In this document: one piece after another, positions 1 through 64,000 of the stretch
Layout of the letters: every line of letters begins with the position of its first letter
How positions within the stretch are numbered: the stretch's first letter is position 1
Source of the DNA: Peribacillus sp. ACCC06369
GTDB taxonomy: Bacteria > Bacillota > Bacilli > Bacillales > DSM-1321
DNA: 64,000 nt
Reading direction: 5' to 3'
NCBI RefSeq assembly: GCF_030348945.1
Contig: NZ_JAUCEN010000002.1
Location: 1,364,001-1,428,000 of the forward strand
Translations under genes and position numbers: made by a program
Notes under the pieces: model-generated
The model's database searches: none
Seen by the model: only the letters and a program-made list of their open reading frames with translations
What the model was told of the DNA's origin: nothing

Positions 1-576
1 GTGCTTACACGTTATGAGTTTCCCGGCAAGCGGATCATCGATGGGCTGGTTGATTTGCCTTTTGCCCTCCCAACTGCTGTGGCAGGGATTACTTTGACGA
101 CTTTGTACTCACCGAACGGATGGATCGGGCAATTTTTCAGCTTTAAAATCGCTTTCACTCCTATCGGGATTATCATCGCACTTATATTCATCGGACTTCC
201 ATTCGTAGTGCGGATGGTTCAACCGGTGCTTGAAAATATCGAAAAAGGGATGGAAGAGGCATCTGCTTCTTTAGGGGCGAATCGAATGCAGACATTCATT
301 AAAATTATCTTCCCGGAATTGATTCCAGCGATATTGACGGGTTTTGCACTTTCTTTTGCGAGGGCACTTGGAGAGTATGGATCCGTTGTCTTCATTGCAG
401 GAAATATGCCGTTTAAAACGGAGATTTCCCCGCTGATCATCATGACAAAGCTCGAACAGTATGATTATGAAGGGGCAACAGCTGTTGCAGCCGTCATGCT
501 CATTATTACATTCATAATTTTGTTCACCATCAATATCTTACAATGGTGGACCGGCAAAAGATATTCAGGGAAGTAG
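1..576 (+). CDS. cysT: Sulfate/thiosulfate ABC transporter permease CysT (5' truncated by window)
   Basis: This is the C-terminal 191 residues of an inner-membrane permease; the family is usually about 275-280 residues, so roughly 85 are missing upstream of the window. Several hydrophobic segments are visible. The cytoplasmic EAA loop reads [15 protein letters not shown], followed by [24 protein letters not shown], split here as the loop that docks the ATPase. With CysW and CysA immediately downstream it forms the channel of a sulfate importer supplying cysteine synthesis. The first base pair of the window happens to read GTG, but this is an internal codon, not the start. The stop overlaps the ribosome site of cysW. 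Molybdate permeases are similar; the two-permease arrangement with cysW favours sulfate. Confidence 0.9.
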
Positions 577-584
577 GAGGGGAC

Positions 585-1472
585 ATGTTGGAACATGATA
601 ATTCGGTGGTTGCAAAAACGAATGACCCGGTCATTATAACGAGAAACGCAACAAAAGAGCCTAAATCCATACAGTGGGTCCTTATTTCCATTGTATTGTT
701 ATTTCTGACTTTGTTTTTAGTTGTCCCATTAATCGCGATCTTTGTAAAGGCATTCGAAAAAGGTGCCGAAACATATTTTGCGGCCATTTCCCATCCTGAT
801 TCCTTGGCTGCGATTAAATTGACATTGATCGTTGTCCTCATCACTGTGCCGCTCAATGCCATATTTGGGGTAGTGGCTGCGTGGACCATAACTAAATATG
901 ATTTTAAGGGGAAAAACTTTTTAATAACGTTGATAGATTTGCCTTTTTCCGTATCCCCAGTCATAGCCGGTTTGATTTTTGTCCTTCTCTTCGGCTTGCA
1001 TGGAACACTTGGTCCATTGCTGCAAACCTTTGACATTAAAGTGATCTTTTCAATACCAGGGATTGTCATTGCCTCCATTTTCATTACCTTTCCATTCATT
1101 GCGCGTGAATTGGTCCCGCTCATGCAAAGTCAGGGGACGTCTGAAGAAGAGGCATCACTAACGCTGGGGGCGGGAGGGTTTAAGACATTTTGGTACGTAA
1201 CCCTTCCCAATATAAAATGGGGACTATTATATGGAGTCATACTTTGCAATGCCAGGACAATCGGGGAGTTTGGGGCTGTATCGGTCGTATCGGGCCATAT
1301 ACGGGGGATGACCAATACGATGCCGCTTCATATTGAAATCTTATACAATGAATATCAATTTTCAGCTGCTTTTGCCGTTGCATCCCTGATGTCCATTTTT
1401 GCAATCATAACCTTGATCATTAAAAGTTTCATAGAATGGAAAACGGACTTTAAATCAACAAAAGCGAGTTAG
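585..1472 (+). CDS. cysW: Sulfate/thiosulfate ABC transporter permease CysW
   Basis: Second membrane subunit of the sulfate importer, 295 residues with about six hydrophobic segments. The EAA loop is visible as EEEASLTLGAGGFKTFWYVTLP in two parts, followed by ARTIGEFGAVSVVSGHI, characteristic of CysW. The frame is open from 543, but the start is placed at ATG 585 because AGGAGGGG (575-582) precedes it closely; an upstream start would overlap cysT and lacks a site. It lies 8 bases after cysT and 12 before cysA, so the three are one operon. It pairs with CysT to form the heterodimeric channel. Confidence 0.92.
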   Translation: MLEHDNSVVAKTNDPVIITRNATKEPKSIQWVLISIVLLFLTLFLVVPLIAIFVKAFEKGAETYFAAISHPDSLAAIKLTLIVVLITVPLNAIFGVVAAWTITKYDFKGKNFLITLIDLPFSVSPVIAGLIFVLLFGLHGTLGPLLQTFDIKVIFSIPGIVIASIFITFPFIARELVPLMQSQGTSEEEASLTLGAGGFKTFWYVTLPNIKWGLLYGVILCNARTIGEFGAVSVVSGHIRGMTNTMPLHIEILYNEYQFSAAFAVASLMSIFAIITLIIKSFIEWKTDFKSTKAS

Positions 1473-1484
1473 GGGGGGAATGAA

Positions 1485-2549
1485 ATGAGTATCATCATTG
1501 AAAATGTTACAAAATATTACGGGTCTTATCAAGCTCTCCAAAACATTAATATGGAAATAAAAAGCGGGGAACTCGTAGCACTTCTTGGCCCGTCCGGATC
1601 TGGAAAAACGTCATTACTGCGTATCATTGCGGGTCTTGAACAGGCAGAGAACGGAAAGATCCTCTTTAATGAAGAGAATTACACGCATAAGCATGTAAAA
1701 GATCGAAATGTTGGTTTCGTCTTCCAGCATTATGCCCTTTTTCGCAATATGACCATTTTTGACAATATTGCCTATGGATTGAAGGTCCGTCCTAGAAAAA
1801 TAAGGCCAAGTAAAAAAGTGATTGAACAGAAGGTTACCGAGTTGCTTCAGCTCGTCAAGCTTGAAGGATATAAAGATCGTTATCCATCCCAATTATCAGG
1901 CGGCCAACGCCAGCGTGTTGCTTTGGCAAGGGCACTTGCGGTTGAACCGAATATTCTTTTGCTTGATGAACCATTCGGGGCACTGGATGCCAAGGTTCGT
2001 AAAGAACTTCGGCGTTGGCTAAGAAGGCTTCATGATGAATTCAACGTTACGAGTGTGTTCGTGACGCATGATCAGGAAGAGGCGATGGATGTAGCTGATC
2101 GGGTCGTTATCATGAATGAAGGGAAAATTGAACAGATTGGAACTCCGGAAGAAGTTTATAATCAACCGCAAAATCCATTTGTTTATGATTTTCTCGGCAG
2201 TGTCAATCTTTTCAAAGGCAACGTTCACCAAGGGAAATTGTTAATTGGGAATGTGGAAATGAATGCCCCGGGCAGTGAAGATGGATTGGGAACGGGTTAT
2301 GTAAGGGCTCATAACTTTATCATAGAAAGAGCATCATCAGAAAAGGATTCGATTGCTTCCATAGTTGACCACATTCATACTATTGGCCCCATTGTCCGGA
2401 TAGAAGTCATTCGTCAGGATACAAACGAACCGCTGGAAATCGAACTGACGAAAGAACAATACTTGAATTTGGAAATAAGCAAAGGGGAAAGGGTATTCGT
2501 CCGGCCAAAAGAATTGAAAGTTTTTGTCGACTTTATGGCTGGAATTTAA
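1485..2549 (+). CDS. cysA: Sulfate/thiosulfate ABC transporter ATP-binding protein CysA
   Basis: ATPase that drives sulfate import; 354 residues, full family length. Walker A GPSGSGKT is at residues 35-42, the signature [15 protein letters not shown] near 137, Walker [12 protein letters not shown] near 160 and the switch histidine in [14 protein letters not shown] near 195. The last 120 residues form the TOBE-like regulatory domain. The start ATG follows AGGGGGGAATGAA. It is the last gene of the cysT-cysW-cysA operon and is followed by a clear terminator. No periplasmic-type sulfate-binding protein gene lies downstream, so it must be upstream of the window. Related ModC and PotA ATPases are alternatives that the operon context excludes. 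Confidence 0.93.
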
Positions 2550-2570
2550 GAATGGGTCGAATATTGACGG

Positions 2571-2598
2571 AAAAACCGCTGAAGAGCGGTTTTTTTTA
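2571..2598 (+). terminator. Intrinsic terminator after cysA
   Basis: AAAAACCGCT-GAAG-AGCGGTTTTTTTT forms an 10-bp hairpin with a U-tract 20 bases after the cysA stop. Confidence 0.9.
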
Positions 2599-2599
2599 G

Positions 2600-3072
2600 T
2601 TTTTTAATGGGGATATTAGCGAACTTTCCTGTATCAATGGTAAATAAGCTGTAATCTGATACAAAAGGGCTTCTATGCGTTCGAACAATGTGAGTTTTTA
2701 CCTGCCGATAGTCTATAGTCCCTTGGTGCTAAACACTAGATAGAAAGTCTTGCATCAAAATACGAAGATGGTTTTGTAAGATATTGGTTGTATTATCACG
2801 AGGAAAAGTCGAATTCTTACGTATAATGTTAAAATTGAAATGTAATTGTAACATTATTATTACGTATTTGACAAAATCTGATGATATACTACGACTTAGG
2901 TGAAAACATAGTAGAGTATCAGAAATGTATTTAATATAATTACAACCTTAGAAGATTACATAAAGAGTAAAAAAAATAGAGAAGAGTTCCCAGCAATTTA
3001 TTTTGACTAATCATTTTTCATAGAGAAAAAGAAGTAGGTCGATGGAAATGCACGGGGAGGAAAGCAGGGGAA
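2600..3072 (+). other. Gene-free upstream region of the CwlO-like gene
   Basis: About 470 bases with no ORF that has a ribosome site. It is AT-rich and probably holds the promoter and a long leader for the gene at 3073. A TTGACA at 2868-2873 stands out but the nearest TATACT (2885-2890) is only 11 bases away, so I do not call a promoter. TGTAATTGTAAC at 2841-2852 looks like two adjoining WalR half sites, but the spacing does not fit the known 5-base gap. Confidence 0.5.
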
Positions 3073-4518
3073 ATGAGTTTGAAGAAAAAACTTATCGTAT
3101 TGAACACGACAATTATGCTAGGATTGGGAAGCGCTTTTGCCATACCATCAGTGAAAGCTGAAGAAAATATCTCGGATATTCAATCGCAACGCACAGGAAT
3201 ACAATCGGATATTTCAGAGGCGGAACAAGTTATTCAGGAACTGAAAAAAGAACAGTCGAAAATGAATTCCCAAATTGCCCAGATTGAAACGGCAATGAGA
3301 GAAAATGACGAAAAAATCAAAGATACTAAACAAGAAATTAAAGACACGGAAAAAGATATAGTTTCTTTAAAGAAAGAAATTAAAGCGTTGGAAGAAAGAA
3401 TCGCAAAACGCGAGGAAGTCTTGAAAGAGCGCGCCCTTTCATTCCAAGAGAGCGGCGGGGACGTTGAGTACCTTGAAGTTGTTTTAGGTTCTAAAAGCTT
3501 TGGTGAATTCGTTAATCGTGTTGGAGCGGTAGCTACAATTGTGGAAGCGGACCAACAGATTCTTAGCGAGCAGGAAGCGGATAAAGCAGACTTAGAAAAA
3601 AAACAAGCAACCGTAGAGAAAAAATTGCAAAACCTAAAGGATATGGAAGTAGAACTTAAAGGTATGCAATCTCAAATTGAAGATCAAAAAGCAGAAACTG
3701 TCAATATGAAGGCAAAGATTGAAAAGAAAGAAGCGGAAACAGAGGCCCTTAAACAATCTTTAGAGAATAAAGATGCAGGTTTAGAAGCACAAATAGCATC
3801 CATTCGTGAAAATATCAAAAAAGAGGAAGAACGTAAAGCATCTGAGAAAGCTGATCTTGACCGTGCTGCTGAAGAAGTGAATTCTTCAAATTCTTCTAGT
3901 GAAGAATCATCAAGTTCTTCTAAAGGTGAAGCGTCGGAATCAGGTTCGTCTAAAGGTGAATCATCTTCATCTAAAGGTGAATCATCTTCATCTAAAGGTG
4001 AATCATCTTCATCTAAAGGTGAATCATCTTCATCTAAAGGTGAATCATCTGTATCTTCAAATTCAACTAAAAACAGTTCTGCTGATAAACCTGCAGCAAG
4101 TAAAACTGAAGCATCAAGCAAGCCAAGCAGCGCAAATACAGGCTCTGCAATTACAGCAGGTTATAAATATATCGGTAACTCCACATATAAATTTGGTGGC
4201 GGAAGAACGGCATCCGATATCGCTAACGGTCTATTCGATTGTTCAGGGTTCGTTGCATGGGCTTATAAACAAGCTGGTGTGAACCTTCCAGCCAGTACGG
4301 ATGCATTGAAAAATGCAGGACGTCAAGTATCTAATAGTCAAAAACAACCTGGAGATTTAGTATTTTTCAATACCTATAAAACTGATGGGCATGTCGGTAT
4401 TTATGTCGGCGGCGGCAAATTTATCGGTTCCCAAAGTTCAACAGGTGTTGCAATCGCCAATATGGAAAGTGGATATTGGGCAGGTAAATTCAACGGACGT
4501 GTCGTTCGTGTAAATTAA
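3073..4518 (+). CDS. CwlO/PcsB-like D,L-endopeptidase, coiled coil plus NlpC/P60
   Basis: Secreted peptidoglycan hydrolase of 481 residues, close to B. subtilis CwlO (473), which cuts D-Glu-DAP bonds during elongation under FtsEX control. Residues 1-30 are a signal peptide ending VKA-EE. Residues 30-270 are a long charged coiled coil. Residues 270-350 are a Ser-rich linker containing the heptad SSSSKGE. Residues 360-481 are the NlpC/P60 catalytic domain: FDCSGFVAWAY carries the catalytic Cys and GHVGIYVGGG the His. The linker is encoded by four identical 21-bp units (3961-4044). The start follows GGGGAGGAAAGCAGGGGAA. It is monocistronic, with its own terminator. WalRK control is known for cwlO, but no convincing WalR box is visible here. 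Confidence 0.88.
   Translation: MSLKKKLIVLNTTIMLGLGSAFAIPSVKAEENISDIQSQRTGIQSDISEAEQVIQELKKEQSKMNSQIAQIETAMRENDEKIKDTKQEIKDTEKDIVSLKKEIKALEERIAKREEVLKERALSFQESGGDVEYLEVVLGSKSFGEFVNRVGAVATIVEADQQILSEQEADKADLEKKQATVEKKLQNLKDMEVELKGMQSQIEDQKAETVNMKAKIEKKEAETEALKQSLENKDAGLEAQIASIRENIKKEEERKASEKADLDRAAEEVNSSNSSSEESSSSSKGEASESGSSKGESSSSKGESSSSKGESSSSKGESSSSKGESSVSSNSTKNSSADKPAASKTEASSKPSSANTGSAITAGYKYIGNSTYKFGGGRTASDIANGLFDCSGFVAWAYKQAGVNLPASTDALKNAGRQVSNSQKQPGDLVFFNTYKTDGHVGIYVGGGKFIGSQSSTGVAIANMESGYWAGKFNGRVVRVN
3961..4044 (+). repeat. Four perfect 21-bp tandem units inside the CwlO-like gene
   Basis: The unit TCATCTTCATCTAAAGGTGAA encodes SSSSKGE and is repeated four times without a base change (3961, 3982, 4003, 4024). 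Degenerate copies flank it on both sides. Length is a multiple of three, so copy-number change keeps the frame. Confidence 0.95.
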
Positions 4519-4528
4519 TGGTTCCTTA

Positions 4529-4565
4529 ATAAGCAGGGGAGTAAATGCCCCTGCTTATTTTTTTT
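4529..4565 (+). terminator. Intrinsic terminator after the CwlO-like gene
   Basis: AATAAGCAGGGG-AGTAAATG-CCCCTGCTTATT followed by a T-run. Confidence 0.9.
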
Positions 4566-4714
4566 GAAAAAATATCGAAAAAAGTGAAACTTATTTTGAT
4601 ATTCAACGTAAATACTATAAGATAAAACAAGGATAGGTGATGTGGACTTTCAGTTAATCTGGGAAAAGATATAATGAAACAACATTCCATACTATTAAAC
4701 GGAGGCAAAAAAAC

Positions 4715-5164
4715 ATGATGAAAAAATTTATGGCTGCATTACTTACAATTACACTAGCATTCTCTCCAGTCGGCACTTATGTATTCCAAGATCATTCGGA
4801 GTCTGTCGATGCAAGGGGTTACAAGTCTGGAAAAAGAAGCTTTAACAGCAACAACAATAATAATTCGAACTTCCAAAATAAAGAAACGAAGAAATCCGAT
4901 GCCACTACTACTAATAAAGCAAAAACTGATACAAAAAGTGGAAAAGCATTTACTAAAGGCGGCTTAATGAAAGGGATTATGCTAGGCGGACTGGCAGGAT
5001 TACTTTTTGGTAGCCTATTCGCCAATATGGGAGCCCTTGGTTCTATACTTGGACTATTAATCAACGTGTTAGCGGTTGTTGCATTAATCGTTGTAATCCG
5101 TAAAATATTCACATATTTCAAAGATAAGAAGAAGAAAGAGGATCCAAACCCATGGAGAGGCTAA
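4715..5164 (+). CDS. Small exported membrane protein, Gly-rich helix pair (Tim44-like N-terminal region)
   Basis: 149 residues: a signal or anchor segment at 1-27, an Asn/Lys/Ser-rich polar stretch at 35-85 with a run of five Asn, then Gly-rich hydrophobic segments at about 88-105 and 108-130 (GGLMKGIMLGGLAGLLFGSLF), and a basic tail ending KKKKEDPNPWRG. The Gly-rich segment resembles the membrane part found upstream of bacterial Tim44-like domains, but that domain itself is absent. Strong GGAGG ribosome site. The end overlaps the next gene by 13 bases, so they are translated together. Function unknown. Confidence 0.75.
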   Translation: MMKKFMAALLTITLAFSPVGTYVFQDHSESVDARGYKSGKRSFNSNNNNNSNFQNKETKKSDATTTNKAKTDTKSGKAFTKGGLMKGIMLGGLAGLLFGSLFANMGALGSILGLLINVLAVVALIVVIRKIFTYFKDKKKKEDPNPWRG

Positions 5165-5451
5165 AGATTTCCGAACAAGATATCATCAATGCGGTTTGTG
5201 TTTACATTGCCCGTAAAAAGCAGGTACAACCTAATGAGGTAGAAGTGGAGTTAATGTATGATGATGATTATGGCTTTTCGGCTGAAACGTTTGTCGATGG
5301 CCGGAAACAAGTGTTAATCACCATCAACTTGATAGAAGCGCTTCGCTTATGGCTGGATGAATATTTGAATAAAGATCCATATTCGGGTATTGAACTTGTT
5401 TTGGATGATGAAGAGGGAATAGTGGCTTTAGTAAGTGAAAGTAATCGATAA
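5152..5451 (+). CDS. yxcD: YxcD family protein (DUF2653)
   Basis: 99-residue soluble acidic protein that I recognise as YxcD/DUF2653 from its start (LKISEQDIINAVCVYIA), the RKKQVQPNEVEVELMYDDD segment and its length. No function is established for the family. It overlaps the upstream membrane-protein gene by 13 bases and is followed by a terminator, so the two form a short operon; a role at the membrane or envelope with that partner is an inference only. Confidence 0.8.
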   Translation: MERLKISEQDIINAVCVYIARKKQVQPNEVEVELMYDDDYGFSAETFVDGRKQVLITINLIEALRLWLDEYLNKDPYSGIELVLDDEEGIVALVSESNR

Positions 5452-5452
5452 G

Positions 5453-5487
5453 AAAAAAGGATGCCGTAAAGGCGTCCTTTTTTTATT
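5453..5487 (+). terminator. Intrinsic terminator after yxcD
   Basis: AAAAAAGGATGCC-GTAA-AGGCGTCCTTTTTTT, stem with one G-U pair, then T-run. Confidence 0.85.
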
Positions 5488-5748
5488 TTTTAAGATATTC
5501 GTAAAAACTATATACATGCAATGAAAACGACTCTATCAAAAGTCGAGTTTAGGGGTAGTAGATCGGTGCAAAAGAAAGAATCTAAGATAATAGAAAGGTA
5601 TTAAAGCAAACTAGGCAAAATCTTAATTACTGGCAACATGGTTAAGAAATACCGATGTTTTCTTTTGGGTGTATTTCATTCCATTTGTTGCAAAAAATGG
5701 TCGTTGGAAGTAGGATGGATATATGTTCAAGCAAAAGGAGGAGAGTAA

Positions 5749-6726
5749 GTGACAGGTTATATAGAGGATATCACTTTTTTAAATGAAAAGGCTATAAAGT
5801 TCGGCAATGAAAAAGTGGAAGCGATACTTGCGCCATCTTTAGGAAGCAATCTTCTTTCGTTGAAGTACAAGCGAAAGGATATTGAGGTGCTGCGAACTCC
5901 AGATAGTTTGGAAGAATTTAAAAAGGTCCCCATTTTATACGGGATGCCAATCTTGTTCCCTCCCAATCGAATTGAAGATGGCCAATTTACATATAAGGAG
6001 ACTACGTATAAGTTTCCAATCAATGAAATGGAAAAATCCAATCATATTCATGGTTTTTTGCATGACAAGCCGTGGCAAGTCTGCAAAAAAGAAGTGAACG
6101 GGAATGAAATAGTCATTAATACTGAGTTTTCAAGCAGTGATTTTGCTTATCTAAAAGGCAGCTTTCCGCAAGATATTACAGTCAAAATGTCTTTGTCTTT
6201 AAGCGGTGAAACATTGGATATAAAATTGGAAATCACCAACAAGGGCATTGAACCCTTTCCGTGGGGAGCAGGTTATCATACTGTATTCAATTTTCCATTT
6301 GGGCCAGGGAGTAAGTTGGAAGATTGCAGAATATCACTCCCCGTCAATAAACAATGGGAGTTGAATGAAAGGTCATTGCCTACTGGCGAAATTCATGAAA
6401 CGGACAATACATTGGAAATCCAAAACGGATTTAGCTTGGAAGGCCGGCTGTTTGATGATCTATTTGGCTATGATGAGGAAAGTTCTCTGGAAAACGAGTG
6501 TATTCTCACTGACCATGAGGCTGGCATACAAGTCATTTATCATGGCGATCAAAGTTTTAAGTTTTGGGTATTGTTCAATCAGGAGGGGTTCGTCTGTCCA
6601 GAACCATACACATGGGTAACGAATGCCCCTAATCTGGATTTATCGGAGGGATTGACTGGATTGAGGGAGTTAAGCTCAGGGGAAACGGTTCAGCTGAAAA
6701 CTAGACTGGTAATGAAAGAGATTTAA
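5749..6726 (+). CDS. Aldose 1-epimerase family protein
   Basis: Cytoplasmic mutarotase-fold enzyme of 325 residues, interconverting alpha and beta anomers of hexoses. Family landmarks are the substrate His in NHIHGFLHDKPW near 100, the catalytic His in GAGYHTVFNF near 175 and the catalytic Glu in CPEPYTWVTNAPN near 283. GTG start with a very strong site AAAGGAGGAGAG 6 bases upstream. No sugar operon surrounds it, so the preferred sugar cannot be read from context; length matches B. subtilis YoxA/GalM. Confidence 0.87.
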   Translation: MTGYIEDITFLNEKAIKFGNEKVEAILAPSLGSNLLSLKYKRKDIEVLRTPDSLEEFKKVPILYGMPILFPPNRIEDGQFTYKETTYKFPINEMEKSNHIHGFLHDKPWQVCKKEVNGNEIVINTEFSSSDFAYLKGSFPQDITVKMSLSLSGETLDIKLEITNKGIEPFPWGAGYHTVFNFPFGPGSKLEDCRISLPVNKQWELNERSLPTGEIHETDNTLEIQNGFSLEGRLFDDLFGYDEESSLENECILTDHEAGIQVIYHGDQSFKFWVLFNQEGFVCPEPYTWVTNAPNLDLSEGLTGLRELSSGETVQLKTRLVMKEI

Positions 6727-6763
6727 AAAAACACCTTGGCACTTTTGAATGCCAAGGTGTTTT
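6725..6763. terminator. Bidirectional terminator between epimerase and permease genes
   Basis: AAACACCTTGGCA-CTTTTGAA-TGCCAAGGTGTTT with A-run on the left and T-run on the right, between convergent genes. Confidence 0.9.
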
Positions 6764-6766
6764 AGG

Positions 6767-8155
6767 TTATGCTTTCTTTTTCATCCAGAGCGGGTATAGA
6801 ACGATTCCAACTACATATAAGGCAATGCCAAGTATGAATGTATTCATATCAGCTGTACCTGTCTTGATGACCCAAATCGAGTAGATTAACGCCAGGATGG
6901 TGATAATGCCATCACGAACCCTCGAACCTTTCATGATGTCATAGGTTTCCCCAGTCATGACTAATTTCAATTGATACAGAACTGATGCAAGGTAAGGAAT
7001 CAAGTATGCGAGTGTAGCGACGATCATTGAGAATTTATAAGCTTCCAAAATCGTTCCCGAAATAGTGGAGAATAAGAATATCTGTGTCATGATATTTGTT
7101 ATTGTCATAGAACGGACAGGCGTGCCATTTTTGTTTGCTTTTGCAAAATAGGACGGGAACAGATCTGATTTCGCTGCCTGGTAAGGAACTTCAGATGCAA
7201 CGACAATCCATCCGATTGTAGAACCCAATAAGGAAATGACGGCAAGTGCGGCCATTAAATACGTACCGCTTGAACCTACTACAGCTTGTAGTGCGTCAAC
7301 AAGTGGTTTTTGTGATATTTTCAAATCGTCTTGAGATATGGCACCCATCGTCAATAAGGTAATGCCGATATAAATGGCAACAGCGATAAGTAAACCTAGA
7401 ATCGTGGCTTTCTTAACATCATTTTGTGACTTAGCACGGTTTGAAAGCATTACGGCAGCTTCAATACCGATGAATGCCCATAATGTTGAAATTGCAGCAG
7501 CATTCACTTGATCACCTAAAGAGATGGCTGAACCTGTCTTATCGTAAAATTCAGCACCGTTCCCCAGATTTGAGGAATCGAAAATGAATATCGTGATAAT
7601 GATGAAAAATAAGAATCCAAGCACTTTTGTTACCGTAGCAAAAAGATTCAGTTTCCCAGCACTGTTGAAGCTTCTTACCAAGATTGCCTGAATTCCCCAA
7701 AGGGCAATGGAACAGACTGCAAAGGTTAGTGCTTTACCAATTTCGAGATGAAACGAACCCGCAGTATAAATCACTTTCGTACTATGCATCACCGGGAAAA
7801 AAGTTGATAGGTAACCAGCAAATGAAATGATGACAGAAGCTGTCGCCGCCCAATTTGCAGCCCAATAACCCCAAGCCATGCTATATCCTGAAACCCTTCC
7901 TTTAGCCCGGGATTTAAATAATGATTGGGCATAACTTTGGGGTCCGGCCTTCAATTCCGGTTTCCGGACTGCCAGGTTACCAAACACCAGAGCTATTAAA
8001 AATACTCCCAGTCCAGTAACCATCCATGCCAATGTTGCCCCTAATGGACTGGATACTTGTGCTAATTGAGCAGGGAGCATGAAAATTCCGCCGCCGACCA
8101 TATTTCCAATTACGAATGTGGTCAAAATCAATAAACCCCATTTTTTATTTACCAT
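6767..8155 (-). CDS. Amino-acid permease, APC/APA family (basic amino-acid antiporter type)
   Basis: About 462 residues with twelve hydrophobic segments. The N-terminus carries the APC motif GNMVGGGIFMLPAQLA, and a FIGIEAAVMLSNRAK segment near 230 is typical of the APA subgroup of arginine/ornithine and lysine antiporters (ArcD, YvsH). The frame is open to a TTG at 8182, but the start is placed at ATG 8155 because AAGAAAGGG lies 8 bases before it and would be inside the coding part otherwise. It stands alone, convergent with the epimerase. Substrate is an inference from subfamily resemblance. Confidence 0.87.
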   Translation of the reverse strand: MVNKKWGLLILTTFVIGNMVGGGIFMLPAQLAQVSSPLGATLAWMVTGLGVFLIALVFGNLAVRKPELKAGPQSYAQSLFKSRAKGRVSGYSMAWGYWAANWAATASVIISFAGYLSTFFPVMHSTKVIYTAGSFHLEIGKALTFAVCSIALWGIQAILVRSFNSAGKLNLFATVTKVLGFLFFIIITIFIFDSSNLGNGAEFYDKTGSAISLGDQVNAAAISTLWAFIGIEAAVMLSNRAKSQNDVKKATILGLLIAVAIYIGITLLTMGAISQDDLKISQKPLVDALQAVVGSSGTYLMAALAVISLLGSTIGWIVVASEVPYQAAKSDLFPSYFAKANKNGTPVRSMTITNIMTQIFLFSTISGTILEAYKFSMIVATLAYLIPYLASVLYQLKLVMTGETYDIMKGSRVRDGIITILALIYSIWVIKTGTADMNTFILGIALYVVGIVLYPLWMKKKA

Positions 8156-8302
8156 ATATAATCGACCCTTTCTTAAATACAAAGTGTGTGTTATATACCG
8201 ACAACTTATACTAAAATAGTATATCTCAAATAGTTTAGTTTGGTAAAGTGGTAAATAAGTAAAATGTAGTACACAGACTAATCAGAAAATTGCGATGTGT
8301 GA

Positions 8303-8331
8303 TTGACAAAAGGATTAAATTGGATTATATT
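8303..8331 (+). promoter_or_regulatory. SigA promoter of an orphan short transcript
   Basis: TTGACA (8303-8308), 17-base spacer, TATATT (8326-8331). The -35 is perfect and the -10 near perfect. Transcription would begin near 8338 and reach the terminator at 8440-8490. Confidence 0.75.
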
Positions 8332-8360
8332 AGAAAAAACCGAGTTAATAGGTAAGGATA

Positions 8361-8441
8361 ATGCGGTTTGTTGCTTCAAATCGTATACTGGATTTTTCCA
8401 TAACATTTGCAACTCCTGAATATTGCCGATTAGTCAACTAA
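8361..8441 (+). CDS. Possible 26-aa peptide in the orphan transcript
   Basis: ATG at 8361 after AGGTAAGGATA, a modest ribosome site with tight spacing; translation MRFVASNRILDFSITF plus ATPEYCRLVN. The TAA stop is the first base pairs of the terminator hairpin, so a terminating ribosome would cover the stem. It resembles no protein I know. It may be a leader peptide, a toxin-type peptide or chance. Confidence 0.35.
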   Translation: MRFVASNRILDFSITFATPEYCRLVN

Positions 8442-8490
8442 AGGCGCCCTTACATCTAATCTGTTAGATGACGGGTGCCTTTTATTTATT
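8440..8490 (+). terminator. Terminator of the orphan transcript
   Basis: AAAGGCGCCC at 8440-8449 pairs with GGGTGCCTTT near 8473-8482, enclosing a second stem CATCTAATCTGTTAGATG, followed by a T-rich tail. Confidence 0.8.
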
Positions 8491-8691
8491 ATAGTGAAGG
8501 GAGGGGAATATGGAGTTCCTATGAACGGGTTATTCTTAATCGAAAGGGTTAAGTGATGAGGATATGATAGGTAACCAAGTTCCTCAAGAAAACATTGAAA
8601 GTGGGAAGAGTACGTGTAGAATTTCGTACGATCTCTTTTTAACATTAGGTATGAAACGAAGCTTTATTACCAGTATTGAAGGGGAGATAAT

Positions 8692-8859
8692 ATGGAAAAG
8701 AAAGAAGAATTGAAAATAAGGCATATCCTTTCAAGCTTGGAAGATCTTCAATATGGATCCGTCATAATAACCGTCCATGATGGAGAAATCACACAGGTGG
8801 ATACAACTGAGAAGAAACGATTCCCATTAGTGAAGGGCCGGGCTGTTAAGACTAGATGA
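8692..8859 (+). CDS. yezD: YezD family small protein (DUF2292)
   Basis: 55 residues. The core LEDLQYGSVIITVHDGEITQVDTTEKKRFPL is given here as two halves, LEDLQYGSVIITV and HDGEITQVDTTEKKRF; it is the hallmark of YezD/DUF2292. The start is fixed by GAAGGGGAGATAAT upstream. The family has no established function; homologues are often found near sulfur-metabolism genes (from memory, unverified here), and the closest sulfur genes in this window are 6 kb upstream. It is single, with its own terminator. Confidence 0.85.
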   Translation: MEKKEELKIRHILSSLEDLQYGSVIITVHDGEITQVDTTEKKRFPLVKGRAVKTR

Positions 8860-8871
8860 ATATCAGTTTTT

Positions 8872-8903
8872 AAGTGAGCCTTCGATACGAAGGCTCTTTT
8901 ATT
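8872..8903 (+). terminator. Intrinsic terminator after yezD
   Basis: GAGCCTTCG-ATA-CGAAGGCTC followed by TTTTATTT. Confidence 0.9.
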
Positions 8904-9037
8904 TCGTTTTAATATACAAATTTATTCAATTTGGAATTTTCAAGAAGATTGTACTGCTTTTAACATGGTAGAATAAGTTAGGGTATAAGGGAGTTTTTCT
9001 AGGGACTAATGAAATCTTAAGGAGGAACAGGGGATAG

Positions 9038-9823
9038 ATGACCTTACAAACTATAGAACATGATATCTTGGAATTAGTTGAATCATTTAATGGGAAAATT
9101 GCCTATAAAATTGAAAATGAGCTAGGGGATACGATTGGATATCACGAGGATGAATCTTTTCAATCAGCGAGTTTGATCAAAATACCAATGATCATCGAAG
9201 GTTATCGTCAAAGCGAACAAAAGAAAATCTATTTGAATCAACCAGTGACCATCCCCCAAAATGAAGTGACTGGGGGATCAGGGGTCCTGCATGTCTTATC
9301 GAATAAGGTATTTTTAACTGTAGAGGATTTATTGACACTGATGATAACTGTTTCTGATAATACTTCCACGAATATGATGATGAAACTGTTGGGCTTTGAG
9401 GAAATAAATCAATGCATCAAGGAACTTGGTTTGAAAAATACCGTCCTTGAACGAAAAATGCAGGATTTTAAGGCATTAAAAGAAGGTCGGGACAATACCA
9501 TCTCGGCGGAAGATACGATTACCTGCTTAAAAGCCATACATACAGGCGACTTTTTAACGAAAGAAAGCCAAGAAAGAATATTGCGAGTATTTGACAATCA
9601 GCAATTAAGGGATAAACTTCCATCTTTGATGGGAAGAGGGGTTAAGGTCGCAAGCAAAACGGGCGGAATTCGGGGAGTTGCCCATGATTGTGCAATCATT
9701 CGGTCAGAAACACAAACCGTTTATGTTGCAGTTCTTACTGAGGATATGAATTCAGAGGAAGAAAGCCGCCAAGTAATCAGTAAAATTGGAAAGGTGATTT
9801 ATGATGATATGGTCGCAGATTAA
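9038..9823 (+). CDS. Class A beta-lactamase-fold serine hydrolase, cytoplasmic, probably not a true beta-lactamase
   Basis: 261 residues. The three active-site motifs are present: SLIK (nucleophile Ser and Lys, near 45), SDN near 107 and KTG near 206. There is no signal peptide, unlike exported penicillinases, and the omega-loop Glu-x-x-Leu-Asn motif that deacylates penicillins is not seen; the region reads ERKMQDFKALKEGRDN instead. This makes it the COG2367 type of serine hydrolase of unknown substrate. Start after AAGGAGGAACAGGGGATAG. A terminator follows at 9879. Confidence 0.82.
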   Translation: MTLQTIEHDILELVESFNGKIAYKIENELGDTIGYHEDESFQSASLIKIPMIIEGYRQSEQKKIYLNQPVTIPQNEVTGGSGVLHVLSNKVFLTVEDLLTLMITVSDNTSTNMMMKLLGFEEINQCIKELGLKNTVLERKMQDFKALKEGRDNTISAEDTITCLKAIHTGDFLTKESQERILRVFDNQQLRDKLPSLMGRGVKVASKTGGIRGVAHDCAIIRSETQTVYVAVLTEDMNSEEESRQVISKIGKVIYDDMVAD

Positions 9824-9878
9824 ATTGTCCGATTCAATATTTTTGGGATGGTCAGCAGGGTTATCACTATTATAAGAA

Positions 9879-9916
9879 GAAGAGCGGGAAGTCATTCATG
9901 ATTTCCCGCTCTTCCA
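9879..9916 (+). terminator. Intrinsic terminator after the hydrolase gene
   Basis: AAGAGCGGGAAGTC-ATTC-ATGATTTCCCGCTCTT, a long stem with a short loop. Confidence 0.85.
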
Positions 9917-9944
9917 TATTAGTTATAAGGGGGGATGAGAAAGA

Positions 9945-10553
9945 ATGTTAGATAATGAAAGGAAAATGAAACGGGGGAAAACTTTAAAAAGAGCGATGAA
10001 AGTTGGTTTTATTGTGTTATTGGGTTATTTCGGTTTTTTACACATGAAAATACAAGAAAGCATTCATCAGCCAATACCGGAAAATGCCGATTACCTAATA
10101 ATTCTTGGGGAAAGGGTCAAAGGTTCGGTTCCATCATTATCATTACAATACCGGATTGATAAAGCTGCAGAATATTTAAGAGCGAATAAACGTACTCTGG
10201 CCATTGTATCTGGCGGCAAAGGACCTGGAAAAGATATTTCGGAAGCAAAAGCAATGCAACAAGGGCTAATCGAGCAGGGAATTGAAGAAGCGCGTATCAT
10301 GATGGAAGACAAATCTACAACAACTCATGAAAATATTGTTTTCTCGAAAGAACTCATTACTGATCCATCAGCCTCCGGATTGATTGTCAGTAATGATTTT
10401 CATATCTACCGAGCCGTTGAAATAGCCAAAAAAGAAGGTTTGGACATGAAGGGAATACCGGCAAAAACGCCAATAGTGGCATTGTTGAAATCATATTCCC
10501 GTGAATATCTGGCTATTACCAAATACTATCTGACAGAGTTGATTGGGAGGTGA
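9945..10553 (+). CDS. YdcF/SanA/ElyC family protein (DUF218) with membrane anchor
   Basis: 202 residues: an N-terminal membrane segment at about 20-38, then a Rossmann-like DUF218 domain outside the membrane. Family features are DYLIILGERV near 48, the IVSGGKGPGKDISEAKAM nucleotide-like loop near 86 and the MMEDKSTTTHENIVFSKEL segment near 121 that carries the conserved Glu/Asp-Thr-Asn residues. ElyC and SanA relatives affect envelope integrity and vancomycin sensitivity in E. coli; the role in Bacillus is unknown. Start after AAGGGGGGATGAGAAAGA. Single gene. Confidence 0.82.
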   Translation: MLDNERKMKRGKTLKRAMKVGFIVLLGYFGFLHMKIQESIHQPIPENADYLIILGERVKGSVPSLSLQYRIDKAAEYLRANKRTLAIVSGGKGPGKDISEAKAMQQGLIEQGIEEARIMMEDKSTTTHENIVFSKELITDPSASGLIVSNDFHIYRAVEIAKKEGLDMKGIPAKTPIVALLKSYSREYLAITKYYLTELIGR

Positions 10554-10590
10554 ATTCGAATTCTCCTAAAGATGGGGGAGGGTACTTTCA

Positions 10591-10851
10591 TTATTCGACT
10601 TCCACGACAACATTAGGAACTTCCCGAAAATCTTTCTCTTGATATAACTCTTTAAGTGTCTTATAAACGGGATAACCGGTATAGGAAATCTCGACTCGTT
10701 CATCGGCATCCACTTCTTCCACATCTATATCATCAACAAAACCAAGTTGATCATCGATTTCCATTAAATAAAATCCAAGTGCCTCATATCCGCTATAGGC
10801 TACAATAACCTTACTGTCAATACCGCTATTAGAAACTTTGTAATATTTCAT
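10591..10851 (-). CDS. Small acidic protein of unknown function
   Basis: 86 residues, rich in Asp, Glu and Val, beginning MKYYKVSNSGIDSKVIVAY; no membrane segment. The GAGGGAGGT ribosome site 6 bases upstream makes expression very likely. I do not recognise the family. It is divergent from the cold-shock gene and convergent with the DUF218 gene. Confidence 0.7.
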   Translation of the reverse strand: MKYYKVSNSGIDSKVIVAYSGYEALGFYLMEIDDQLGFVDDIDVEEVDADERVEISYTGYPVYKTLKELYQEKDFREVPNVVVEVE

Positions 10852-11022
10852 TGGTTGACCTCCCTCGTTGTTAATTCTTTAAGTGAAAATGGTACGGTTT
10901 CGTATACTCTGATATACCCGTTAATCTATAACTGAATCATTCAATTGGATAAATAAAGAAAATAAAGGAAATAGGGAAGCGGAAAAAGAATGTGCCCTGT
11001 CAAATAAATATCACTAGATAAT

Positions 11023-11051
11023 TTGCTATATTAATCATTTCGTGTTATTCT
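11023..11051 (+). promoter_or_regulatory. Probable promoter of the cold-shock gene
   Basis: TTGCTA (11023-11028), 17-base spacer, TATTCT (11046-11051). The leader would be about 95 bases, as expected for cold-shock mRNAs whose untranslated leader controls stability. Confidence 0.55.
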
Positions 11052-11152
11052 AATAAAGAATTGTTTTTGATTGTGGAAGAAGGTACTAGTTATTTTCCAA
11101 AATGATTGAAAATAGTAATACAATGTGTGTTATGCACTAGGAGGCAACAAAA

Positions 11153-11353
11153 ATGGAACAAGGTACAGTTAAATGGTTTAATGCAGAAAAAGGTTTTGGA
11201 TTTATCGAACGTGAAAATGGAGACGACGTATTCGTACATTTCTCAGCTATCCAAAGCGAAGGCTTCAAGTCTTTAGACGAAGGTCAAAAAGTAACTTTCG
11301 ACGTTGAGCAAGGTGCTCGTGGAGCTCAAGCTGCTAACGTTCAAAAAGCTTAA
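11153..11353 (+). CDS. Cold-shock protein, CspA/CspB family
   Basis: 66-residue single OB-fold domain binding single-stranded RNA and DNA as a chaperone. RNP1 KGFGFIE at 14-20 and RNP2 VFVHFSAI at 27-34 are intact. Start after AGGAGGCAACAAAA. It has a 95-base leader and a terminator, so it is monocistronic. A second, more acidic paralogue lies at 56066. The family has several paralogues (CspB, CspC, CspD) that cannot be told apart safely here. Confidence 0.95.
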
Positions 11354-11380
11354 TTTTAAAATTAAATCGTAACCTATATG

Positions 11381-11412
11381 AACAGACTCCCTCGATGGGA
11401 GTCTGTTTTTTA
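11381..11412 (+). terminator. Intrinsic terminator after the cold-shock gene
   Basis: AACAGACTCCC-TCGAT-GGGAGTCTGTTTTTT. Confidence 0.9.
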
Positions 11413-11432
11413 TTGTGCTAAAGAATGTAAGC

Positions 11433-11466
11433 AAAAAAAATCCCACTCTGAGCTGAGTAGGGTTTT
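11433..11466 (-). terminator. Terminator of the small minus-strand gene
   Basis: On the minus strand AACCCTACTCAGCTCAGAGTGGG followed by eight T; stem of seven pairs with one bulge, 12 bases after the stop of the gene at 11479. Confidence 0.75.
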
Positions 11467-11478
11467 AGGGACGTGTTA

Positions 11479-11646
11479 TTAAGATTTTTTTAATTCTTCT
11501 TCAAAGAAAAAAGTAGTTGGATGTTCTTTTACAGTATAAGAATATCTTTTCATGTTTTTTACATATGCCCATTTATTAATGGTTACTGATTCATTAGTAT
11601 CCTGAATAGTTACTGTTTCGCCAGTATTATACTTATTGCTTTTCAA
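11479..11646 (-). CDS. Small protein of unknown function
   Basis: 55 residues starting at TTG 11646, chosen because AAAGAGGG lies 7 bases upstream and a TATACT -10 element lies just beyond; the frame is open further but those residues would run through the promoter. Sequence has a TGETVTIQDTNESVTINKW segment suggesting a small beta-rich domain, and ends EEELKKS. Family not recognised. It has its own terminator. Confidence 0.6.
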   Translation of the reverse strand: MKSNKYNTGETVTIQDTNESVTINKWAYVKNMKRYSYTVKEHPTTFFFEEELKKS

Positions 11647-11703
11647 TTTATGCACCCTCTTTACTAATAGTATAACATATTTGGGAATAAAAAATGTGTC
11701 CAA

Positions 11704-12301
11704 GATATTCCAAGGATATATTATGTGACTTCCCTTAACTGTATGGGTGGAAACATTGATACTGAAAAGGTTCCTATTAGCGTAAATTCTTTCTTTGAGG
11801 TCATGTGTCTTTTGCTCTGAACAGTGTATTCTTCACATTATGATAAACTAGATCATTGGAAATGCAAGAACAGTATCAGGTTTACTTCAGGCTTTGGTTA
11901 CAATGTAAAAGTCAGTGAAAAAAGACCTGATGGTGGGACAAGGATGCCTTTGGCTTTAAGACACCGATTATAAAGGCAAGTGAAACATCGTAAATCAACT
12001 TCTGGAGGATCTGAGACTCAACAACTTCTTCGAGTGCACCCATTGATGCCAACTCATTATTTATAGCTACAGAAGGTCTTCAAAGCAATAGGGGCTTATT
12101 ATTATCTCGCAGGTAATCATAAGCGGAGAGTCAACTATAAAAGCCAGTTATAAAAGCATGCTGGTTCAACGGCGAGGGGATTTGAAAAAGGAGGTGATAA
12201 AATACTGTTAAACAAAATATATACATTTGAGCAATTATCCATCTTCTGGTGATAAAATGAAAAAGAAACAGTCCAATCCATTATAAAAGGAATAGATAAG
12301 G
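11704..12301. other. Decayed 600-bp stretch without an intact gene
   Basis: No ORF with a ribosome site. A very strong Shine-Dalgarno sequence AAAGGAGGTGAT at 12189-12200 is followed by ATACTGTTAAAC with no ATG, GTG or TTG at the right spacing, as if a start codon had been lost; the frame closes after 15 codons. Short coding-like stretches (for example around 11930-12000) are interrupted in all frames. I could not identify the parent genes. Confidence 0.5.
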
Positions 12302-13387
12302 ATGAAAGAAAATTTTCAGATTAGTCCTTCTTTAGCTCAAATGATCGTGGATGCAGCAAAAGAAGTCATTGGAAAAGATATAAACTTAATACATTTAGAT
12401 GGGAAAGTTGTGGCCAGTACAGACCCAGATCGAGTCGGCTCTTTTCATGCTGCCGCCCTGCAAGTGCAGAAAAAAGGAAGTGTTGTAGAAGTTACTGCGA
12501 ATGAGGCGTTTAAGGGTGCAAGAAAAGGCATTAATTATCCGGTCATGATCGATCAAATAATGCTGGGTGTTATCGGGATATCCGGAGATCCGGAAGAATG
12601 TAAGTCCTTGGGGTTTTTACTGACCAAAATTACAGAAGTATTGATAAAGGAACAAATGATAAAAAGCGTCATTCATTCTTTAGACGAATTGCGCTCATCT
12701 ATTGTTCGCATGCTCATTTTTGAAAATGAAAAAGAGAATACATTCATGAATGAACACTTGCAGCAGCTCCAATATGAGTTAGAAGAGAGAGCGTTTGTCG
12801 CTATTATTCATTTGCCAGGTTTGAATAATGCCTCATCACTTCCTGTTAAAATGAATGGGATATTATTAGAACAGGGAATTAAACTTTTTACTTACTTATT
12901 TCCAAACCAATACGCCTTAATAATTAACGCATCACAGTATAAATCAATACTACAAATCTTCAATTCGTATTTCCGCTCTATGAATGTAAGCTATTCGATC
13001 GGGATAGGCAGTATCGGTTATTTAGAGGAACTCGCAAAGTCCTATACGCATGCAAAACTTGCATTAAAATATGCTCTTTCAAAAAAAGTAACGGTATGCG
13101 AATATGCAAAGCTGGATTTAGAAATGATTATGGAAAACATTGATTTCCATATAAGAAAAGACTATGCAGCGAAACTCATCGGTGAACTTTCAGAAGCGGA
13201 AATAAATCTCTTACATACTTATTACAATAATAACCTTTCGCTGAAGAAGACAGCTGAAGAATTATTTATCCATAAAAATACCTTGCAGTATCGTCTTGAT
13301 AAAATCGCTCAAAAAACAGCGGCAAATCCAAGGGATTACCATGATTCTGTTAAAATTTATCTTGCTCTTTTACTTCAAACTCTTTAG
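12302..13387 (+). CDS. CdaR-type sugar-diacid/glycerate regulator
   Basis: 361-residue transcriptional activator. Residues 5-135 form the diacid-recognition domain (SPSLAQMIVDAAKEVIG start, GVIGISGDPEE near 95); the C-terminal 60 residues are the PucR-type helix-turn-helix (NNNLSLKKTAEELFIHKNTLQYRLDKI region near 310-340). The architecture matches E. coli CdaR, which senses glycerate, galactarate and glucarate. It stands 113 bases before glycerate kinase in the same direction, so it most likely activates that gene. Start after AAAGGAATAGATAAGG. Confidence 0.88.
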   Translation: MKENFQISPSLAQMIVDAAKEVIGKDINLIHLDGKVVASTDPDRVGSFHAAALQVQKKGSVVEVTANEAFKGARKGINYPVMIDQIMLGVIGISGDPEECKSLGFLLTKITEVLIKEQMIKSVIHSLDELRSSIVRMLIFENEKENTFMNEHLQQLQYELEERAFVAIIHLPGLNNASSLPVKMNGILLEQGIKLFTYLFPNQYALIINASQYKSILQIFNSYFRSMNVSYSIGIGSIGYLEELAKSYTHAKLALKYALSKKVTVCEYAKLDLEMIMENIDFHIRKDYAAKLIGELSEAEINLLHTYYNNNLSLKKTAEELFIHKNTLQYRLDKIAQKTAANPRDYHDSVKIYLALLLQTL

Positions 13388-13500
13388 TTTGAGGTTTTTT
13401 GTTATATAAAACAAAATAATTATTATTTCTTTGTTACCTAGACTATTACCTTTACCTAAATACTCACCTATAATCAATGTAGATGACGGAGGTGCTAATG

Positions 13501-14655
13501 ATGAAAGTTTTAATTGCCATTGATTCATTTAAAGGAAGTATTTCTTCTATTAAAGGCAGCGAAGCTATTTCTTTAGGTATAAGAGATATCTATCCTGAAG
13601 CGCAGATCGTAACACTTCCTTTAGCGGATGGTGGAGAAGGAACAGTGGAGACCTTGGTACAGGCAACCAATGGGAAACTAGTCAAAAAAGAAGTAATAGG
13701 GCCTTTAAAAGAAAAAGTAGAGGCAATCTATGGAATTTTGGGTGATGAGAAGACAGCTGTTATTGAAGTAGCTGCAGCTTGTGGTTTACCTCTTGTTCCT
13801 TACAACCAACGTAATCCATTCTTTACAACCACATATGGCGTTGGGGAACTCATTTCTGATGCCATAGAAAAAGGATGTCGTGAGTTTGTCATTGGGCTTG
13901 GTGGAAGCGCTACAAACGATGCAGGGATTGGCATGCTGCAAGCATTGGGCTTTCGTTTCTATAACATGAACAATGAGAAAGTAGGAGTAGACGGTCAAGC
14001 GCTCACGGATATTTGGAAAATGGATCTGGGCCATGTGAATACAAAATTGAAAGAGTGCACATTCAGGGTTGCTTGTGATGTAAAAAACCCTCTTTACGGG
14101 CCGGATGGCGCTGCGTACATTTTTGGGCCTCAAAAAGGAGCAACGCCTGAAATGGTGGGACAACTAGATAAAGGGCTTAAACACTTTGCAGAATTCGTCC
14201 TTGATAAGCTGGGTATAGACATCAACCAGATTGAGGGGGCCGGAGCTGCCGGGGGATTAGGCGCTGCTTTTTCAGGTTTCTTACATGCCCATCTCCAGTC
14301 TGGAATCGAACTAGTGTTGGAGATTATTGAAATGGAAAAGAGTATGCAAGGTATCGATTTTGTCATTACAGGTGAGGGAAAGTTAGACGGACAAACATCT
14401 ATGGGAAAGGCACCCCTTGGAGTAGCACAGCTTGCCAAAAAGCATGGGATTCCCGTCCTTGCGCTCGCAGGTGGAATCACTGAAGAGACAGCAGCATTAA
14501 ACAAACTTGGTGTCACTTCCTATTTTTCTATTGTGAATACGCCAATGACACTGGAAGAAGCGATGGATCCAAAAGTAACGTTCAGCAATTTACGATCAAC
14601 GACAAATCAATTATTCCGGCTACTTCAAGCAGTTCGAACAGGCGTGAAAACGTAA
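13501..14655 (+). CDS. glxK: Glycerate kinase (GlxK/GarK class)
   Basis: 384 residues, full family length. Phosphorylates D-glycerate with ATP; the GlxK/GarK class yields 2-phosphoglycerate, which enters glycolysis. Motifs are IDSFKGSISS near 6, LADGGEGTVETL near 42, GLGGSATNDAGIGML near 135 and GEGKLDGQTSMGKAP near 291. ATG 13501 is chosen over 13483 and 13498 because GGAGGT at 13488-13493 then has a 7-base gap. It follows the CdaR-type regulator and lies beside tartrate dehydrogenase, which produces glycerate. Confidence 0.93.
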   Translation: MKVLIAIDSFKGSISSIKGSEAISLGIRDIYPEAQIVTLPLADGGEGTVETLVQATNGKLVKKEVIGPLKEKVEAIYGILGDEKTAVIEVAAACGLPLVPYNQRNPFFTTTYGVGELISDAIEKGCREFVIGLGGSATNDAGIGMLQALGFRFYNMNNEKVGVDGQALTDIWKMDLGHVNTKLKECTFRVACDVKNPLYGPDGAAYIFGPQKGATPEMVGQLDKGLKHFAEFVLDKLGIDINQIEGAGAAGGLGAAFSGFLHAHLQSGIELVLEIIEMEKSMQGIDFVITGEGKLDGQTSMGKAPLGVAQLAKKHGIPVLALAGGITEETAALNKLGVTSYFSIVNTPMTLEEAMDPKVTFSNLRSTTNQLFRLLQAVRTGVKT

Positions 14656-14712
14656 CAGGTAAACATTGGCAAGAGGATGATCATTAAATGAATGCTTTGC
14701 TGTTTTTTTGCG

Positions 14713-14838
14713 ATGTTGAATCGGGAAAAAAGTCAGGAGTACCGTGCACAGCTTCTTCAGTATTTAGATCAAAAGCGCAGTGAGGTAAAATATTTGACAA
14801 TGGACGATTTACTGAAAGCGGGGTTAGTCATTCATTGA
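14713..14838 (+). pseudogene. Short orphan reading frame, probably a gene remnant
   Basis: 42-codon frame (MLNREKSQEYRAQLLQYL start) with good codon use but no ribosome site; sequence after the stop also looks coding in a neighbouring frame (EIPEHPVCINLIHHSP). I do not recognise the parent gene. Best read as a fragment of a decayed gene between glycerate kinase and the Crh-like pseudogene. Confidence 0.4.
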
Positions 14839-14943
14839 AATACCAGAACATCCTGTTTGTATAAATTTGATCCATCATTCTCCCGGGGAACCGCTTTACA
14901 TGTTCCTACTTAGGCTGTTTCTTTAGCTGATCTTATTGTTCAA

Positions 14944-15216
14944 GTGTCAAGAGAGGTATCGAAGTATGATAACGAATGGGCTGATGTCTGCAGCGTTGTT
15001 GATAAGAGAAGGGGCATTATAGGTGCTCTTAGATGTCGCCGTTATGGAAAGCTCATAGATACTTTTGCCGTTAGTCGAAGAGAAGCGGCTATAATCGTAA
15101 AAAATATGCAACTTAGAAATAAAAATTTTTATGTTTATTATAAAAACTTGAATAAACATTGGATATTAGCGGATATTGTGGATACAAGAATTATTCATGA
15201 AAAGGGAAGGTGTTAA
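14944..15216 (+). pseudogene. Reading frame of unknown function, probably 5'-truncated
   Basis: 90 codons from GTG 14944, but no ribosome site precedes it and the frame stays open upstream to a TAG near 14909, so the true start is lost. Sequence contains GALRCRRYGKLIDTFAVS and ends IIHEKGRC. It stops 2 bases before the ATG of the Crh-like frame, with that gene's ribosome site inside it, so the two were an operon. Family unrecognised. Confidence 0.45.
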
Positions 15217-15218
15217 TA

Positions 15219-15485
15219 ATGTTAGAAAAAAAGATTGTTGTTTGTCTCAAGAAAGGGATTCAGGTAAGAATCGCAGTTTAGTTTGTGGAATTAGGAACGT
15301 CCTTCAACAGTGAAATCATGATTATTTTTTTAAAAAATCACTATCAGCTAAAAGTATCATCGGGGTTGTGGGTGCGGCGATTAATCCTAGTGATGAAATT
15401 AAACTAATTTCAGGGGATAATGATGACAACAAGCCAATTAAGATAATACAAGATATTCTTTCAATTGAAGAAATTTATATTACTT
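15219..15485 (+). pseudogene. Crh/HPr-like phosphocarrier pseudogene
   Basis: Reading across one nonsense codon and one frameshift restores an HPr-family chain. MLEKKIVVCLKKGIQVRIAV matches the HPr/Crh start, with Gln in place of the phosphorylatable His15, as in Crh; a TAG follows at 15279. The chain continues FVELGTSFNSEI, shifts frame near 15325-15338 in an A/T run, then SAKSIIGVVGAAINPSDEI carries the Ser46 region, and LISGDNDD follows. Ribosome site GGGAAGGTG. It ends next to a hairpin terminator. HPr and Crh act with CcpA in catabolite repression; this copy cannot make a full protein. Confidence 0.75.
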
Positions 15486-15488
15486 TGT

Positions 15489-15528
15489 GCCTCATCGATG
15501 GTAAAAATATTCGATGAGGCTTGTTTTA
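15489..15528 (+). terminator. Terminator after the Crh-like pseudogene
   Basis: GCCTCATCGA-TGGTAAAAATAT-TCGATGAGGC then TTGTTTTAT; ten-pair stem. Confidence 0.8.
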
Positions 15529-15799
15529 TAAACAAAGAGGTGAATGTTTAAGAAAAAACAGTCACAATGCAGTTGTCTAACCCTTACAATTGAATTCTAC
15601 CTGGCTCTGCAGACTGTTCCCTCTAAAAGAACCTTCTGTTTCAATTGGTTTAGCTTCAATCTCTATAGTTTTTCTTTTAAATAAAGAAGCAATAATTGAC
15701 AATACTTTCATCTACCTTTTTCATTTGATAGGAAATTTCTATATAATATTCTGACTTAGCATAATTGATAGTTAAACTTCATGATATCGCTTTTATCCT

Positions 15800-17167
15800 T
15801 TAGAAAATTGGTAATGACCCAGTTAATATATAAACAGCTAGGTATATAAATATAATTGGCCAAGCATAAATTACATATGTTTTTTGAAAATTCACAAAGT
15901 TTGTCTCCGTAGAACTAACTAACATATATAGAGCTGGGATAACTGGGGAAATTAAACGGAATGCCTGTCCCACCATGGAAGCTACAGCCGCTTCGTTAGC
16001 GGAAATTCCATATTGTCCCATGACATCTGACATAACCCCGGCAATCCCAAAGTAGAAAGCATCTTGCGGTAAAAATGTAATTGCAGGTGCTGCAATTAAC
16101 GCGTAGATTGGTGCCATATGTGAGCCTAATGATTCTGGGATAATAGCTGTAATGGATGTTGCTAAAGCAGTTGACATCCCACTACCTGTTAAAACGCCAG
16201 AGAAAACCCCAGCAGCCAAAGTTGCCAAAGCTGGTGCTAAAGCATCTGCTGCTAAGTCATCCATTCGTTCATTAACAAGTTTTGCAGACTTAAAGTTTAC
16301 TGTAAGGGCAATTGCTGCACCTATACCAAATAAAACACCGCCATGTGCAACATCCAACACAAGCATAACTAAAATAGCGAGGGTTAAAATCAAATTAAAA
16401 GCATAGAGTTTAGGTCTCTTTAATTCAGGGTCTTTTAGACGAATAGCGTTTAACATGCTTTCCATTTGATCAGGAGAAATATCTTTAGCAGTTTTAGGAT
16501 CAAAGTTTAAGCGCTTTCGTTCTTTTATTCCGATAAAATAAGCCATGAAAATTGCATATACTTCAGCAACTAGCATTCCTGGCAATAAATTTGCGAACAA
16601 TTCGCTAATACTTACACCCATTGCTGTGCTCGCTGCAATTGTTGGACCTCCCCATGGTAACTGATTGAAAATTCCAATTGGGGTAACGATAATTACAGCT
16701 AAATAAATTAGCTTAATATTCATTTGTTTATAAAGTTGAAGGAAAGCAGCAACACAAATAATAATAGTTGTAGTAGTATCACCATTCATAGTAACTACTG
16801 TCGCAGTTAAAACTGTTGCCATAGTAACTTTCAGTGGGTCACCTTTAGCCTTTTTAATAAAGAATTCGCATAAAGGGTCAAACAAGCCGACATTAAGCAT
16901 TACACCAAAATACAACACCGCAAATAAGATAACAATTGCAGGTGAAATAACTCCGATGAAAACCTTCCCTGTTTCTTCATTAACACTAAATAAAATACCT
17001 TCTTTAATCCATTCAAAGAGATCCAAAAAGGAAGAGCCCGTTACAAAGGTAGCAATTGCTCCAAAAGCAAATGGAACAATTGTTAATGCCCCGAATACAG
17101 ATAATTTATTTTTTGAGAGAAGTACAATGAATACAATGATCATTAATAATGCTAGGAATGTTAGCAT
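15800..17167 (-). CDS. CitMHS/SLC13-type dicarboxylate transporter, probable tartrate carrier
   Basis: 455 residues with about twelve membrane segments; the ion-transporter fold is suggested by TPIGIFNQLPWGGPT near 165 and NGDTTTTIIICVAAF near 130, both typical of the citrate-metal/CitMHS family, and AAPAITFLPQDAFYFGIAG near 365. ATG 17167 is chosen because GGGAGGTGG then has a 6-base gap; the earlier GTG lies inside that site. It is divergent from tartrate dehydrogenase, and both promoters carry the same operator, so its substrate is probably tartrate or a related hydroxy-acid. The promoter seems to be about 525 bases upstream. Confidence 0.85.
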   Translation of the reverse strand: MLTFLALLMIIVFIVLLSKNKLSVFGALTIVPFAFGAIATFVTGSSFLDLFEWIKEGILFSVNEETGKVFIGVISPAIVILFAVLYFGVMLNVGLFDPLCEFFIKKAKGDPLKVTMATVLTATVVTMNGDTTTTIIICVAAFLQLYKQMNIKLIYLAVIIVTPIGIFNQLPWGGPTIAASTAMGVSISELFANLLPGMLVAEVYAIFMAYFIGIKERKRLNFDPKTAKDISPDQMESMLNAIRLKDPELKRPKLYAFNLILTLAILVMLVLDVAHGGVLFGIGAAIALTVNFKSAKLVNERMDDLAADALAPALATLAAGVFSGVLTGSGMSTALATSITAIIPESLGSHMAPIYALIAAPAITFLPQDAFYFGIAGVMSDVMGQYGISANEAAVASMVGQAFRLISPVIPALYMLVSSTETNFVNFQKTYVIYAWPIIFIYLAVYILTGSLPIF

Positions 17168-17692
17168 ACAAACCACCTCCCGTAAAAATTATGAAATAAA
17201 ATTATTTGAAACTTTAAATAGTTAAGCGTATTACTACATTGTTAAGCTATGGATATATTAATCTTTCATTCGGAACCTCAGAAGGACCAACTTTTAATGA
17301 GGTTCTAGGCTCTTATTCATTTACTTGATGAAACTAGCTTGTTTACTGATTTCTTCATAAGCTTTTCTTTTCGTTCACTAAAAATTGTTTACTCAACTTT
17401 CTTGGACTATTAAATTTTTAAGTAACTTTACTTTATACGCCTCCTTATAACGTTAATGGGTAGTATCATTTACAACCTATTTACAACCTAAGTAGAACTT
17501 TTAGAATCCTACTTTTTAATGACCCTATGACTGGAAACGCATACAAAATTATCGCTTCGATAAGTGGTGAGCTGGAAAAAACCAAGACGTTATTAGAAAC
17601 TATGAGGTTTAAAACTCCATGTCTGAAAGCGCATTCAAAAATTCCCCCTTCTTTTTCCTGTGATGGTGAAAAATGAAAAAAGTAAGTTAACC
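17168..17692 (-). other. Long untranslated stretch upstream of the transporter
   Basis: No supported gene. If the minus-strand promoter at 17700-17729 is the real one, this is a leader of about 525 bases. A good ribosome site on the minus strand, AAGGAGGCG near 17440, is not followed by a start codon, so part of this may be a decayed gene. Confidence 0.45.
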
Positions 17693-17699
17693 TTATTGG

Positions 17700-17729
17700 A
17701 TTGTACATTAATGTATACATTAGTGTCAA
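17700..17729 (-). promoter_or_regulatory. Minus-strand promoter with embedded GTATAC operator
   Basis: On the minus strand TTGACA (17729-17724), 18-base spacer, TACAAT (17705-17700). The spacer is occupied by the perfect 14-bp palindrome TAATGTATACATTA at 17709-17722. A repressor bound there would block RNA polymerase. Confidence 0.75.
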
Positions 17730-17892
17730 TAAATTTCTGAATACTTTGTTTTATCTAAAAATGCGAGGTGGTTTGGACAAAGGGGAACGTTCTTTGATAA
17801 AAGGAATTTAGGTTAAATTCGGCTATATTCTAATTTTTCCTTGTGTGTGTATAGAAAAAACTAAAAGAACATTCGAATTTAATAAAAAACCA

Positions 17893-17921
17893 TTGACAAT
17901 AACGTATACGTTATCTAACAT
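17893..17921 (+). promoter_or_regulatory. Promoter of tartrate dehydrogenase with embedded GTATAC operator
   Basis: TTGACA (17893-17898), 17-base spacer, TAACAT (17916-17921). The spacer contains the perfect 16-bp palindrome ATAACGTATACGTTAT at 17899-17914, the same architecture as the divergent promoter 170 bases away. The GTATAC core suits a GntR/FCD repressor; the candidate is the gene at 19310. Confidence 0.75.
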
Positions 17922-17989
17922 AATGACTATAAGATTCACATTAAACTAAACCGCTTGAATAGGCAGGGTTAGTGGAGGAGGATATTTTA

Positions 17990-19087
17990 ATGAGTGAAAC
18001 AAAAAAAATTCGTTTAGCAGTTATTCCAGGTGATGGAATTGGTACGGAAGTAGTTGAGGCTGGTCTTCGAGTAATTAACCATTTAGCGAAAGATTCTAAC
18101 GGTAAGTTCGAATTTGAAAGCGATTTCTTCCCATGGGGCTGTGAATACTATTTAGAAAACGGGAAAATGATGGATGAAGACGGAGTAGAAAAACTAAGAG
18201 ATTATGATGCAATTTATTTTGGAGCTGTTGGATTTCCTGGAGTGCCAGACCATGTTAGCTTATGGGGCTTGCGCTTAGCGATCTGTCAGGGGTTTGATCA
18301 ATGGGCCAATATTCGCCCTATCGAATTTCTTCCTGGTGTCCCAAGAAGACTTAATCACCCGGATGTTGATTCTCTAAACTGGGTATTGATTCGAGAAAAC
18401 TCTGAGGGTGAATATTCAGGTATCGGCGGTCGCAATTTCTCCGGACGTGGACCTGGAAAAGAAGTAGCTGTGCAATCCGCTTTATTTACAGATCACGGCT
18501 GCGAACGTATTATCCGTTATGCCTTTGATCTTGCACGGACACGTAAAAAGAAGAAAGTAACAAGCATCACGAAAAGTAACGCGCAGCAGTATGGAATGGT
18601 ACTTTGGGATGAAGTATTTGCTAGCGTAAGTAAAGATTATCCGGATGTAGAGACGGATCAATGGCTTGTTGATGCCGCCGCCGCACGATTTGTATTGAAA
18701 CCTGAAGAACTAGAAGTTGTAGTCGCTTCTAATTTATTCGCAGACATTCTTTCTGATTTAGGTAGTGCTCTTGCAGGAAGCTTGGGATTAGCTGCCAGCG
18801 CAAACATCAATCCCGAAGGGCGTACACCAAGTATGTTCGAATCCGTTCATGGATCGGCACCTGATATTGCTGGCCAAGGAATCTCCAATCCAATTGGAGC
18901 AATTGGAAGCGCTGCACTAATGTTAGATCATTTAGGGCTAAAAGAAGAAGCAGTACTCATCAATAAAGCAATTGCAGAAACGACACGTCAGGGAATTCTT
19001 ACTCGTGACCTTGGTGGAACGTATAATACAGACGAAATAACGGATGCCATTATAGAAAATCTGTCCAAAGTTAAAGCAGAAATATGA
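17990..19087 (+). CDS. Tartrate dehydrogenase / D-malate dehydrogenase (TtuC/YcsA type)
   Basis: 365 residues of the isocitrate/isopropylmalate dehydrogenase family. Expected activities are NAD-dependent oxidation of tartrate, decarboxylation of meso-tartrate to D-glycerate and of D-malate to pyruvate. Evidence: IPGDGIGTEVVEAGLRV near 10, WVLIRENSEGEYSGIGGR near 140 (substrate Arg and Tyr), SITKSNAQQYG near 193, NLFADILSDLGSALAGSLG near 247 (metal Asp), and SVHGSAPDIAGQGISNP near 286. ATG 17990 is supported by GTGGAGGAGG; the GTG at 17972 is part of that site. Its product glycerate is the substrate of the kinase at 13501. Confidence 0.9.
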   Translation: MSETKKIRLAVIPGDGIGTEVVEAGLRVINHLAKDSNGKFEFESDFFPWGCEYYLENGKMMDEDGVEKLRDYDAIYFGAVGFPGVPDHVSLWGLRLAICQGFDQWANIRPIEFLPGVPRRLNHPDVDSLNWVLIRENSEGEYSGIGGRNFSGRGPGKEVAVQSALFTDHGCERIIRYAFDLARTRKKKKVTSITKSNAQQYGMVLWDEVFASVSKDYPDVETDQWLVDAAAARFVLKPEELEVVVASNLFADILSDLGSALAGSLGLAASANINPEGRTPSMFESVHGSAPDIAGQGISNPIGAIGSAALMLDHLGLKEEAVLINKAIAETTRQGILTRDLGGTYNTDEITDAIIENLSKVKAEI

Positions 19088-19094
19088 AATAGAG

Positions 19095-19128
19095 GGCTGG
19101 GGGGTTCCGAAAACACCCCAGTCTTTTT
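19095..19128 (+). terminator. Intrinsic terminator after tartrate dehydrogenase
   Basis: GGCTGGGG-GGTTCCGAAAACA-CCCCAGTC followed by TTTTTTTCTTTT. Confidence 0.85.
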
Positions 19129-19203
19129 TTCTTTTGTAAGAGGATTTTTATCATTTGAAATAATTATAAGCAAGTAATTGTTCTATTTGGTTTGCAAACT
19201 AAA

Positions 19204-19212
19204 ATGTATACC
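19204..19212. promoter_or_regulatory. Degenerate GTATAC half-operator before the GntR gene
   Basis: ATGTATACC shares the GTATAC core with the two strong operators at 17709 and 17899 but its right half does not match. It lies 100 bases before the regulator and could serve weak autoregulation. Confidence 0.35.
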
Positions 19213-19309
19213 TTTTTTCTTTATAGATGCGTAAAATGGTACATGTTAGGTATAGGATTTATTACTAAAATAATGACTATATAAATGAAGAATGGATTAG
19301 GTGATGAAG

Positions 19310-20068
19310 ATGAAGAAAAATAATACTAAAAATGATAATGAAAAGTTTTTTTCTCTAAACGAAACAAGTTTGGAGAAAGATGTTTTGTTCTTTATTGATA
19401 ATCTCGAAGGTTTCGATGAATATCGTTTACCACTGAGGGCATATCATATTGTCCGACTAGCTATCCGTGATTTAGTTCTTCCTCCCGGGAAAACGATACT
19501 AGAGCGGGAGATGGCTGAAGCATTACAAATGAGCCGTACTCCTGTAAGGGAAGCTCTCGTGCGTTTGGAGACGGAGGGCATGGTTCGCCTTATTCCGAGA
19601 CGAGGATTCATAGTTGAGCCCATCGAAAAAGAGGATCTTAAACAAATCTATGAAATAGTTGAAAAACTTGATGGACTTGCCGTAAGCCTTGCTACTGTAA
19701 AGGTGGGAGAGGGAGAGATAAATCAACTGGAATCATTGATTAAGCAGCAGGAAGAAGCACTTGAGCAAAAGAATTTAAAAAAATGGGCAATTCTAGATGA
19801 TCAATTTCATCAATCAATTATTGACTACGCAAATAATAAACGTCTTAGGACGGTAATAGATAGCCACTCAGATCAATTATATAGAGCGCGATTATTTACG
19901 ATTAATCACAGGCCTTTTCCTTTTCACTCCATAGTGGAACATAAAGCAATTATTGCATGTATGAAGGCTAAAGACAGTAATGCTGCAGGTGTTTTAATGC
20001 AATCACATCGAAACCGAGCACGTAATGAAATCCTTACAGCGGTTGAAAAGATTACCCAAACTGATTAG
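19310..20068 (+). CDS. GntR family regulator, FCD subfamily
   Basis: 252 residues. A winged helix at about 50-115 includes LEREMAEALQMSRTPVREALVRL, given here as LEREMAEALQ and MSRTPVREALVRL; GMVRLIPRRGFIVEPI is the wing. Residues 125-245 are the all-helical FCD ligand domain with metal/ligand residues in DDQFHQSII, PFHSIVEHKAII and MQSHRNRARNEI. ATG 19310 is preferred since TAGGTG then has a 6-base gap; GTG 19301 and ATG 19304 overlap it. It follows tartrate dehydrogenase and is the natural candidate to bind the GTATAC operators and sense tartrate or D-malate. Confidence 0.88.
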   Translation: MKKNNTKNDNEKFFSLNETSLEKDVLFFIDNLEGFDEYRLPLRAYHIVRLAIRDLVLPPGKTILEREMAEALQMSRTPVREALVRLETEGMVRLIPRRGFIVEPIEKEDLKQIYEIVEKLDGLAVSLATVKVGEGEINQLESLIKQQEEALEQKNLKKWAILDDQFHQSIIDYANNKRLRTVIDSHSDQLYRARLFTINHRPFPFHSIVEHKAIIACMKAKDSNAAGVLMQSHRNRARNEILTAVEKITQTD

Positions 20069-20706
20069 CTCATTTTGGGTAAGGAATTTTACTTTCTAGT
20101 TTCACTCACTTACTCCACCTCAACAACCTCGAAGGAATCCTACTGTTTACATTTTTGAATCTGCCAATGAATTTCCTCAATGAACTACAAGTAAAATGAG
20201 TGAACAATATATGAACGAAGCATGTATTTTAAAGGTATATATTCAGAGCAAGGTTGTCGCTGGAAATTTATTATTTGGAGGGACTTTTTTTGATCGACCT
20301 GAAAGAAGATTTGAAGATAGCAAACTCTGTGCCTTTCATGAAGCTGAAATGACCAAATAGTTCTCTTCTCTCCGGGCTGGAAGCAGCTGAGTTACTAACA
20401 GGAATACAGGTGTCGCAGACAATTTCGCAATAAAGCTAGGATTACCTACAATCTTTTTTCATGATTAAAGACATACACATGTCACGATGCTAATCAAACA
20501 AAATGTGAATGTAAAGGTCTTTTCGGAGAGGGTTGGACATACATCCATTCAAATTTCCCCTAGACAAGTATAGCCACGTGCTTCCTAGTATGCAGGAACA
20601 CGTGGCTTATTAACTTGATAAATTGTTTAAAGTTAAAGATATGTGACCAATTCTGTGATCCCTCAAGGTTTTAGACCTTCAAAACCCCTCTAGATCAAAG
20701 CTTTAA
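20069..20706. other. Decayed 640-bp spacer
   Basis: No supported gene. A short coding-like frame at about 20290-20360 (IDLKEDLKIANSVPFMKLK) is cut by stops and suggests a gene remnant I cannot name. A strong hairpin sits at 20569-20610. Confidence 0.45.
20569..20610. terminator. Strong hairpin, possible bidirectional terminator
   Basis: ATAGCCACGTG-TTCCT / AGGAA-CACGTGGCTTAT, a stem of about 16 pairs with one bulged base, T-poor on both sides. It lies about 100 bases beyond the aminopeptidase stop. Confidence 0.5.
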
Positions 20707-21942
20707 TTAAAAAGCCCAATCCCCATTACGGAAGACAGGTTCTGAAGTGCCGTCCTGTTTGATGCCATCGATGTTCATTTTCTCGGATCCAATCATGAAA
20801 TCGACATGTGTAAGGCTTTCATTCAATCCATTTTCTTCAAGCTCTTCTGGACTCATGTTTTTTCCGCCTTCAATACAGAAAGCATAGGAGCTGCCGATTG
20901 CAAGATGGTTTGACGCATTTTCATCGAATAATGTATTGAAGAATAAAACATTCGATTGGGAAATCGGTGAGTTGAATGGAACAAGTGCAACTTCACCAAG
21001 ATAGTGTGATCCTTCATCCGTTTCCACCAATTGTTTTAGAATTTCTTCCCCTTCTTCAGCTTTTACTTCAATGATTCGTCCTTCCTTAAAGGTCACTGAA
21101 AAATTATTAATGATGTTGCCGCCATAACTAAGGGGTTTCGTACTGGAAACCGTACCGTTAACACCTGTTTTCAATGGAACAGTAAATACTTCTTCAGTTG
21201 GCATGTTAGCCATGAATTCATGACCCTGTACGTTAACGCTTCCTGCTCCGACCCAAAGGTGCTTGTCAGGCAACTCGATTGTCAAGTCGGTTCCAGGAGC
21301 CGTGTAATGCAATTTTTGGTAATGCTTATCATTTAAATAATCAACCTTTTCATGCAGGGTATCATCGTGTTTTTTCCAGGCCTCCACAGGGTCCTTAACA
21401 TCAACACGAACTGCCTTGAAAATGGCTTCCCATAGCATATCAACGCGTTTTCCTTCTGCCTCTTCAGGGAATACTTTATCAGCCCAAGCCTTTGAAGGGA
21501 CGGCGACTATGGACCAGCTTACTTTATCGGATTGCATATACTGACGCCACTTCTTCAATGCAGTTCCGGATGCCTTTTGGAAGTTGGCTATCCTTTCAGG
21601 TTTTACACCTTTCAATAAGTCAGGGCTTGAGGAGATGACGGATAGATAGGCAGCTCCGTTTTCTGCAAGTTCGATCGTTTCTTCTGCACGCCACTTTGGA
21701 TATTCGTGGAACACCTCATCTGGAGCCAGTTCATATTTGGTACGTGAAATGATATCGTCATTCCAATTAACGATGACATTACGCGCACCGTTCTCATATG
21801 CTTTCTTTACAATGAGACGGACAAGGTCAGCGCCCTCTAATGTAGTATTAACGACCAGGGTTTGATCTTGTTGGATATTAACGCCGACTTTAACGGCAAG
21901 TTCTGCATATTTTTCTAAATTCGATTGAAAATCACTCATCAT
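20707..21942 (-). CDS. ampS: M29 family metallo-aminopeptidase (AmpS/PepS)
   Basis: 411 residues, as for B. subtilis AmpS and staphylococcal AmpS. Cytoplasmic exopeptidase with a two-metal centre that removes N-terminal residues from peptides. Visible ligand regions: MPTEEVFTVP near 250, LGEVALVP near 317, NTLFDENASNHLAIGSSY near 337-354 (Glu, His, Tyr) and LTHVDFMIGS near 380 (His, Asp). Ribosome site AAGGAG 8 bases before ATGATG. Monocistronic. Confidence 0.92.
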   Translation of the reverse strand: MMSDFQSNLEKYAELAVKVGVNIQQDQTLVVNTTLEGADLVRLIVKKAYENGARNVIVNWNDDIISRTKYELAPDEVFHEYPKWRAEETIELAENGAAYLSVISSSPDLLKGVKPERIANFQKASGTALKKWRQYMQSDKVSWSIVAVPSKAWADKVFPEEAEGKRVDMLWEAIFKAVRVDVKDPVEAWKKHDDTLHEKVDYLNDKHYQKLHYTAPGTDLTIELPDKHLWVGAGSVNVQGHEFMANMPTEEVFTVPLKTGVNGTVSSTKPLSYGGNIINNFSVTFKEGRIIEVKAEEGEEILKQLVETDEGSHYLGEVALVPFNSPISQSNVLFFNTLFDENASNHLAIGSSYAFCIEGGKNMSPEELEENGLNESLTHVDFMIGSEKMNIDGIKQDGTSEPVFRNGDWAF

Positions 21943-22316
21943 TTCAAAACTCCTTTTCCATTTTCTACATTCATAATTGTACTTATTGTTCTATAAAAAA
22001 GAAACTTTTTACATCGTTGTGTGGAAAAACTTTATAGTAAATTCAATAAGGAGTTCAACCGGGAAGCAGCTGAATTCAATCTGCATCGGTTTTGATTCAT
22101 CCGCTTTAGCATCAACACCAACAATCACAATCACACTCGTGTGCACACATAAGTCAGCTCAAGCTCCAGCAGCTATTTTGTCTATCTTGCATTTTACCAA
22201 AACTAAAGAAGGAAAGATTATTAAAAGGTTTGAATAATTTAATAATTCGCTTCAGTGAATCAATGTACTGAAAGAAAGAGGGCCTCTTTGAGACCCTCTT
22301 TCTTAATAGTCAAAAA
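21943..22316. other. Spacer between aminopeptidase and aldehyde dehydrogenase
   Basis: Holds the aminopeptidase promoter region and the aldehyde dehydrogenase terminator. An open frame at 21977-22237 has no ribosome site and a composition unlike its neighbours, so I do not call it. Confidence 0.5.
22270..22304 (-). terminator. Terminator after aldehyde dehydrogenase
   Basis: AAAGAAAGAGGG-CCTCTTTGAGA-CCCTCTTTCTT, perfect stem; 13 bases after the stop on the minus strand. Confidence 0.85.
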
Positions 22317-23804
22317 TCACTTACCCAAATTGATCCAGACGCTTTTTACTTCTGAATAGTTGTCAAGTGCATAAGATCCCATTTCACGTCCGATTCCGGA
22401 TTGTTTGTAGCCGCCGAATGGGGAAGCTGCGTCGAACGCGTTATAACAGTTCACCCACACTGTTCCGGCACGGAGTTTTCCTGCAACATAATGGGCATTG
22501 GCTATATCGCTTGTCCATAAGCCGGCTGCCAATCCATATTCACTGGCATTTGCACGGTTGATGACATCATCTAAATCCTCGAAAGGCATTGCCGCAATAA
22601 CCGGCCCGAAAATCTCTTCTTTAGCTATCGTCATATCCTCTTCGACACCAGCGAATATAGTAGGAGAAACAAAGTAACCTTGTTCACCCGGTTTATTTCC
22701 GCCGACAAGAACTTCCGCACCCTCGTTTTTCCCTTTTTCAATATAGCCCATTACCCGATTTTGCTGCTCCTGGGAAACAAGCGGTCCAATTTGTGTACTT
22801 GGATCTAATCCTGCCCCTTGTTTTATGTTTTTTGCATGGCTGGCCATATCTGCAACAACATTATCATAATGTTTCTTTTGAATATAAACCCTTGAACCGG
22901 CACAGCATACCTGCCCTTGGTTAAACATGACCCCATTCAAAGCTCCAGGGATGGCTTTTGAGAAATCTGCATCAGGTAGGATGATGTTTGGCGATTTCCC
23001 TCCAAGTTCCAATGTGACCCGTTTCAATGAATATGAAGCGGAGCGCATGATCAATTTTCCAACTTCGGTCGAACCTGTAAATGCAATTTTATTTACTTGA
23101 GGATGGTCGACAAGTGCTTGTCCAGCGGTTTCACCAAAACCGGGAACGATATTGACGACCCCATCAGGGAAACCGGCTTCAGCCAATAATTCAGCCAGGT
23201 AAAGCGCGGAAAGCGGTGTTTGCTCAGCAGGCTTTAATATGACCGTACAACCTGTAGCAAGTGCCGCTCCCAGTTTCCACATTGCCATAAGAAGCGGAAA
23301 GTTCCATGGGATGATTTGGCCGACAACACCAACAGCCTCATGTTTTGTGTAGTTAAAGTAATTTCCGCTTACCGGAATGGTCTGTCCAACAATCTTGGTG
23401 GACCAGCCAGCAAAATATCTCATATGTTCTATAGCTAAAGGAATGTCGGCATTGGTAGTTTCACTGATTGGTTTTCCATTATCCAACGTTTCCAATTGAG
23501 CAAGTTCAGTTTTATTTTCTTCCATTAAATCGGCAAGTTTATACATAAGCCTACTGCGTGCAGCCGCGCTCATCCTTGACCAAGGACCTTCATCGAATGC
23601 TTTGCGTGCAGCTTTGACGGCTAAGTCGATATCTTCTTTATCAGCTTCATAAACATCGGCAAGTTTTTGTCCTGTAGCAGGATTAGGAGTGGAGAAGGTT
23701 TTTTTTGAAGCACTTTCCACAAACTGACCATTAATATAGAGCTTTTTTGGTCCTGTTAAAAATTTTTGTAGCTTTCCACTTACTTCTAACGTTAGATTTG
23801 TCAT
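22317..23804 (-). CDS. dhaS: NAD-dependent aldehyde dehydrogenase (DhaS/ALDH class)
   Basis: 495 residues. Oxidises aldehydes to acids. Motifs: IPWNFPLLMAMWKLG (NAD site), FTGSTEVGK near 240, LELGGKSPNIILPDADF near 264 with the general-base Glu, MFNQGQVCCAGSRVYI near 296 with the nucleophile Cys, and EEIFGPVIAAMPF near 395. ATG 23804 is fixed by CAGGAGGG; the open frame continues upstream to 23840 without a ribosome site. Substrate range is broad in this family, so no pathway is assigned. Confidence 0.92.
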   Translation of the reverse strand: MTNLTLEVSGKLQKFLTGPKKLYINGQFVESASKKTFSTPNPATGQKLADVYEADKEDIDLAVKAARKAFDEGPWSRMSAAARSRLMYKLADLMEENKTELAQLETLDNGKPISETTNADIPLAIEHMRYFAGWSTKIVGQTIPVSGNYFNYTKHEAVGVVGQIIPWNFPLLMAMWKLGAALATGCTVILKPAEQTPLSALYLAELLAEAGFPDGVVNIVPGFGETAGQALVDHPQVNKIAFTGSTEVGKLIMRSASYSLKRVTLELGGKSPNIILPDADFSKAIPGALNGVMFNQGQVCCAGSRVYIQKKHYDNVVADMASHAKNIKQGAGLDPSTQIGPLVSQEQQNRVMGYIEKGKNEGAEVLVGGNKPGEQGYFVSPTIFAGVEEDMTIAKEEIFGPVIAAMPFEDLDDVINRANASEYGLAAGLWTSDIANAHYVAGKLRAGTVWVNCYNAFDAASPFGGYKQSGIGREMGSYALDNYSEVKSVWINLGK

Positions 23805-23973
23805 AATTACCCTCCTGAATAAAATGATTAACTTGGGCAAAACATGATGACTTATTGATAACGCTATGATTTATGCCAATTTTTATGATAAGTGAAAAAA
23901 AGGGAATATTCAATCTATAACATTCGACAGAATATCCAAGATTTCTTTATCATTTTAAAAATGAAGTGTTTTT

Positions 23974-24001
23974 TTGTCATGACATGTGTAATTACTATAG
24001 C
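23974..24001 (+). promoter_or_regulatory. Possible promoter of the MFS transporter gene
   Basis: TTGTCA (23974-23979), 16-base spacer, TATAGC (23996-24001), with a palindrome TGTCATGACA at 23975-23984 across the -35. NiaR is the known regulator of niaP genes, but I cannot match this to its operator with confidence. Confidence 0.35.
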
Positions 24002-24075
24002 AAAAATGAAAGTTAATAGTTAAAATGAATAAGGATAAAATAACTAGAAGGTCTAAAGTTCATCAGGAGGAATAT

Positions 24076-25281
24076 ATGGGAAATAATGCGAAAACGATAT
24101 CGCAGCGTAGATTACTTGGTGTTGCAGGTCTTGGATGGATGTTCGATGCACTTGATGTCGGTATGCTTTCTTTCATTATTGTTGCTTTGAAACAAGAATG
24201 GAACTTAACCAGTGAACAGGTTGGCTGGATTGGGAGCATAAACTCTATAGGGATGGCTGTTGGAGCCGTTTTCTTTGGTGCAATGGCTGACAAGGTCGGA
24301 CGGAAGAATGTCTTTATCATTACTTTATTATTGTTTTCAATTGCAAGTGGCGTGTCTGCAGCAGTCAGTACACTCAGCTTGTTCTTGATATTGCGATTTT
24401 TGATTGGAATGGGACTCGGAGGAGAACTTCCTGTTGCCTCGACATTGGTCTCTGAAAGTGTTGAAGCTAGTAAAAGGGGAAGGGTGGTCGTTCTTCTTGA
24501 AAGTTTTTGGGCGGTTGGCTGGATATTGGCAGCACTCATTTCCTATTTCATCATTCCTGCTTATGGTTGGCGGGTTGCATTGTTATTGAGCGCCGTTCCC
24601 GCTTTATATGCACTGTATCTGCGCTTGAAACTGCCGGATTCACCGAAGTATACGGAGCTTGAAAAAAAGCAGAGACCATCTGTATTAAGCAATATGAAAA
24701 GTGTCTGGAAAAAGGAATACTCCCGCCAGACCCTTGTGCTATGGATTCTGTGGTTTTCCGTGGTCTTTTCTTATTATGGGATGTTTTTATGGCTGCCAAG
24801 TGTGATGGTCCTAAAAGGATTCAGTATGATTCAAAGTTTTGAATATGTTTTGATCATGACGCTTGCACAGCTTCCAGGCTATTTTTCAGCTGCATGGCTG
24901 ATAGAGAAGATGGGACGTAAATTCGTTTTGATCACATACTTAATCGGAACGGCCATCAGTGCCTTTTTCTTTGGATCGGCAGAGGGGTTGGCACCACTGA
25001 TAGTTTCTGGAATGTTCCTATCTTTCTTCAACCTAGGGGCATGGGGTGCGCTTTATGCGTATACACCTGAGCAGTATCCAACTGCAGTTCGTGGCACAGG
25101 TGCTGGTTTAGCTGCTGGCATCGGCAGGATTGGCGGTGTCCTGGGTCCATTGCTTGTAGGGTATTTAGTTGCTGCCGATACTCCGATTTCAACGATTTTC
25201 ACCATATTTACAATTGCTATTCTAGTGGGGGCCGTTGCTGTAGCTTTTGGGAAGGAAACTAAGAATACCGTTTTGACATAA
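24076..25281 (+). CDS. niaP: MFS transporter, NiaP (YceI) niacin-uptake type
   Basis: 401 residues, twelve membrane segments. The N-terminus RRLLGVAGLGWMFDALDVG, the loop GAMADKVGRKNVF and GMGLGGELPVASTLVSE place it in the MFS group of aromatic-acid carriers whose Bacillus member NiaP imports niacin. ATG 24076 is chosen because AGGAGGAATAT precedes it; the frame opens 17 codons earlier without a site. Monocistronic, convergent with thiE. Other aromatic acids are possible substrates. Confidence 0.82.
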   Translation: MGNNAKTISQRRLLGVAGLGWMFDALDVGMLSFIIVALKQEWNLTSEQVGWIGSINSIGMAVGAVFFGAMADKVGRKNVFIITLLLFSIASGVSAAVSTLSLFLILRFLIGMGLGGELPVASTLVSESVEASKRGRVVVLLESFWAVGWILAALISYFIIPAYGWRVALLLSAVPALYALYLRLKLPDSPKYTELEKKQRPSVLSNMKSVWKKEYSRQTLVLWILWFSVVFSYYGMFLWLPSVMVLKGFSMIQSFEYVLIMTLAQLPGYFSAAWLIEKMGRKFVLITYLIGTAISAFFFGSAEGLAPLIVSGMFLSFFNLGAWGALYAYTPEQYPTAVRGTGAGLAAGIGRIGGVLGPLLVGYLVAADTPISTIFTIFTIAILVGAVAVAFGKETKNTVLT

Positions 25282-25290
25282 ACAAAAGGG

Positions 25291-25318
25291 AGGGGACTGA
25301 ATTCAGTCCCCTCATTTC
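25291..25318. terminator. Bidirectional terminator between niaP and thiE
   Basis: GAGGGGACTGAATTCAGTCCCCTC, a perfect 24-base palindrome with A/T flanks between convergent genes. Confidence 0.8.
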
Positions 25319-25319
25319 G

Positions 25320-25952
25320 TCATTTAAATTCTTTTATTATTTTTAAGAGGAATTCGGAGGCAGTCTTCGGACTATCAGCATTCATGATGGCTGAAACGAC
25401 TGCCGTACCGGATAGCCCGCTATCAGAAAGAGAGGATATGTTATCGGCAGTTATACCCCCGATGGCAACGGCTGGAATCGAAACGCTGCGGCAAATTTCC
25501 TCCAGATCTTCAATTGCCATTAGCGTTGCATCTTGTTTGGTCTTCGTAGGGAAAACGGAACCGACTCCGATATAATCTGCTCCATTTCGTTCGGCTTCGA
25601 TTGCTTCTTCAAGAGTGGAGACTGATACCCCGATAATCATATCGTCAGGAACCATTTGTTTGATGACAGGCAGTGGAAGGTCATCTTGCCCAATATGAAT
25701 TCCGTCAGCTGCAACAGCAAGTGCTATATCTACCCGGTCGTTAATGATAAGGGGAATGGATAGCTCGTTCAATAACTGTTTTAATGCAGAAGCTTTTTTA
25801 TAAAAGGAAAGGGAGGAATTGTTTTTTTCTCTAAGTTGTACGATCGAGACTCCTCCTGAAACCGATTCTGTAATGATTTTGGTCAAAACTTCTATTGCTA
25901 TGGACTCTTCCGTAACTAAGTATAAACTTAAATCAATTTTGGATTTCTTCAT
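25320..25952 (-). CDS. thiE: Thiamine-phosphate synthase ThiE
   Basis: 210 residues, TIM barrel. Joins HMP-PP and hydroxyethylthiazole phosphate to form thiamine phosphate. Motifs: VQLREKNNS near 38 (pyrophosphate), INDRVDIALAVAADGIHIG near 70, GQDDLP, GVGSVFPTKTK near 128 and AIGGITADN near 162. Last gene of the tenA-thiW-thiD-thiM-thiE operon; its start overlaps the thiM end by 20 bases. Ribosome site GAGGTG. Confidence 0.95.
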   Translation of the reverse strand: MKKSKIDLSLYLVTEESIAIEVLTKIITESVSGGVSIVQLREKNNSSLSFYKKASALKQLLNELSIPLIINDRVDIALAVAADGIHIGQDDLPLPVIKQMVPDDMIIGVSVSTLEEAIEAERNGADYIGVGSVFPTKTKQDATLMAIEDLEEICRSVSIPAVAIGGITADNISSLSDSGLSGTAVVSAIMNADSPKTASEFLLKIIKEFK

Positions 25953-26748
25953 TTATTTTCACCTCATGCATCCAGGTTTCCTTATTCATTCTTGATATGG
26001 CATCGATTAATCTCACACGAAACGTGCCTGTTCCTTCATCTTCTTGAAGTTTTGCAGCAGCCAGTTCCCCTGAAATGCTCATGGTAGAGATACCGGCAAC
26101 TGCAGCAGCATAGAAATCGTCCGTGACTCCGGAAAAGGTACCGATAAGAGCAGTGGCCATGCATCCGGTACCTGTAACATTTGTTAAAAGGAGGTTCCCG
26201 TTGTCGATTATGGACGTATGTTTTCCATCACTAACAGCATCCTTCGCTCCGCTGACTACGACGACACTATTCAATTTATTTGCCGCTTGTGCAGCCAGCT
26301 CAGCATTGCTAATAGCAAGTTCCCCCGAATCCACCCCCCGTGTAACGATATCCCCACCCATCAATCGATGGATCTCACTCGCATTTCCGCGAATGATTTG
26401 GAAATTAACCTTACGTAGGAGTTCTGTGACTTGCTCTGTCCGATAGGCGGTGGCACCTACTCCCACCGGGTCCAAAATGACCGGGATATCCAGGGCATTT
26501 GCCGTCTTACCGGCAATCTCCATTGCTTCCAAGGCTTTATCATCAATCGTACCGAAATTAAGGACCAATGCATCGGCTAATTTGACCATATCCGCCACTT
26601 CTCTTGGGCTCGATGTCATAACAGGCGAACCACCGATGGCAAGGGTGGCATTTGCACAGTCGTTAACCGTAACAAAGTTGGTGATTTGGTGAACGAGTGG
26701 TTTTCTTTCTCTTACCTTCACGAATAAATCGGCTGCAGAAACCTTCAT
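25933..26748 (-). CDS. thiM: Hydroxyethylthiazole kinase ThiM
   Basis: 271 residues, ribokinase-like fold. Phosphorylates the thiazole alcohol for thiamine salvage. Motifs: VHQITNFVTVNDCANATLAIG near 20, VLDPVGVGATAYRTE near 92 and the catalytic Cys loop TNVTGTGCMATALIG near 190. Start overlaps the thiD stop by four bases (ATGA), so the two are translationally coupled. Ribosome site GGAG inside thiD. Confidence 0.95.
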   Translation of the reverse strand: MKVSAADLFVKVRERKPLVHQITNFVTVNDCANATLAIGGSPVMTSSPREVADMVKLADALVLNFGTIDDKALEAMEIAGKTANALDIPVILDPVGVGATAYRTEQVTELLRKVNFQIIRGNASEIHRLMGGDIVTRGVDSGELAISNAELAAQAANKLNSVVVVSGAKDAVSDGKHTSIIDNGNLLLTNVTGTGCMATALIGTFSGVTDDFYAAAVAGISTMSISGELAAAKLQEDEGTGTFRVRLIDAISRMNKETWMHEVKINEEIQN

Positions 26749-27551
26749 ATTAATTCACTCCGTTCTTTTTTTGAAAATGAATGAAAATGATGGACAGGTC
26801 CATGACCCTTACCGATTGAAAAGCTATTACGAATGGCTTCAGAAATATAGGTCTTGGCCTGTTCGATCGACTCCAGCAATGTCAGTCCATTTGCCAGGTT
26901 GGATGTAATGGCGGATGACAGGGTACAGCCTGTACCATGTGTGTTTTTTGTATGAATGCGTTCTCCCTTTATCCAGTGGAAGTCAGTCCCATCATAAAAG
27001 AGATCATTTGGATTTCCCGCTGCATGGCCCCCTTTAAGTAAAACGGCTTTAGGGCCCAGTTCTTGTATGGATATGCATGCCCTGTAAAAATCTTGTTTCG
27101 TTCGAATCGACAAGCCAGTAAGAACTTCCGCTTCTGGTACATTTGGGGTTGCAAGTGTTGCAAGCGGAAGCAATTCCGTTTTTAAGGCAGAGACGGCTTT
27201 TTCGTCCAGCAAATGGTGGCCGCTTTTGGAAATCATGACAGGATCAAGGATAACGATGTCAGGTAAGAATGTTTTAAGGGACGCAGCAACTGTTTCCACT
27301 ATTTCTTTAGATCCAAGCATACCTATTTTTACTGCATTGACACGAATATCTTCAAAGATGGCTGCAATTTGATCAGAAATGATAGCTGTATCGATGGCCT
27401 GAATTGAACGCACTTCCATTGTATTTTGTGCGGTTACGGCTGTGATTGCTGACATTCCAAAGACCCCATGTGCAGAAAATGTTTTTAAATCCGCTTGTAT
27501 TCCAGCACCGCCCCCTGAATCAGAGCCTGCGATGGTTAATGCTGTTTTCAT
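26745..27551 (-). CDS. thiD: HMP/HMP-P kinase ThiD
   Basis: 268 residues. Phosphorylates hydroxymethylpyrimidine and its phosphate. Motifs: [20 protein letters not shown] near 6, [13 protein letters not shown] near 33, [16 protein letters not shown] near 103 and [17 protein letters not shown] near 205 with the catalytic Cys. GAAGGGG lies 7 bases before the ATG; the start overlaps the thiW end by 32 bases. Pyridoxal-kinase activity occurs in this family but the operon fixes the thiamine role. Confidence 0.95.
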
Positions 27552-28047
27552 AAAAAAACCCCTTCATATAATTATTTTTTAGAAGTATTTTAAGTAATAT
27601 GAAAGCTAAAATCGCACCTGCGAATGAACTAAGCATAAAAGCTGGTAAAAAACCAAAAAGAGCAGCTTTTTCTCCCAATAGGAGGATTGCAAGTGGATAA
27701 CAGGCTAGGGAACCGAAAATGCCGGTCCCGATCACTTCCCCTAAACAAGCGAATTTTAAGCTTTGTGTTTTTCGATATACGACGGCAGCCAAAAGTGCAC
27801 CGATCATGCTGCCAGGAAAGGCGAAAATTGAACCGGTACCAGACATGTTTCTAATGATGGAAACTAAAAAAGCTTGTGTTACCGCATAAGCAGGTCCCAA
27901 TAATACGGCTGTCAGGACATTTGCCAGATGTTGAATAGGAAAGACTTTCGCAAATCCGGCAGGGATGAAAATAAATGAACTGGTTAAAGTCGTTATAGCC
28001 GTAATCATGGCGGTCAATGTCAATTTCTTGATTGGATTCATCATCAT
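27520..28047 (-). CDS. thiW: ThiW, thiazole-specific ECF transporter S component
   Basis: 175 residues, about five membrane segments. Small integral membrane substrate-binding subunit that works with the shared EcfAT module, which is not encoded here. [21 protein letters not shown], split as [10 protein letters not shown] and [11 protein letters not shown] near 27, and [19 protein letters not shown] near 70 fit the ThiW family. It lies 9 bases after tenA and overlaps thiD, which phosphorylates pyrimidine; thiM handles the thiazole. Weak ribosome site GTAGGTCG suggests coupling to tenA. Confidence 0.85.
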
Positions 28048-28056
28048 ATCAACGAC

Positions 28057-28746
28057 CTACAGTGGCCAATCCTGCTCATTTTGAACCATATCCCAGAATA
28101 AATATTCATATCGGGAAGTCACCAAAAAGTGCTTTTCTAATCTAAGAAGTTCCTTTTCGGGCATGCCTTCTGTTAATTCTTCCAACAAAGCAATCAGCCA
28201 CTTGTGTGCTTCACCGAATTCAGGAGATGAATATGACCTTATCCAATCAGAGTAGCGATTGTTTTCCAATGCATCACCATTTTGTTCTTTCAATAGCAAA
28301 CCAATCTCATAATAATCCCAAGCACATGGCAGGAGACAGGCTATCAGGTCTGCCAAAGTGCCATGCTGAGCTGCATTTAGCATGTAACCCGTATAGGCTA
28401 GAGTGGTTGGTGTGGGTTCTGTATCTTCCAATTCCTTGGAGCTGATTCCGAATTCCGCAGCATAATGCCGATGGATATCCATTTCAACTTGAAGGGTTTC
28501 ATTTAAAATACTCGCAAACTTTGCCATGGTTTCGATATTATGAGCTTTGATGACACCTAAAGCAAAGAGCTTGGAATAATCCATGAGATAGATATAGTCC
28601 TGCTTCAGGTAATAGGCAAATTTCTTTTCAGGAAGTGTGCCGTTTCCAATTGCCTGGACAAAGGGATGTGAATGGTTCCTTTTCCAAATCTCTTTTGCCC
28701 GTCCATGAAGTCTATCACTGAATGTTTCTAATTTAGTATTCTCCAT
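28057..28746 (-). CDS. tenA: Aminopyrimidine aminohydrolase / thiaminase II TenA
   Basis: 229 residues, all-helical. Recovers HMP from degraded thiamine by releasing ammonia from aminomethyl-pyrimidine. Visible features: FVQAIGNGTLPEKKFAYYLKQD near 25 (given as two halves FVQAIGNGTLPE and KKFAYYLKQD), the Cys-containing IACLLPCAWDYYEIG near 132 and a C-terminal EYLFWDMV segment. First gene of the thiamine salvage operon; AAGGAGG ribosome site. A TPP riboswitch with terminator lies 40-200 bases upstream. Confidence 0.93.
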   Translation of the reverse strand: MENTKLETFSDRLHGRAKEIWKRNHSHPFVQAIGNGTLPEKKFAYYLKQDYIYLMDYSKLFALGVIKAHNIETMAKFASILNETLQVEMDIHRHYAAEFGISSKELEDTEPTPTTLAYTGYMLNAAQHGTLADLIACLLPCAWDYYEIGLLLKEQNGDALENNRYSDWIRSYSSPEFGEAHKWLIALLEELTEGMPEKELLRLEKHFLVTSRYEYLFWDMVQNEQDWPL

Positions 28747-28788
28747 TGTTCATCCTCCTTAAAATGGATCCCCCTGTATACACCCAAT

Positions 28789-28820
28789 AAAAAAAACCCG
28801 CTCCTGAATACGGAACGGGG
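28789..28820 (-). terminator. Riboswitch-controlled terminator before tenA
   Basis: On the minus strand CCCGTTCC-GTATTCA-GGAGCGGG then eight T. It sits directly after the TPP aptamer and 43 bases before the tenA start. Confidence 0.85.
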
Positions 28821-28847
28821 TAGATGGATAAAGTCTGTAAATGGACG

Positions 28848-28946
28848 ATATCATCCACTTCCCTCCGCCGGTATGAGCCGGTTCAGGTTCAAAGGGTCCG
28901 GAACTAATTCCATCTCAGTCTTAAAAAAGACTCCCCTAGTGGTGCG
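28848..28946 (-). promoter_or_regulatory. TPP riboswitch (THI element)
   Basis: On the minus strand the conserved THI-box pieces appear in order: CACTAGGGGAGTC, GACTGAGATG, GGACCCTTTGAACCTGA and GGCGGAGGGAAGTGG. Thiamine diphosphate binding should favour the terminator at 28789-28820 and shut the tenA-thiE operon. Confidence 0.95.
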
Positions 28947-29051
28947 AATTGTATGTAATTACTGACATCATATCAGAAAGACAAGAAAATGCAACCCGTA
29001 TTTGAAAGAGGTAATCCTTTATGCCACGGGAAAAAAGGGAGATCCAGGTAA

Positions 29052-29080
29052 TTGACATTTGATGATTATTGAGATAAAAT
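29052..29080 (+). promoter_or_regulatory. SigA promoter of the SAM-I riboswitch
   Basis: TTGACA (29052-29057), 17-base spacer, TAAAAT (29075-29080); start near 29087, 20 bases before the aptamer. Confidence 0.75.
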
Positions 29081-29107
29081 CATGTCTACATCAATTATAT
29101 ATTGAAT

Positions 29108-29212
29108 TCTTATCCAGAGAGGTGGAGGGACTTGGCCCAAAGAAACCTCGGCAGCAGACCCATTTTGGGAACTGTGCTAAATCCAACAAGCATATGCTTG
29201 GAAGATAAGAAG
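29108..29212 (+). promoter_or_regulatory. SAM-I riboswitch (S-box)
   Basis: CTTATCCAGAGAGGTGGAGGGA, split as CTTATCCAGAG and AGGTGGAGGGA, then GAAACCTCGGCAGCAGACC, GTGCTAAATCC and GATAAG closing P1. All S-box consensus blocks are present in order. A terminator follows at 29231, but no sulfur or methionine gene lies downstream. Confidence 0.95.
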
Positions 29213-29230
29213 AGCCGTACGGACACTGTC

Positions 29231-29265
29231 AGCCTCTTCTTGAATTAGAAGAGGCTTTTATTTTT
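29231..29265 (+). terminator. Terminator of the SAM-I riboswitch
   Basis: AGCCTCTTCT-TGAATT-AGAAGAGGCT followed by TTTATTTTT. Confidence 0.9.
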
Positions 29266-29280
29266 GCGGAATAACGTTTA

Positions 29281-29308
29281 GTGACATAATAAAAAAGGTA
29301 TATATAAT
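29281..29308 (+). promoter_or_regulatory. Probable promoter of the FbpA-like gene
   Basis: GTGACA (29281-29286), 16-base spacer, TATAAT (29303-29308). This gives the gene at 29389 its own start downstream of the SAM-I terminator. No Fur box is obvious. Confidence 0.55.
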
Positions 29309-29388
29309 TTGGTGAAAATCAAACCAGTTAATACAGTTTAGCTCAACTAGAAGCAGGCTCTATGATGACTAGGAAAGGAGCCATTTAC

Positions 29389-29577
29389 ATGGCGGAATTA
29401 TTTAAGAGGATTGAACAGAGGAAGGCAAAGCTTATTGAAGAGTTATTGGCCAATGGAGTATACAAAACCTCTGATGAAAGGCACCTTTATGATGCCCCGT
29501 TAAAAGTACTTGAAGATGAATATAAGATTGTTATAAATAGACCTAATAACGAGTCTCCTTCGGAATGGATGACATAG
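29389..29577 (+). CDS. Fur-regulated basic protein A (FbpA)-like small protein
   Basis: 62 residues. The segment EQRKAKLIEELLANGVYKTSDERHLYD (given as EQRKAKLIEELLANGVYK and TSDERHLYD) followed by LKVLEDEY matches the FbpA family. B. subtilis FbpA is Fur-controlled and thought to help the iron-sparing response. ATG 29389 is fixed by AAAGGAG; the frame opens 9 codons earlier over that site. It has its own promoter-like sequence and terminator. Confidence 0.7.
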   Translation: MAELFKRIEQRKAKLIEELLANGVYKTSDERHLYDAPLKVLEDEYKIVINRPNNESPSEWMT

Positions 29578-29623
29578 TAAGCGATAGACTATATTTTGGG
29601 TTCTTGGGATAGGGATATGAAGT

Positions 29624-29665
29624 AAGCATTCGCAATGTATCACACTTGTGGATGCTTTTTTTATT
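29624..29665 (+). terminator. Intrinsic terminator after the FbpA-like gene
   Basis: AAGCATTCGCAA / TTGTGGATGCTT stem with U-G pairs, then TTTTTTTATTT. Confidence 0.8.
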
Positions 29666-29837
29666 TAAGTTTATATAGTGGATGTCACAAAATATACATA
29701 ATTAGAGACTAAAATAGGCTTTTTGTCACATTTAACCTATGAAATAACACATTTAATTTCTGTAAAATGGTTGATTTTAACTACGAGTTTCATTATGATG
29801 AAAGTGTAAAAATATTGAAATATTGGGAGGTGTTTAT

Positions 29838-30032
29838 ATGATTTGCCGGAAGGTAACTATAGAAAAAGTAGAAGAAAAGAGAGAGGAAATGATCAAATTG
29901 GCAGCAATTTATGGTTTTACAAGTCTTCTAACTGTTCAAGCAAGTCAAGAATTGGATGCGCTGTTAAATGCGTTGACAAATAAAAGAGAATCTGAATATT
30001 TTTCCCTCCAGAAAGTATATAGGTATTTTTAA
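29838..30032 (+). CDS. Spo0E-like aspartyl-phosphate phosphatase
   Basis: 64 residues forming a predicted helical hairpin. VEEKREEMIKLAAIYG and the signature SQELD at about 42-46 are diagnostic of the Spo0E family, which dephosphorylates Spo0A~P and delays sporulation. ATG 29838 is fixed by GGGAGGTG; the upstream GTG overlaps that site. Single gene. Which relay protein it acts on cannot be told from sequence. Confidence 0.88.
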   Translation: MICRKVTIEKVEEKREEMIKLAAIYGFTSLLTVQASQELDALLNALTNKRESEYFSLQKVYRYF

Positions 30033-30063
30033 ATTCACCATTTCGTCCTCTTTTAATCAGAGA

Positions 30064-30093
30064 AAAAAGCTACTACACAAGGCAATAGCTTTT
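30064..30093. terminator. Hairpin between convergent Spo0E-like and GNAT genes
   Basis: AAAAGCTA and TAGCTTTT around a 13-base loop, with A and T flanks. Confidence 0.6.
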
Positions 30094-30105
30094 AAATAAA
30101 TATAT

Positions 30106-30612
30106 TTAAATATCGACACGTTTACCAAGAATGATCAAATCCCGTTCAATGCCATCCAGCTCGGCAACTTGAGGTAAATGTGCCCATTTTTCAAACCCGA
30201 ATTTGGAAAAGAGCTTCAGGCTTGGGGCATTGTGGGCAAAAATGAAACCTAATAGAGTCTTCACCCCTAATTTTGGGCTCACTTCAATTGCCTTTTGAAT
30301 CGAAATTTGTCCGATTCCTTTTCCCCGGAAATAATCATCAATATAAATGCTGATTTCAGCCGTGGAATTATAGGCCGGCCTCCCATAGAACGATTGAAAG
30401 CTCATCCATCCAGCAGTTTCCCCTTCTATAGTAATGATAAATAGCGGTCGACTTTCTGAATCATGTTCCTCAAACCATTTAACCCTCGATTGTACGGATA
30501 TAGGTTCCGTATCTGCCGTGACCATTCTTGAAGCAATTGTCGAATTATATATTTCAACGATCCTGGGTAAGTCCGATAGTTCTGCCTCTCTAAACTCTAT
30601 GTGCTCTTCCAT
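30106..30612 (-). CDS. GNAT N-acetyltransferase, phosphinothricin-acetyltransferase type
   Basis: 168 residues. Transfers acetyl from acetyl-CoA to an amine. The core [21 protein letters not shown] near 90 contains the acetyl-CoA loop R-G-K-G-I-G, and [18 protein letters not shown] near 127 is the fourth motif. [18 protein letters not shown] near 20 is typical of the Pat/MnaT branch, which acetylates phosphinothricin-like or methionine-derivative substrates. TAGGAG ribosome site. Substrate in this strain unknown. Confidence 0.87.
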
Positions 30613-30827
30613 GATTTAAACTCCTATCTATTTTCTATCTCCAGAATAAAGGGTATCGCCGCTTTTTTATTAAGGGACGGTGAATGAAACCCAATCCATT
30701 GAAAGTTTTATACTATCATACACTCTTTGCTCTTTATCTGACAATTCATTTTATATGTTAGGACTACAGATTTTTGGGTATTTAAAAGATTAAATACTTC
30801 ATAGTAAATAGACAAAAGGAGAAGCAA

Positions 30828-31529
30828 ATGAAAAAAATAGCAGGTTTATTAATTATTGTACTAATAATTTGTTTCGCTGCATATAAGTTTCAAGCCTCGG
30901 AAGCGAAAGATGTACAAAGGGTGATGGCTTTTGGAGATTCGTTAACCTATGGAAAAGGGGATAAGGACGGGGAAGGATATGTAGACGGTCTGGAGGATGA
31001 ATTGAATAATCCGGAATCGGAACAAAAAGTGAGTTTTTGGAATTACGGTATAAAAGGTCAGGAAACGGATGGGGTAATGAAGCAGCTTGACGATTACCGC
31101 ATTAAAACGAAACTTGATAAAGCCGATACTTTCATCGTTTATATTGGAACGAATGACTTGATCAATAGTAACGGCGGGAACTTGGAGAAAATAAGTGACC
31201 GAAAAATCGATGATGGTAAACGGGAGTATATCAACCATCTGGATAAGATTATATCAACACTGATAAAGGCAAACGATAAAGCGGATATACTGGTAGTAGG
31301 GCTATATAACCCAATTAAAGACAATGAAAAACTTGAAAAACACATTCTAGATTATAACCAAGCAATAAAGGGAATAGCGGAAAAGGATGATAGGATGGTA
31401 TTCATTCCTACAAATGATCTTTTTGAAAATAAAAAGAAAACAGAGTATTTCAGTGATAAGATACATCCGAATGAAAAAGGGTATCAACTCATTACGAATC
31501 GGGTTCTGGAAAGTTATGATTTCAAATGA
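30828..31529 (+). CDS. Exported SGNH/GDSL hydrolase
   Basis: 233 residues with a signal or anchor segment at 1-22. SGNH blocks: FGDSLTYGKGD near 36 (Ser), GIKGQE near 75 (Gly), YIGTNDLIN near 105 (Asn) and DKIHPNEKGYQ near 213 (Asp-x-x-His). Family members are esterases, lipases or lysophospholipases; substrate unknown. Start after AAAAGGAGAAGCAA. Single gene. Confidence 0.88.
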   Translation: MKKIAGLLIIVLIICFAAYKFQASEAKDVQRVMAFGDSLTYGKGDKDGEGYVDGLEDELNNPESEQKVSFWNYGIKGQETDGVMKQLDDYRIKTKLDKADTFIVYIGTNDLINSNGGNLEKISDRKIDDGKREYINHLDKIISTLIKANDKADILVVGLYNPIKDNEKLEKHILDYNQAIKGIAEKDDRMVFIPTNDLFENKKKTEYFSDKIHPNEKGYQLITNRVLESYDFK

Positions 31530-31859
31530 AAGCAAAAATGCATAAGTCGCTAGGAATTTGATATGGCCTTTAGTTGGGAAGAGAACTGCAAAGATCTGGG
31601 GTGCTTGTATCTGCTTTTGTGGCTGAATGGAGTATCCTCCAATGATGGCGATCACTCCTATTTAGAATACCCTTGATGAATTTTGATAGTCCTTTATATT
31701 AGGTGAATTTTACCTTTATGACTATCATAGAGCTGTTCAAAAAATAGACAACTTTTAATTGGTTCGTTTCTGTCAAAAAGTATTATTATTTTACACATTC
31801 ATATAGGTCATGGAATAATTATAGGAGATTAGCCAGGCTTATAAGAGGAGATGCTAAGG
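31530..31859. other. Spacer with a long hairpin
   Basis: No supported gene. TGATAGTC (31684-31691) pairs with GACTATCA (31720-31727), enclosing AGGT/ACCT. A minus-strand open frame at 31347-31655 overlaps the SGNH gene and lacks a ribosome site; part of it outside the SGNH gene has coding-like codons and may be a relic. Confidence 0.4.
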
Positions 31860-32342
31860 ATGAATGATAATGAAAAAATCAGGGAAGAACTTTTAAATGC
31901 GGTCAACGGACTATCGGATGAACAGCTGAACGCGCATCCTGAAGCAGGACGATGGAGCATCATTCAGGTGTTGGATCATTTATATTTAATGGAACGGGCC
32001 ATAACAAAGAGTATTGCCGATAAATTGAAAAGCGACGATAGCACTCCGGCTGTTAATAAACCGATCGAGCTTACATTAAATCGTGAAGTGAAGGTTCAGG
32101 CCCCGCCATTTGTCATTCCGTCAGAATCATTTCAAACTTTGAATGAGGTTAAGGATAAGTTGTCCGAATCTCGCAAAGCTTTTATAAGAGTCGTTGATCA
32201 TGCAAAAGAAAATGATCTGGAACAAAAGTCTTTTCCCCACCCTTTGTTTAAAGAATTAAGCTTGAAGCAATGGGTCCCGTTCGTGGGACTCCATGAAAAA
32301 CGGCATTTAATGCAAATAGAAGAATTGAAATCAAAGTTATAA
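31860..32342 (+). CDS. DinB/YfiT family putative metal-dependent protein
   Basis: 160 residues, four-helix DinB fold. The metal His residues are in QVLDHLYLME near 42 and in GLHEKRHLMQIEEL near the C-terminus. RWSIIQVLDHL is typical of the family, whose better-known members are thiol transferases (BstA, using bacillithiol) or metal hydrolases. ATG 31860 follows AAGAGGAG by 9 bases; the ATG at 31851 abuts the site. Function unassigned. Confidence 0.82.
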   Translation: MNDNEKIREELLNAVNGLSDEQLNAHPEAGRWSIIQVLDHLYLMERAITKSIADKLKSDDSTPAVNKPIELTLNREVKVQAPPFVIPSESFQTLNEVKDKLSESRKAFIRVVDHAKENDLEQKSFPHPLFKELSLKQWVPFVGLHEKRHLMQIEELKSKL

Positions 32343-32348
32343 TAGAAG

Positions 32349-32380
32349 AAAAAAACTCATCCGTCTTTGGTTGAGTTTTT
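32349..32380 (+). terminator. Intrinsic terminator after the DinB gene
   Basis: AAAAACTCA-TCCGTCTTTGG-TTGAGTTTTT. Confidence 0.8.
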
Positions 32381-32417
32381 GACATTCAGACAGTTATAGT
32401 AAAGGAAGGGTTTTTCA

Positions 32418-32957
32418 GTGAAAGCCACTTGGGTAAGGACATGTCTGATATTGGGCTTTTTCGGATTGTTGTTGGGGCTCTTGTTCAAGTATATGCTTCC
32501 GCCTGATTTAGATGAAATCAAACTGACAGACGAGCTGAATCCGATCGTCGCCGACAAAAAAGACGAGCTCATTCAATTGGCCAATGACAAAGGCATCCCG
32601 GTAATCATTACGGCAGGGTTCCGTTCTTTAGCCGAGCAAAATGAACTCTATGAAAAAGGCCGTTTAAGCACGGGGAACATCGTAACGAATGCAAAAGGTG
32701 GGGAGTCTCTTCATAATTTCGGTTTGGCGATAGATTTTGCCCTCCTAAACAAACAAGGTGAGGCCATTTGGGATATGGGTTATGACGGCAACGATAATGG
32801 AAAGTCGGATTGGATGGAAGTCGTAACCATCGCTAAAGGGTTAGGTTTTGATTGGGGCGGGGATTGGACAGGGTTTAAGGATTATCCTCATTTACAAATG
32901 ACATTTGGTTTGAGCCTGCGTGAGCTGCAACAAGGCAAGCAGCCAAAAGGGCAGTGA
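32418..32957 (+). CDS. cwlK: Peptidoglycan L,D-endopeptidase CwlK (M15 family)
   Basis: 179 residues: membrane segment at 10-28, then an M15 peptidase domain. Zinc ligands are seen in GGESLHNFGLAIDFAL near 95-110 (His, Asp) and DYPHLQM near 162 (His). CwlK of B. subtilis cuts L-Ala-D-Glu bonds in cell-wall peptides; length and GFDWGGDWTGFKDYPHL near 150 fit well. GTG start after AAAGGAAGGGTTTTTCA. The VanY D,D-carboxypeptidases are the nearest alternative. Confidence 0.88.
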   Translation: MKATWVRTCLILGFFGLLLGLLFKYMLPPDLDEIKLTDELNPIVADKKDELIQLANDKGIPVIITAGFRSLAEQNELYEKGRLSTGNIVTNAKGGESLHNFGLAIDFALLNKQGEAIWDMGYDGNDNGKSDWMEVVTIAKGLGFDWGGDWTGFKDYPHLQMTFGLSLRELQQGKQPKGQ

Positions 32958-33087
32958 GAGTGGGGCGCTTTATTTTAACCGAATAATTTTGACTAAAAGC
33001 AGGAAAATAAGCATGTGAATTGATTTACAGGTAATAATTCGATAAAGTGGACTAGTGAGAAATCAGACATAAAGGAGTGCAGTCACC

Positions 33088-33630
33088 ATGGAAGAAATAA
33101 AACATTGCCGGGATTCTTTGGTCATAAAAACAAGCCTTGTCCTCCCGCCGGATACAAATAACATTGGTACGATGTTCGGAGGCAAATTAATGGCATACAT
33201 TGATGATGTAGCGGCTATATCCGCCATGCGTCATGCTCGAAGCAACGTCGTTACGGCATCAACCGATTCTGTCGATTTCCTGCACCCTATTCACGAAGGA
33301 AATGCAGTTTGCCTGGAAAGCTTCGTGACCTATACGGGCAGAACATCAATGGAAATCATCGTAAAGGTGATTGCAGAGGATTTAGTTACAGGAGATCGGA
33401 ATTTATGCGTCATTTCATTTTTGACCTTTGTTGCCATTAATGAAGAAGGTAAACCAATACCGGTTCCGCGTTTGGTTCCTGAAACAGAGATGGAAATGAA
33501 TTTAAATGAATCGGCAAAACAACGGGCCCAAATAAGGAAAAAAAGAAGAGAAGATACACAATTCATTGCAAGTACCTTCGGTGTGAAACTGCCATGGACT
33601 GATCAATCAAATCCAGGATTATATAAATAA
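33088..33630 (+). CDS. ykhA: Acyl-CoA thioesterase, YkhA type
   Basis: 180 residues, single hot-dog domain. Hydrolyses acyl-CoA. NNIGTMFGGKLMAYIDDVAAI near 25 (split NNIGTMFGGKL and MAYIDDVAAI) holds the catalytic Asn/Asp region, and STDSVDFLHPIHEGN near 64 is family-typical; the last 45 residues are charged. Ribosome site AAAGGAG. Single gene. Confidence 0.9.
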   Translation: MEEIKHCRDSLVIKTSLVLPPDTNNIGTMFGGKLMAYIDDVAAISAMRHARSNVVTASTDSVDFLHPIHEGNAVCLESFVTYTGRTSMEIIVKVIAEDLVTGDRNLCVISFLTFVAINEEGKPIPVPRLVPETEMEMNLNESAKQRAQIRKKRREDTQFIASTFGVKLPWTDQSNPGLYK

Positions 33631-34034
33631 GATACGAAAGCCTTAAGCAGTTCTTACTTATTAATGAAGCATTGAGACCAAATTCGTGATTTGGTCTTTT
33701 ATTCAATGGCATGGTTCTGAAAAATAGCATCCATTTTTGAATACATCCCTGAATTATCTTTTTACAGGAAATAACGGTGTATGGGCAAATACGTGAAAAG
33801 ACACTTGGACGCTTGAATAAGTCCAAGCGCCTCAGACTGTAGACAAATTCGATAATAATTGAGTTTGTAACATGTGATTTCCTCTCCAGGCACTTGCTTT
33901 CCCCGCAGGAGCCTCGAACATTCCGTTCCAACCAACTTTGTTTTAACAGAAAGATAGAACTCTTTTTGCCTACAGTCTTTTTTGTTTTAAAATAGAAGGA
34001 TTAAAACTCTAGGTCTTAAGGAGACTTAATAAAC

Positions 34035-34826
34035 ATGATTCTATTCAGCGAGATCAACTTGAAATGATTACTTTAGATCAACTGGTGCCATCGAATGTAT
34101 GACTTGGTGAATGATATGTATTCAGAGGTAGGACGCCCAAGTATTGATCCAGTTATGAGCCTTTTCCACCAGTTAAATTTATCAAGGAATAAACCAAGGT
34201 GATTAAAGAAAGTTCAACTGATCCTGAGAGTGGCCACTATGTGAAAGTTGAACGAACAAAACAGTTTGCCTATTCGTTCCATGCGGCAGCAAACCGCAAT
34301 GGATTTGTGTTGCAGGACGAGAGTAACATCCGGAAATATGCATGTTAGTCATATCTTAGAGCTTATTGAGAGAGTTGAAAACCAGAAGCTGTTGCCGCAG
34401 ATGCAGCTTACAAAACACCAGCCTTATCCTATACACGTCCTCGAACAAAAGAAGGGTTCTTCCATAAACATGACTATGTGTACGACAAACATTTTATTGT
34501 TATCTCTGCTCATCGGACGAGATTTTAAAGTACACAACAAGAGGGCTATTGTGAGTACAAATCATCCAATCCATTTGTGCGAATTGTTCATTTTTATCAG
34601 AGTGTACAGAAATTAAAGACCACTAGAAAGTGGTCACACGCCATATTTTGCAAGAATGGTAAGGAAAACATATTTATGCGAAACGTAAAGGCAAAAGAAA
34701 GGCACGTTATGCGTTGGACTACTTAAAGGGGGATTTAAAAATTGTCGGTGCAGGCGATGCTTACTTTGCCATGAGAATGTAAAGAAGATGGCCAACTGGA
34801 CTTGGCGAGGGTCAGAAATGTCCTGA
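34035..34826 (+). pseudogene. IS1182-family transposase pseudogene
   Basis: Pieces of the transposase appear in order across several frames: IQRDQLEMITLDQLVPSN at the start, NDMYSEVGRPSIDPV, then after a large internal deletion KQFAYSFHAAANRNGFV, SYTRPRTKEGFFHKHDYVYD, QEGYCEYKSSNPF, VKAKERHVMRWTT and KLSVQAMLTLP near the end. At least four frameshifts or stops and the missing middle make it non-functional. Confidence 0.8.
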
Positions 34827-34884
34827 ATAATGACCTAGGAGAGGTCACAATTCTCTATAACTGCTTCAAATCCAATAAAAAATC

Positions 34885-34924
34885 AAAAAAGGTTTTGGAA
34901 TGAGACCATTCCGAAACCTTTTTG
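34885..34924. terminator. Hairpin terminator just inside the IS right end
   Basis: AAAAAGGTTTTGGAATG-AGAC-CATTCCGAAACCTTTTT; it may end transcription from either side. Confidence 0.7.
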
Positions 34925-35000
34925 TTTACAAACTGAGACGCTCGGATCAGTCCAAGCGTCATTTCTTAAGATACCTTGTTGGTTTGATCATACGCGCTTT

Positions 35001-35636
35001 TTAGTCATCGCTTGCCAATATACCAAAGAAACGTAAGATGTTAATGAAAAGGTTAATGAAATCTAGATACAGATTCAAGGCCATTAGCGGTACTTCTTCC
35101 GCTGTAACCCCGTAATGCTTCATTCGATTGAAATCATATAAAATATAACCACTGAAAACTAAAATCCCAATAAATGAAAAGACCAGCATGGCTGTAGAAC
35201 TTAATGGAGAAAAAATGTTGAAAATGCTAATGGCCACTAAAGCAAGCAAGGCCGCAAATAACATTCCTCCCAAGAAAGAAAGGTCCCTTTTGGTGGTTGA
35301 AGCATAAATCGCCAGTCCTCCAAATACAACTGTCGTCGTCACACCGGCTAAGATCACCACATTTGCCCCTGCAGCGGCAAGGTAGTGTGCAATGATCGGA
35401 TAGGTCGTAATTCCTGAAATAAATGTGAAACTATACAAGAATGTGTAACCGATAGCTTTTTTCTTCCGCATGATGAAAGCTCCAATCAACATGGCAAACT
35501 CAAGTATCGCTAAGGGAATGAACAAGAATGGCGGAACAAAAGTGCCGAGAGCCATCCCTATAACGGAAACAGCAAGAGATAAAGCGAACGTCCGCATGAC
35601 GGATGGCAAATATGTTTGTACAGTTTGTGAATACAT
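35001..35636 (-). CDS. yetJ: Bax inhibitor-1 family protein YetJ (TMBIM)
   Basis: 211 residues, seven membrane segments. Homologue of B. subtilis YetJ, a pH-gated calcium leak channel. The two Asp residues of the pH sensor are visible in YILYDFNRMKHYG near 168 and LNLYLDFINLFINILRFFG near 190. The polar C-terminal DD ending is typical. GAGGTG ribosome site 7 bases upstream. Single gene. Confidence 0.92.
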   Translation of the reverse strand: MYSQTVQTYLPSVMRTFALSLAVSVIGMALGTFVPPFLFIPLAILEFAMLIGAFIMRKKKAIGYTFLYSFTFISGITTYPIIAHYLAAAGANVVILAGVTTTVVFGGLAIYASTTKRDLSFLGGMLFAALLALVAISIFNIFSPLSSTAMLVFSFIGILVFSGYILYDFNRMKHYGVTAEEVPLMALNLYLDFINLFINILRFFGILASDD

Positions 35637-36130
35637 TCAATCACCTCATCATTTTTTTCTACCATTTTCTACGAATCTGTTTTAAAAAGGTTTCATTGCA
35701 TTTGATAAAAATTAGGTGTTTTTTTGAAAGTATTGAAATATATATGAAATAATTACATTTTTTATGATATTCTTAAAAATAGACTAATTTTTCTGAAATA
35801 TTAAAATATTACTAACCAGAATCATTCTGCGATACGTACAAAGACAAGTTAAATTTAGAGGTATGATCTATAAAAATAGTTATTTCGAAATAATAAATAA
35901 AAAAATATTGGTTCTATGCAATTAATAGGACTTCAAAACTTTACTGTATAACAGTTATAAAGGAAATGATTTTTTATTGCAGAAAATTATTCCTAAAGTT
36001 ATAAAATATGAAATAAATGTGATTATTTTGCAATAAAACTATTGTATAATTGTAAAAAATTGATTAAAATTTTAAATAATTATCAGAAGATTAATTATTT
36101 TCCCGAAAAAATAGTTTAGGGGGAGCAAGG
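35637..36130. other. AT-rich 490-bp spacer with opp promoter
   Basis: No ORF. Among the most AT-rich stretches of the window. A TATAAT at 36045-36050 with a weak upstream -35 (TTATTT type) is the likeliest promoter for the oligopeptide operon. No terminator is seen for genes entering from the left. Confidence 0.45.
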
Positions 36131-37156
36131 ATGAAGAAAGCTATTTTGCAAATAGAGAACCTAACTACCTCATTTCGAATCGGTAACAAATATCATGCAG
36201 CAGTGGATGATGTTTCGTTTACGGTGAATGAAAATGAAATTGTAGCAGTTGTTGGAGAATCAGGTTGTGGAAAGAGTGCATTGGCTTTATCTATCATGCA
36301 ATTACATAATAAGCAGAGAACGAAATCCCAAGGAAACATTAATTATAAAGGCAAAAATCTACTAAAGTTGAATGATATGCAAATGAATAAAGTCCGGGGT
36401 AAGGAATTGGGTATGATATTCCAGGAACCTCTAACGGCGTTGAACCCGCTCATGACCATAGGAAAACAGATCGAGGAGAATCTTGATTACCATACTGAAC
36501 TTTCCAGTGAGGAAAAAAAGAACAGGACGATCGAACTTTTGACACAAGTAGGAATTCCTTATCCTGAACGGACGTACAAGCAATATCCGCATGAGCTCTC
36601 GGGTGGAATGCGGCAAAGGGCGATGATATCGATTGCCATTGCTTGTAACCCTGCACTGGTCATTGCCGATGAACCCACCACGGCACTGGATGTTACGATT
36701 CAAGCGCAAATACTTGATCTGCTGAAAGATATCCAAGGCAGGACAAAAATGGGAATCATCTTAATTACACATGATCTGAGCGTCGTAGCAGAGGTTACTG
36801 ATAGGATCGTTGTCATGTATGCAGGTCAGGTGGTGGAAACGGGAAGCGTCAAAACGATATTCAACAATCCGCTGCATCCATATACGAGGTCGTTATTAAA
36901 TTCGATTCCTTCGGCTGCAAACGAGAAAAACCGTTTGCATGTTATTGAGGGAATCGTTCCATCAATTGCGAAAATGGATAGGATAGGATGTCGTTTCCAA
37001 GATAGGATTCCTTGGATACCAAAACATGCACATGAAGAGTCGCCCCGACTTCACGATGTGGGCAACGATCATTTTGTAAGGTGTACCTGCTATAAAGAAT
37101 TTTATTTTCAAGCTGAAGGAGATGCATCGACCCATGACATTACTCAAAGTAGATAA
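36131..37156 (+). CDS. oppD: Oligopeptide ABC transporter ATP-binding protein OppD
   Basis: 341 residues. First of two ATPases powering peptide uptake. Walker A GESGCGKSA near 41, signature LSGGMRQRAMISIAIA near 156, Walker B ALVIADEPTTALD near 176, switch His ITHDLSVVAE near 211. After 265 comes the oligopeptide-type C-terminal extension with a Cys pair, GCRFQDRIPW and FVRCTCYKE, that may bind an Fe-S cluster; one usual Cys of CPRCPYA-type spacing is missing (PWIPKHAHEE instead). GGGGGAGCAAGG ribosome site. Start of a five-gene operon. Confidence 0.9.
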   Translation: MKKAILQIENLTTSFRIGNKYHAAVDDVSFTVNENEIVAVVGESGCGKSALALSIMQLHNKQRTKSQGNINYKGKNLLKLNDMQMNKVRGKELGMIFQEPLTALNPLMTIGKQIEENLDYHTELSSEEKKNRTIELLTQVGIPYPERTYKQYPHELSGGMRQRAMISIAIACNPALVIADEPTTALDVTIQAQILDLLKDIQGRTKMGIILITHDLSVVAEVTDRIVVMYAGQVVETGSVKTIFNNPLHPYTRSLLNSIPSAANEKNRLHVIEGIVPSIAKMDRIGCRFQDRIPWIPKHAHEESPRLHDVGNDHFVRCTCYKEFYFQAEGDASTHDITQSR

Positions 37157-38060
37157 TTTAAAAGTGCATTTTCCAATTAGGGGCGGTTTTTTCCGAAGGG
37201 TGGTCGATCACGTAAGGGCCGTGGACGGTGTTTCCTTTGAGTTGCAGCAAGGGGAAACATATGGTTTGGTCGGGGAATCCGGAAGCGGTAAGTCCACGAC
37301 AGGCAAGGCAGTTGTCAAGCTGAATGATGTGACTTCCGGACAAATCCTGTTTGAAGGCAGGGATTTAGCATCTTTAAGTAGAAAAGAGATTAAACCATTC
37401 AGAAAAGATATCCAAATGATTTTCCAAGACCCGTATTCATCATTGAATCCCAAGAAGAGGGTACTGGACATCATTGCCGAACCGCTGAGGAATTTCGAAC
37501 GGTTATCCCCTGCAGAGGAAAAGAAAATCGTTCAGGACTTCTTGGACAAAGTCGGACTCAGTCCGGAATCAATCCACAAGTATCCACATGAATTTTCAGG
37601 TGGGCAGCGCCAACGGATTGGGATTGCCAGATCTTTGACATTGAAACCTAAACTGATCATTGCCGATGAACCGGTATCAGCCCTGGATGTTTCCGTTCAG
37701 GCTCAGGTATTGAATTTCCTTCAGGATCTCCAACAGGAATTCAATTTGACTTATTTATTTGTCGGGCATGATTTAGGTGTAATCCGGCATATGTGTGACC
37801 GGATGGGCGTTATGTATCGCGGTAGATTGGTAGAGGAAGGTAAAAGTGAGGAAATCTATGAAAATCCCCAACATATATACACGAAACGCCTGATTGCTGC
37901 CATTCCAGATTTAGAGCCGGAAGTTCGCGAGGATAAAGTGCAGCTAAGAAAAAAACTCACCTCAGAATATGAGTCAACCTACTCAAGATATTTCGATGAG
38001 AATGGACGTGCTTACGATTTGAAGCCGATCTCACCGACGCATAGAGTCGCATTACAATAA
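37134..38060 (+). CDS. oppF: Oligopeptide ABC transporter ATP-binding protein OppF
   Basis: 308 residues. Second ATPase. Walker A GESGSGKST near 46, FQDPYSSLNPKKRVLDI near 101, signature FSGGQRQRIGIARSL near 150, Walker B LIIADEPVSALD near 170, FVGHDLGVIRH near 205. ATG 37134 overlaps oppD by 23 bases; GAAGGAG is 12 bases away, so coupling to oppD is likely. ATG 37122 abuts the site and is less probable. Forms a heterodimer with OppD. Confidence 0.9.
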   Translation: MTLLKVDNLKVHFPIRGGFFRRVVDHVRAVDGVSFELQQGETYGLVGESGSGKSTTGKAVVKLNDVTSGQILFEGRDLASLSRKEIKPFRKDIQMIFQDPYSSLNPKKRVLDIIAEPLRNFERLSPAEEKKIVQDFLDKVGLSPESIHKYPHEFSGGQRQRIGIARSLTLKPKLIIADEPVSALDVSVQAQVLNFLQDLQQEFNLTYLFVGHDLGVIRHMCDRMGVMYRGRLVEEGKSEEIYENPQHIYTKRLIAAIPDLEPEVREDKVQLRKKLTSEYESTYSRYFDENGRAYDLKPISPTHRVALQ

Positions 38061-38075
38061 GGAGGTGGAAAGAAT

Positions 38076-39041
38076 ATGTGGAAGTTTATCCTTAGACGTT
38101 TATTAGTAATGATCCCGCAGCTGTTTTTATTGAGCATCATCGTATTCATGATGGCAAAAGCAATGCCGGGAGATGCTTTGTCAGGCCAGGAAATCAACCC
38201 TAGGGCCAATCCAGCCGAGCTTGATAGGATAAGGGAGGAACTGGGTTTGAATGACCCTTGGTACCAACAATATTTAAGGTGGGCATCCAATGCTGTACAG
38301 GGGGATTTCGGTATTTCCTATACACATAAAACGCCCGTCATGGATGTTATCGAAGACAGGCTTTGGAACACGGTGTTCCTGGCGTTGGTCACTCTGATCT
38401 TTACATATATGCTTGCAATTCCATTAGGCATACTTAGCGGAAGGTATAACGATACCTGGGTGGATAAAACCGTTACGGGTTATAGCTATGTAGGGTTTGG
38501 CACACCGATTTTCATTTTTGCTTTAATCATGTTATTCGTTTTCGGATTTGCCTTGGATTGGTTCCCGTCTGGTGGCAGTGTCGATTCCAAAGTGGATGAA
38601 GGAACATTCGCCTATGTTGTAAGTAAGATCAATCATTTGATTTTACCAGCTTTAAGTACAGCTTTAATTGCAACAACAAGCACGATCCAATATTTGCGAA
38701 ATGAAATCATCGATAATAAAATCAAGGATTTCGTAAGGACTGCGCGTTCGAAGGGAGTGCCTGAATCAAAAGTATATTCACGGCATATCCTTAGGAATTC
38801 CTTTTTACCGATAGCGGCATTCTTAGGTTATGAAATTACTGGATTGATCGGCGGCGCGGTCATAATCGAGACCATTTTCAGTTATCCGGGACTAGGTCAG
38901 CTTTTCCTTAGTTCAGTCAGTCTGCGGGATTTCAGCGTTGTCACGGCTATCGTCATGATGACGGGATTTGCCACTCTGCTTGGCACTCTTCTTTCGGACA
39001 TCATACTTAGTGCGGTCGATCCGCGCATACGGATAGAATAG
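38076..39041 (+). CDS. oppB: Oligopeptide ABC transporter permease OppB
   Basis: 321 residues, six membrane segments. The start MWKFILRRLLVMIPQLFLLSI is typical of OppB/DppB. The EAA loop is in TARSKGVPESKVYSRHILRNS near 225. AAGGAGGTGG ribosome site, 15 bases after oppF. Forms the pore with OppC. The linked binding protein determines which peptides are used. Confidence 0.92.
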   Translation: MWKFILRRLLVMIPQLFLLSIIVFMMAKAMPGDALSGQEINPRANPAELDRIREELGLNDPWYQQYLRWASNAVQGDFGISYTHKTPVMDVIEDRLWNTVFLALVTLIFTYMLAIPLGILSGRYNDTWVDKTVTGYSYVGFGTPIFIFALIMLFVFGFALDWFPSGGSVDSKVDEGTFAYVVSKINHLILPALSTALIATTSTIQYLRNEIIDNKIKDFVRTARSKGVPESKVYSRHILRNSFLPIAAFLGYEITGLIGGAVIIETIFSYPGLGQLFLSSVSLRDFSVVTAIVMMTGFATLLGTLLSDIILSAVDPRIRIE

Positions 39042-39057
39042 GAGCGGGGTGAATCGT

Positions 39058-39963
39058 ATGGAAATGAAAGTGGAAACCGGAAAGAACATACAAGTGAAAG
39101 ATGTGAGCCCTTCAGGAATTAAAATCATCTGGGAGGAAATCAAAAAAGACAAGCTTGCAATGGGCTCATTGATTATATTAGCAGCCATATTGCTTTTCGT
39201 TTACGGGGCGTCGCTCTTCATGGATGCCAAGGAAATAGCCAAGGTCGATTTCCTCTCCATTTATATGGAACCATCTTCAGACTATTGGCTTGGAACTGAT
39301 TATGGTGGCCGGGATGTATTCGGGCAACTGATAATAGGTACCAGAAATTCATTCACGATCAGTTTATTCATTACATTATTCACGGCTATCATCGGTTTAT
39401 CATTAGGGCTACTTGCTGGCTACTTTGGAGGGGCAACGGATAATGTGATCATGCGTGTTATCGATTTCGTGATTTCCCTGCCGCAATTGATGCTCATCAT
39501 CGTTGTAGTCACGATAGTTCCGATCTTCAATGTATATGTTTTCATTTTAATCATGACGATGTTTTTATGGACTGGAAAAGCAAGGCTGATTCGTTCAAAG
39601 GCTTTGTCAGAGCGTGAGCTGGATTATATCCATGCCTCTCAGACACTTGGGACGCCACATTGGAAGATCATCCTTTTTCAGCTTCTGCCCAATGTCAGTT
39701 CACTGATCATCGTTAACTTCATTTTGAACCTTGCAGGCAATATTGGCCTAGAATCCAGTTTGACTTTCTTAGGGTTCGGTCTTCCGGAGAGCTCACCGAG
39801 TCTCGGGACGCTCATCAGTTATGCTCGAAATCCAGATGTTCTGGAAAACAAGTGGTGGATATGGGTACCCGCATCACTCATGATTTTAGTGTTGATGCTG
39901 AGTATAAATTTCGTTGGTCAAGCGTTAAAGCGCGCCGCCGATGCAAGACAAAGAAGAGCATAA
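39058..39963 (+). CDS. oppC: Oligopeptide ABC transporter permease OppC
   Basis: 301 residues, six membrane segments. SDYWLGTDYGGRDVFGQLI near 75 (the LGTDxxGRDxF motif) and the EAA loop LDYIHASQTLGTPHWKIILFQ near 195 identify OppC/DppC. ATG 39058 is chosen with GGGGTG at 6 bases; GTG 39049 lies over the site. Starts 16 bases after oppB and overlaps no coding part of oppA when that start is taken at 39983. Confidence 0.91.
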   Translation: MEMKVETGKNIQVKDVSPSGIKIIWEEIKKDKLAMGSLIILAAILLFVYGASLFMDAKEIAKVDFLSIYMEPSSDYWLGTDYGGRDVFGQLIIGTRNSFTISLFITLFTAIIGLSLGLLAGYFGGATDNVIMRVIDFVISLPQLMLIIVVVTIVPIFNVYVFILIMTMFLWTGKARLIRSKALSERELDYIHASQTLGTPHWKIILFQLLPNVSSLIIVNFILNLAGNIGLESSLTFLGFGLPESSPSLGTLISYARNPDVLENKWWIWVPASLMILVLMLSINFVGQALKRAADARQRRA

Positions 39964-39982
39964 AAAAAGGGGAGTGTATGAT

Positions 39983-41746
39983 ATGAAAATCAAAAGCTAC
40001 AGTAAGGTATTAAGTGCATTGGCCATTTCGTCTCTACTGCTTGCTGCATGTTCGAACGATACGGAGAAATCGTCAACGAAAGAGAAAAAAGGGAAAGATG
40101 TCGAACAGGTCGATACCTCTAAATTCCCGACAAAGACGACAAATCAAGGAGAGCCGATTGAAGGCGGTCATTTGACATATGGATTGGTATCGGATACCCC
40201 CTTTGAAGGGATTTTGAACAAAGTTTTCTATCAAGGCGACCCTGATAACCAAGTAATCACATTCTTTGATGAGGATTTATTGGATACAGACGAAAACTAT
40301 GTATACACGAATGAAGGTGCCGCTTCCTATGAAATTTCAGACGATCATAAAACGGTCACTCTGACGATTAAGGATAATGTGAAATGGCAAGATGGCAAGC
40401 CTGTGACAGGTGCGGATTTAGAATATGCATACCTTGTCATGGGAAGCAAAGAATACAAAGGTGTACGTTATGATGAACAAATGGCTTTAATCGAGGGTAT
40501 GGAAGAGTATCATGAAGGGAAAGCGGATAGCATTTCAGGCATTAAAGTGGACGACAAGAAAATCACTTTCACTTTCAAGAAAGCGAACCCTTCCGTCACG
40601 ACTGGATTATGGACATACCCGCTCCATAAAGAATACTTAAAAGATGTTCCAATTGCCGAGTTGGAATCTTCAGATAAAATCCGTAAAAATCCGATTGGTT
40701 TTGGACCATTTAAAGTGAAGAAAATCGTCCAAGGGGAAGCCGTCGAATTCGAAGCGAATAAAGATTATTACCGTGGTGCACCTAAATTGGACAGTGTCAC
40801 ATTGAAAGTCGTGAATCCGTCTATTGTCGTTAAGTCACTTGAAAATGGTGACCTCGATGTAGCAGAGGTCCTGGCTGAGCAATATGACCAGGCCAAGGAA
40901 TTGGATAATGTCGAATTGTTGGGGAAAGTTGAATTGGCTTATACCTATATTGGTTTCAATTTCGGTCATTATGATAAGGAAAAAGAAGAAAATGTTATGG
41001 ATGAGAATCCAAAATTTGGAGACAAACGACTTCGTCAGGCGATGGCATATGCAATCAATAATGAAGAAGTTGGCGAAAAAATGTACAAGGGCCTCCGCTT
41101 CCCTGCCAACTCGGTCATTACACCAAACTTTAAATATAACAATAAAGATGTAAAAGCATATGAATATGATCCTGAAAAAGCTAAAAAACTTTTGGATGAA
41201 GCAGGATTCGTAGATACGAATAAGGATGGCATTCGTGAAGATGCGGATGGAAAAGAGTTCAAGATCAACTTTGCTTCCATGAGTGGCTCCGATGTTTCCG
41301 AACCTCTTGCAAGGTATTATATCCAACAATGGGAACAAGTCGGATTGGATGTTGAATTGCAGGATGGAAGGCTGCATGAGTTCAATTCATTCTATGATCT
41401 ACTGAAAAAGGATAATGACAAAGTTGATATTTATCAAGCTGCATGGGGAGTCGCTTCCGATCCGGATCCATCAGGCTTATGGTCCAGATCTGCAGAATTT
41501 AACTATACTCGCTGGGTGAATGAAAAAAATGATGAGCTTCTTGCTAAAGGGATTTCAGAGGAGGCCTTCGATGATCAATATAGGATCGATACCTACAATG
41601 AGTGGCAAGAATTGATCCATGAGGAGGTACCAGTCATTCCGACATTATTCCGTTATCAGTTGGCTGGAGTGAATGAACGAGTTACGGGTTATGATTTCCT
41701 TGCAGGCCGCCAATATCAGTGGCATAATGTGGGTGTAACTAAATAA
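39983..41746 (+). CDS. oppA: Oligopeptide-binding lipoprotein OppA
   Basis: 587 residues. Membrane-anchored peptide receptor. Lipobox LLLAACS at 17-23; the Cys becomes lipidated. The SBP_bac_5 fold is shown by SYEISDDHKTVTLTIKDNVKWQDGKPVTG near 106 (in parts) and by KNPIGFGPFKV near 240. It is larger than dipeptide receptors and follows the Opp order D-F-B-C-A. ATG 39983 with GGGGAG; upstream codons of the open frame belong to the end of oppC. A terminator follows at 41763. Confidence 0.92.
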   Translation: MKIKSYSKVLSALAISSLLLAACSNDTEKSSTKEKKGKDVEQVDTSKFPTKTTNQGEPIEGGHLTYGLVSDTPFEGILNKVFYQGDPDNQVITFFDEDLLDTDENYVYTNEGAASYEISDDHKTVTLTIKDNVKWQDGKPVTGADLEYAYLVMGSKEYKGVRYDEQMALIEGMEEYHEGKADSISGIKVDDKKITFTFKKANPSVTTGLWTYPLHKEYLKDVPIAELESSDKIRKNPIGFGPFKVKKIVQGEAVEFEANKDYYRGAPKLDSVTLKVVNPSIVVKSLENGDLDVAEVLAEQYDQAKELDNVELLGKVELAYTYIGFNFGHYDKEKEENVMDENPKFGDKRLRQAMAYAINNEEVGEKMYKGLRFPANSVITPNFKYNNKDVKAYEYDPEKAKKLLDEAGFVDTNKDGIREDADGKEFKINFASMSGSDVSEPLARYYIQQWEQVGLDVELQDGRLHEFNSFYDLLKKDNDKVDIYQAAWGVASDPDPSGLWSRSAEFNYTRWVNEKNDELLAKGISEEAFDDQYRIDTYNEWQELIHEEVPVIPTLFRYQLAGVNERVTGYDFLAGRQYQWHNVGVTK

Positions 41747-41762
41747 TTTAATTGATGAATCC

Positions 41763-41797
41763 AATCGGCTGCCTGTATGGGCGGCCGATTTTTTTAC
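41763..41797 (+). terminator. Terminator of the opp operon
   Basis: ATCGGCTGCC-TGTAT-GGGCGGCCGATTTTTTT, with one bulge. Confidence 0.85.
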
Positions 41798-41858
41798 GTT
41801 TCAAAGGTGTGTATTAAGGTTAAATACATAATAGTAAGTAATTGGAAGGGTGATGTTG

Positions 41859-42047
41859 ATGGAAGTGAGAAATCCTAATGAAACAAAGAGAGAGTTAGAA
41901 ATATTGTTTACTGAATCGGTTGGCCGTTTACTGAAACCTCTTGAAGAGGAAATCATTGCAGACATTGTAGCCTATCCAGACGAAAAGAGAATTGCCTTCT
42001 TGGAATATATGAAGGAAATGTCCAACAAACAAAGACAGATAAAGTAA
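41859..42047 (+). CDS. Small charged protein of unknown function
   Basis: 62 residues, mostly helical and acidic-basic mixed (RELEILFTESVGRLLKPLEEE). No membrane segment or known motif. ATG 41859 follows GGAAGGG by 7 bases. It sits 30 bases before a 48-residue membrane peptide in the same direction, so both are probably co-transcribed. Not recognised. Confidence 0.6.
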   Translation: MEVRNPNETKRELEILFTESVGRLLKPLEEEIIADIVAYPDEKRIAFLEYMKEMSNKQRQIK

Positions 42048-42078
42048 GTTGAACTTTCATCATGAAGGAGGTTTTTTT

Positions 42079-42225
42079 ATGAGGAACGAAGATATGAGCA
42101 GATACAAAGTATGGCGCGATAAGTGGAAAAGAAAAGTGCATATGGAGAATTTAGCGTTATATGGCATTTCAACATTAATTATGGCCATCTTGCCTGTCCT
42201 GGCCCATATGAGCCAAATCGATTAA
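42079..42225 (+). CDS. 48-aa single-pass membrane peptide
   Basis: Perfect AAGGAGG site 7 bases before ATG 42079. A basic N-terminal half (RYKVWRDKWKRKVHM) is followed by one hydrophobic helix at about 25-44. The layout is positive-inside, so the basic part faces the cytoplasm. Terminator immediately after. No family recognised; too short for most gene finders. Confidence 0.65.
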   Translation: MRNEDMSRYKVWRDKWKRKVHMENLALYGISTLIMAILPVLAHMSQID

Positions 42226-42250
42226 AGGACCGTCTTTTGACGGTCTTTTA
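42224..42250 (+). terminator. Terminator after the membrane peptide
   Basis: AAAGGACCGTC-TTTT-GACGGTCTTTTA, overlapping the stop codon. Confidence 0.85.
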
Positions 42251-42308
42251 ATATGTTAAAAGTTTCCACGAGAAGATATAATGGAGAAAGAAGAAAGGAG
42301 CGATATGT

Positions 42309-43355
42309 ATGAGTGTTATCGAAGAAAAGGAAATAGTATCTTACATAAAAGAATTGGTATCAATACCCAGCCCATCCGGCTTTACGGAGCAAGCCATTAA
42401 ATATGCGGCCGAATTCCTGGAGAAGAGGAAGGTTCCTTACAAGATCACGAATAAAGGTGCACTACTTGCTTCATTAAAAGGCGAAGATGATGGCAAACAT
42501 CGATTGCTGACTGCCCATGTCGATACCCTGGGAGCCATGGTGAAGGAAATCAAGGCGAATGGCCGCCTTAAATTGACGATGATCGGCGGTTTCCGCTGGA
42601 ACTCAGTGGAAGGGGAGTATTGTAAAATCCATACAGCTGATGGGACCATTATCACCGGCACCATTTTAATCAATCAGACCTCTGTCCATGTATATAAAAA
42701 TGCCGGGGATGCCAAGCGCGATGATGAGACAATTGAAGTCCGTATAGATGCTATCGTGAAAAATAAAGCGGAAACGGTGGCCATCGGTATATCTGTTGGA
42801 GATTTTGTTTCCTTTGAACCTAGAGTGGAATTGACGGATACAGGCTTTTTAAAATCAAGGCATTTGGATGATAAGGCTAGCGTTGGCATCCTCCTTCATA
42901 TCATTGACCTCATTTCCGCAGGTAAGATTAAATTGGCATATACGACCCATTTCCTGATTTCCAACAATGAAGAAATCGGCTATGGAGGCAATTCCAATAT
43001 CCCAGATAAAACAGTCGAATATCTAGCTGTCGATATGGGCGCGATCGGTAGTGGACAAACGACGGATGAATTCAGCGTTTCCATTTGCGCTAAAGACTCC
43101 TCGGGTCCGTATCATTATAAATTACGTCAGCATCTGGTCACACTTGCCCAAGAGAATGCTGTTGACTATCGCGTCGATATTTATCCGTATTATGGATCGG
43201 ACGCTTCAGCTGCAATCCGGGCAGGATATGATGTCGTACATGGTCTGATCGGACCGGGGATTGATGCTTCCCATGCCTTCGAGAGGACACACGTCACTTC
43301 TTTAAAGCATACAGCCAATCTCATTTTGCATTATATCCAATCAGAATTGGTGTAA
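42309..43355 (+). CDS. M42 family metallopeptidase (YhfE/YsdC type)
   Basis: 348 residues, cytoplasmic, two-metal aminopeptidase often called glutamyl aminopeptidase or miscalled endoglucanase. Metal ligands: TAHVDTLG near 68 (His), SRHLDDKASVGI near 185 (Asp), NNEEIGYGG near 222 (Glu, catalytic), AVDMGAIG near 240 (Asp) and ASHAFERTHVTSLKHTANL near 320 (His). These large tetrahedral enzymes trim peptides, which fits the neighbouring peptide importer. Start after AAGAAGGAGCGATATGT. Confidence 0.9.
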   Translation: MSVIEEKEIVSYIKELVSIPSPSGFTEQAIKYAAEFLEKRKVPYKITNKGALLASLKGEDDGKHRLLTAHVDTLGAMVKEIKANGRLKLTMIGGFRWNSVEGEYCKIHTADGTIITGTILINQTSVHVYKNAGDAKRDDETIEVRIDAIVKNKAETVAIGISVGDFVSFEPRVELTDTGFLKSRHLDDKASVGILLHIIDLISAGKIKLAYTTHFLISNNEEIGYGGNSNIPDKTVEYLAVDMGAIGSGQTTDEFSVSICAKDSSGPYHYKLRQHLVTLAQENAVDYRVDIYPYYGSDASAAIRAGYDVVHGLIGPGIDASHAFERTHVTSLKHTANLILHYIQSELV

Positions 43356-43361
43356 TCGTGA

Positions 43362-43399
43362 AAAAAGCCCGCACTCATGTCATTGGAGTGCGGGTTTTT
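43362..43399 (+). terminator. Terminator after the M42 peptidase gene
   Basis: AAAAAGCCCGCACTC-ATGTCATTG-GAGTGCGGGTTTTT. Confidence 0.9.
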
Positions 43400-43426
43400 A
43401 ACTGACTTTTATAACAAACTTTAATT

Positions 43427-43528
43427 TACTCGTGAGTTTCGGTCAAATACTCGTAAATTTTGCCATTTCACTCGTGAGTTTCGGTCAAATACTCGTGAGT
43501 TTTGCACATTTACTCGTGAATGCCAAAT
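43427..43528. repeat. Five-copy intergenic tandem repeat with core ACTCGTGA
   Basis: Units of 21-22 bases start at about 43427, 43448, 43469, 43490 and 43511; units 1 and 3 share TACTCGTGAGTTTCGGTCAA almost exactly while 2, 4 and 5 diverge after the ACTCGTRA core. It lies between a terminator and the convergent YdaG-like gene, outside coding sequence. Confidence 0.85.
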
Positions 43529-43538
43529 AATAATTCAT

Positions 43539-43961
43539 TTATAATGATAATTCTTGTGGAGGTTCACCATTGTTGTTCATCAATCGGATGCTCTCGGGCT
43601 TAATTTCAAGGATTAAATAATTTGGATCTTTCGGACCGTCAAACCAATCTTTAAAAGACTCATTCCATAATTTATCCTTCTGTTCCTGTGAATCGTTAAT
43701 TTTCGAGGTTCCTGAGATTTCTAAGTATGAATCGCCTAAGCCTTCATTTTCATAGCCAATCAGTATATGGACATTAGGATTCTTTTCGATTTCATCGATT
43801 TTTTCCGTATTTGCACTCGTTGGTGTGAATAAAGTTAATTCTTCGTTGAAAAATGTCATATAGCGTGAATGTGGTTTGTTATTTTCTACAGATGATAAAA
43901 CTCCTATTTTATGATCACGGATGATGTTCAATACTTTTTCTTTTAATTGGTTTTGGCTCAT
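43539..43961 (-). CDS. ydaG: General stress protein, YdaG-like (pyridoxamine 5'-phosphate oxidase fold)
   Basis: 140 residues, split-barrel flavin-binding fold. VLNIIRDHKIGVLSSVENN near 11 and PHSRYMTFFNEELTLFTPTSANTEKIDEI near 31 (in parts) match YdaG (GSP26), a SigB-controlled protein of B. subtilis of the same length. AAAGGAGTG ribosome site. Upstream GTTTAA with GGAAAA 15 bases later is only a weak SigB match, so SigB control is unproven here. Enzyme activity unknown. Confidence 0.82.
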   Translation of the reverse strand: MSQNQLKEKVLNIIRDHKIGVLSSVENNKPHSRYMTFFNEELTLFTPTSANTEKIDEIEKNPNVHILIGYENEGLGDSYLEISGTSKINDSQEQKDKLWNESFKDWFDGPKDPNYLILEIKPESIRLMNNNGEPPQELSL

Positions 43962-44144
43962 CTTTGCACACTCCTTTTATTATTTACTCTATTACTTTTC
44001 CTCTCTTTTCATTAAGTTAAACAAAATTCTACAGTTTGCCATTTTTATGAATGAAGAATAGGACAAGTTGCCATACTAGTCATTATGTGTTCTGTATAGA
44101 GCAATTTCATGATCTTAATCCATTTGTAAAGGTGAGTATGAGGA

Positions 44145-44957
44145 ATGAATTGTGGTGAATTACTTATCATTGGCGGGGCAGAGGATAAATGCCTTGAAGG
44201 TGAAGTATTAAATAAATTTGTCCAGCTTGCAATCCGTTCAGATGGCGGAATAGGAATATTGCCTACAGCGAGTGAAATTCCTGAAGAAGTGAGTACGGAG
44301 TATATCAAGATTTTCAGAGATTTAGGCGTGGACAGGGTGGAAGTGATCAAGCTGGATTCAAGGCAGGATGCAGACGATCCGGCGATTTGTGAACAGCTGA
44401 CCTCTTTTTCTGCCATCTTCATTTCTGGAGGAAACCAAAGCCGATTGTCTGAGTTGATTGGAAAATCCAAATTCCACAATGCCCTTTCTAAAGCCTGGCA
44501 TAATGGAATGGTGATAGCAGGGACAAGTGCTGGAGCTTCCATTTTAGGTAAGCATATGATCGTTGCTGCCGACACGATGCTGAATGATAATAAGTTAAAG
44601 GTTGAGATCGGGATGGGTTTCGGCTTCCTTGACGGCCTGATAATTGATCAACACTTTTCCCAGCGTGGCCGCTTTGACCGACTGTTAAGTGCGATAGCAG
44701 GGAATAAAGAAATTATGGGTATTGGAATTGATGAAAATACAGCAATTTTAGTCAAAGACGGTCATTTTGAAGTCTTAGGCCAACATCAAGTATTGGTTCT
44801 TGATGGCAGCAATAGTGATTATATCAATATCACATCTTCTGATAATGGTAGTGAAGAGTTGACTCTTTCGGGATTTAACCTTCATGCACTAACCAGGGGA
44901 TACCGTTTTGACCTGCTTACCAGGAAATTGTTGATGAAAAAGGGGATCCAACAATGA
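44145..44957 (+). CDS. cphB: Cyanophycinase CphB
   Basis: 270 residues, family S51 serine peptidase. Cuts the arginyl-aspartate polymer cyanophycin to beta-Asp-Arg dipeptides. The nucleophile elbow is GTSAGASILG near 126, ISGGNQSRL near 93 and GFGFLDGLIIDQHFSQRGR near 163 are family-typical. It overlaps cphA by four bases (ATGA), so synthesis and breakdown enzymes are translated together. Ribosome site AAAGGTGAG, with GAGGA nearer the start. Confidence 0.93.
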   Translation: MNCGELLIIGGAEDKCLEGEVLNKFVQLAIRSDGGIGILPTASEIPEEVSTEYIKIFRDLGVDRVEVIKLDSRQDADDPAICEQLTSFSAIFISGGNQSRLSELIGKSKFHNALSKAWHNGMVIAGTSAGASILGKHMIVAADTMLNDNKLKVEIGMGFGFLDGLIIDQHFSQRGRFDRLLSAIAGNKEIMGIGIDENTAILVKDGHFEVLGQHQVLVLDGSNSDYINITSSDNGSEELTLSGFNLHALTRGYRFDLLTRKLLMKKGIQQ

Positions 44958-47575
44958 TAATCAATCGAGTCCGTTATTTAAAAGGACCTAATTATTTTGC
45001 TTATACACCGACGATTTGCATTGAATTGGATATAGGGGAACTGGAACAGAAACCATCTGATTCAATACCTGGATTCAATGAAAAATTGTTAAAGGCGCTC
45101 CCGAACTTGGGAAGCCATTCATGTTCAAAAGGGTATCGAGGCGGTTTCGCCGAAAGGCTGAGAAAAGGAACATGGATGGGACATATATTGGAGCATATGA
45201 CGATTGAACTTCAAAACTTGGCCGGCATCGAAGCCATTCGTGGAAAAACGATAATGATGGAAAAGAAGGGTTTTTATTATGTTACCTTTGACTATCAGGA
45301 GCCTCACTCGGGTCTTCAAGCTTTTTTAGCAGCGAAAGATATCGTGGAAGCCATCCTGAATGGTGAAAAACTTATAAATGTACAATCTTATGTAAAACAA
45401 ATAGAGCAGTTATATTATAGAAATAAACTGGGGCCAAGTACCGAAGCCATTTTTAAGGCTGCACAAGCAAAAAATATCCCTGTCGAGCGAATGGGTGATG
45501 AAAGTTTACTACGTTTAGGAACGGGTTCAAGGCAGAAGTATGTCCAGGCGACAATTTCTAGCCAGACATCGAATATTGCAGTTGAGAATTCATGTGATAA
45601 ATCAATGACCAAATTAATATTAAGAGGGTGTGGCCTTCCTATACCTGAAGGTGAAGTTGCCCATTCCATTGAAGATATCTTTACCTCGGCGGACAAGCTG
45701 GGTTTCCCATTGGTCATAAAACCGTATAATGGGAGACAAGGGCAGGGTGTCATCACCCATATCAAAAATAAGGATGAACTATTCAATGTCATCAATTGTT
45801 TGGAGTCGCATGTGGAGAAGTACATTGTCGAACGGCATATTGAAGGACATGATTATCGGTTACTGATAGTCAATGGAGAACTTATAGCCGCTAGTTTGAG
45901 GCTTCCTCCCTATATTATTGGAAACGGTAAGGAAACAATACGCAATTTGATAGAAAAGGAAAATCGTCATGCATTGCGGGGGGAAGGTCATGAAAAGCCG
46001 ATGTCAAGAATTCCGCTTACACATACCGTTACGTGTTACTTGGAAAAATCGAACCGGACGCTGAATACCATTCCGAACCAAGGGGAATTGGTTCAAGTTG
46101 TCGGCAATGCAAATCTTTCGACTGGTGGAAAGGCAATCGATGTAACGGACCAGGTCCATCCAAGCATTAGGAATATGGCGGTTGCTGCCGCGAAAGCGAT
46201 TGGTTTGGATATAGCCGGAATAGATTTTATCTGTGAGGATATATCAAAACCGATCGAACATTCACGGACTGCAATTATTGAAGTGAATGCTGCACCGGGA
46301 ATTCGAATGCATCATTATCCGAGTGAAGGGGAAAAAAGGGATGTAGGCAAAGCCATTGTCGATTATTTATTTCCGACTCGGGAAGAGGCAGCTATACCGA
46401 TCATCGCAGTGACCGGAACAAATGGAAAGACGACAACCACCCGATTGGTTCATTATTTTCTTACTAATGAAAAAACTAAGGTAGGTATGACGAATTCTGA
46501 TGGAGTATATATCGGCGATGAGGTATTGGATCAAGGTGACTGCAGTGGCCCGGTCAGTGCAAGAATGGTGTTGGGCCATCCTGAAGTTGATGTAGCCGTT
46601 TTGGAAACGGCCCGGGGAGGCATTCTGCGTGAAGGTCTGGCTTTTCGTAAATGTGATGTGGGGATCATTACTAATGTGAGTGAAGATCACCTTGGCCGTG
46701 ATGGAATCGATACATTGGATGATCTGATAAAATTAAAGAGGCTGGTAGCAGAAGTTGTACTGAAAACAGGCTATTGTGTACTGAATGCAGATGATCCGAA
46801 TGTAGCTGCCATGAACGCTTATACAGATGGGGAGGTCATTTATACCTCTACAGATGCCACCCAGCCTCACGTGAAGGCAGCGATAAATGGTGGTTGTAAA
46901 GTTTGGTACGTCAATGAACAAGGCATGATCTGTCATTCCTCTGATGGTGTCATCCATCAATTTATGGATTGCTCCATGATACCAATAACGATTAACGGCA
47001 TGGCACGTCATAATATCGCCAACTTACTTCAGGCGTTAGCCGCAGCCGAAACACAAGGGATCTCCATGGAAGAACTAAGGAGAAAGGCTGTCACATTTAT
47101 GCCTGATACCAATTTGTCTAAAGGGCGTTTCAATTTAAAAAAGTTGAAAGAGCGAACGATCATCATCGACTATGCCCATAATGAAGCAGGATTAAAGGCC
47201 ATATTCGAAACGGTCAGTGCCTATAATAAAAATCGTCTAATTACTGTTTTGGCCGGACCGGGGGACCGTATTGATGAAGAGCTTATCAGGCTCTCCAAAA
47301 TGGCGGCCATGAATTCTGATTTGTTCATCATTAAAGAAGACGAAGATTTGCGGGGAAGGGAGCCTTTCGAAGTAGCCGGGCTGCTTCAGGAAGCTGCCGT
47401 AGAAGCAGGGTTACATAAAGATCGAACATTCATCGAACCTAATGAATTGGATGCATTCGTAAAAGCCTGGGAAGCATCACAACCGGGTGACCTATTATTG
47501 TTCTTTTACACGGATTTCGAATATGTAGAGCGGTTTTTCGAAAAGGTTTCAACAAATCCATTGCCAAAGAAATAA
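44954..47575 (+). CDS. cphA: Cyanophycin synthetase CphA
   Basis: 873 residues, full length. Makes multi-L-arginyl-poly-L-aspartate, a nitrogen, carbon and energy store, by adding Asp then Arg at two ATP sites. Residues 1-160 are the N-terminal domain; about 210-470 the ATP-grasp domain (FPLVIKPYNGRQGQGV near 253, IIEVNAAPGIRMHHYPSEGE near 442); about 480-873 the Mur-ligase-like domain with ATP loop VTGTNGKTTTTRLVH near 490 and the NVSEDHLGRDGI segment near 575. Last gene of the cphB-cphA operon. Its terminator follows within 10 bases. Confidence 0.94.
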   Translation: MIINRVRYLKGPNYFAYTPTICIELDIGELEQKPSDSIPGFNEKLLKALPNLGSHSCSKGYRGGFAERLRKGTWMGHILEHMTIELQNLAGIEAIRGKTIMMEKKGFYYVTFDYQEPHSGLQAFLAAKDIVEAILNGEKLINVQSYVKQIEQLYYRNKLGPSTEAIFKAAQAKNIPVERMGDESLLRLGTGSRQKYVQATISSQTSNIAVENSCDKSMTKLILRGCGLPIPEGEVAHSIEDIFTSADKLGFPLVIKPYNGRQGQGVITHIKNKDELFNVINCLESHVEKYIVERHIEGHDYRLLIVNGELIAASLRLPPYIIGNGKETIRNLIEKENRHALRGEGHEKPMSRIPLTHTVTCYLEKSNRTLNTIPNQGELVQVVGNANLSTGGKAIDVTDQVHPSIRNMAVAAAKAIGLDIAGIDFICEDISKPIEHSRTAIIEVNAAPGIRMHHYPSEGEKRDVGKAIVDYLFPTREEAAIPIIAVTGTNGKTTTTRLVHYFLTNEKTKVGMTNSDGVYIGDEVLDQGDCSGPVSARMVLGHPEVDVAVLETARGGILREGLAFRKCDVGIITNVSEDHLGRDGIDTLDDLIKLKRLVAEVVLKTGYCVLNADDPNVAAMNAYTDGEVIYTSTDATQPHVKAAINGGCKVWYVNEQGMICHSSDGVIHQFMDCSMIPITINGMARHNIANLLQALAAAETQGISMEELRRKAVTFMPDTNLSKGRFNLKKLKERTIIIDYAHNEAGLKAIFETVSAYNKNRLITVLAGPGDRIDEELIRLSKMAAMNSDLFIIKEDEDLRGREPFEVAGLLQEAAVEAGLHKDRTFIEPNELDAFVKAWEASQPGDLLLFFYTDFEYVERFFEKVSTNPLPKK

Positions 47576-47612
47576 AAAAAGTGCATTCCGCCCTGCGGAA
47601 TGCACTTTTTTG
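47574..47612. terminator. Terminator after cphA
   Basis: AAAAAGTGCATTCCGC-CCT-GCGGAATGCACTTTTTT, sixteen-pair stem. Confidence 0.9.
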
Positions 47613-47646
47613 TCTTTTCCTTCTGAATCACTTGGTAACTGAATAT

Positions 47647-47833
47647 TTAAATGGAAATTTGATTGAAATCGTCCATATAAGTGATTTCTTTAAGTCCCAC
47701 GGGTTTCACGTAAGGATTATTTGAAAGTACTTCAATCTCTTTTTCTGTTAAAACCTTTTTACTCATTTGATATACAAAATAGTATCCTATAGGCAGACTT
47801 TTTTTAAGTGTCTGCTCTATAGGGTACAGTTTA
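47647..47833 (-). mobile_element. Relic of the left end of an IS3-family (IS150-like) element
   Basis: On the minus strand, ACTGTACCCTATAGAGCAGACAC is followed by AGTCTGCCTATAGGATA (given in parts), forming an imperfect end hairpin. The 39-codon frame from 47766 to 47647 reads LTEKEIEVLSNNPYVKPVG and ITYMDDFNQ, the N-terminus of IS150-type OrfA (helix-turn-helix subunit), then stops. The rest of the element is gone. Confidence 0.6.
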
Positions 47834-47841
47834 TAGTTGGA

Positions 47842-48627
47842 TTAGCTTTTTTTCATAACCGTTTCAGTCACAGTAGGGACATTGGCATGGTCTTTTTTAT
47901 ATACTTTTTGAAGCACGATGGATTGAACAATCATGAATAAACCTCCGATTGACCAATACAGTGGCAATGCAGCAGGAGCGGAGAAAGAAATGAATAAAAT
48001 CATTACTGGTGAGAGCAGGCTCATCAGCTTCATTTGCTTCTGCTGTTCTTCCGGCATTTGTCTCATGGAAATGACCGATTGGAAGTAATAAATGACGCCA
48101 GCGATAATCGCCATGGCAATATTCGGCTGGCCAAGGCTGTACCAAAGGAAACTATGGGTCGCGATTTCATGGGAACCTTGAATCGCATAATAAAAACCCA
48201 TTAGAATCGGCATTTGAATCAAAAGCGGCAGGCATCCCATATTTAGAGGATTGACTCCGTGTTTTTGGTAAAGCTGCATCATTTCCTGTTGAAGGGCCTT
48301 TTGTTTAGCTGGATCTTTCGTCTCTTTAATTTTCTGCTGGATTGCTGTCATTTCCGGTTTCAGCCCATTCATCTTCGTTTTCATGCTGAGCTGTGTTTTA
48401 TATTGCTTGGCAGTCAGCGGAAGCAAAACTAGACGGATTAAAAATGTCATCATGATGATGCTTAAACCATAGTTACCATTAAATAAATCAGCATTAAATT
48501 CAAGCATTTTTGTCATGGGGTTAACCAATGCAGTATGAAATGGGCCGCTCGTTGCTGCAGAGCACCCTGTCAAAAGGGTCGTTGCTAGAAATAGGACGGT
48601 AAATAGAAACATGTTTTTCTTCTTCAA
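47842..48627 (-). CDS. yidC2: Membrane protein insertase YidC2 (YqjG type)
   Basis: 261 residues. Lipoprotein signal with lipobox LLTGCS near 18-23, then the five membrane segments of the YidC/Oxa1 fold: GNYGLSIIMMTFLIRLVLLPL near 52 (split) contains the conserved hydrophilic-groove Arg, and GVNPLNMGCLPLLIQMPILMGFYYAI near 123. Inserts membrane proteins. TTG start at 48627, fixed by AGGAGGAATCATT. It lies 27 bases after the MifM-like gene, and its ribosome site can pair with the last codons of that gene; the arrangement is that of B. subtilis mifM-yidC2. Confidence 0.92.
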   Translation of the reverse strand: MKKKNMFLFTVLFLATTLLTGCSAATSGPFHTALVNPMTKMLEFNADLFNGNYGLSIIMMTFLIRLVLLPLTAKQYKTQLSMKTKMNGLKPEMTAIQQKIKETKDPAKQKALQQEMMQLYQKHGVNPLNMGCLPLLIQMPILMGFYYAIQGSHEIATHSFLWYSLGQPNIAMAIIAGVIYYFQSVISMRQMPEEQQKQMKLMSLLSPVMILFISFSAPAALPLYWSIGGLFMIVQSIVLQKVYKKDHANVPTVTETVMKKS

Positions 48628-48634
48628 AATGATT

Positions 48635-48673
48635 CCTCCTCGAATTGTTAGTGGTTAAACAACGAGAAGGAGG
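48635..48673 (-). promoter_or_regulatory. Hairpin hiding the yidC2 ribosome site
   Basis: On the minus strand CCTCCT (48673-48668, in the last codons of the MifM-like gene) pairs with the AGGAGG ribosome site (48640-48635). The stem continues with CG/CG and TTGTT/AACAA, separated by small bulges. A ribosome stalled near the end of the upstream frame would open it. Confidence 0.75.
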
Positions 48674-48942
48674 CTTGGCTCATCGGAATCATCGGGTGAG
48701 TCCTTTTGCCGGATAAATGTGAAAAAGCGCTGTGCACCACGCCAATCAAAACTGCTGCCTGCATGAACAGGGGATTTACTTTTATCTGAATGAACGGAAG
48801 CTTGATATTTATCGTTCAAGAGCGATTGCTTTTTATTTAAGAAATAAAAAGCAGCCAGTGGAAAGACAAAGGTAAATAAGTAACCTGCCCATACCGCATG
48901 GCGAACGGTCTGATAATCGAATTCTAATAATAATTCCCACAT
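48655..48942 (-). CDS. mifM: MifM-like nascent-chain sensor of membrane insertion
   Basis: 95 residues, the same length as B. subtilis MifM. One membrane segment at about 18-36 (VWAGYLFTFVFPLAAFYFL) then a soluble tail. The end FIRQKDSPDDSDEPSLLLVV resembles the MifM arrest region (Arg and aromatic residues, then an acidic stretch before SLLL). Known model: when YidC1 is short, MifM stalls the ribosome, unfolds the hairpin and turns on yidC2. Arrest residues differ here (RFFTFIRQK), so the stall needs testing. ATG after GAGGGATTCCT. Confidence 0.78.
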   Translation of the reverse strand: MWELLLEFDYQTVRHAVWAGYLFTFVFPLAAFYFLNKKQSLLNDKYQASVHSDKSKSPVHAGSSFDWRGAQRFFTFIRQKDSPDDSDEPSLLLVV

Positions 48943-49263
48943 AGGAATCCCTCGTTTTTTCTAAGATAAGAAAATTTAGTTCGGTTAGCCTCCAAGTAAT
49001 AAAGCAAGTAACGATTTAAGGCCTTGAATGACTATTGATCTTACTGAGTTTAAATCATTAAGAACACTATATCAAATTCTAGTGGAAGAAGCTAAAAAAT
49101 ATAGGGGTATTTTCAAAAAAACAAACAGGGAATTTTTTCCGGAGTGTTAATTTGACGTTAAAGGTCCTTTTAGAATCCAGAGATGTAATTTGAGCGAAGA
49201 TTACACACATGGTCATTCGTCTACATACGGATAAAAGGAAGTTCAATTATGAGCTGAAAAGGT

Positions 49264-49790
49264 ATGAAACCGTAGGATTCATTTGATCAACAGAACTACC
49301 ATAACGGTACTGAAAATAATTTATATCAAAATGCACATCCCCGTTACATTGAAAATGATTACTCGGCAGCGCCATTTCCTTTTGAAAATCAGATAATGGA
49401 TTAAGGACTCCGCCCGGCCCGCCTGGTCCGTCCTACGGTGGGGGCGAGCCGCCGCCACGGCCGCCGCAAGGAGGAGGCCCGCCTCATATAGCTCCGCCTT
49501 TATTTATTCCACAACTTCACGATGGAATGTATAAGGCAATTGACGCTGGATCAATGAAAGGGTGCTTATACCAAAATACGTATGTTTCGCTTAAAAATGG
49601 CCGTTCATTTTGGTTTTACCCCACTTATTTCGGCTATAATTCCGTGGCAGGTTATCGATGGAGACGAAGTCAACAGCGATGGGCCTATTATGGAACGGAC
49701 GCGCATGAGATACAATCATTTCAATGTTTTTTTTCATTTAAAGTTTCAATCCAAAAAATAATCAGGAAAATCGGAAATGATACCATCTAA
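49264..49790 (+). pseudogene. Decayed proline-rich spore-type protein gene
   Basis: A frame beginning ATG 49264 with AAAAGGT upstream has TAG at codon 4, continues DSFDQQNYHNGTENN to near 49400, shifts frame, then reads TPPGPPGPSYGGGEPPP in a GC-rich stretch (49410-49500) and the tail GCLYQNTYVSLKNGRSFWFYPT, split as GCLYQNTYVSLKNG and RSFWFYPTYFGYNSVAGYRW. That tail matches a Bacillus family of Pro/Gly-rich proteins (often misnamed transporter) thought to be spore-related. A T-run near 49730 suggests another shift and a lost stop. Confidence 0.6.
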
Positions 49791-50567
49791 CTTCATCTTT
49801 TCAAACATGCGCATTTGTTTTTTATTGTTGACAGTCCATGTATATACTTTCATCCCGTGCTCTTGGATTCGCATTTGCAGCTTCGTATTTAAAATCGTTT
49901 GCTTTGGATTCAAAAATGATGCAAACTCTGCAATCTCTTTTAATTTTTGGTCATTAATGCGCCGTTTTATCAAAACGCCCACTTGTATGTCCGGCATTAG
50001 TTGATGAAACCTTTTCATGGATTCCATATCGAACGAATGAACCATTATCCTATTATTACCTGTTGAATATTCTTGGAATTTCCCTAATTCTTCTGCAAGT
50101 TTCTTTTCAATCCCGGGATAAGAAGATGGATGTTTTATTTCGATTAAGATTCCAACTTCTGACCCGAAATTCTCCAATACCTCACTTAGTAAAGGAATCC
50201 TTTCGTTTTTATACCGAGTATGATACCAGCTTCCTGCATCCAATTCCTTTAATTCGGCAGCCGTGTAATCACGGAGGTTCCCTTTGCCGCTTGTGGTTCG
50301 ATCCAGGGTGGGATCATGATGAACCACAAGTACTTCATCTTTACTAAGATGGATATCCACTTCCAGGAAATCAGCTCCCAATTCAATTGCTTTGATATAA
50401 GATGCCATTGTATTCTCGGGGCAATATCCAGATGCACCGCGATGTCCAATTTTAAGGGGGGAATGCTGCTTTATGAAGCTTTCAGGGAAATCACTCTTTG
50501 TTCTTTTAGAGTAGAGAACGAACAAGACAAGGATGGTTACCAAGAAAATAAGAAAAAATGCGATCAC
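49746..50567 (-). CDS. Glycerophosphodiester phosphodiesterase with membrane anchor
   Basis: 273 residues: membrane segment at 1-20, then a GDPD TIM barrel. IGHRGASGYCPENTMASY near 42 holds the catalytic His, FLEVDIHLSKD near 70 the metal Glu and Asp, VVHHDPTLDRTTSGKG near 84 the second His, and LIEIKH near 145 the metal Glu. Releases sn-glycerol 3-phosphate from glycerophosphodiesters. GTG start after AAAGGAGTGTGAAAG. Its 3' end overlaps the decayed gene on the other strand. Confidence 0.9.
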   Translation of the reverse strand: MIAFFLIFLVTILVLFVLYSKRTKSDFPESFIKQHSPLKIGHRGASGYCPENTMASYIKAIELGADFLEVDIHLSKDEVLVVHHDPTLDRTTSGKGNLRDYTAAELKELDAGSWYHTRYKNERIPLLSEVLENFGSEVGILIEIKHPSSYPGIEKKLAEELGKFQEYSTGNNRIMVHSFDMESMKRFHQLMPDIQVGVLIKRRINDQKLKEIAEFASFLNPKQTILNTKLQMRIQEHGMKVYTWTVNNKKQMRMFEKMKLDGIISDFPDYFLD

Positions 50568-50791
50568 CTTTCACACTCCTTTTAGACACAGTAATTAAAA
50601 TTCTTCGATATCATTTACCCAAACTTAAAGAAAATAAAAGAAATTTGCAATTTGACAGCCTCATTTCATAATTTTACATGTTAGGTAGGAAAAAATCATG
50701 TTTTACACAATGAGATTATTCAGACATAAAAGGATTTATTGGAAAGGTATGGAATACATATAATTTAAGTATCAATAAGGGGGGAAAGCAG

Positions 50792-52108
50792 ATGGAATTG
50801 CAGGTGAAACCGAAGTCTAAAAAATGGAAGGGTAATTTTGGTTTATATTTTTCCTTGCCCATTCTCTCATGGGCTTTTTACGATTTTGCCAATACGATTT
50901 TTTCCTCTAATATCAATACGATTTTCTTTCCATTCTTCCTCCAGGAACAGATTGGGGAAAATGCTGTTCTTGATCAGATTGCCAGTACCTTCATCTCGTA
51001 CGCAAATGCGATTGCCAGTTTGTTTCTTGTTTTGTTTTCCCCGCTGTTCGGGGTCATGATTGATCGAACGGGAAAAATGAAAAAATACATTATGATATTC
51101 ACGCTCATATCTGTTGCAAGTACATTTTTAATGGGGGTGTTTGGGGGGGTATCATTCGATGGAAAGTTTCTGGGGATTCCAATTTCCTTAGTGATCGTCA
51201 TTCTTTTATTTGTGATAGCTAAGTTTTTCTATCATTCAAGTCTTGTTTTCTATGATACGATGATGAGTGATTTAGGTACGAAACAGCAATTGCCGCTTAT
51301 ATCAGGATTTGGAGTGGCCGTAGGATACCTTGGAACGTTGGTGGGACTGTCAATCTATCCTTTCATAAGTAAAGGTAGTTCACATGAAGCCTTTATGCCC
51401 ACGGCCATTTTATTTCTGGTTTTTTCCCTTCCCTTATTCTTTTTTTTAAAAGAGACTCCAAAACAGCAAAAAGCCAAACAACCTTTTTTATCTGGTTATA
51501 AGGAAATTAAAGCAACATTTAAAGAGATGCAATCCTATCGATTGGTTTTTACATTCATGATTGCTTATTTCTTTTTAAACGATGCAATTGCGACCACTAT
51601 TGGCATGATGGCCGTATATGCCAAGACTGTTGTCGGATTTTCCTCAAGCGGTTTCATTTTGCTTTACTTGGTATCTACAGTATCGAGTATTGCCGGTTCG
51701 TTTCTGTTTGGATACATCACTCAGTCGAAGGGACCGCGGCTAGCTGTGACATATGTGGGAATTCTGCTCTTGGTCGCTTTATTTATAGCGGTCTTCGCAC
51801 AAACCGCTCTTTGGTTCTGGGTTGCAGGGAGTATGTTCGGCATTTCGCTGGGTTCGATGTGGGTGACATCACGGACATATATCATTGAATTGACCCCGGA
51901 GGAGAAGAGGGGACAATTTTTTGGACTATTTGCATTCTCTGGAAAAGTCTCTTCAATAATCGGTCCGCTTTTATATGGAACGATTACGTTGGTTTTCCAT
52001 GATCTCGGTACATTGGCGAGCCGGATGGCATTAGGGTCACTGATTATCATGGCCGTAATAGGTCTGGGTTTTCTTTTGAAAATGAAGGGTTTGGAAGAAG
52101 TGAAATAA
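50792..52108 (+). CDS. MFS transporter of the UMF1 / Atg22-like family (YxiO type)
   Basis: 438 residues, twelve membrane segments. SWAFYDFANTIFSSNINTIFFPFFL near 27 (given as SWAFYDFANTIFSSN and INTIFFPFFL) is the UMF1 signature, with GVMIDRTGKMKKY near 90 as the MFS loop motif and MWVTSRTYIIELTPEEKRGQFFGL near 350 in two parts. Substrate unknown; yeast Atg22 exports amino acids from the vacuole. AAGGGGGGAAAGCAG ribosome site. Single gene, convergent with ohr. Confidence 0.85.
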   Translation: MELQVKPKSKKWKGNFGLYFSLPILSWAFYDFANTIFSSNINTIFFPFFLQEQIGENAVLDQIASTFISYANAIASLFLVLFSPLFGVMIDRTGKMKKYIMIFTLISVASTFLMGVFGGVSFDGKFLGIPISLVIVILLFVIAKFFYHSSLVFYDTMMSDLGTKQQLPLISGFGVAVGYLGTLVGLSIYPFISKGSSHEAFMPTAILFLVFSLPLFFFLKETPKQQKAKQPFLSGYKEIKATFKEMQSYRLVFTFMIAYFFLNDAIATTIGMMAVYAKTVVGFSSSGFILLYLVSTVSSIAGSFLFGYITQSKGPRLAVTYVGILLLVALFIAVFAQTALWFWVAGSMFGISLGSMWVTSRTYIIELTPEEKRGQFFGLFAFSGKVSSIIGPLLYGTITLVFHDLGTLASRMALGSLIIMAVIGLGFLLKMKGLEEVK

Positions 52109-52110
52109 GG

Positions 52111-52154
52111 AAAAGGGAATGGACCAAAGCTTCGCTGCCGGGTCCATTCCCTTT
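52111..52154. terminator. Hairpin between convergent UMF1 and ohr genes
   Basis: AAAGGGAATGGACC and GGTCCATTCCCTTT, fourteen pairs. Confidence 0.8.
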
Positions 52155-52162
52155 CATAATCT

Positions 52163-52579
52163 TTATACCAAAATCAAGGTGACGTCGACATTCCCGCGAG
52201 TTGCTTTTGAATAGGGGCAGGTCATGTGAGCTTTTTTGGCAAAGTCTTCGGCTTCTTCCCTGCTTAGGTCAGGAATCGAAACATCCAACCTTACAGCCAA
52301 TTTAAAGCCGCCGTCTTCCTCATCTTTACCGATCGTGACATTTGCTGTCACGGATGTATCGACTTTTTTCTTTTCTTTTTGCAGAACAAGATTCAAGGCA
52401 CTGTCAAAACAAGCCGCATAACCGGCTGCAAATAACTGTTCAGGGTTTGTAGCGCGCTCACCCGAACCACCTAATTCCTTCGGTGACCTCACATCGAAAT
52501 CCAAAATTCCGTCCTCTGACTTTACATGTCCTTCACGACCACCGTGTACGGTAACTGCTGCTGTATATAATGGTTTCAA
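52163..52579 (-). CDS. ohr: Organic hydroperoxide resistance protein (Ohr/OsmC family)
   Basis: 138 residues. Thiol peroxidase that reduces organic and fatty-acid hydroperoxides. The peroxidatic Cys lies in AAGYAACFDSALN near 54 and the resolving Cys in HMTCPYSKATRGN near 120; Arg in PKELGG...ERATNPEQLFA region supports the active site. TTG 52579 is chosen because AAAGGAG is 9 bases upstream and the protein then begins MKPLYTAAVTVHGG, the family start; the TTG at 52588 abuts the site. No OhrR gene is adjacent. Confidence 0.92.
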   Translation of the reverse strand: MKPLYTAAVTVHGGREGHVKSEDGILDFDVRSPKELGGSGERATNPEQLFAAGYAACFDSALNLVLQKEKKKVDTSVTANVTIGKDEEDGGFKLAVRLDVSIPDLSREEAEDFAKKAHMTCPYSKATRGNVDVTLILV

Positions 52580-52694
52580 TGAAAACAACTCCTTTGTTTA
52601 TTCTTACTATCATTAGTTCCCTACTATAAGTCTTATTAAACAAAATGATAGGGAGTTTATGGAGGCTATTGTTTTAAATTGGAAGAAATTGTTT

Positions 52695-52725
52695 TATAAT
52701 AAACTGTATTAGGAAGTGTAATACA
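52695..52725 (+). promoter_or_regulatory. YtrA-type operator at the start of the ABC operon
   Basis: A TATAAT -10 element (52695-52700) is followed at once by the inverted repeat TGTATTA-GGAAGTG-TAATACA (52705-52725), which covers the transcription start. This position fits autorepression by the GntR protein encoded first in the operon. The -35 (TTTAAA, 16 bases upstream) is weak. Confidence 0.65.
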
Positions 52726-52749
52726 CCCATTGTTCTAGGAGGGTTGATG

Positions 52750-53133
52750 ATGTTTGAGTTGGATGTACAAAGTGGAAAGCCGATATATGAGCAATTGATG
52801 GATAAGTTTAAGGAACTAATGATCAATGAAGTTTTACAGGAACATAATCAGCTCCCATCCATTCGAATATTGAATCAGGAATTGACGGTCAATCCAAATA
52901 CAATCCAAAATGCATACAAGCAGCTTGAAGCTGACGGTTATATATATACTTTACCAGGCAAAGGGAATTTCGTGGCACCTCCTAAATCTTTGAAAAATTC
53001 ATTAAAAGTAGAAAAGATCAGACACGAGCTTGCAAAGGTTCTCGCTGAAGCTCTGTATATCGGAATCGAAAAACATGAAATTTATAGATTAGTAAAAGAA
53101 ATCAGTCCATTGGCAAAGGGGGGAGATTCATGA
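52750..53133 (+). CDS. GntR family regulator, YtrA subfamily
   Basis: 127 residues: winged helix at about 5-75 (GKPIYEQLMDKFKELMIN, LPSIRILNQELTVNPNTIQNAYK, the latter split at NQEL) and a short helical dimerisation tail instead of a large ligand domain, the mark of the YtrA group. These repress ABC transporters encoded behind them and respond to cell-wall antibiotics in B. subtilis. Overlaps the ATPase gene by four bases. AGGAGGG lies 6 bases before ATG 52750. Confidence 0.88.
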   Translation: MFELDVQSGKPIYEQLMDKFKELMINEVLQEHNQLPSIRILNQELTVNPNTIQNAYKQLEADGYIYTLPGKGNFVAPPKSLKNSLKVEKIRHELAKVLAEALYIGIEKHEIYRLVKEISPLAKGGDS

Positions 53134-54029
53134 TTGAAATAAAACAGGTGAGTAAGTTATATGAAGGAAAAGAAGCAATCAAGGACGTCACCTTGGTCAT
53201 ACAAAAAGGCTCCATATTCGGGTTGTTAGGTTCCAATGGGGCGGGGAAAACGACTCTATTAAAAATGCTTTCAGGCAATCTGATACAGGATGCCGGTGAA
53301 GTTCTTATTGATCGATCATATGTGTTTGAAAACCGTGATGTGAAAAATCGTTGTTTCTTCCTCCCTGATACACCTTATTTCCTGGCTAACTATACGATCA
53401 TGCAAATGGCAGGTTTTTATAGCCATATTTATAGTGATTGGAATCAAGAACGTTTCAACCAATTACAGGAGGTATTCCCGATACCCTTCCAATATAAAAT
53501 ACATAAACTATCAAAGGGTATGCAGAGGCAGGTTGCTTTTTGGCTCGCACTCTCGACGATGCCGGAAGTTCTCATCCTCGATGAACCTTTTGATGGGTTA
53601 GATCCGGTCATGCGTAAGAATGTGAAACAGTTATTGATTCAGGATGTCTCAGAAAGGGATATGACGATTTTAATATCCTCCCATAATCTGCGGGAAATTG
53701 AAGATTTAGCCGATCATGTAGGGATCCTACATAATGGGGAGCTTGTTATCCATAAGGATTTGGACGACTTAAAAGCGGATGTACACAAAGTGCAAATTGC
53801 CTTTAAACATAAAATTCCCCACGGTTTATACCACGGAATTCAAATTCTTAACAAGGAACGACGCGGCAGCGTGATCGTTTGCATTGTTAAAGGTAAAGAA
53901 TCCAAGATTAAATCGCACTTTAATCAATTTCAGCCAGAAATATTCGATATTCTCCCCCTTACCCTAGAGGAGATATTCATTTATGAAATGGGGGATATAG
54001 GTTATGTCATCCAGAATAACCTGGTTTAA
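53130..54029 (+). CDS. ABC transporter ATP-binding protein (YtrB-like)
   Basis: 299 residues. Walker A GSNGAGKTT near 38, signature LSKGMQRQVAFWLAL near 130 (LSKGM instead of LSGGQ, as in YtrB relatives), Walker B VLILDEPFDGLDP near 150, switch His ISSHNLREIEDLADH near 190. Works with the permease that follows; start overlaps gntR by 4 bases and the end overlaps the permease by 26. Confidence 0.88.
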   Translation: MIEIKQVSKLYEGKEAIKDVTLVIQKGSIFGLLGSNGAGKTTLLKMLSGNLIQDAGEVLIDRSYVFENRDVKNRCFFLPDTPYFLANYTIMQMAGFYSHIYSDWNQERFNQLQEVFPIPFQYKIHKLSKGMQRQVAFWLALSTMPEVLILDEPFDGLDPVMRKNVKQLLIQDVSERDMTILISSHNLREIEDLADHVGILHNGELVIHKDLDDLKADVHKVQIAFKHKIPHGLYHGIQILNKERRGSVIVCIVKGKESKIKSHFNQFQPEIFDILPLTLEEIFIYEMGDIGYVIQNNLV

Positions 54030-55965
54030 TAAAGAACTGATTGTCTATATTTTCAGAAGCACTGGCTGGATTGGTTTCCTATATTTCGTCGGCCTCATAT
54101 TTGCACTGCCTCTGGAAATGTTAACGATTATTTTGAATGAGAATAATAAATATGTGGAATTCGAAAACCTTTTTTCCAGTCAGCAGATGATTCAATTTGT
54201 TTTGGTCATCGTCATTCCAGTATTACTTGCCATCTTCCTGTTTCGGTTTTTACAGATGAAACAAGCTTCAGATTTTATTCATAGTTTACCGATTACTAGA
54301 CGCAACATCTATTTTCATATGATAGGGACGGGGATAGGCTTCATTGGTTTGCCTATTTTATTTACAGGTTCAATAATGATATTATTCCACTCGGCAATAG
54401 ATATAGAAAGGCTTTATACGATCTCGGATATTTGGTCCTGGATGGGGATTACTTTTATTTTGGAAGTTTTGATCTTTTCTGTTGCCGTTTTAATTGGAAT
54501 GGTGACAGGATTATCAGCCTTGCAAGGTCTGCTCACCTATATTATTCTTGTTTTGCCGGTGGGGTTGTTTATATTGTTTGCAGCCAATCTGAAGTTTTTG
54601 GTAGCTGGATTTTCTTCAGATTATTATCTAAGTGCCAATATGAATGGCATTTCACCCTTATTAGCTGCAACGGAGATGGAGAAAATCACCCTTTTCTCGG
54701 TTGATACATTAATCTACAGTATTTTGACCGTTCTTTTTCTGTTTTGTTCTCTTTTTCTCTATGAGAGGAGAAAGCTGGAACATGTATCGCAGGCATTCGT
54801 TTTTCCGAAGATTAAGCCATTATTTAAATTCGGCCTGACAATATGCATGATGTTGTTTACAGGGCTTTATTTTAGCGAAACGACAGGAAAACCTGGGTGG
54901 ATTTTCTTCGGTTATATCGTCGGTTCTTTGCTTGGATTTTATTTAGGGGAAATCGTCCTGCAAAAGACTTGGCGGATACGGGTCAACCTGAAAGGTTATG
55001 TAGCATTTATGGTGGTTATTATTATACTGGCCCTCATTTTAAAAATAGACCCCATTCAGTATAAGGGCAAGGTACCTGATGAAAAGATGATTAGCCAAAT
55101 ATATATTGGCAATTCACCCATATTTTTTGAGGATGGTACGTCAGATAACGCATCCACTTATCTTAAAGAGAAGGAAAATATAGACGCAATCAGGTTATTG
55201 CATCAGCAAATTATCGAAAAGGGAAAAAATGTTTCCGTTGGTGAATTGAATGACGGACAATCCGTATTTCTGATATATGAACTCAAGAATGGAAAACGGT
55301 TAGCAAGAGAGTATTATTTGCAAAACTACGACTCTTACCTGCCGCTATTGGCGAAAATTCATGAGTCGAGTGAATATAAAAAAACGGTTAATGAGTTATT
55401 GAATGTTTCCGCCAAAGACGTTTCTAAAATCAGGATAACGGCGAGCGGACAAGTGGACAAATCCGTAACGATCACGGATGGTCACCAGCTGGAAGCAGCC
55501 GTGCGGGCACTGTCTGAGGACCTGAATAATCAGTCGTTCGCCCAAATGATAACTTCTTTTGGTGATTATGCCTCCATTGACATTCATTTGAATAATAACA
55601 AAATCATTTATATGAAATGGGACTCTTCTTATACTCAGTTTTCAAAATGGATGGAAAATACCGGGCAAGCAGAAGAAGCGCGGTTAATGGCTGATGATAT
55701 CTCATATATTTTGGTTGCGAAGACCAATCCGGAAATTTATAATTCGAATTCAGAGAGTGAACTTGCACAACAGATTGAACAGCAGCAAAACCGCTTGAAA
55801 ATTAACACGGTTTCGGAAATCGAAACGGCTATTGATAATGCCCAAATCGGTTGGGGTGGAGAGTATTCAGCTGCCTTTTATTATAAAGATAGCAGGGATG
55901 TGGACATCAAGAGTTTTTCTGGCGAACATATACCCGGCTTCATTTTGGATCATTTTAATGAATGA
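54004..55965 (+). CDS. ABC transporter permease with large extracytoplasmic C-terminal region
   Basis: 653 residues. About eight membrane segments lie in residues 15-350: two at 20-40 and 62-82, four between 105 and 210, one or more at 225-245, and three at 275-345. Residues 350-653 are a soluble, mixed region (FEDGTSDNASTYLKEKENI) probably outside the cell. FLQMKQASDFIHSLPITRRNIYFHM near 85 (in parts) is the ABC-2-type intracellular segment. Its role is likely export or sensing of envelope stress, by analogy with YtrBCEF; the substrate is unknown. Last gene of the operon. Confidence 0.83.
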   Translation: MSSRITWFNKELIVYIFRSTGWIGFLYFVGLIFALPLEMLTIILNENNKYVEFENLFSSQQMIQFVLVIVIPVLLAIFLFRFLQMKQASDFIHSLPITRRNIYFHMIGTGIGFIGLPILFTGSIMILFHSAIDIERLYTISDIWSWMGITFILEVLIFSVAVLIGMVTGLSALQGLLTYIILVLPVGLFILFAANLKFLVAGFSSDYYLSANMNGISPLLAATEMEKITLFSVDTLIYSILTVLFLFCSLFLYERRKLEHVSQAFVFPKIKPLFKFGLTICMMLFTGLYFSETTGKPGWIFFGYIVGSLLGFYLGEIVLQKTWRIRVNLKGYVAFMVVIIILALILKIDPIQYKGKVPDEKMISQIYIGNSPIFFEDGTSDNASTYLKEKENIDAIRLLHQQIIEKGKNVSVGELNDGQSVFLIYELKNGKRLAREYYLQNYDSYLPLLAKIHESSEYKKTVNELLNVSAKDVSKIRITASGQVDKSVTITDGHQLEAAVRALSEDLNNQSFAQMITSFGDYASIDIHLNNNKIIYMKWDSSYTQFSKWMENTGQAEEARLMADDISYILVAKTNPEIYNSNSESELAQQIEQQQNRLKINTVSEIETAIDNAQIGWGGEYSAAFYYKDSRDVDIKSFSGEHIPGFILDHFNE

Positions 55966-55997
55966 GAAGCCAGGTAAACTTATATGAATGAAATATA

Positions 55998-56033
55998 AAG
56001 GACGCCCCCCAATATGGGGAGCATCCTTTTTCA
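55998..56033. terminator. Terminator between ABC permease and cold-shock gene
   Basis: AAAGGACGCCCCCC-AATAT-GGGGAGCATCCTTTT with bulges; the convergent genes share it. Confidence 0.75.
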
Positions 56034-56065
56034 ATGCATATGACTTATGTTTATGTTTCTATACT

Positions 56066-56269
56066 TTAGAGTTTTACGACGTTTTTAGCTTGAGGTCCGC
56101 GGTTTCCTTCTTCAATCTCAAATTCAACCTCTTGACCTTCATCAAGGCTTTTGAACCCCTCTCCTTGAATGGCGGAAAAATGTACGAATACATCCTCTTC
56201 GTTTGGTACCTCGATGAATCCAAATCCTTTGTCGCTATTGAACCATTTTACTTTACCTGTTACTGTCAT
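56066..56269 (-). CDS. Cold-shock protein, second paralogue (CspD-like)
   Basis: 67 residues, OB fold. RNP1 KGFGFIE at 14-20 and RNP2 VFVHFSAI at 28-35 are intact. More acidic than the 11153 paralogue ([12 protein letters not shown]). AGGAGG ribosome site 8 bases before the ATG. An inverted repeat of 15 bp lies 70-140 bases upstream in its probable leader. Confidence 0.95.
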
Positions 56270-56337
56270 TCGATGAATCCTCCTAAAAATTTTAAAAATA
56301 TTAATGGTGATGAATTCCCTTGGATGGAAAAATCAAT

Positions 56338-56409
56338 TTCACACATTATCAAACACCATCATTCATTCAAGTTTAAATAATCATATGAAGATGCTTGATA
56401 ATGTGTGAA
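56338..56409. repeat. 15-bp perfect inverted repeat upstream of the cold-shock gene
   Basis: TTCACACATTATCAA (56338-56352) and TTGATAATGTGTGAA (56395-56409), 42 bases apart, in the likely leader or promoter of the minus-strand cold-shock gene. Inner bases also pair in part (CATC/GATG). Confidence 0.85.
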
Positions 56410-56688
56410 TGCCTATAGGATATATTCACCCTTTTCTAAATCTATCCTCTGAGGCAATTCCCAGTTTTTTAGTATATACCCACCTTTATAAAGGATAAAA
56501 CAAATGGAAGTGATTTATACATTTTCATTTGGGAAAAATAATATTAGGGATGTTTTATGAGGGGAAGTATAACGGTAATGCTGGAAAGGATTTTCCTGGA
56601 TTGAAATTTGACGGGGGTTTCCAAGTCCAAGAGGTTAAAAGTCTTGATTTCCCTTATGTTTCAAATTACAAAAACAATTGGCATTAAA

Positions 56689-56713
56689 GTTTTTCACGAA
56701 AATAATCGGGTAT
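56689..56713 (+). promoter_or_regulatory. SigB-type promoter
   Basis: GTTTTT (56689-56694), 13-base spacer, GGGTAT (56708-56713), a close fit to the SigB consensus GTTTAA-N12-15-GGGTAT. It is 28 bases before the 34-aa gene. Confidence 0.7.
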
Positions 56714-56740
56714 AGGATAAGAAAGAAAGGACTGATGTAA

Positions 56741-56845
56741 ATGAAGAAATTATTAAAAAGGGCCCTTATTTTTGCTGCTCCCATCATATTCAAGGAAGTA
56801 AAGAAACGCTGGAAAAGCAAAAAAGCGATGAAAACAGCAAGATAA
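56741..56845 (+). CDS. 34-aa basic peptide under a SigB-type promoter
   Basis: MKKLLKRALIFAAPIIFKEV start with a short hydrophobic stretch at 8-18, then a strongly basic tail (KKRWKSKKAMKTAR), net charge above +12. Ribosome site AAAGGACTGATGTAA. Amphipathic or membrane-surface peptide; no family recognised. Terminator at 56893. General-stress expression is inferred from the promoter. Confidence 0.6.
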   Translation: MKKLLKRALIFAAPIIFKEVKKRWKSKKAMKTAR

Positions 56846-56892
56846 GTTTGGTAAACAATGAAAAAAATGAACGATGACCATATGAATTAGGA

Positions 56893-56922
56893 TAAGGGGC
56901 GCTGATTAAGCGTCTTTTGTTT
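56893..56922 (+). terminator. Terminator after the 34-aa gene
   Basis: GGCGCT-GATTA-AGCGTC with flanking A/T pairs, then TTTTGTTTT. Confidence 0.65.
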
Positions 56923-57180
56923 TGCTATCTGTATAAATCCTCTTATGGTGATTCATTCACCTCTACATCTTTCCTTCATATCGTGTTAAAATAGTAAGGT
57001 TGATTGAAATGAATGCCGAGTAGCCAAGGCTTAAGCCTTATGATATATTCCTTCTTACATATATTGTGTATGATCAGGATCTTGCATACAAAGAAAGGTT
57101 GCCATTCCAATGTAAAAAAAATACAATAAATCTCCTATAAATTTTTTTATTGATGACTCCAATAATGAAAGGAAAATTTT

Positions 57181-58755
57181 ATGACTACATTAAAAGACGA
57201 GGTTCAATCCCGACGGACCTTCGCAATCATCTCTCACCCGGATGCCGGGAAAACGACTTTGACAGAAAAATTATTGCTGTTTGGTGGCGCGATCCGTGAT
57301 GCCGGAACAGTTAAAGCTAGAAAAACAGGGAAGTATGCAACCAGTGACTGGATGGAGATTGAAAAGCAACGGGGAATTTCCGTTACATCTTCGGTCATGC
57401 AATTTGATTATGATGATTTCCGTGTTAATATTCTCGATACACCAGGTCACCAAGACTTCAGTGAAGACACATATCGTACACTGATGGCTGTTGATAGCGC
57501 CGTGATGATCATCGATTCGGCAAAAGGGATCGAGGACCAGACGGTTAAATTATTCAAAGTATGCCGGATGAGGGGTATCCCGATTTTCACTTTTATCAAT
57601 AAAATGGACCGACAAGGTAAAATGCCGCTCGAATTGCTTGCCGAACTTGAAGAGGTATTAGGTATTGAAACATACCCGATGAACTGGCCGATTGGAATGG
57701 GAAAAGACTTCGTGGGCATTTACGATAGGTTCAATAATCGAATTGAACAGTTTAAAACTGAAGGGGATGAGCGTTTCCTTCCGTTGAATGACGAAGGTGA
57801 ACTCGAAGTGGATCATAAACTTAAGGATTCCCAGTTATATGAGCAAACTTTGGAAGAAATAATGCTTTTGACGGAAGCGGGTAACCAATTCTCCGAAGAA
57901 AACATTGCGAATGGAAAACTTAGTCCCGTATTTTTTGGAAGTGCTTTAACGACATTTGGTGTTCAGACGTTTTTGGATGCTTATCTGAAGTTTGCACCAG
58001 CTCCACAAGCACGGATGACAACATCAGGTGAAATGAGTCCTGTCAGTAATGATTTTTCTGGATTCATTTTCAAGATCCAGGCGAATATGAACCCAAAACA
58101 CCGTGATCGGATCGCTTTCCTTCGCATCTGCTCCGGTAAATTCGAGCGTGGAATGAGCGTCAACTTGAGCAGGACAGGAAAACCAATCAACCTTTCTTCT
58201 TCTACTCAATTCATGGCTGATGATCGCAACACCGTAAACGAAGCCGTAAGCGGAGATATCATCGGTTTATATGATACCGGGAACTACCAAATTGGCGATA
58301 CGATTACAACAAGCAAAGACATGTTTCAGTTTGAAAGGCTGCCTCAGTTTACACCGGAATTATTCATGAGGGTAACAGCTAAAAACGTCATGAAACAGAA
58401 ACATTTCCATAAAGGAATAAACCAACTCGTACAAGAAGGAGCAATTCAGCTCTTCAAAACGGTTCGGATGGAAGAATATCTGCTTGGTGCGGTTGGGCAA
58501 CTTCAATTTGAAGTATTCGAGCATCGAATGAGGAATGAATACAATGTTGAAGTCGTGATGGAGCGCATGGGCAGTAAGATCACACGCTGGGCTGAAGATG
58601 AAAAGCTTGATGAAAATCTTCATAGCTCAAGAAGCATTCTTGTTAAAGACCGGTTTGATAAATATGCATTCTTATTTGAAAATGAGTTTGCACTACGTTG
58701 GTTCCAAGATAAAAATCCTGACGTGGAATTATATAATCCAATGGATTTGAAATAA
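57181..58755 (+). CDS. prfC: Peptide chain release factor 3 (RF3)
   Basis: 524 residues, full length. GTPase that recycles RF1 and RF2 after termination. G1 [15 protein letters not shown] near 18, switch [17 protein letters not shown] near 58, G3 [16 protein letters not shown] near 87, G4 NKMDRQGK near 140; [23 protein letters not shown] near 295 (in parts) opens domain II. The RF3 signature separates it from EF-G and TetM. AAAGGAAAATTTT site. Single gene with terminator. Confidence 0.95.
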
Positions 58756-58760
58756 TGGAG

Positions 58761-58789
58761 AAGCCCGTGTTATATACACGGGCTTTTTT
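58761..58789 (+). terminator. Terminator after prfC
   Basis: AAGCCCGTGT-TATA-TACACGGGCTTTTTT. Confidence 0.9.
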
Positions 58790-58792
58790 CAT

Positions 58793-58993
58793 TATCTGGA
58801 GCATGAAAAGACCTTTCAAAACTATGTGGAATATTCTTCTAATGGGAAAAAGCATCAAGTTTGGATTGAAGATAAAAAATCAATCGGGCTTCTACTAAAC
58901 CTGTTAAAACAAAATCAATTAGGCGGAGTATCAGCTTGGTACAATGGATCAGAAACCCCTGACATTTGGGATGTATATCATTTTAATCAATAG
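58793..58993 (+). pseudogene. C-terminal relic of a glycoside hydrolase 18-type protein
   Basis: 64 codons to TAG 58993, read from inside the prfC terminator with no start. KKHQVWIEDKKSIGLLLNLLK and GGVSAWYNGSETPDIWDV match the last strand-helix of GH18 domains (the GGVSxWxxGxExPxxWD pattern) of YdhD/YvbX-type spore proteins. The rest of the gene is missing, so this is a remnant. Confidence 0.6.
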
Positions 58994-59027
58994 TTTAACT
59001 GAAAAACTTCGGATAGTGGAGGTTGTT

Positions 59028-59079
59028 CAGCTTGTAGAATAAGGTCCCTTTTAGGGTCTAAATCTGCAAGCTTTTTTTT
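59028..59079 (+). terminator. Hairpin with T-run
   Basis: AGCTTG(T)AGA pairs with TCTGCAAGCT, with inner GGTCCC/GGGTC pairing, then eight T. It follows the GH18 relic and may be its terminator. Confidence 0.6.
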
Positions 59080-59479
59080 GTAATCAAAAATAACAGATTC
59101 CAGATAAAAGTAATATAAACAATAAAGTCTGATGTTATAAATACATATGTAGGATTTGCATGTATTTTCGATTTATAGGTTTCAATTGCCCCGTCTACAT
59201 CCGCACTGATGTCTACGATTACTGAACCTTATTTCATAATCATTAACATATCTCTAGTAATTAAATAATCTTATCTATGTTAAGGCCATTTTACACTATT
59301 GATGACTAAGTCTAAGCCTTGAGTACTTTCTTAATACTTTGTTGATTTGAAATCTGTTGAAAATGCGGGTATTTTAATCATTACCCCCTGTTTTAAACAT
59401 GTGGATTTTAGATAAACGGAAACAGGGAGATATAAGATGTTAGACAGCTGTATTTTTGAAAATTAAATAGTAACTAATT

Positions 59480-59770
59480 GGAAAGGTTAAATAAGAAAAT
59501 CGTAGTAACTTTGAGCATTGTAAGAATTGCTGGGATATTCCGCTAAACTTCTTATGAACTGAATAATACTTATAGAAAACTTGCGGCTTTAACCGTGGTG
59601 CAGGAGGAGTATAGCAAAATAACTTATATTGAACTACCGAGGTATGTAGGGGTTAATATATGAAAGGAGATTAATGACGGTGCTAGTAAGATTTTGAATA
59701 TTTATATCCAAGCCTACGAAGGTATAGCCTGTTTTAATATTTGGAAAATATTATAGATGAATCAGTATTT
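59480..59770 (+). pseudogene. Possible decayed NADPH-dependent FMN reductase gene
   Basis: Fragments in neighbouring frames give KIVVTLSIVRIAGIFR, TSYELNNTYRKLAALTVVQEEYSKITYIE (in parts) and EINDGASKILNIYIQAYEGI, in the order expected for the flavodoxin-like FMN-reductase fold (GSxRxxSYN, then IEILD, then the helix before the flavin loop). Several stops interrupt it. Identification is tentative. Confidence 0.35.
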
Positions 59771-59956
59771 TTAAGGATACCATTGGCAAATGGTTAGGTT
59801 ATATATATCTCAACACAATGATTTAAATCACTTGGCTGGCTTTTTGGAACTTGATAAAGTACCGAAGAATTGTGTGATGTAAGCAAAATGAACATACTTA
59901 ACATAAAAGTATCTTCCTTAAAGAATAGAGTTTTTAGACCAAAGAGGTGTGTAGAA

Positions 59957-61552
59957 GTGAAAAAAGGGAAATGGAGTCTACAGTTTACTATTATGATACT
60001 GGTGTGTGGGGTAGTAGCCCTTTCATTATTCATTACAGATATTCTTATTAGCCAAACAGTTGCGGATACTATAGAAAAGAGCCAGACTGAAAAAGCAGTA
60101 AATGTAGCACGTATGGCAGCACAAACGCCGCTTGTAATTGAAGCGTTAAGTGGAAATGAGAACAATCAGGAAGTTCAGCAATTTACCAATAGGATAAAAA
60201 AATCGACAGATGTAGAATTTGTAGTAATAATCGATAATAATGGAATCCGGAAAACTCACCCCAATCCAAGTAAAATAGGAAAAAAATTTGTTGGAGGGGA
60301 TGAGAAAGATGTATTAAGAGGTAGAGAGCACATTTCTATTTCCAAAGGAACTTTAGGCAGATCTTTGCGTTCTTTCACCCCTGTTTATGATTCAGAGGAT
60401 AATCAAATTGGAGCCGTGGTGGTCGGTATTTCTCTTCAAAAAGTTAATGATGCTGTTTTAAAAAGCCGTTTTAATATTTATGTAGGAACAGTTTTTGGAA
60501 TATTAACCGGAATTGCCGGTGCAATACTGTTGGCAAGGTATATAAAGAAAATATTATTTGGGCTGGAACCTTTTGTTATTGCGAAGGTTTTAAAAGAGCG
60601 AAATGCCATTTTACAATCAGTTCGGGAGGGAATCATAGCGGTAGATCAGAGTTCAACCATTACTCTCGTAAACAAAGCAGCTTTAAAGATATTTAAAAAC
60701 GCGGGTATTAATGAAAATCCAACGGGTAAAAAGGTAACTAGTTATATGCCTGACTCAAACCTGGATAGAATCCTAGAGACCGGAAAAGTCGAATTAGATA
60801 AAGAGCAGGATTTAAAAGATAGTGTCTTACTAGTGAATAGGGTACCAGTATTTGTGAAGGATGAAATCGTAGGGGCCGTGGCTACATTTCGTGATAAAAC
60901 AGAAATACATCTGCTGGCGGAACAGCTGACTGGAGTCCGCTTATATGCTGAATCGTTAAGGGCCCAGTCGCACGAATTCATGAACAAACTTCATGTAATA
61001 CTTGGTATGGTGCATATGCATTATTATGATCAGCTTGCAGCATATATTAGTGATCTTGTTGACCACAGAGAAAACGAGATTGGCTTTATTACCAAAACCG
61101 TTAAAGATCCAGTACTAGCCGGTTTTTTAATTGGAAAACTAAGTTATGCCAGGGAAGCAGGTGCTAAGTTGGCATTATCCTCTGACTTTCAATTGCCAGA
61201 ACCAGAAAATGCAGCGATTACTCATGAGCTAATTACGATAATAGGAAATTTGATTGACAATGCTATAGAAGCAGTAGAAAAAAGGCCCGTTAAACGAATT
61301 GAATTAAAGTTTGATTATGCAGATGATATTTTAACTATTGAAGTTCATGATACTGGAAAGGGAATATCTGATGCCAATCTTAATCATATCCTTCTAAAAG
61401 GATATACAACAAAAGGAGAGGACAGGGGGATTGGTTTATATTTGGTTAAGGCAAGCCTAGATAAGCTAGGCGGAGATCTCAATATTAGTTCAAAAGAAGG
61501 TCAAGAAACAACGTTTGTGGTTTATATACCATACAAAGCAAGGATGATGTAG
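59957..61552 (+). CDS. malK: Malate-type sensor histidine kinase (MalK/YufL, CitA/DcuS family)
   Basis: 531 residues, close to B. subtilis MalK (533). Two membrane segments (about 13-35 and 170-195) bracket an extracellular PAS-like domain; ligand residues include FTPVYDSEDNQIGAVVVGI (split FTPVYDSEDNQ/IGAVVVGI). A cytoplasmic PAS near 220-330 is followed by the SPOB_a-type dimerisation helix with the phosphorylated His in RAQSHEFMNKLHVILGM near 338 and an ATPase domain: NLIDNAIEAVEK near 435, HDTGKGISDANL, GEDRGIGLYLVK. GTG 59957 after GAGGTG is preferred over 59870. Senses C4-dicarboxylates outside the cell. Confidence 0.88.
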   Translation: MKKGKWSLQFTIMILVCGVVALSLFITDILISQTVADTIEKSQTEKAVNVARMAAQTPLVIEALSGNENNQEVQQFTNRIKKSTDVEFVVIIDNNGIRKTHPNPSKIGKKFVGGDEKDVLRGREHISISKGTLGRSLRSFTPVYDSEDNQIGAVVVGISLQKVNDAVLKSRFNIYVGTVFGILTGIAGAILLARYIKKILFGLEPFVIAKVLKERNAILQSVREGIIAVDQSSTITLVNKAALKIFKNAGINENPTGKKVTSYMPDSNLDRILETGKVELDKEQDLKDSVLLVNRVPVFVKDEIVGAVATFRDKTEIHLLAEQLTGVRLYAESLRAQSHEFMNKLHVILGMVHMHYYDQLAAYISDLVDHRENEIGFITKTVKDPVLAGFLIGKLSYAREAGAKLALSSDFQLPEPENAAITHELITIIGNLIDNAIEAVEKRPVKRIELKFDYADDILTIEVHDTGKGISDANLNHILLKGYTTKGEDRGIGLYLVKASLDKLGGDLNISSKEGQETTFVVYIPYKARMM

Positions 61553-61553
61553 G

Positions 61554-62261
61554 ATGATTAAGGTAATGATCGTAGAAGATGACCCGATGGTTGCAGAGTT
61601 CAATAAGCGCTATTTGAATCAAGTCGATGGCTACGAATTAGCTGCTGTCTGTTCCTCAGTGGATCAAGCTCTGAATGTATTGGAAAATCAAAGAATAGGG
61701 TTAGTTCTATTAGACATTTTCATGCCTGGGAAAAATGGACTCGATTTACTCTCACAAATTCGAGAAAGTGAAAAAGAGATAGATGTTATTGTCATTTCTG
61801 CTGCGTCGGACATTGAGAGGATTCAGAAAGCATTAAGACTAGGTGCTGTTGATTATTTAATTAAGCCGTTTGAATTTGAACGTTTTAACGCGGCCTTATC
61901 AGCATATCGGAACAAATCAGATTTTATTCAAGATAAAAATATGCTAAATCAAGAAGAATTGGATTATCGAATTTTGCATCAAGAAGAAATTCACTTACCA
62001 GAGGAACTACCGAAAGGATTAGCTCAAGATACCTTAAAGATTATATGGAATGTAATACTGGTATTAAAAAAAGCTCCCTTTTCAACAGAGGAAGTCGTAA
62101 ATGTGGCGGGTATATCCAGGGTATCAGTAAGGAAATATTTAAAATTCATGAAGGATATCGGTGTCCTTGATGTTAAGGTAATCTATGGAACGGTAGGCCG
62201 ACCAGTATCCCAACACAAGTTTAATGATGACAAGAGCCATATTATTCAACGTTATCTGTAA
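61554..62261 (+). CDS. malR: Response regulator MalR (YufM type)
   Basis: 235 residues. Receiver domain 1-120: VEDDPMVAE near 7 (acidic pair), the phospho-acceptor Asp in VLLDIFMPGKNG near 55, and the Lys in YLIKPFEFER near 102. C-terminal domain ends with a helix-turn-helix (STEEVVNVAGISRVSVRKYLKFM near 180, split here as two halves STEEVVNVAG and ISRVSVRKYLKFM). Two bases separate it from the kinase stop. In B. subtilis MalR activates malic enzyme and malate carrier genes; a malic enzyme gene follows here. Confidence 0.9.
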   Translation: MIKVMIVEDDPMVAEFNKRYLNQVDGYELAAVCSSVDQALNVLENQRIGLVLLDIFMPGKNGLDLLSQIRESEKEIDVIVISAASDIERIQKALRLGAVDYLIKPFEFERFNAALSAYRNKSDFIQDKNMLNQEELDYRILHQEEIHLPEELPKGLAQDTLKIIWNVILVLKKAPFSTEEVVNVAGISRVSVRKYLKFMKDIGVLDVKVIYGTVGRPVSQHKFNDDKSHIIQRYL

Positions 62262-62289
62262 GCAGCCAAATGGCTGCTTACTTTTTTTA
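62258..62289 (+). terminator. Terminator after malR
   Basis: GTAAGCAGCCA-AA-TGGCTGCTTACTTTTTTT, overlapping the stop codon. Confidence 0.9.
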
Positions 62290-62558
62290 ATTACATAATA
62301 CTAAAATTAGTTAAATAAGCTAGTGTCCTCCGTAAATGACTACTAAGATATAGACTGGCGATTGAGTTATTAAAAAAATTTCTCACAAGATTGAACAAAT
62401 AAGCAGTAATGAGGAAATATTTAAGTTTTTATGTGCTGTATATTTATTTTCCTTTTTACAGTTTTCTTTTAGTAATTACACTTCCCCAGGGAAGAATATA
62501 CTCTATTGCCTGGTAATGATCATTTTTAAATATACATCTTTAGGAAGAGGGAACGTCT
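62290..62558 (+). other. Promoter region of the malic enzyme gene
   Basis: About 270 AT-rich bases with no ORF. Expected target of MalR by position, but I do not see an operator I can define with confidence. Confidence 0.4.
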
Positions 62559-64000
62559 ATGACAGCTTATGAAAAGACAAAAAAGGGTTTGGAAACAACT
62601 TTAAGAGGAAAAGGTGTTCTGTCAAACCCCTTTATTAATAAAGGGGTTGCTTTCACTAAGGAAGAAAGAAATGAACTAGGATTGGTAGGCTTGCTACCAT
62701 CCCAGGTGCTTACTCTTGAGGAACAAGTAAAAAGAGCTTATGAACAATTCTCCACTCAACCTAGCAATATTCGGAAGAATGGAATGTTATATGATTTATT
62801 TAATAGGAATGTGGTACTGTTTTACCGTCTACTTAAAGACCATCTAAGTGAAATACTGCCGATCATTTACACACCTACTGTAGGAGAGGCCATTCAACAG
62901 TACTCCCAAGAATATCACCGTCCAGGAGGTCTATACCTTTCTATTGATAATATGGAGGGAATGGAAGATGCATTTAAAAACCTGGACCTTTCATCTGATG
63001 ATATCGATTTAATCGTTGTTACAGATTCTGAAAGTATTCTTGGAATCGGGGATCAGGGAGTTGGTGGAATTAACATTGCCATTGGCAAATTGGCAGTCTA
63101 CACAGCAGCTGCGGGAATTGATCCAAGCAGGGTGCTACCTATTGTCCTGGATGTTGGGACAGACAATGAAAGCCTGATTAGTGATCCACTGTATATTGGT
63201 AACAGGTTTGGGCGTGTTCGCGGTGATGAATACACCGAATTCATTGATTTATTTGTTAAAAAGTCTCAAGCCTTCTTCCCAAATGCATTACTTCACTGGG
63301 AAGACTTTGGAAATATAAATGCACGAAATATAATCGATAATTATGGCGACAAAATTCTCACTTTTAATGATGATATACAAGGTACAGGTGCAGTAACACT
63401 AGCCGCCGTAATGTCTGCCTTACAAGTAACTGGTGTTCCTTTAAAGGAACAAAGGGTTGTTGTTTTTGGTCCAGGTGCAGCAGGAATCGGTAATGCTGAT
63501 CAAATGGTTGAAGCCATGATCCTAGATGGCGTTTCCAGAGAAGAGGCATATGGTCACTTTTGGGCCGTCGATTATCGTGGATTGTTGATAGATGACATTC
63601 CAGATGTTTTGAAATTCCAAAAGTCGTATTGCCGGAAAGCTGAAGAAGTCGAGGAATGGAATCGGAATGAAGTCGGAATCATTCCATTATTAGAGGTAAT
63701 AAAAAAGGTTAAACCAACCATCTTAATCGGCACATCTGGTCAGACAGGGGCATTCTCAGAAGAAGTTGTAAAAGAAATGGCAAAGCACGTGGAACATCCT
63801 ATTATTATGCCGATGTCAAATCCGACTCCCTTAGCGGAAGCTGTTCCTGAAGACCTAATAAAGTGGACTCAAGGTAAAGCCTTAATAGCGACAGGAAGCC
63901 CGTTTGATGATGTTGACTATAATGAGGTGATTTATACAATCGGACAATCTAATAATGCATATATTTTCCCAGGACTTGGACTTGGTGCAATTGTCGCAAA
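62559..64000 (+). CDS. maeA: NAD-dependent malic enzyme (3' end beyond window)
   Basis: 480 codons are visible from ATG 62559 with GAAGAGGG upstream; the family is about 560-580 residues, so the C-terminus is cut. Oxidises L-malate to pyruvate and CO2. Motifs: [15 protein letters not shown] near 107 (with the catalytic Tyr), [22 protein letters not shown] near 246 (metal Glu/Asp), [16 protein letters not shown] near 268, [13 protein letters not shown] near 306 (NAD loop) and [10 protein letters not shown] near 420. It follows MalKR, matching the B. subtilis regulon in which MalR turns on YwkA/MaeA. No stop in the window, so no frame defects are seen. Confidence 0.94.

Follow-up and report, generated by a model that had tools for sequence, protein, structure and literature searches.

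MifM of Bacillus subtilis is the model for species-specific ribosome stalling, and both its residue rules and the rule concerning Met90 of uL22 come from that one species. According to the accessible parts of the papers concerned, the arrest motif is RIxxWIxxxxxMNxxxxDEED (PMC7897499), stalling occurs mainly at codons 89–92 (PMC6037786), and residues R79 and N81 meet Arg66 of L4, the substitution N81A abolishing stalling (PMC4423224). The last of these studies, for which all 19 substitutions were made, reports in its accessible text that Gln at uL22 residue 90 is unlikely to support efficient MifM stalling. A survey gave 572 MifM sequences from 592 Firmicutes genomes (accessible part of PMC10987492), and the class is therefore known beyond B. 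subtilis. A literature search on MifM, YidC2 and Peribacillus found no paper joining Peribacillus with MifM or YidC2, and one on MifM, Q90 and L22 found no paper.

We have analysed a locus in a 64,000-nucleotide stretch of Peribacillus sp. ACCC06369 (the window; contig NZ_JAUCEN010000002.1, positions 1,364,001 to 1,428,000), for which a sequence-only reading had proposed a MifM-like arrest peptide and a ribosome-site hairpin in front of yidC2. All coordinates are those of the window unless a genome position is given.

Results

The upstream frame and its surroundings

The order of genes on the minus strand is an upstream frame with its own Shine–Dalgarno (SD) sequence, 27 bases, and yidC2 (47842..48627, minus; 261 aa, TTG start; Pfam 60KD_IMP, E 1.7e-45). 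The upstream frame comprises 95 codons and a TAA stop (48655..48942, minus; ATG at 48942), so that frame, length, start and stop are as first read, and GAGG ahead of it is its own ribosome site; the span given in the original reading stops at 48635, the last base of the yidC2 SD, the start of yidC2 lying at 48627. No terminator-like site was found between the upstream frame and yidC2 on the minus strand, and a terminator-like hairpin follows yidC2 (47575..47611, minus). A possible promoter, TTGATA-17-TAAACT (49047..49075, minus), is weak, such sites being no commoner in the region than in shuffles. A cyanophycin synthetase gene (44954-47575, plus) is convergent with yidC2, and the two-way terminator-like hairpin at 47575-47611 is common to both. 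The genome encodes a second YidC (G000:C2:5463988-5464545) adjoining an rnpA-like frame, which is presumably the primary one.

A single membrane helix, as claimed beforehand, is predicted (from hydropathy alone) at about residues 17-35 of the peptide (codons 17-35, 48838..48894, minus; hydropathy maximum 1.74). The expected arrest region, WRGAQRFFTFIRQKDSPDDSDEP (codons 67-89, 48676..48744, minus), was aligned to B. subtilis-group MifM through intermediates and contains the acidic cluster DDSDE (codons 84-88, 48679..48693, minus), which is followed by PSLLLVV at the C-terminus. The column of D85 holds Asp in 141 of 163 distinct proteins, and the distance from the helix to this conserved Asp is 50 residues here against a family median of 52 (163 proteins). 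The peptide found a match in 30 of the 36 genomes of the genus, its own included, the other six giving none; three near relatives, from Peribacillus simplex, P. butanolivorans and P. frigoritolerans, are annotated as hypothetical proteins. Searches of Pfam and NCBIfam gave no family within cut-off for the 95-codon peptide, PDB sequences gave no match to it, and three Rfam matches at the locus all fell under gathering cut-offs.

Relationship to MifM

A direct profile comparison of the Peribacillus group with the B. subtilis group gave no match (probability 2%). We also built a family HMM from 116 other yidC2 upstream frames, excluding the Peribacillus group, the B. subtilis group and family f24. 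It scored this peptide at 29.3 bits and B. subtilis-group MifM at 29.0, whereas 198 scored full shuffles reached at most 7.1 and 200 helix-keeping shuffles at most 12.3; for the C-terminal 40 residues the scores were 18.3 and 15.4, respectively, against at most 4.2 for 299 shuffles. The intermediates had been selected for their position and hydropathy and, in 36 of the 116 cases, for acidic tail residues as well, so that the acidic columns of the model are biased and the rest are not.

MifM sequences have been delimited by four features (PMC10987492). The frame lies upstream of yidC on the same strand; its N-terminal hydropathy helix (17-35) is followed by 60 residues, at least 30 soluble ones being specified after the N-terminal signal; the strongly negative five-residue window specified for positions 70-100 is found in DDSDE at 84-88, with four acidic residues of five; and a shared homology cluster with B. 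subtilis MifM is provided by the HMM via intermediates, a different method from the MMseqs2 of the paper. Two features of the MifM mechanism, an SD-sequestering hairpin with its 5' arm in the end of the frame and a second YidC elsewhere in the genome, are also present. The B. subtilis-type motif RIxxWIxxxxxMN is absent ahead of the acidic cluster, as it is from most of the family. Judged by sequence comparison, the upstream frame is a well-supported member of the MifM family, of a known kind and with the look of an ordinary MifM orthologue.

The hairpin over the yidC2 SD

The 5' arm, carrying the anti-SD, lies in codons 90-95 (48658..48673, minus), and the 3' arm (48634..48649, minus) carries the yidC2 SD, AGGAGG (48640-48635), the columns of which are invariant among 26 distinct genus sequences. 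The last codons, AGC CTC CTT CTC GTT GTT, allow two registers with this SD. The one originally proposed, in which CCTCCT (48673-48668) pairs with AGGAGG (48640-48635), CG (48664-48663) with CG (48642-48641) and TTGTT (48662-48658) with AACAA (48649-48645), fits throughout, although the minimum-energy fold prefers another, pairing UCCUUCUCG (48671-48663) with CGAGGAGGA (48642-48634) in addition to UUGUU with AACAA; the whole SD is covered in both. The 51-nt fold, made as that reading had suggested, pairs the SD with the end of the frame at -16.2 kcal/mol (z = -4.5) and none of 200 shuffles was as stable, while an 81-nt fold gave z = -2.36, with 5 of 200 shuffles as stable. When the upstream part was shuffled with the SD and downstream bases fixed, equally full pairing between SD and tail arose in one of 60 shuffles (L001). 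The hairpin, its 5' arm lying just after the acidic cluster, supports the suggestion that the RNA design is that of the mifM switch.

A lack of covariation in the stem among relatives had been named as grounds for abandoning the proposal. Among 26 distinct sequences from the genus, the originally proposed register had 91.7% of its cells paired and the other 89.8%, slid partners giving 42-73%, and in each register 3 of 500 shuffles reached this level of pairing. However, only one pair had two-sided changes, a number that 492 and 480 of 500 shuffles equalled or exceeded, and the five pairs retained by an alifold consensus showed no two-sided change; the test is a weak one because the SD side does not vary. 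Across the order, by contrast, covariation was evident from an arm-swap test in which tails and intergenic stretches were dealt anew among loci, one locus being taken from each of 56 clusters (55% identity, drawn from 126 loci). The native energy sum was -785 against -518 (sd 18) for the chimeras (z = -14.8, 0/2000), and the native locus was better than its chimera mean in 45 of 56 clusters; at this locus alone, 9% of chimeras equalled or exceeded the native stability. Controls with shuffled tails gave z values of -2.4, -2.8 (-2.75) and 0.0 and reversed tails -1.1, so composition explains a little. The two arms are mutually adapted within individual loci across the 56 clusters.

Pairing of the SD with the tail exceeded 0.7 in 111 of 126 ordinary upstream-frame loci, 19 of 21 loci of an overlapping type described below and 4 of 15 frameless loci, and at most 3 of 60 shuffles were as high in 77 of 126, 15 of 21 and 3 of 15, respectively, all among the matches listed. 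Six framed loci (L099, L118, L119, L136, L140, L174) did not satisfy the limits set here on gap, flank or SD, and L114 is in none of the three classes. Two loci, L105 and L113 (G246, G310), have a normal core, a tail about 17 residues longer and SD pairing of 0.32 and 0.33; the switch may be altered there.

Selection and modelled stall geometry

Among 20 close relatives, dN/dS was 0.047 for codons 1-40, 0.244 for 41-66, 0.042 for 67-89 and 0.295 for 90-95; the residues that would occupy the tunnel are strongly constrained, and the tail past the predicted stall is relaxed. In 42 of the 56 clusters the tail contains a four-base anti-SD, which falls 16, 8 and 18 times, respectively, in the three reading frames. 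With the tail relaxed and the anti-SD occurring in all three frames, the tail looks to be set by RNA. The comparison of the acidic stretch and SLLL with the end of MifM had been part of the original proposal: DDSDE at 84-88 is present, but SLLL is probably no peptide signal.

We modelled the geometry by masking the RNA as far as 12 or 15 bases beyond the P site and reading out SD accessibility. The SD was closed with the P site at codons 84-86 and began to open at 87-88, which is the end of the acidic cluster. It opened alike at their own acidic ends in L026, L027, L110, L074 and the B. subtilis-group locus L176, and less sharply in L181; freed accessibility levelled near 0.5 in this sequence and reached 0.81-0.98 in L026 and L027. 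The predicted stall has about codons 87-90 in the P site.

Residues of the arrest core

The named loci of the B. subtilis group include B. spizizenii, halotolerans, atrophaeus and velezensis but no record of B. subtilis itself; their cores, for example RITTWIRKVFRMNSPVNDDED, come near the published motif. The order-wide consensus, drawn from 163 distinct proteins (73 clusters, with cluster weighting) in an alignment anchored on the acidic column, is W-[IL]-x-[KR]-x-[IV]-[RK]-R-K-x-x-P-D-D-x-[DE]-[DE]. In the columns of B. subtilis R79, M80 and N81 the weighted counts over the 73 clusters are R 35/K 27, R 48/K 8 and K 52; basic residues fill two or all three of these columns in 66 clusters, and Met-Asn is seen in one. 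The W73 column holds W in a weighted 41 of 73 clusters and R in 15. The Peribacillus peptide has R72 for W73, F73 for I74 and R78-Q79-K80 for R79-M80-N81. Of the published B. subtilis residues, R69 and the acidic cluster alone align, and I70, W73, I74, M80 and N81 do not; from the family majority the peptide departs by having R for W, T for K/R and Q for R. These comparisons suggest that Met80-Asn81 of B. subtilis is a rare state and that the Peribacillus differences mostly follow the family majority. A lysine at the N81 position should meet the constriction differently. The surmise that this might be a diverged arrest peptide with its own rules is correct in that the residues differ from those of B. 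subtilis, but the core fits the order-wide consensus and the peptide is no isolated divergent form with rules peculiar to it.

uL22 residue 90

Numbered by F85, R86, G91, R92 and A93 of PMC4423224, the uL22 of this genome reads FRPRAQGRA, with Gln at position 90 (rplV, L203, G000:C2:139223-139534). Residue 90 is Met or Gln within one genus and across the order. Among the matches listed, the frame is retained in 39 of 40 Gln-90 genomes, representing nine families, and in 104 of 109 Met-90 genomes, the five without it belonging to family f40; 20 genomes are outside the count. Either Gln-90 is no hindrance to the other cores of the family, or stalling was lost and the frame kept; the first is favoured because the arrest region is constrained.

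At the M80 position, Peribacillus has R in six tested Met-90 framed genomes and Q, H, K or I in 14 tested Gln-90 genomes. That uL22 residue 90 and the peptide have co-evolved was rejected as a claim, given the three Met-90 genomes of family f24 with I or L at this position and genus g42, in which the core VRIRTYPSEDPD occurs on Gln-90 (G145) and on Met-90 (G246, G310); we keep it as a lead only. In the YidC2 tree the Gln-90 rows do not form one clade, with weak support.

Distribution and an overlapping variant

The survey covered 169 loci, 30 in the genus found with the peptide and 139 further yidC2-like ones among the matches listed, and the following counts hold for those matches. An upstream frame was present in 154 of 169, ending near or before yidC2 in 132 (a few start calls among which are doubtful) and running into it in 22; of the loci picked by YidC2 alone, 124 of 139 had a frame. 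Fourteen of the 15 frameless loci belong to family f40. All 14 surveyed loci of that family (L133, L135, L137, L139, L141, L142, L146, L147, L149, L152, L154, L156, L160 and L163) have a yidC2-like gene and no upstream frame by the survey criteria, and at least L133, L137 and L156 have a GC-rich repeat immediately ahead of the SD. A typical frame in G167, with the tail KRKEGTDDEDDYVFLL, is outside the survey counts.

In the 22 overlapping loci (L030, L068, L144, L150, L151, L153, L155, L157, L158, L161, L164, L166, L169-L175 and L178-L180, among the matches listed) there is no stop before yidC2; the frame crosses the SD and start, and its end falls 26-131 bases into yidC2, which is read in a different frame. 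The relative frame is the same in 16 of 22, where the SD reads as a residue followed by Gly-Gly. We did not find this variant described: the main text of PMC10987492 does not contain the word 'overlap', and in a literature search on MifM, overlapping and YidC2, which returned PMC13183943 (accessible in part), no paper treats overlap by its title. In L030 (G019, same genus) the stop before yidC2 has been lost and tail–SD pairing, at 0.77, does not exceed chance, with 16 of 60 shuffles as high; this is possibly a decaying switch.

Discussion

It is highly probable that the upstream frame encodes a MifM-family monitoring substrate that regulates yidC2 through predicted stalling. With ample YidC capacity, insertion of the helix would pull on the nascent chain and translation would run through, after which the hairpin would re-form and yidC2 would stay low. 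When insertion lags, the ribosome would stall once the acidic cluster had come close to the peptidyl transferase centre, its P site on about codons 87-90, and would then cover the anti-SD arm, freeing the SD so that YidC2 would be made. The tunnel contacts would probably be of the family-majority type, with basic residues for B. subtilis Met80-Asn81, on a ribosome with uL22 Gln-90. Several results tell against this reading: the failed direct profile comparison, the mismatch at most published B. subtilis residues, the reported effect of uL22 Gln-90, the freed accessibility of only about 0.5 in this sequence, the modest per-locus significance of SD pairing (77 of 126) and the six genus genomes in which no match was obtained.

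Three other explanations have to be weighed. If the frame encoded an ordinary small membrane protein, the translation of which merely melts the hairpin and so couples yidC2 to it without programmed arrest, the hairpin and an upstream frame alone would suffice. This is unlikely given that the arrest region is conserved like the helix (dN/dS 0.042 and 0.047) whereas linker and tail are relaxed, that in six of seven modelled loci SD opening coincides with movement of the P site beyond the acidic cluster, the effect being less sharp in L181, and that the basic/acidic core persists over 73 clusters. Slightly less probable still is that the arrest peptide arose independently, obeys rules of its own and is MifM-like in layout only. 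The failure of the direct profile comparison and the differences at most B. subtilis contact residues would accord with such an origin, and the layout can arise independently, as in ApcA and CliM (accessible parts of PMC7897499 and PMC13183943); against it, the HMM of 116 outside intermediates scores both groups alike and well above shuffles, the C-terminal 40 residues included.

The published data on uL22 position 90 and B. subtilis MifM (PMC4423224, accessible part) raise a further explanation, that this is a MifM descendant which lost stalling through the change of uL22 to Gln-90, its frame being kept as a coupled leader. We consider it the least probable of all, since the frame is kept in nearly all Gln-90 genomes among the matches listed, across nine families, and the arrest region is strongly purified in the 20 close relatives, with Gln-90 in all 10 in which uL22 was examined. 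A MifM-family monitoring substrate is thus the reading we prefer.

The locus itself is of less interest than what the comparison says about the model system. We propose tentatively, giving the two parts together somewhat less than an even chance, that the textbook contacts between MifM and the tunnel constriction (Met80-Asn81, uL22 Met90) may be peculiar to the B. subtilis group, whereas the greater part of the family, this peptide included, would stall through a basic [RK]-[RK]-K patch at the constriction and the acidic cluster that follows it, on Met-90 and Gln-90 ribosomes alike, and that the overlapping architecture may add occlusion of the start site by released ribosomes. Natural pairs of Met-90 and Gln-90 Peribacillus with related peptides allow one to ask directly which contacts are responsible for stalling and how an arrest peptide can persist when the tunnel changes, and the overlapping variant poses the question of what effect a released ribosome has on the start site that it then crosses.

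Among other known systems, SecM and VemP share the monitoring-substrate logic with an SD hairpin but target secA and secDF2 with unrelated arrest sequences, as far as the accessible sources describe them. ApcA of actinobacteria and the RAPP-type arrest peptides share the layout upstream of yidC or sec genes, yet a RAPP/RAGP-like C-terminal motif is absent from the 95-codon peptide. CliM of Clostridium (uC_KYxIW) is encoded upstream of a yidC with a helix, a C-terminal arrest region and an SD hairpin; its KYxIW is likewise absent here and, in the accessible accounts, CliM, unlike MifM, does not rely on acidic residues and can arrest at termination. With B. subtilis MifM the Peribacillus peptide shares 95 codons, an N-terminal helix, an acidic cluster near residue 86, a yidC2 SD hairpin with its 5' arm in the last codons and a second YidC in the genome. 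It differs in having WRGAQRFFTFIRQKDSPDDSDE where B. subtilis has RIxxWIxxxxxMNxxxxDEED, with G for I70, R for W73, F for I74 and Q-K for M80-N81, and uL22 residue 90 is Met in B. subtilis and Gln in the Peribacillus genome.
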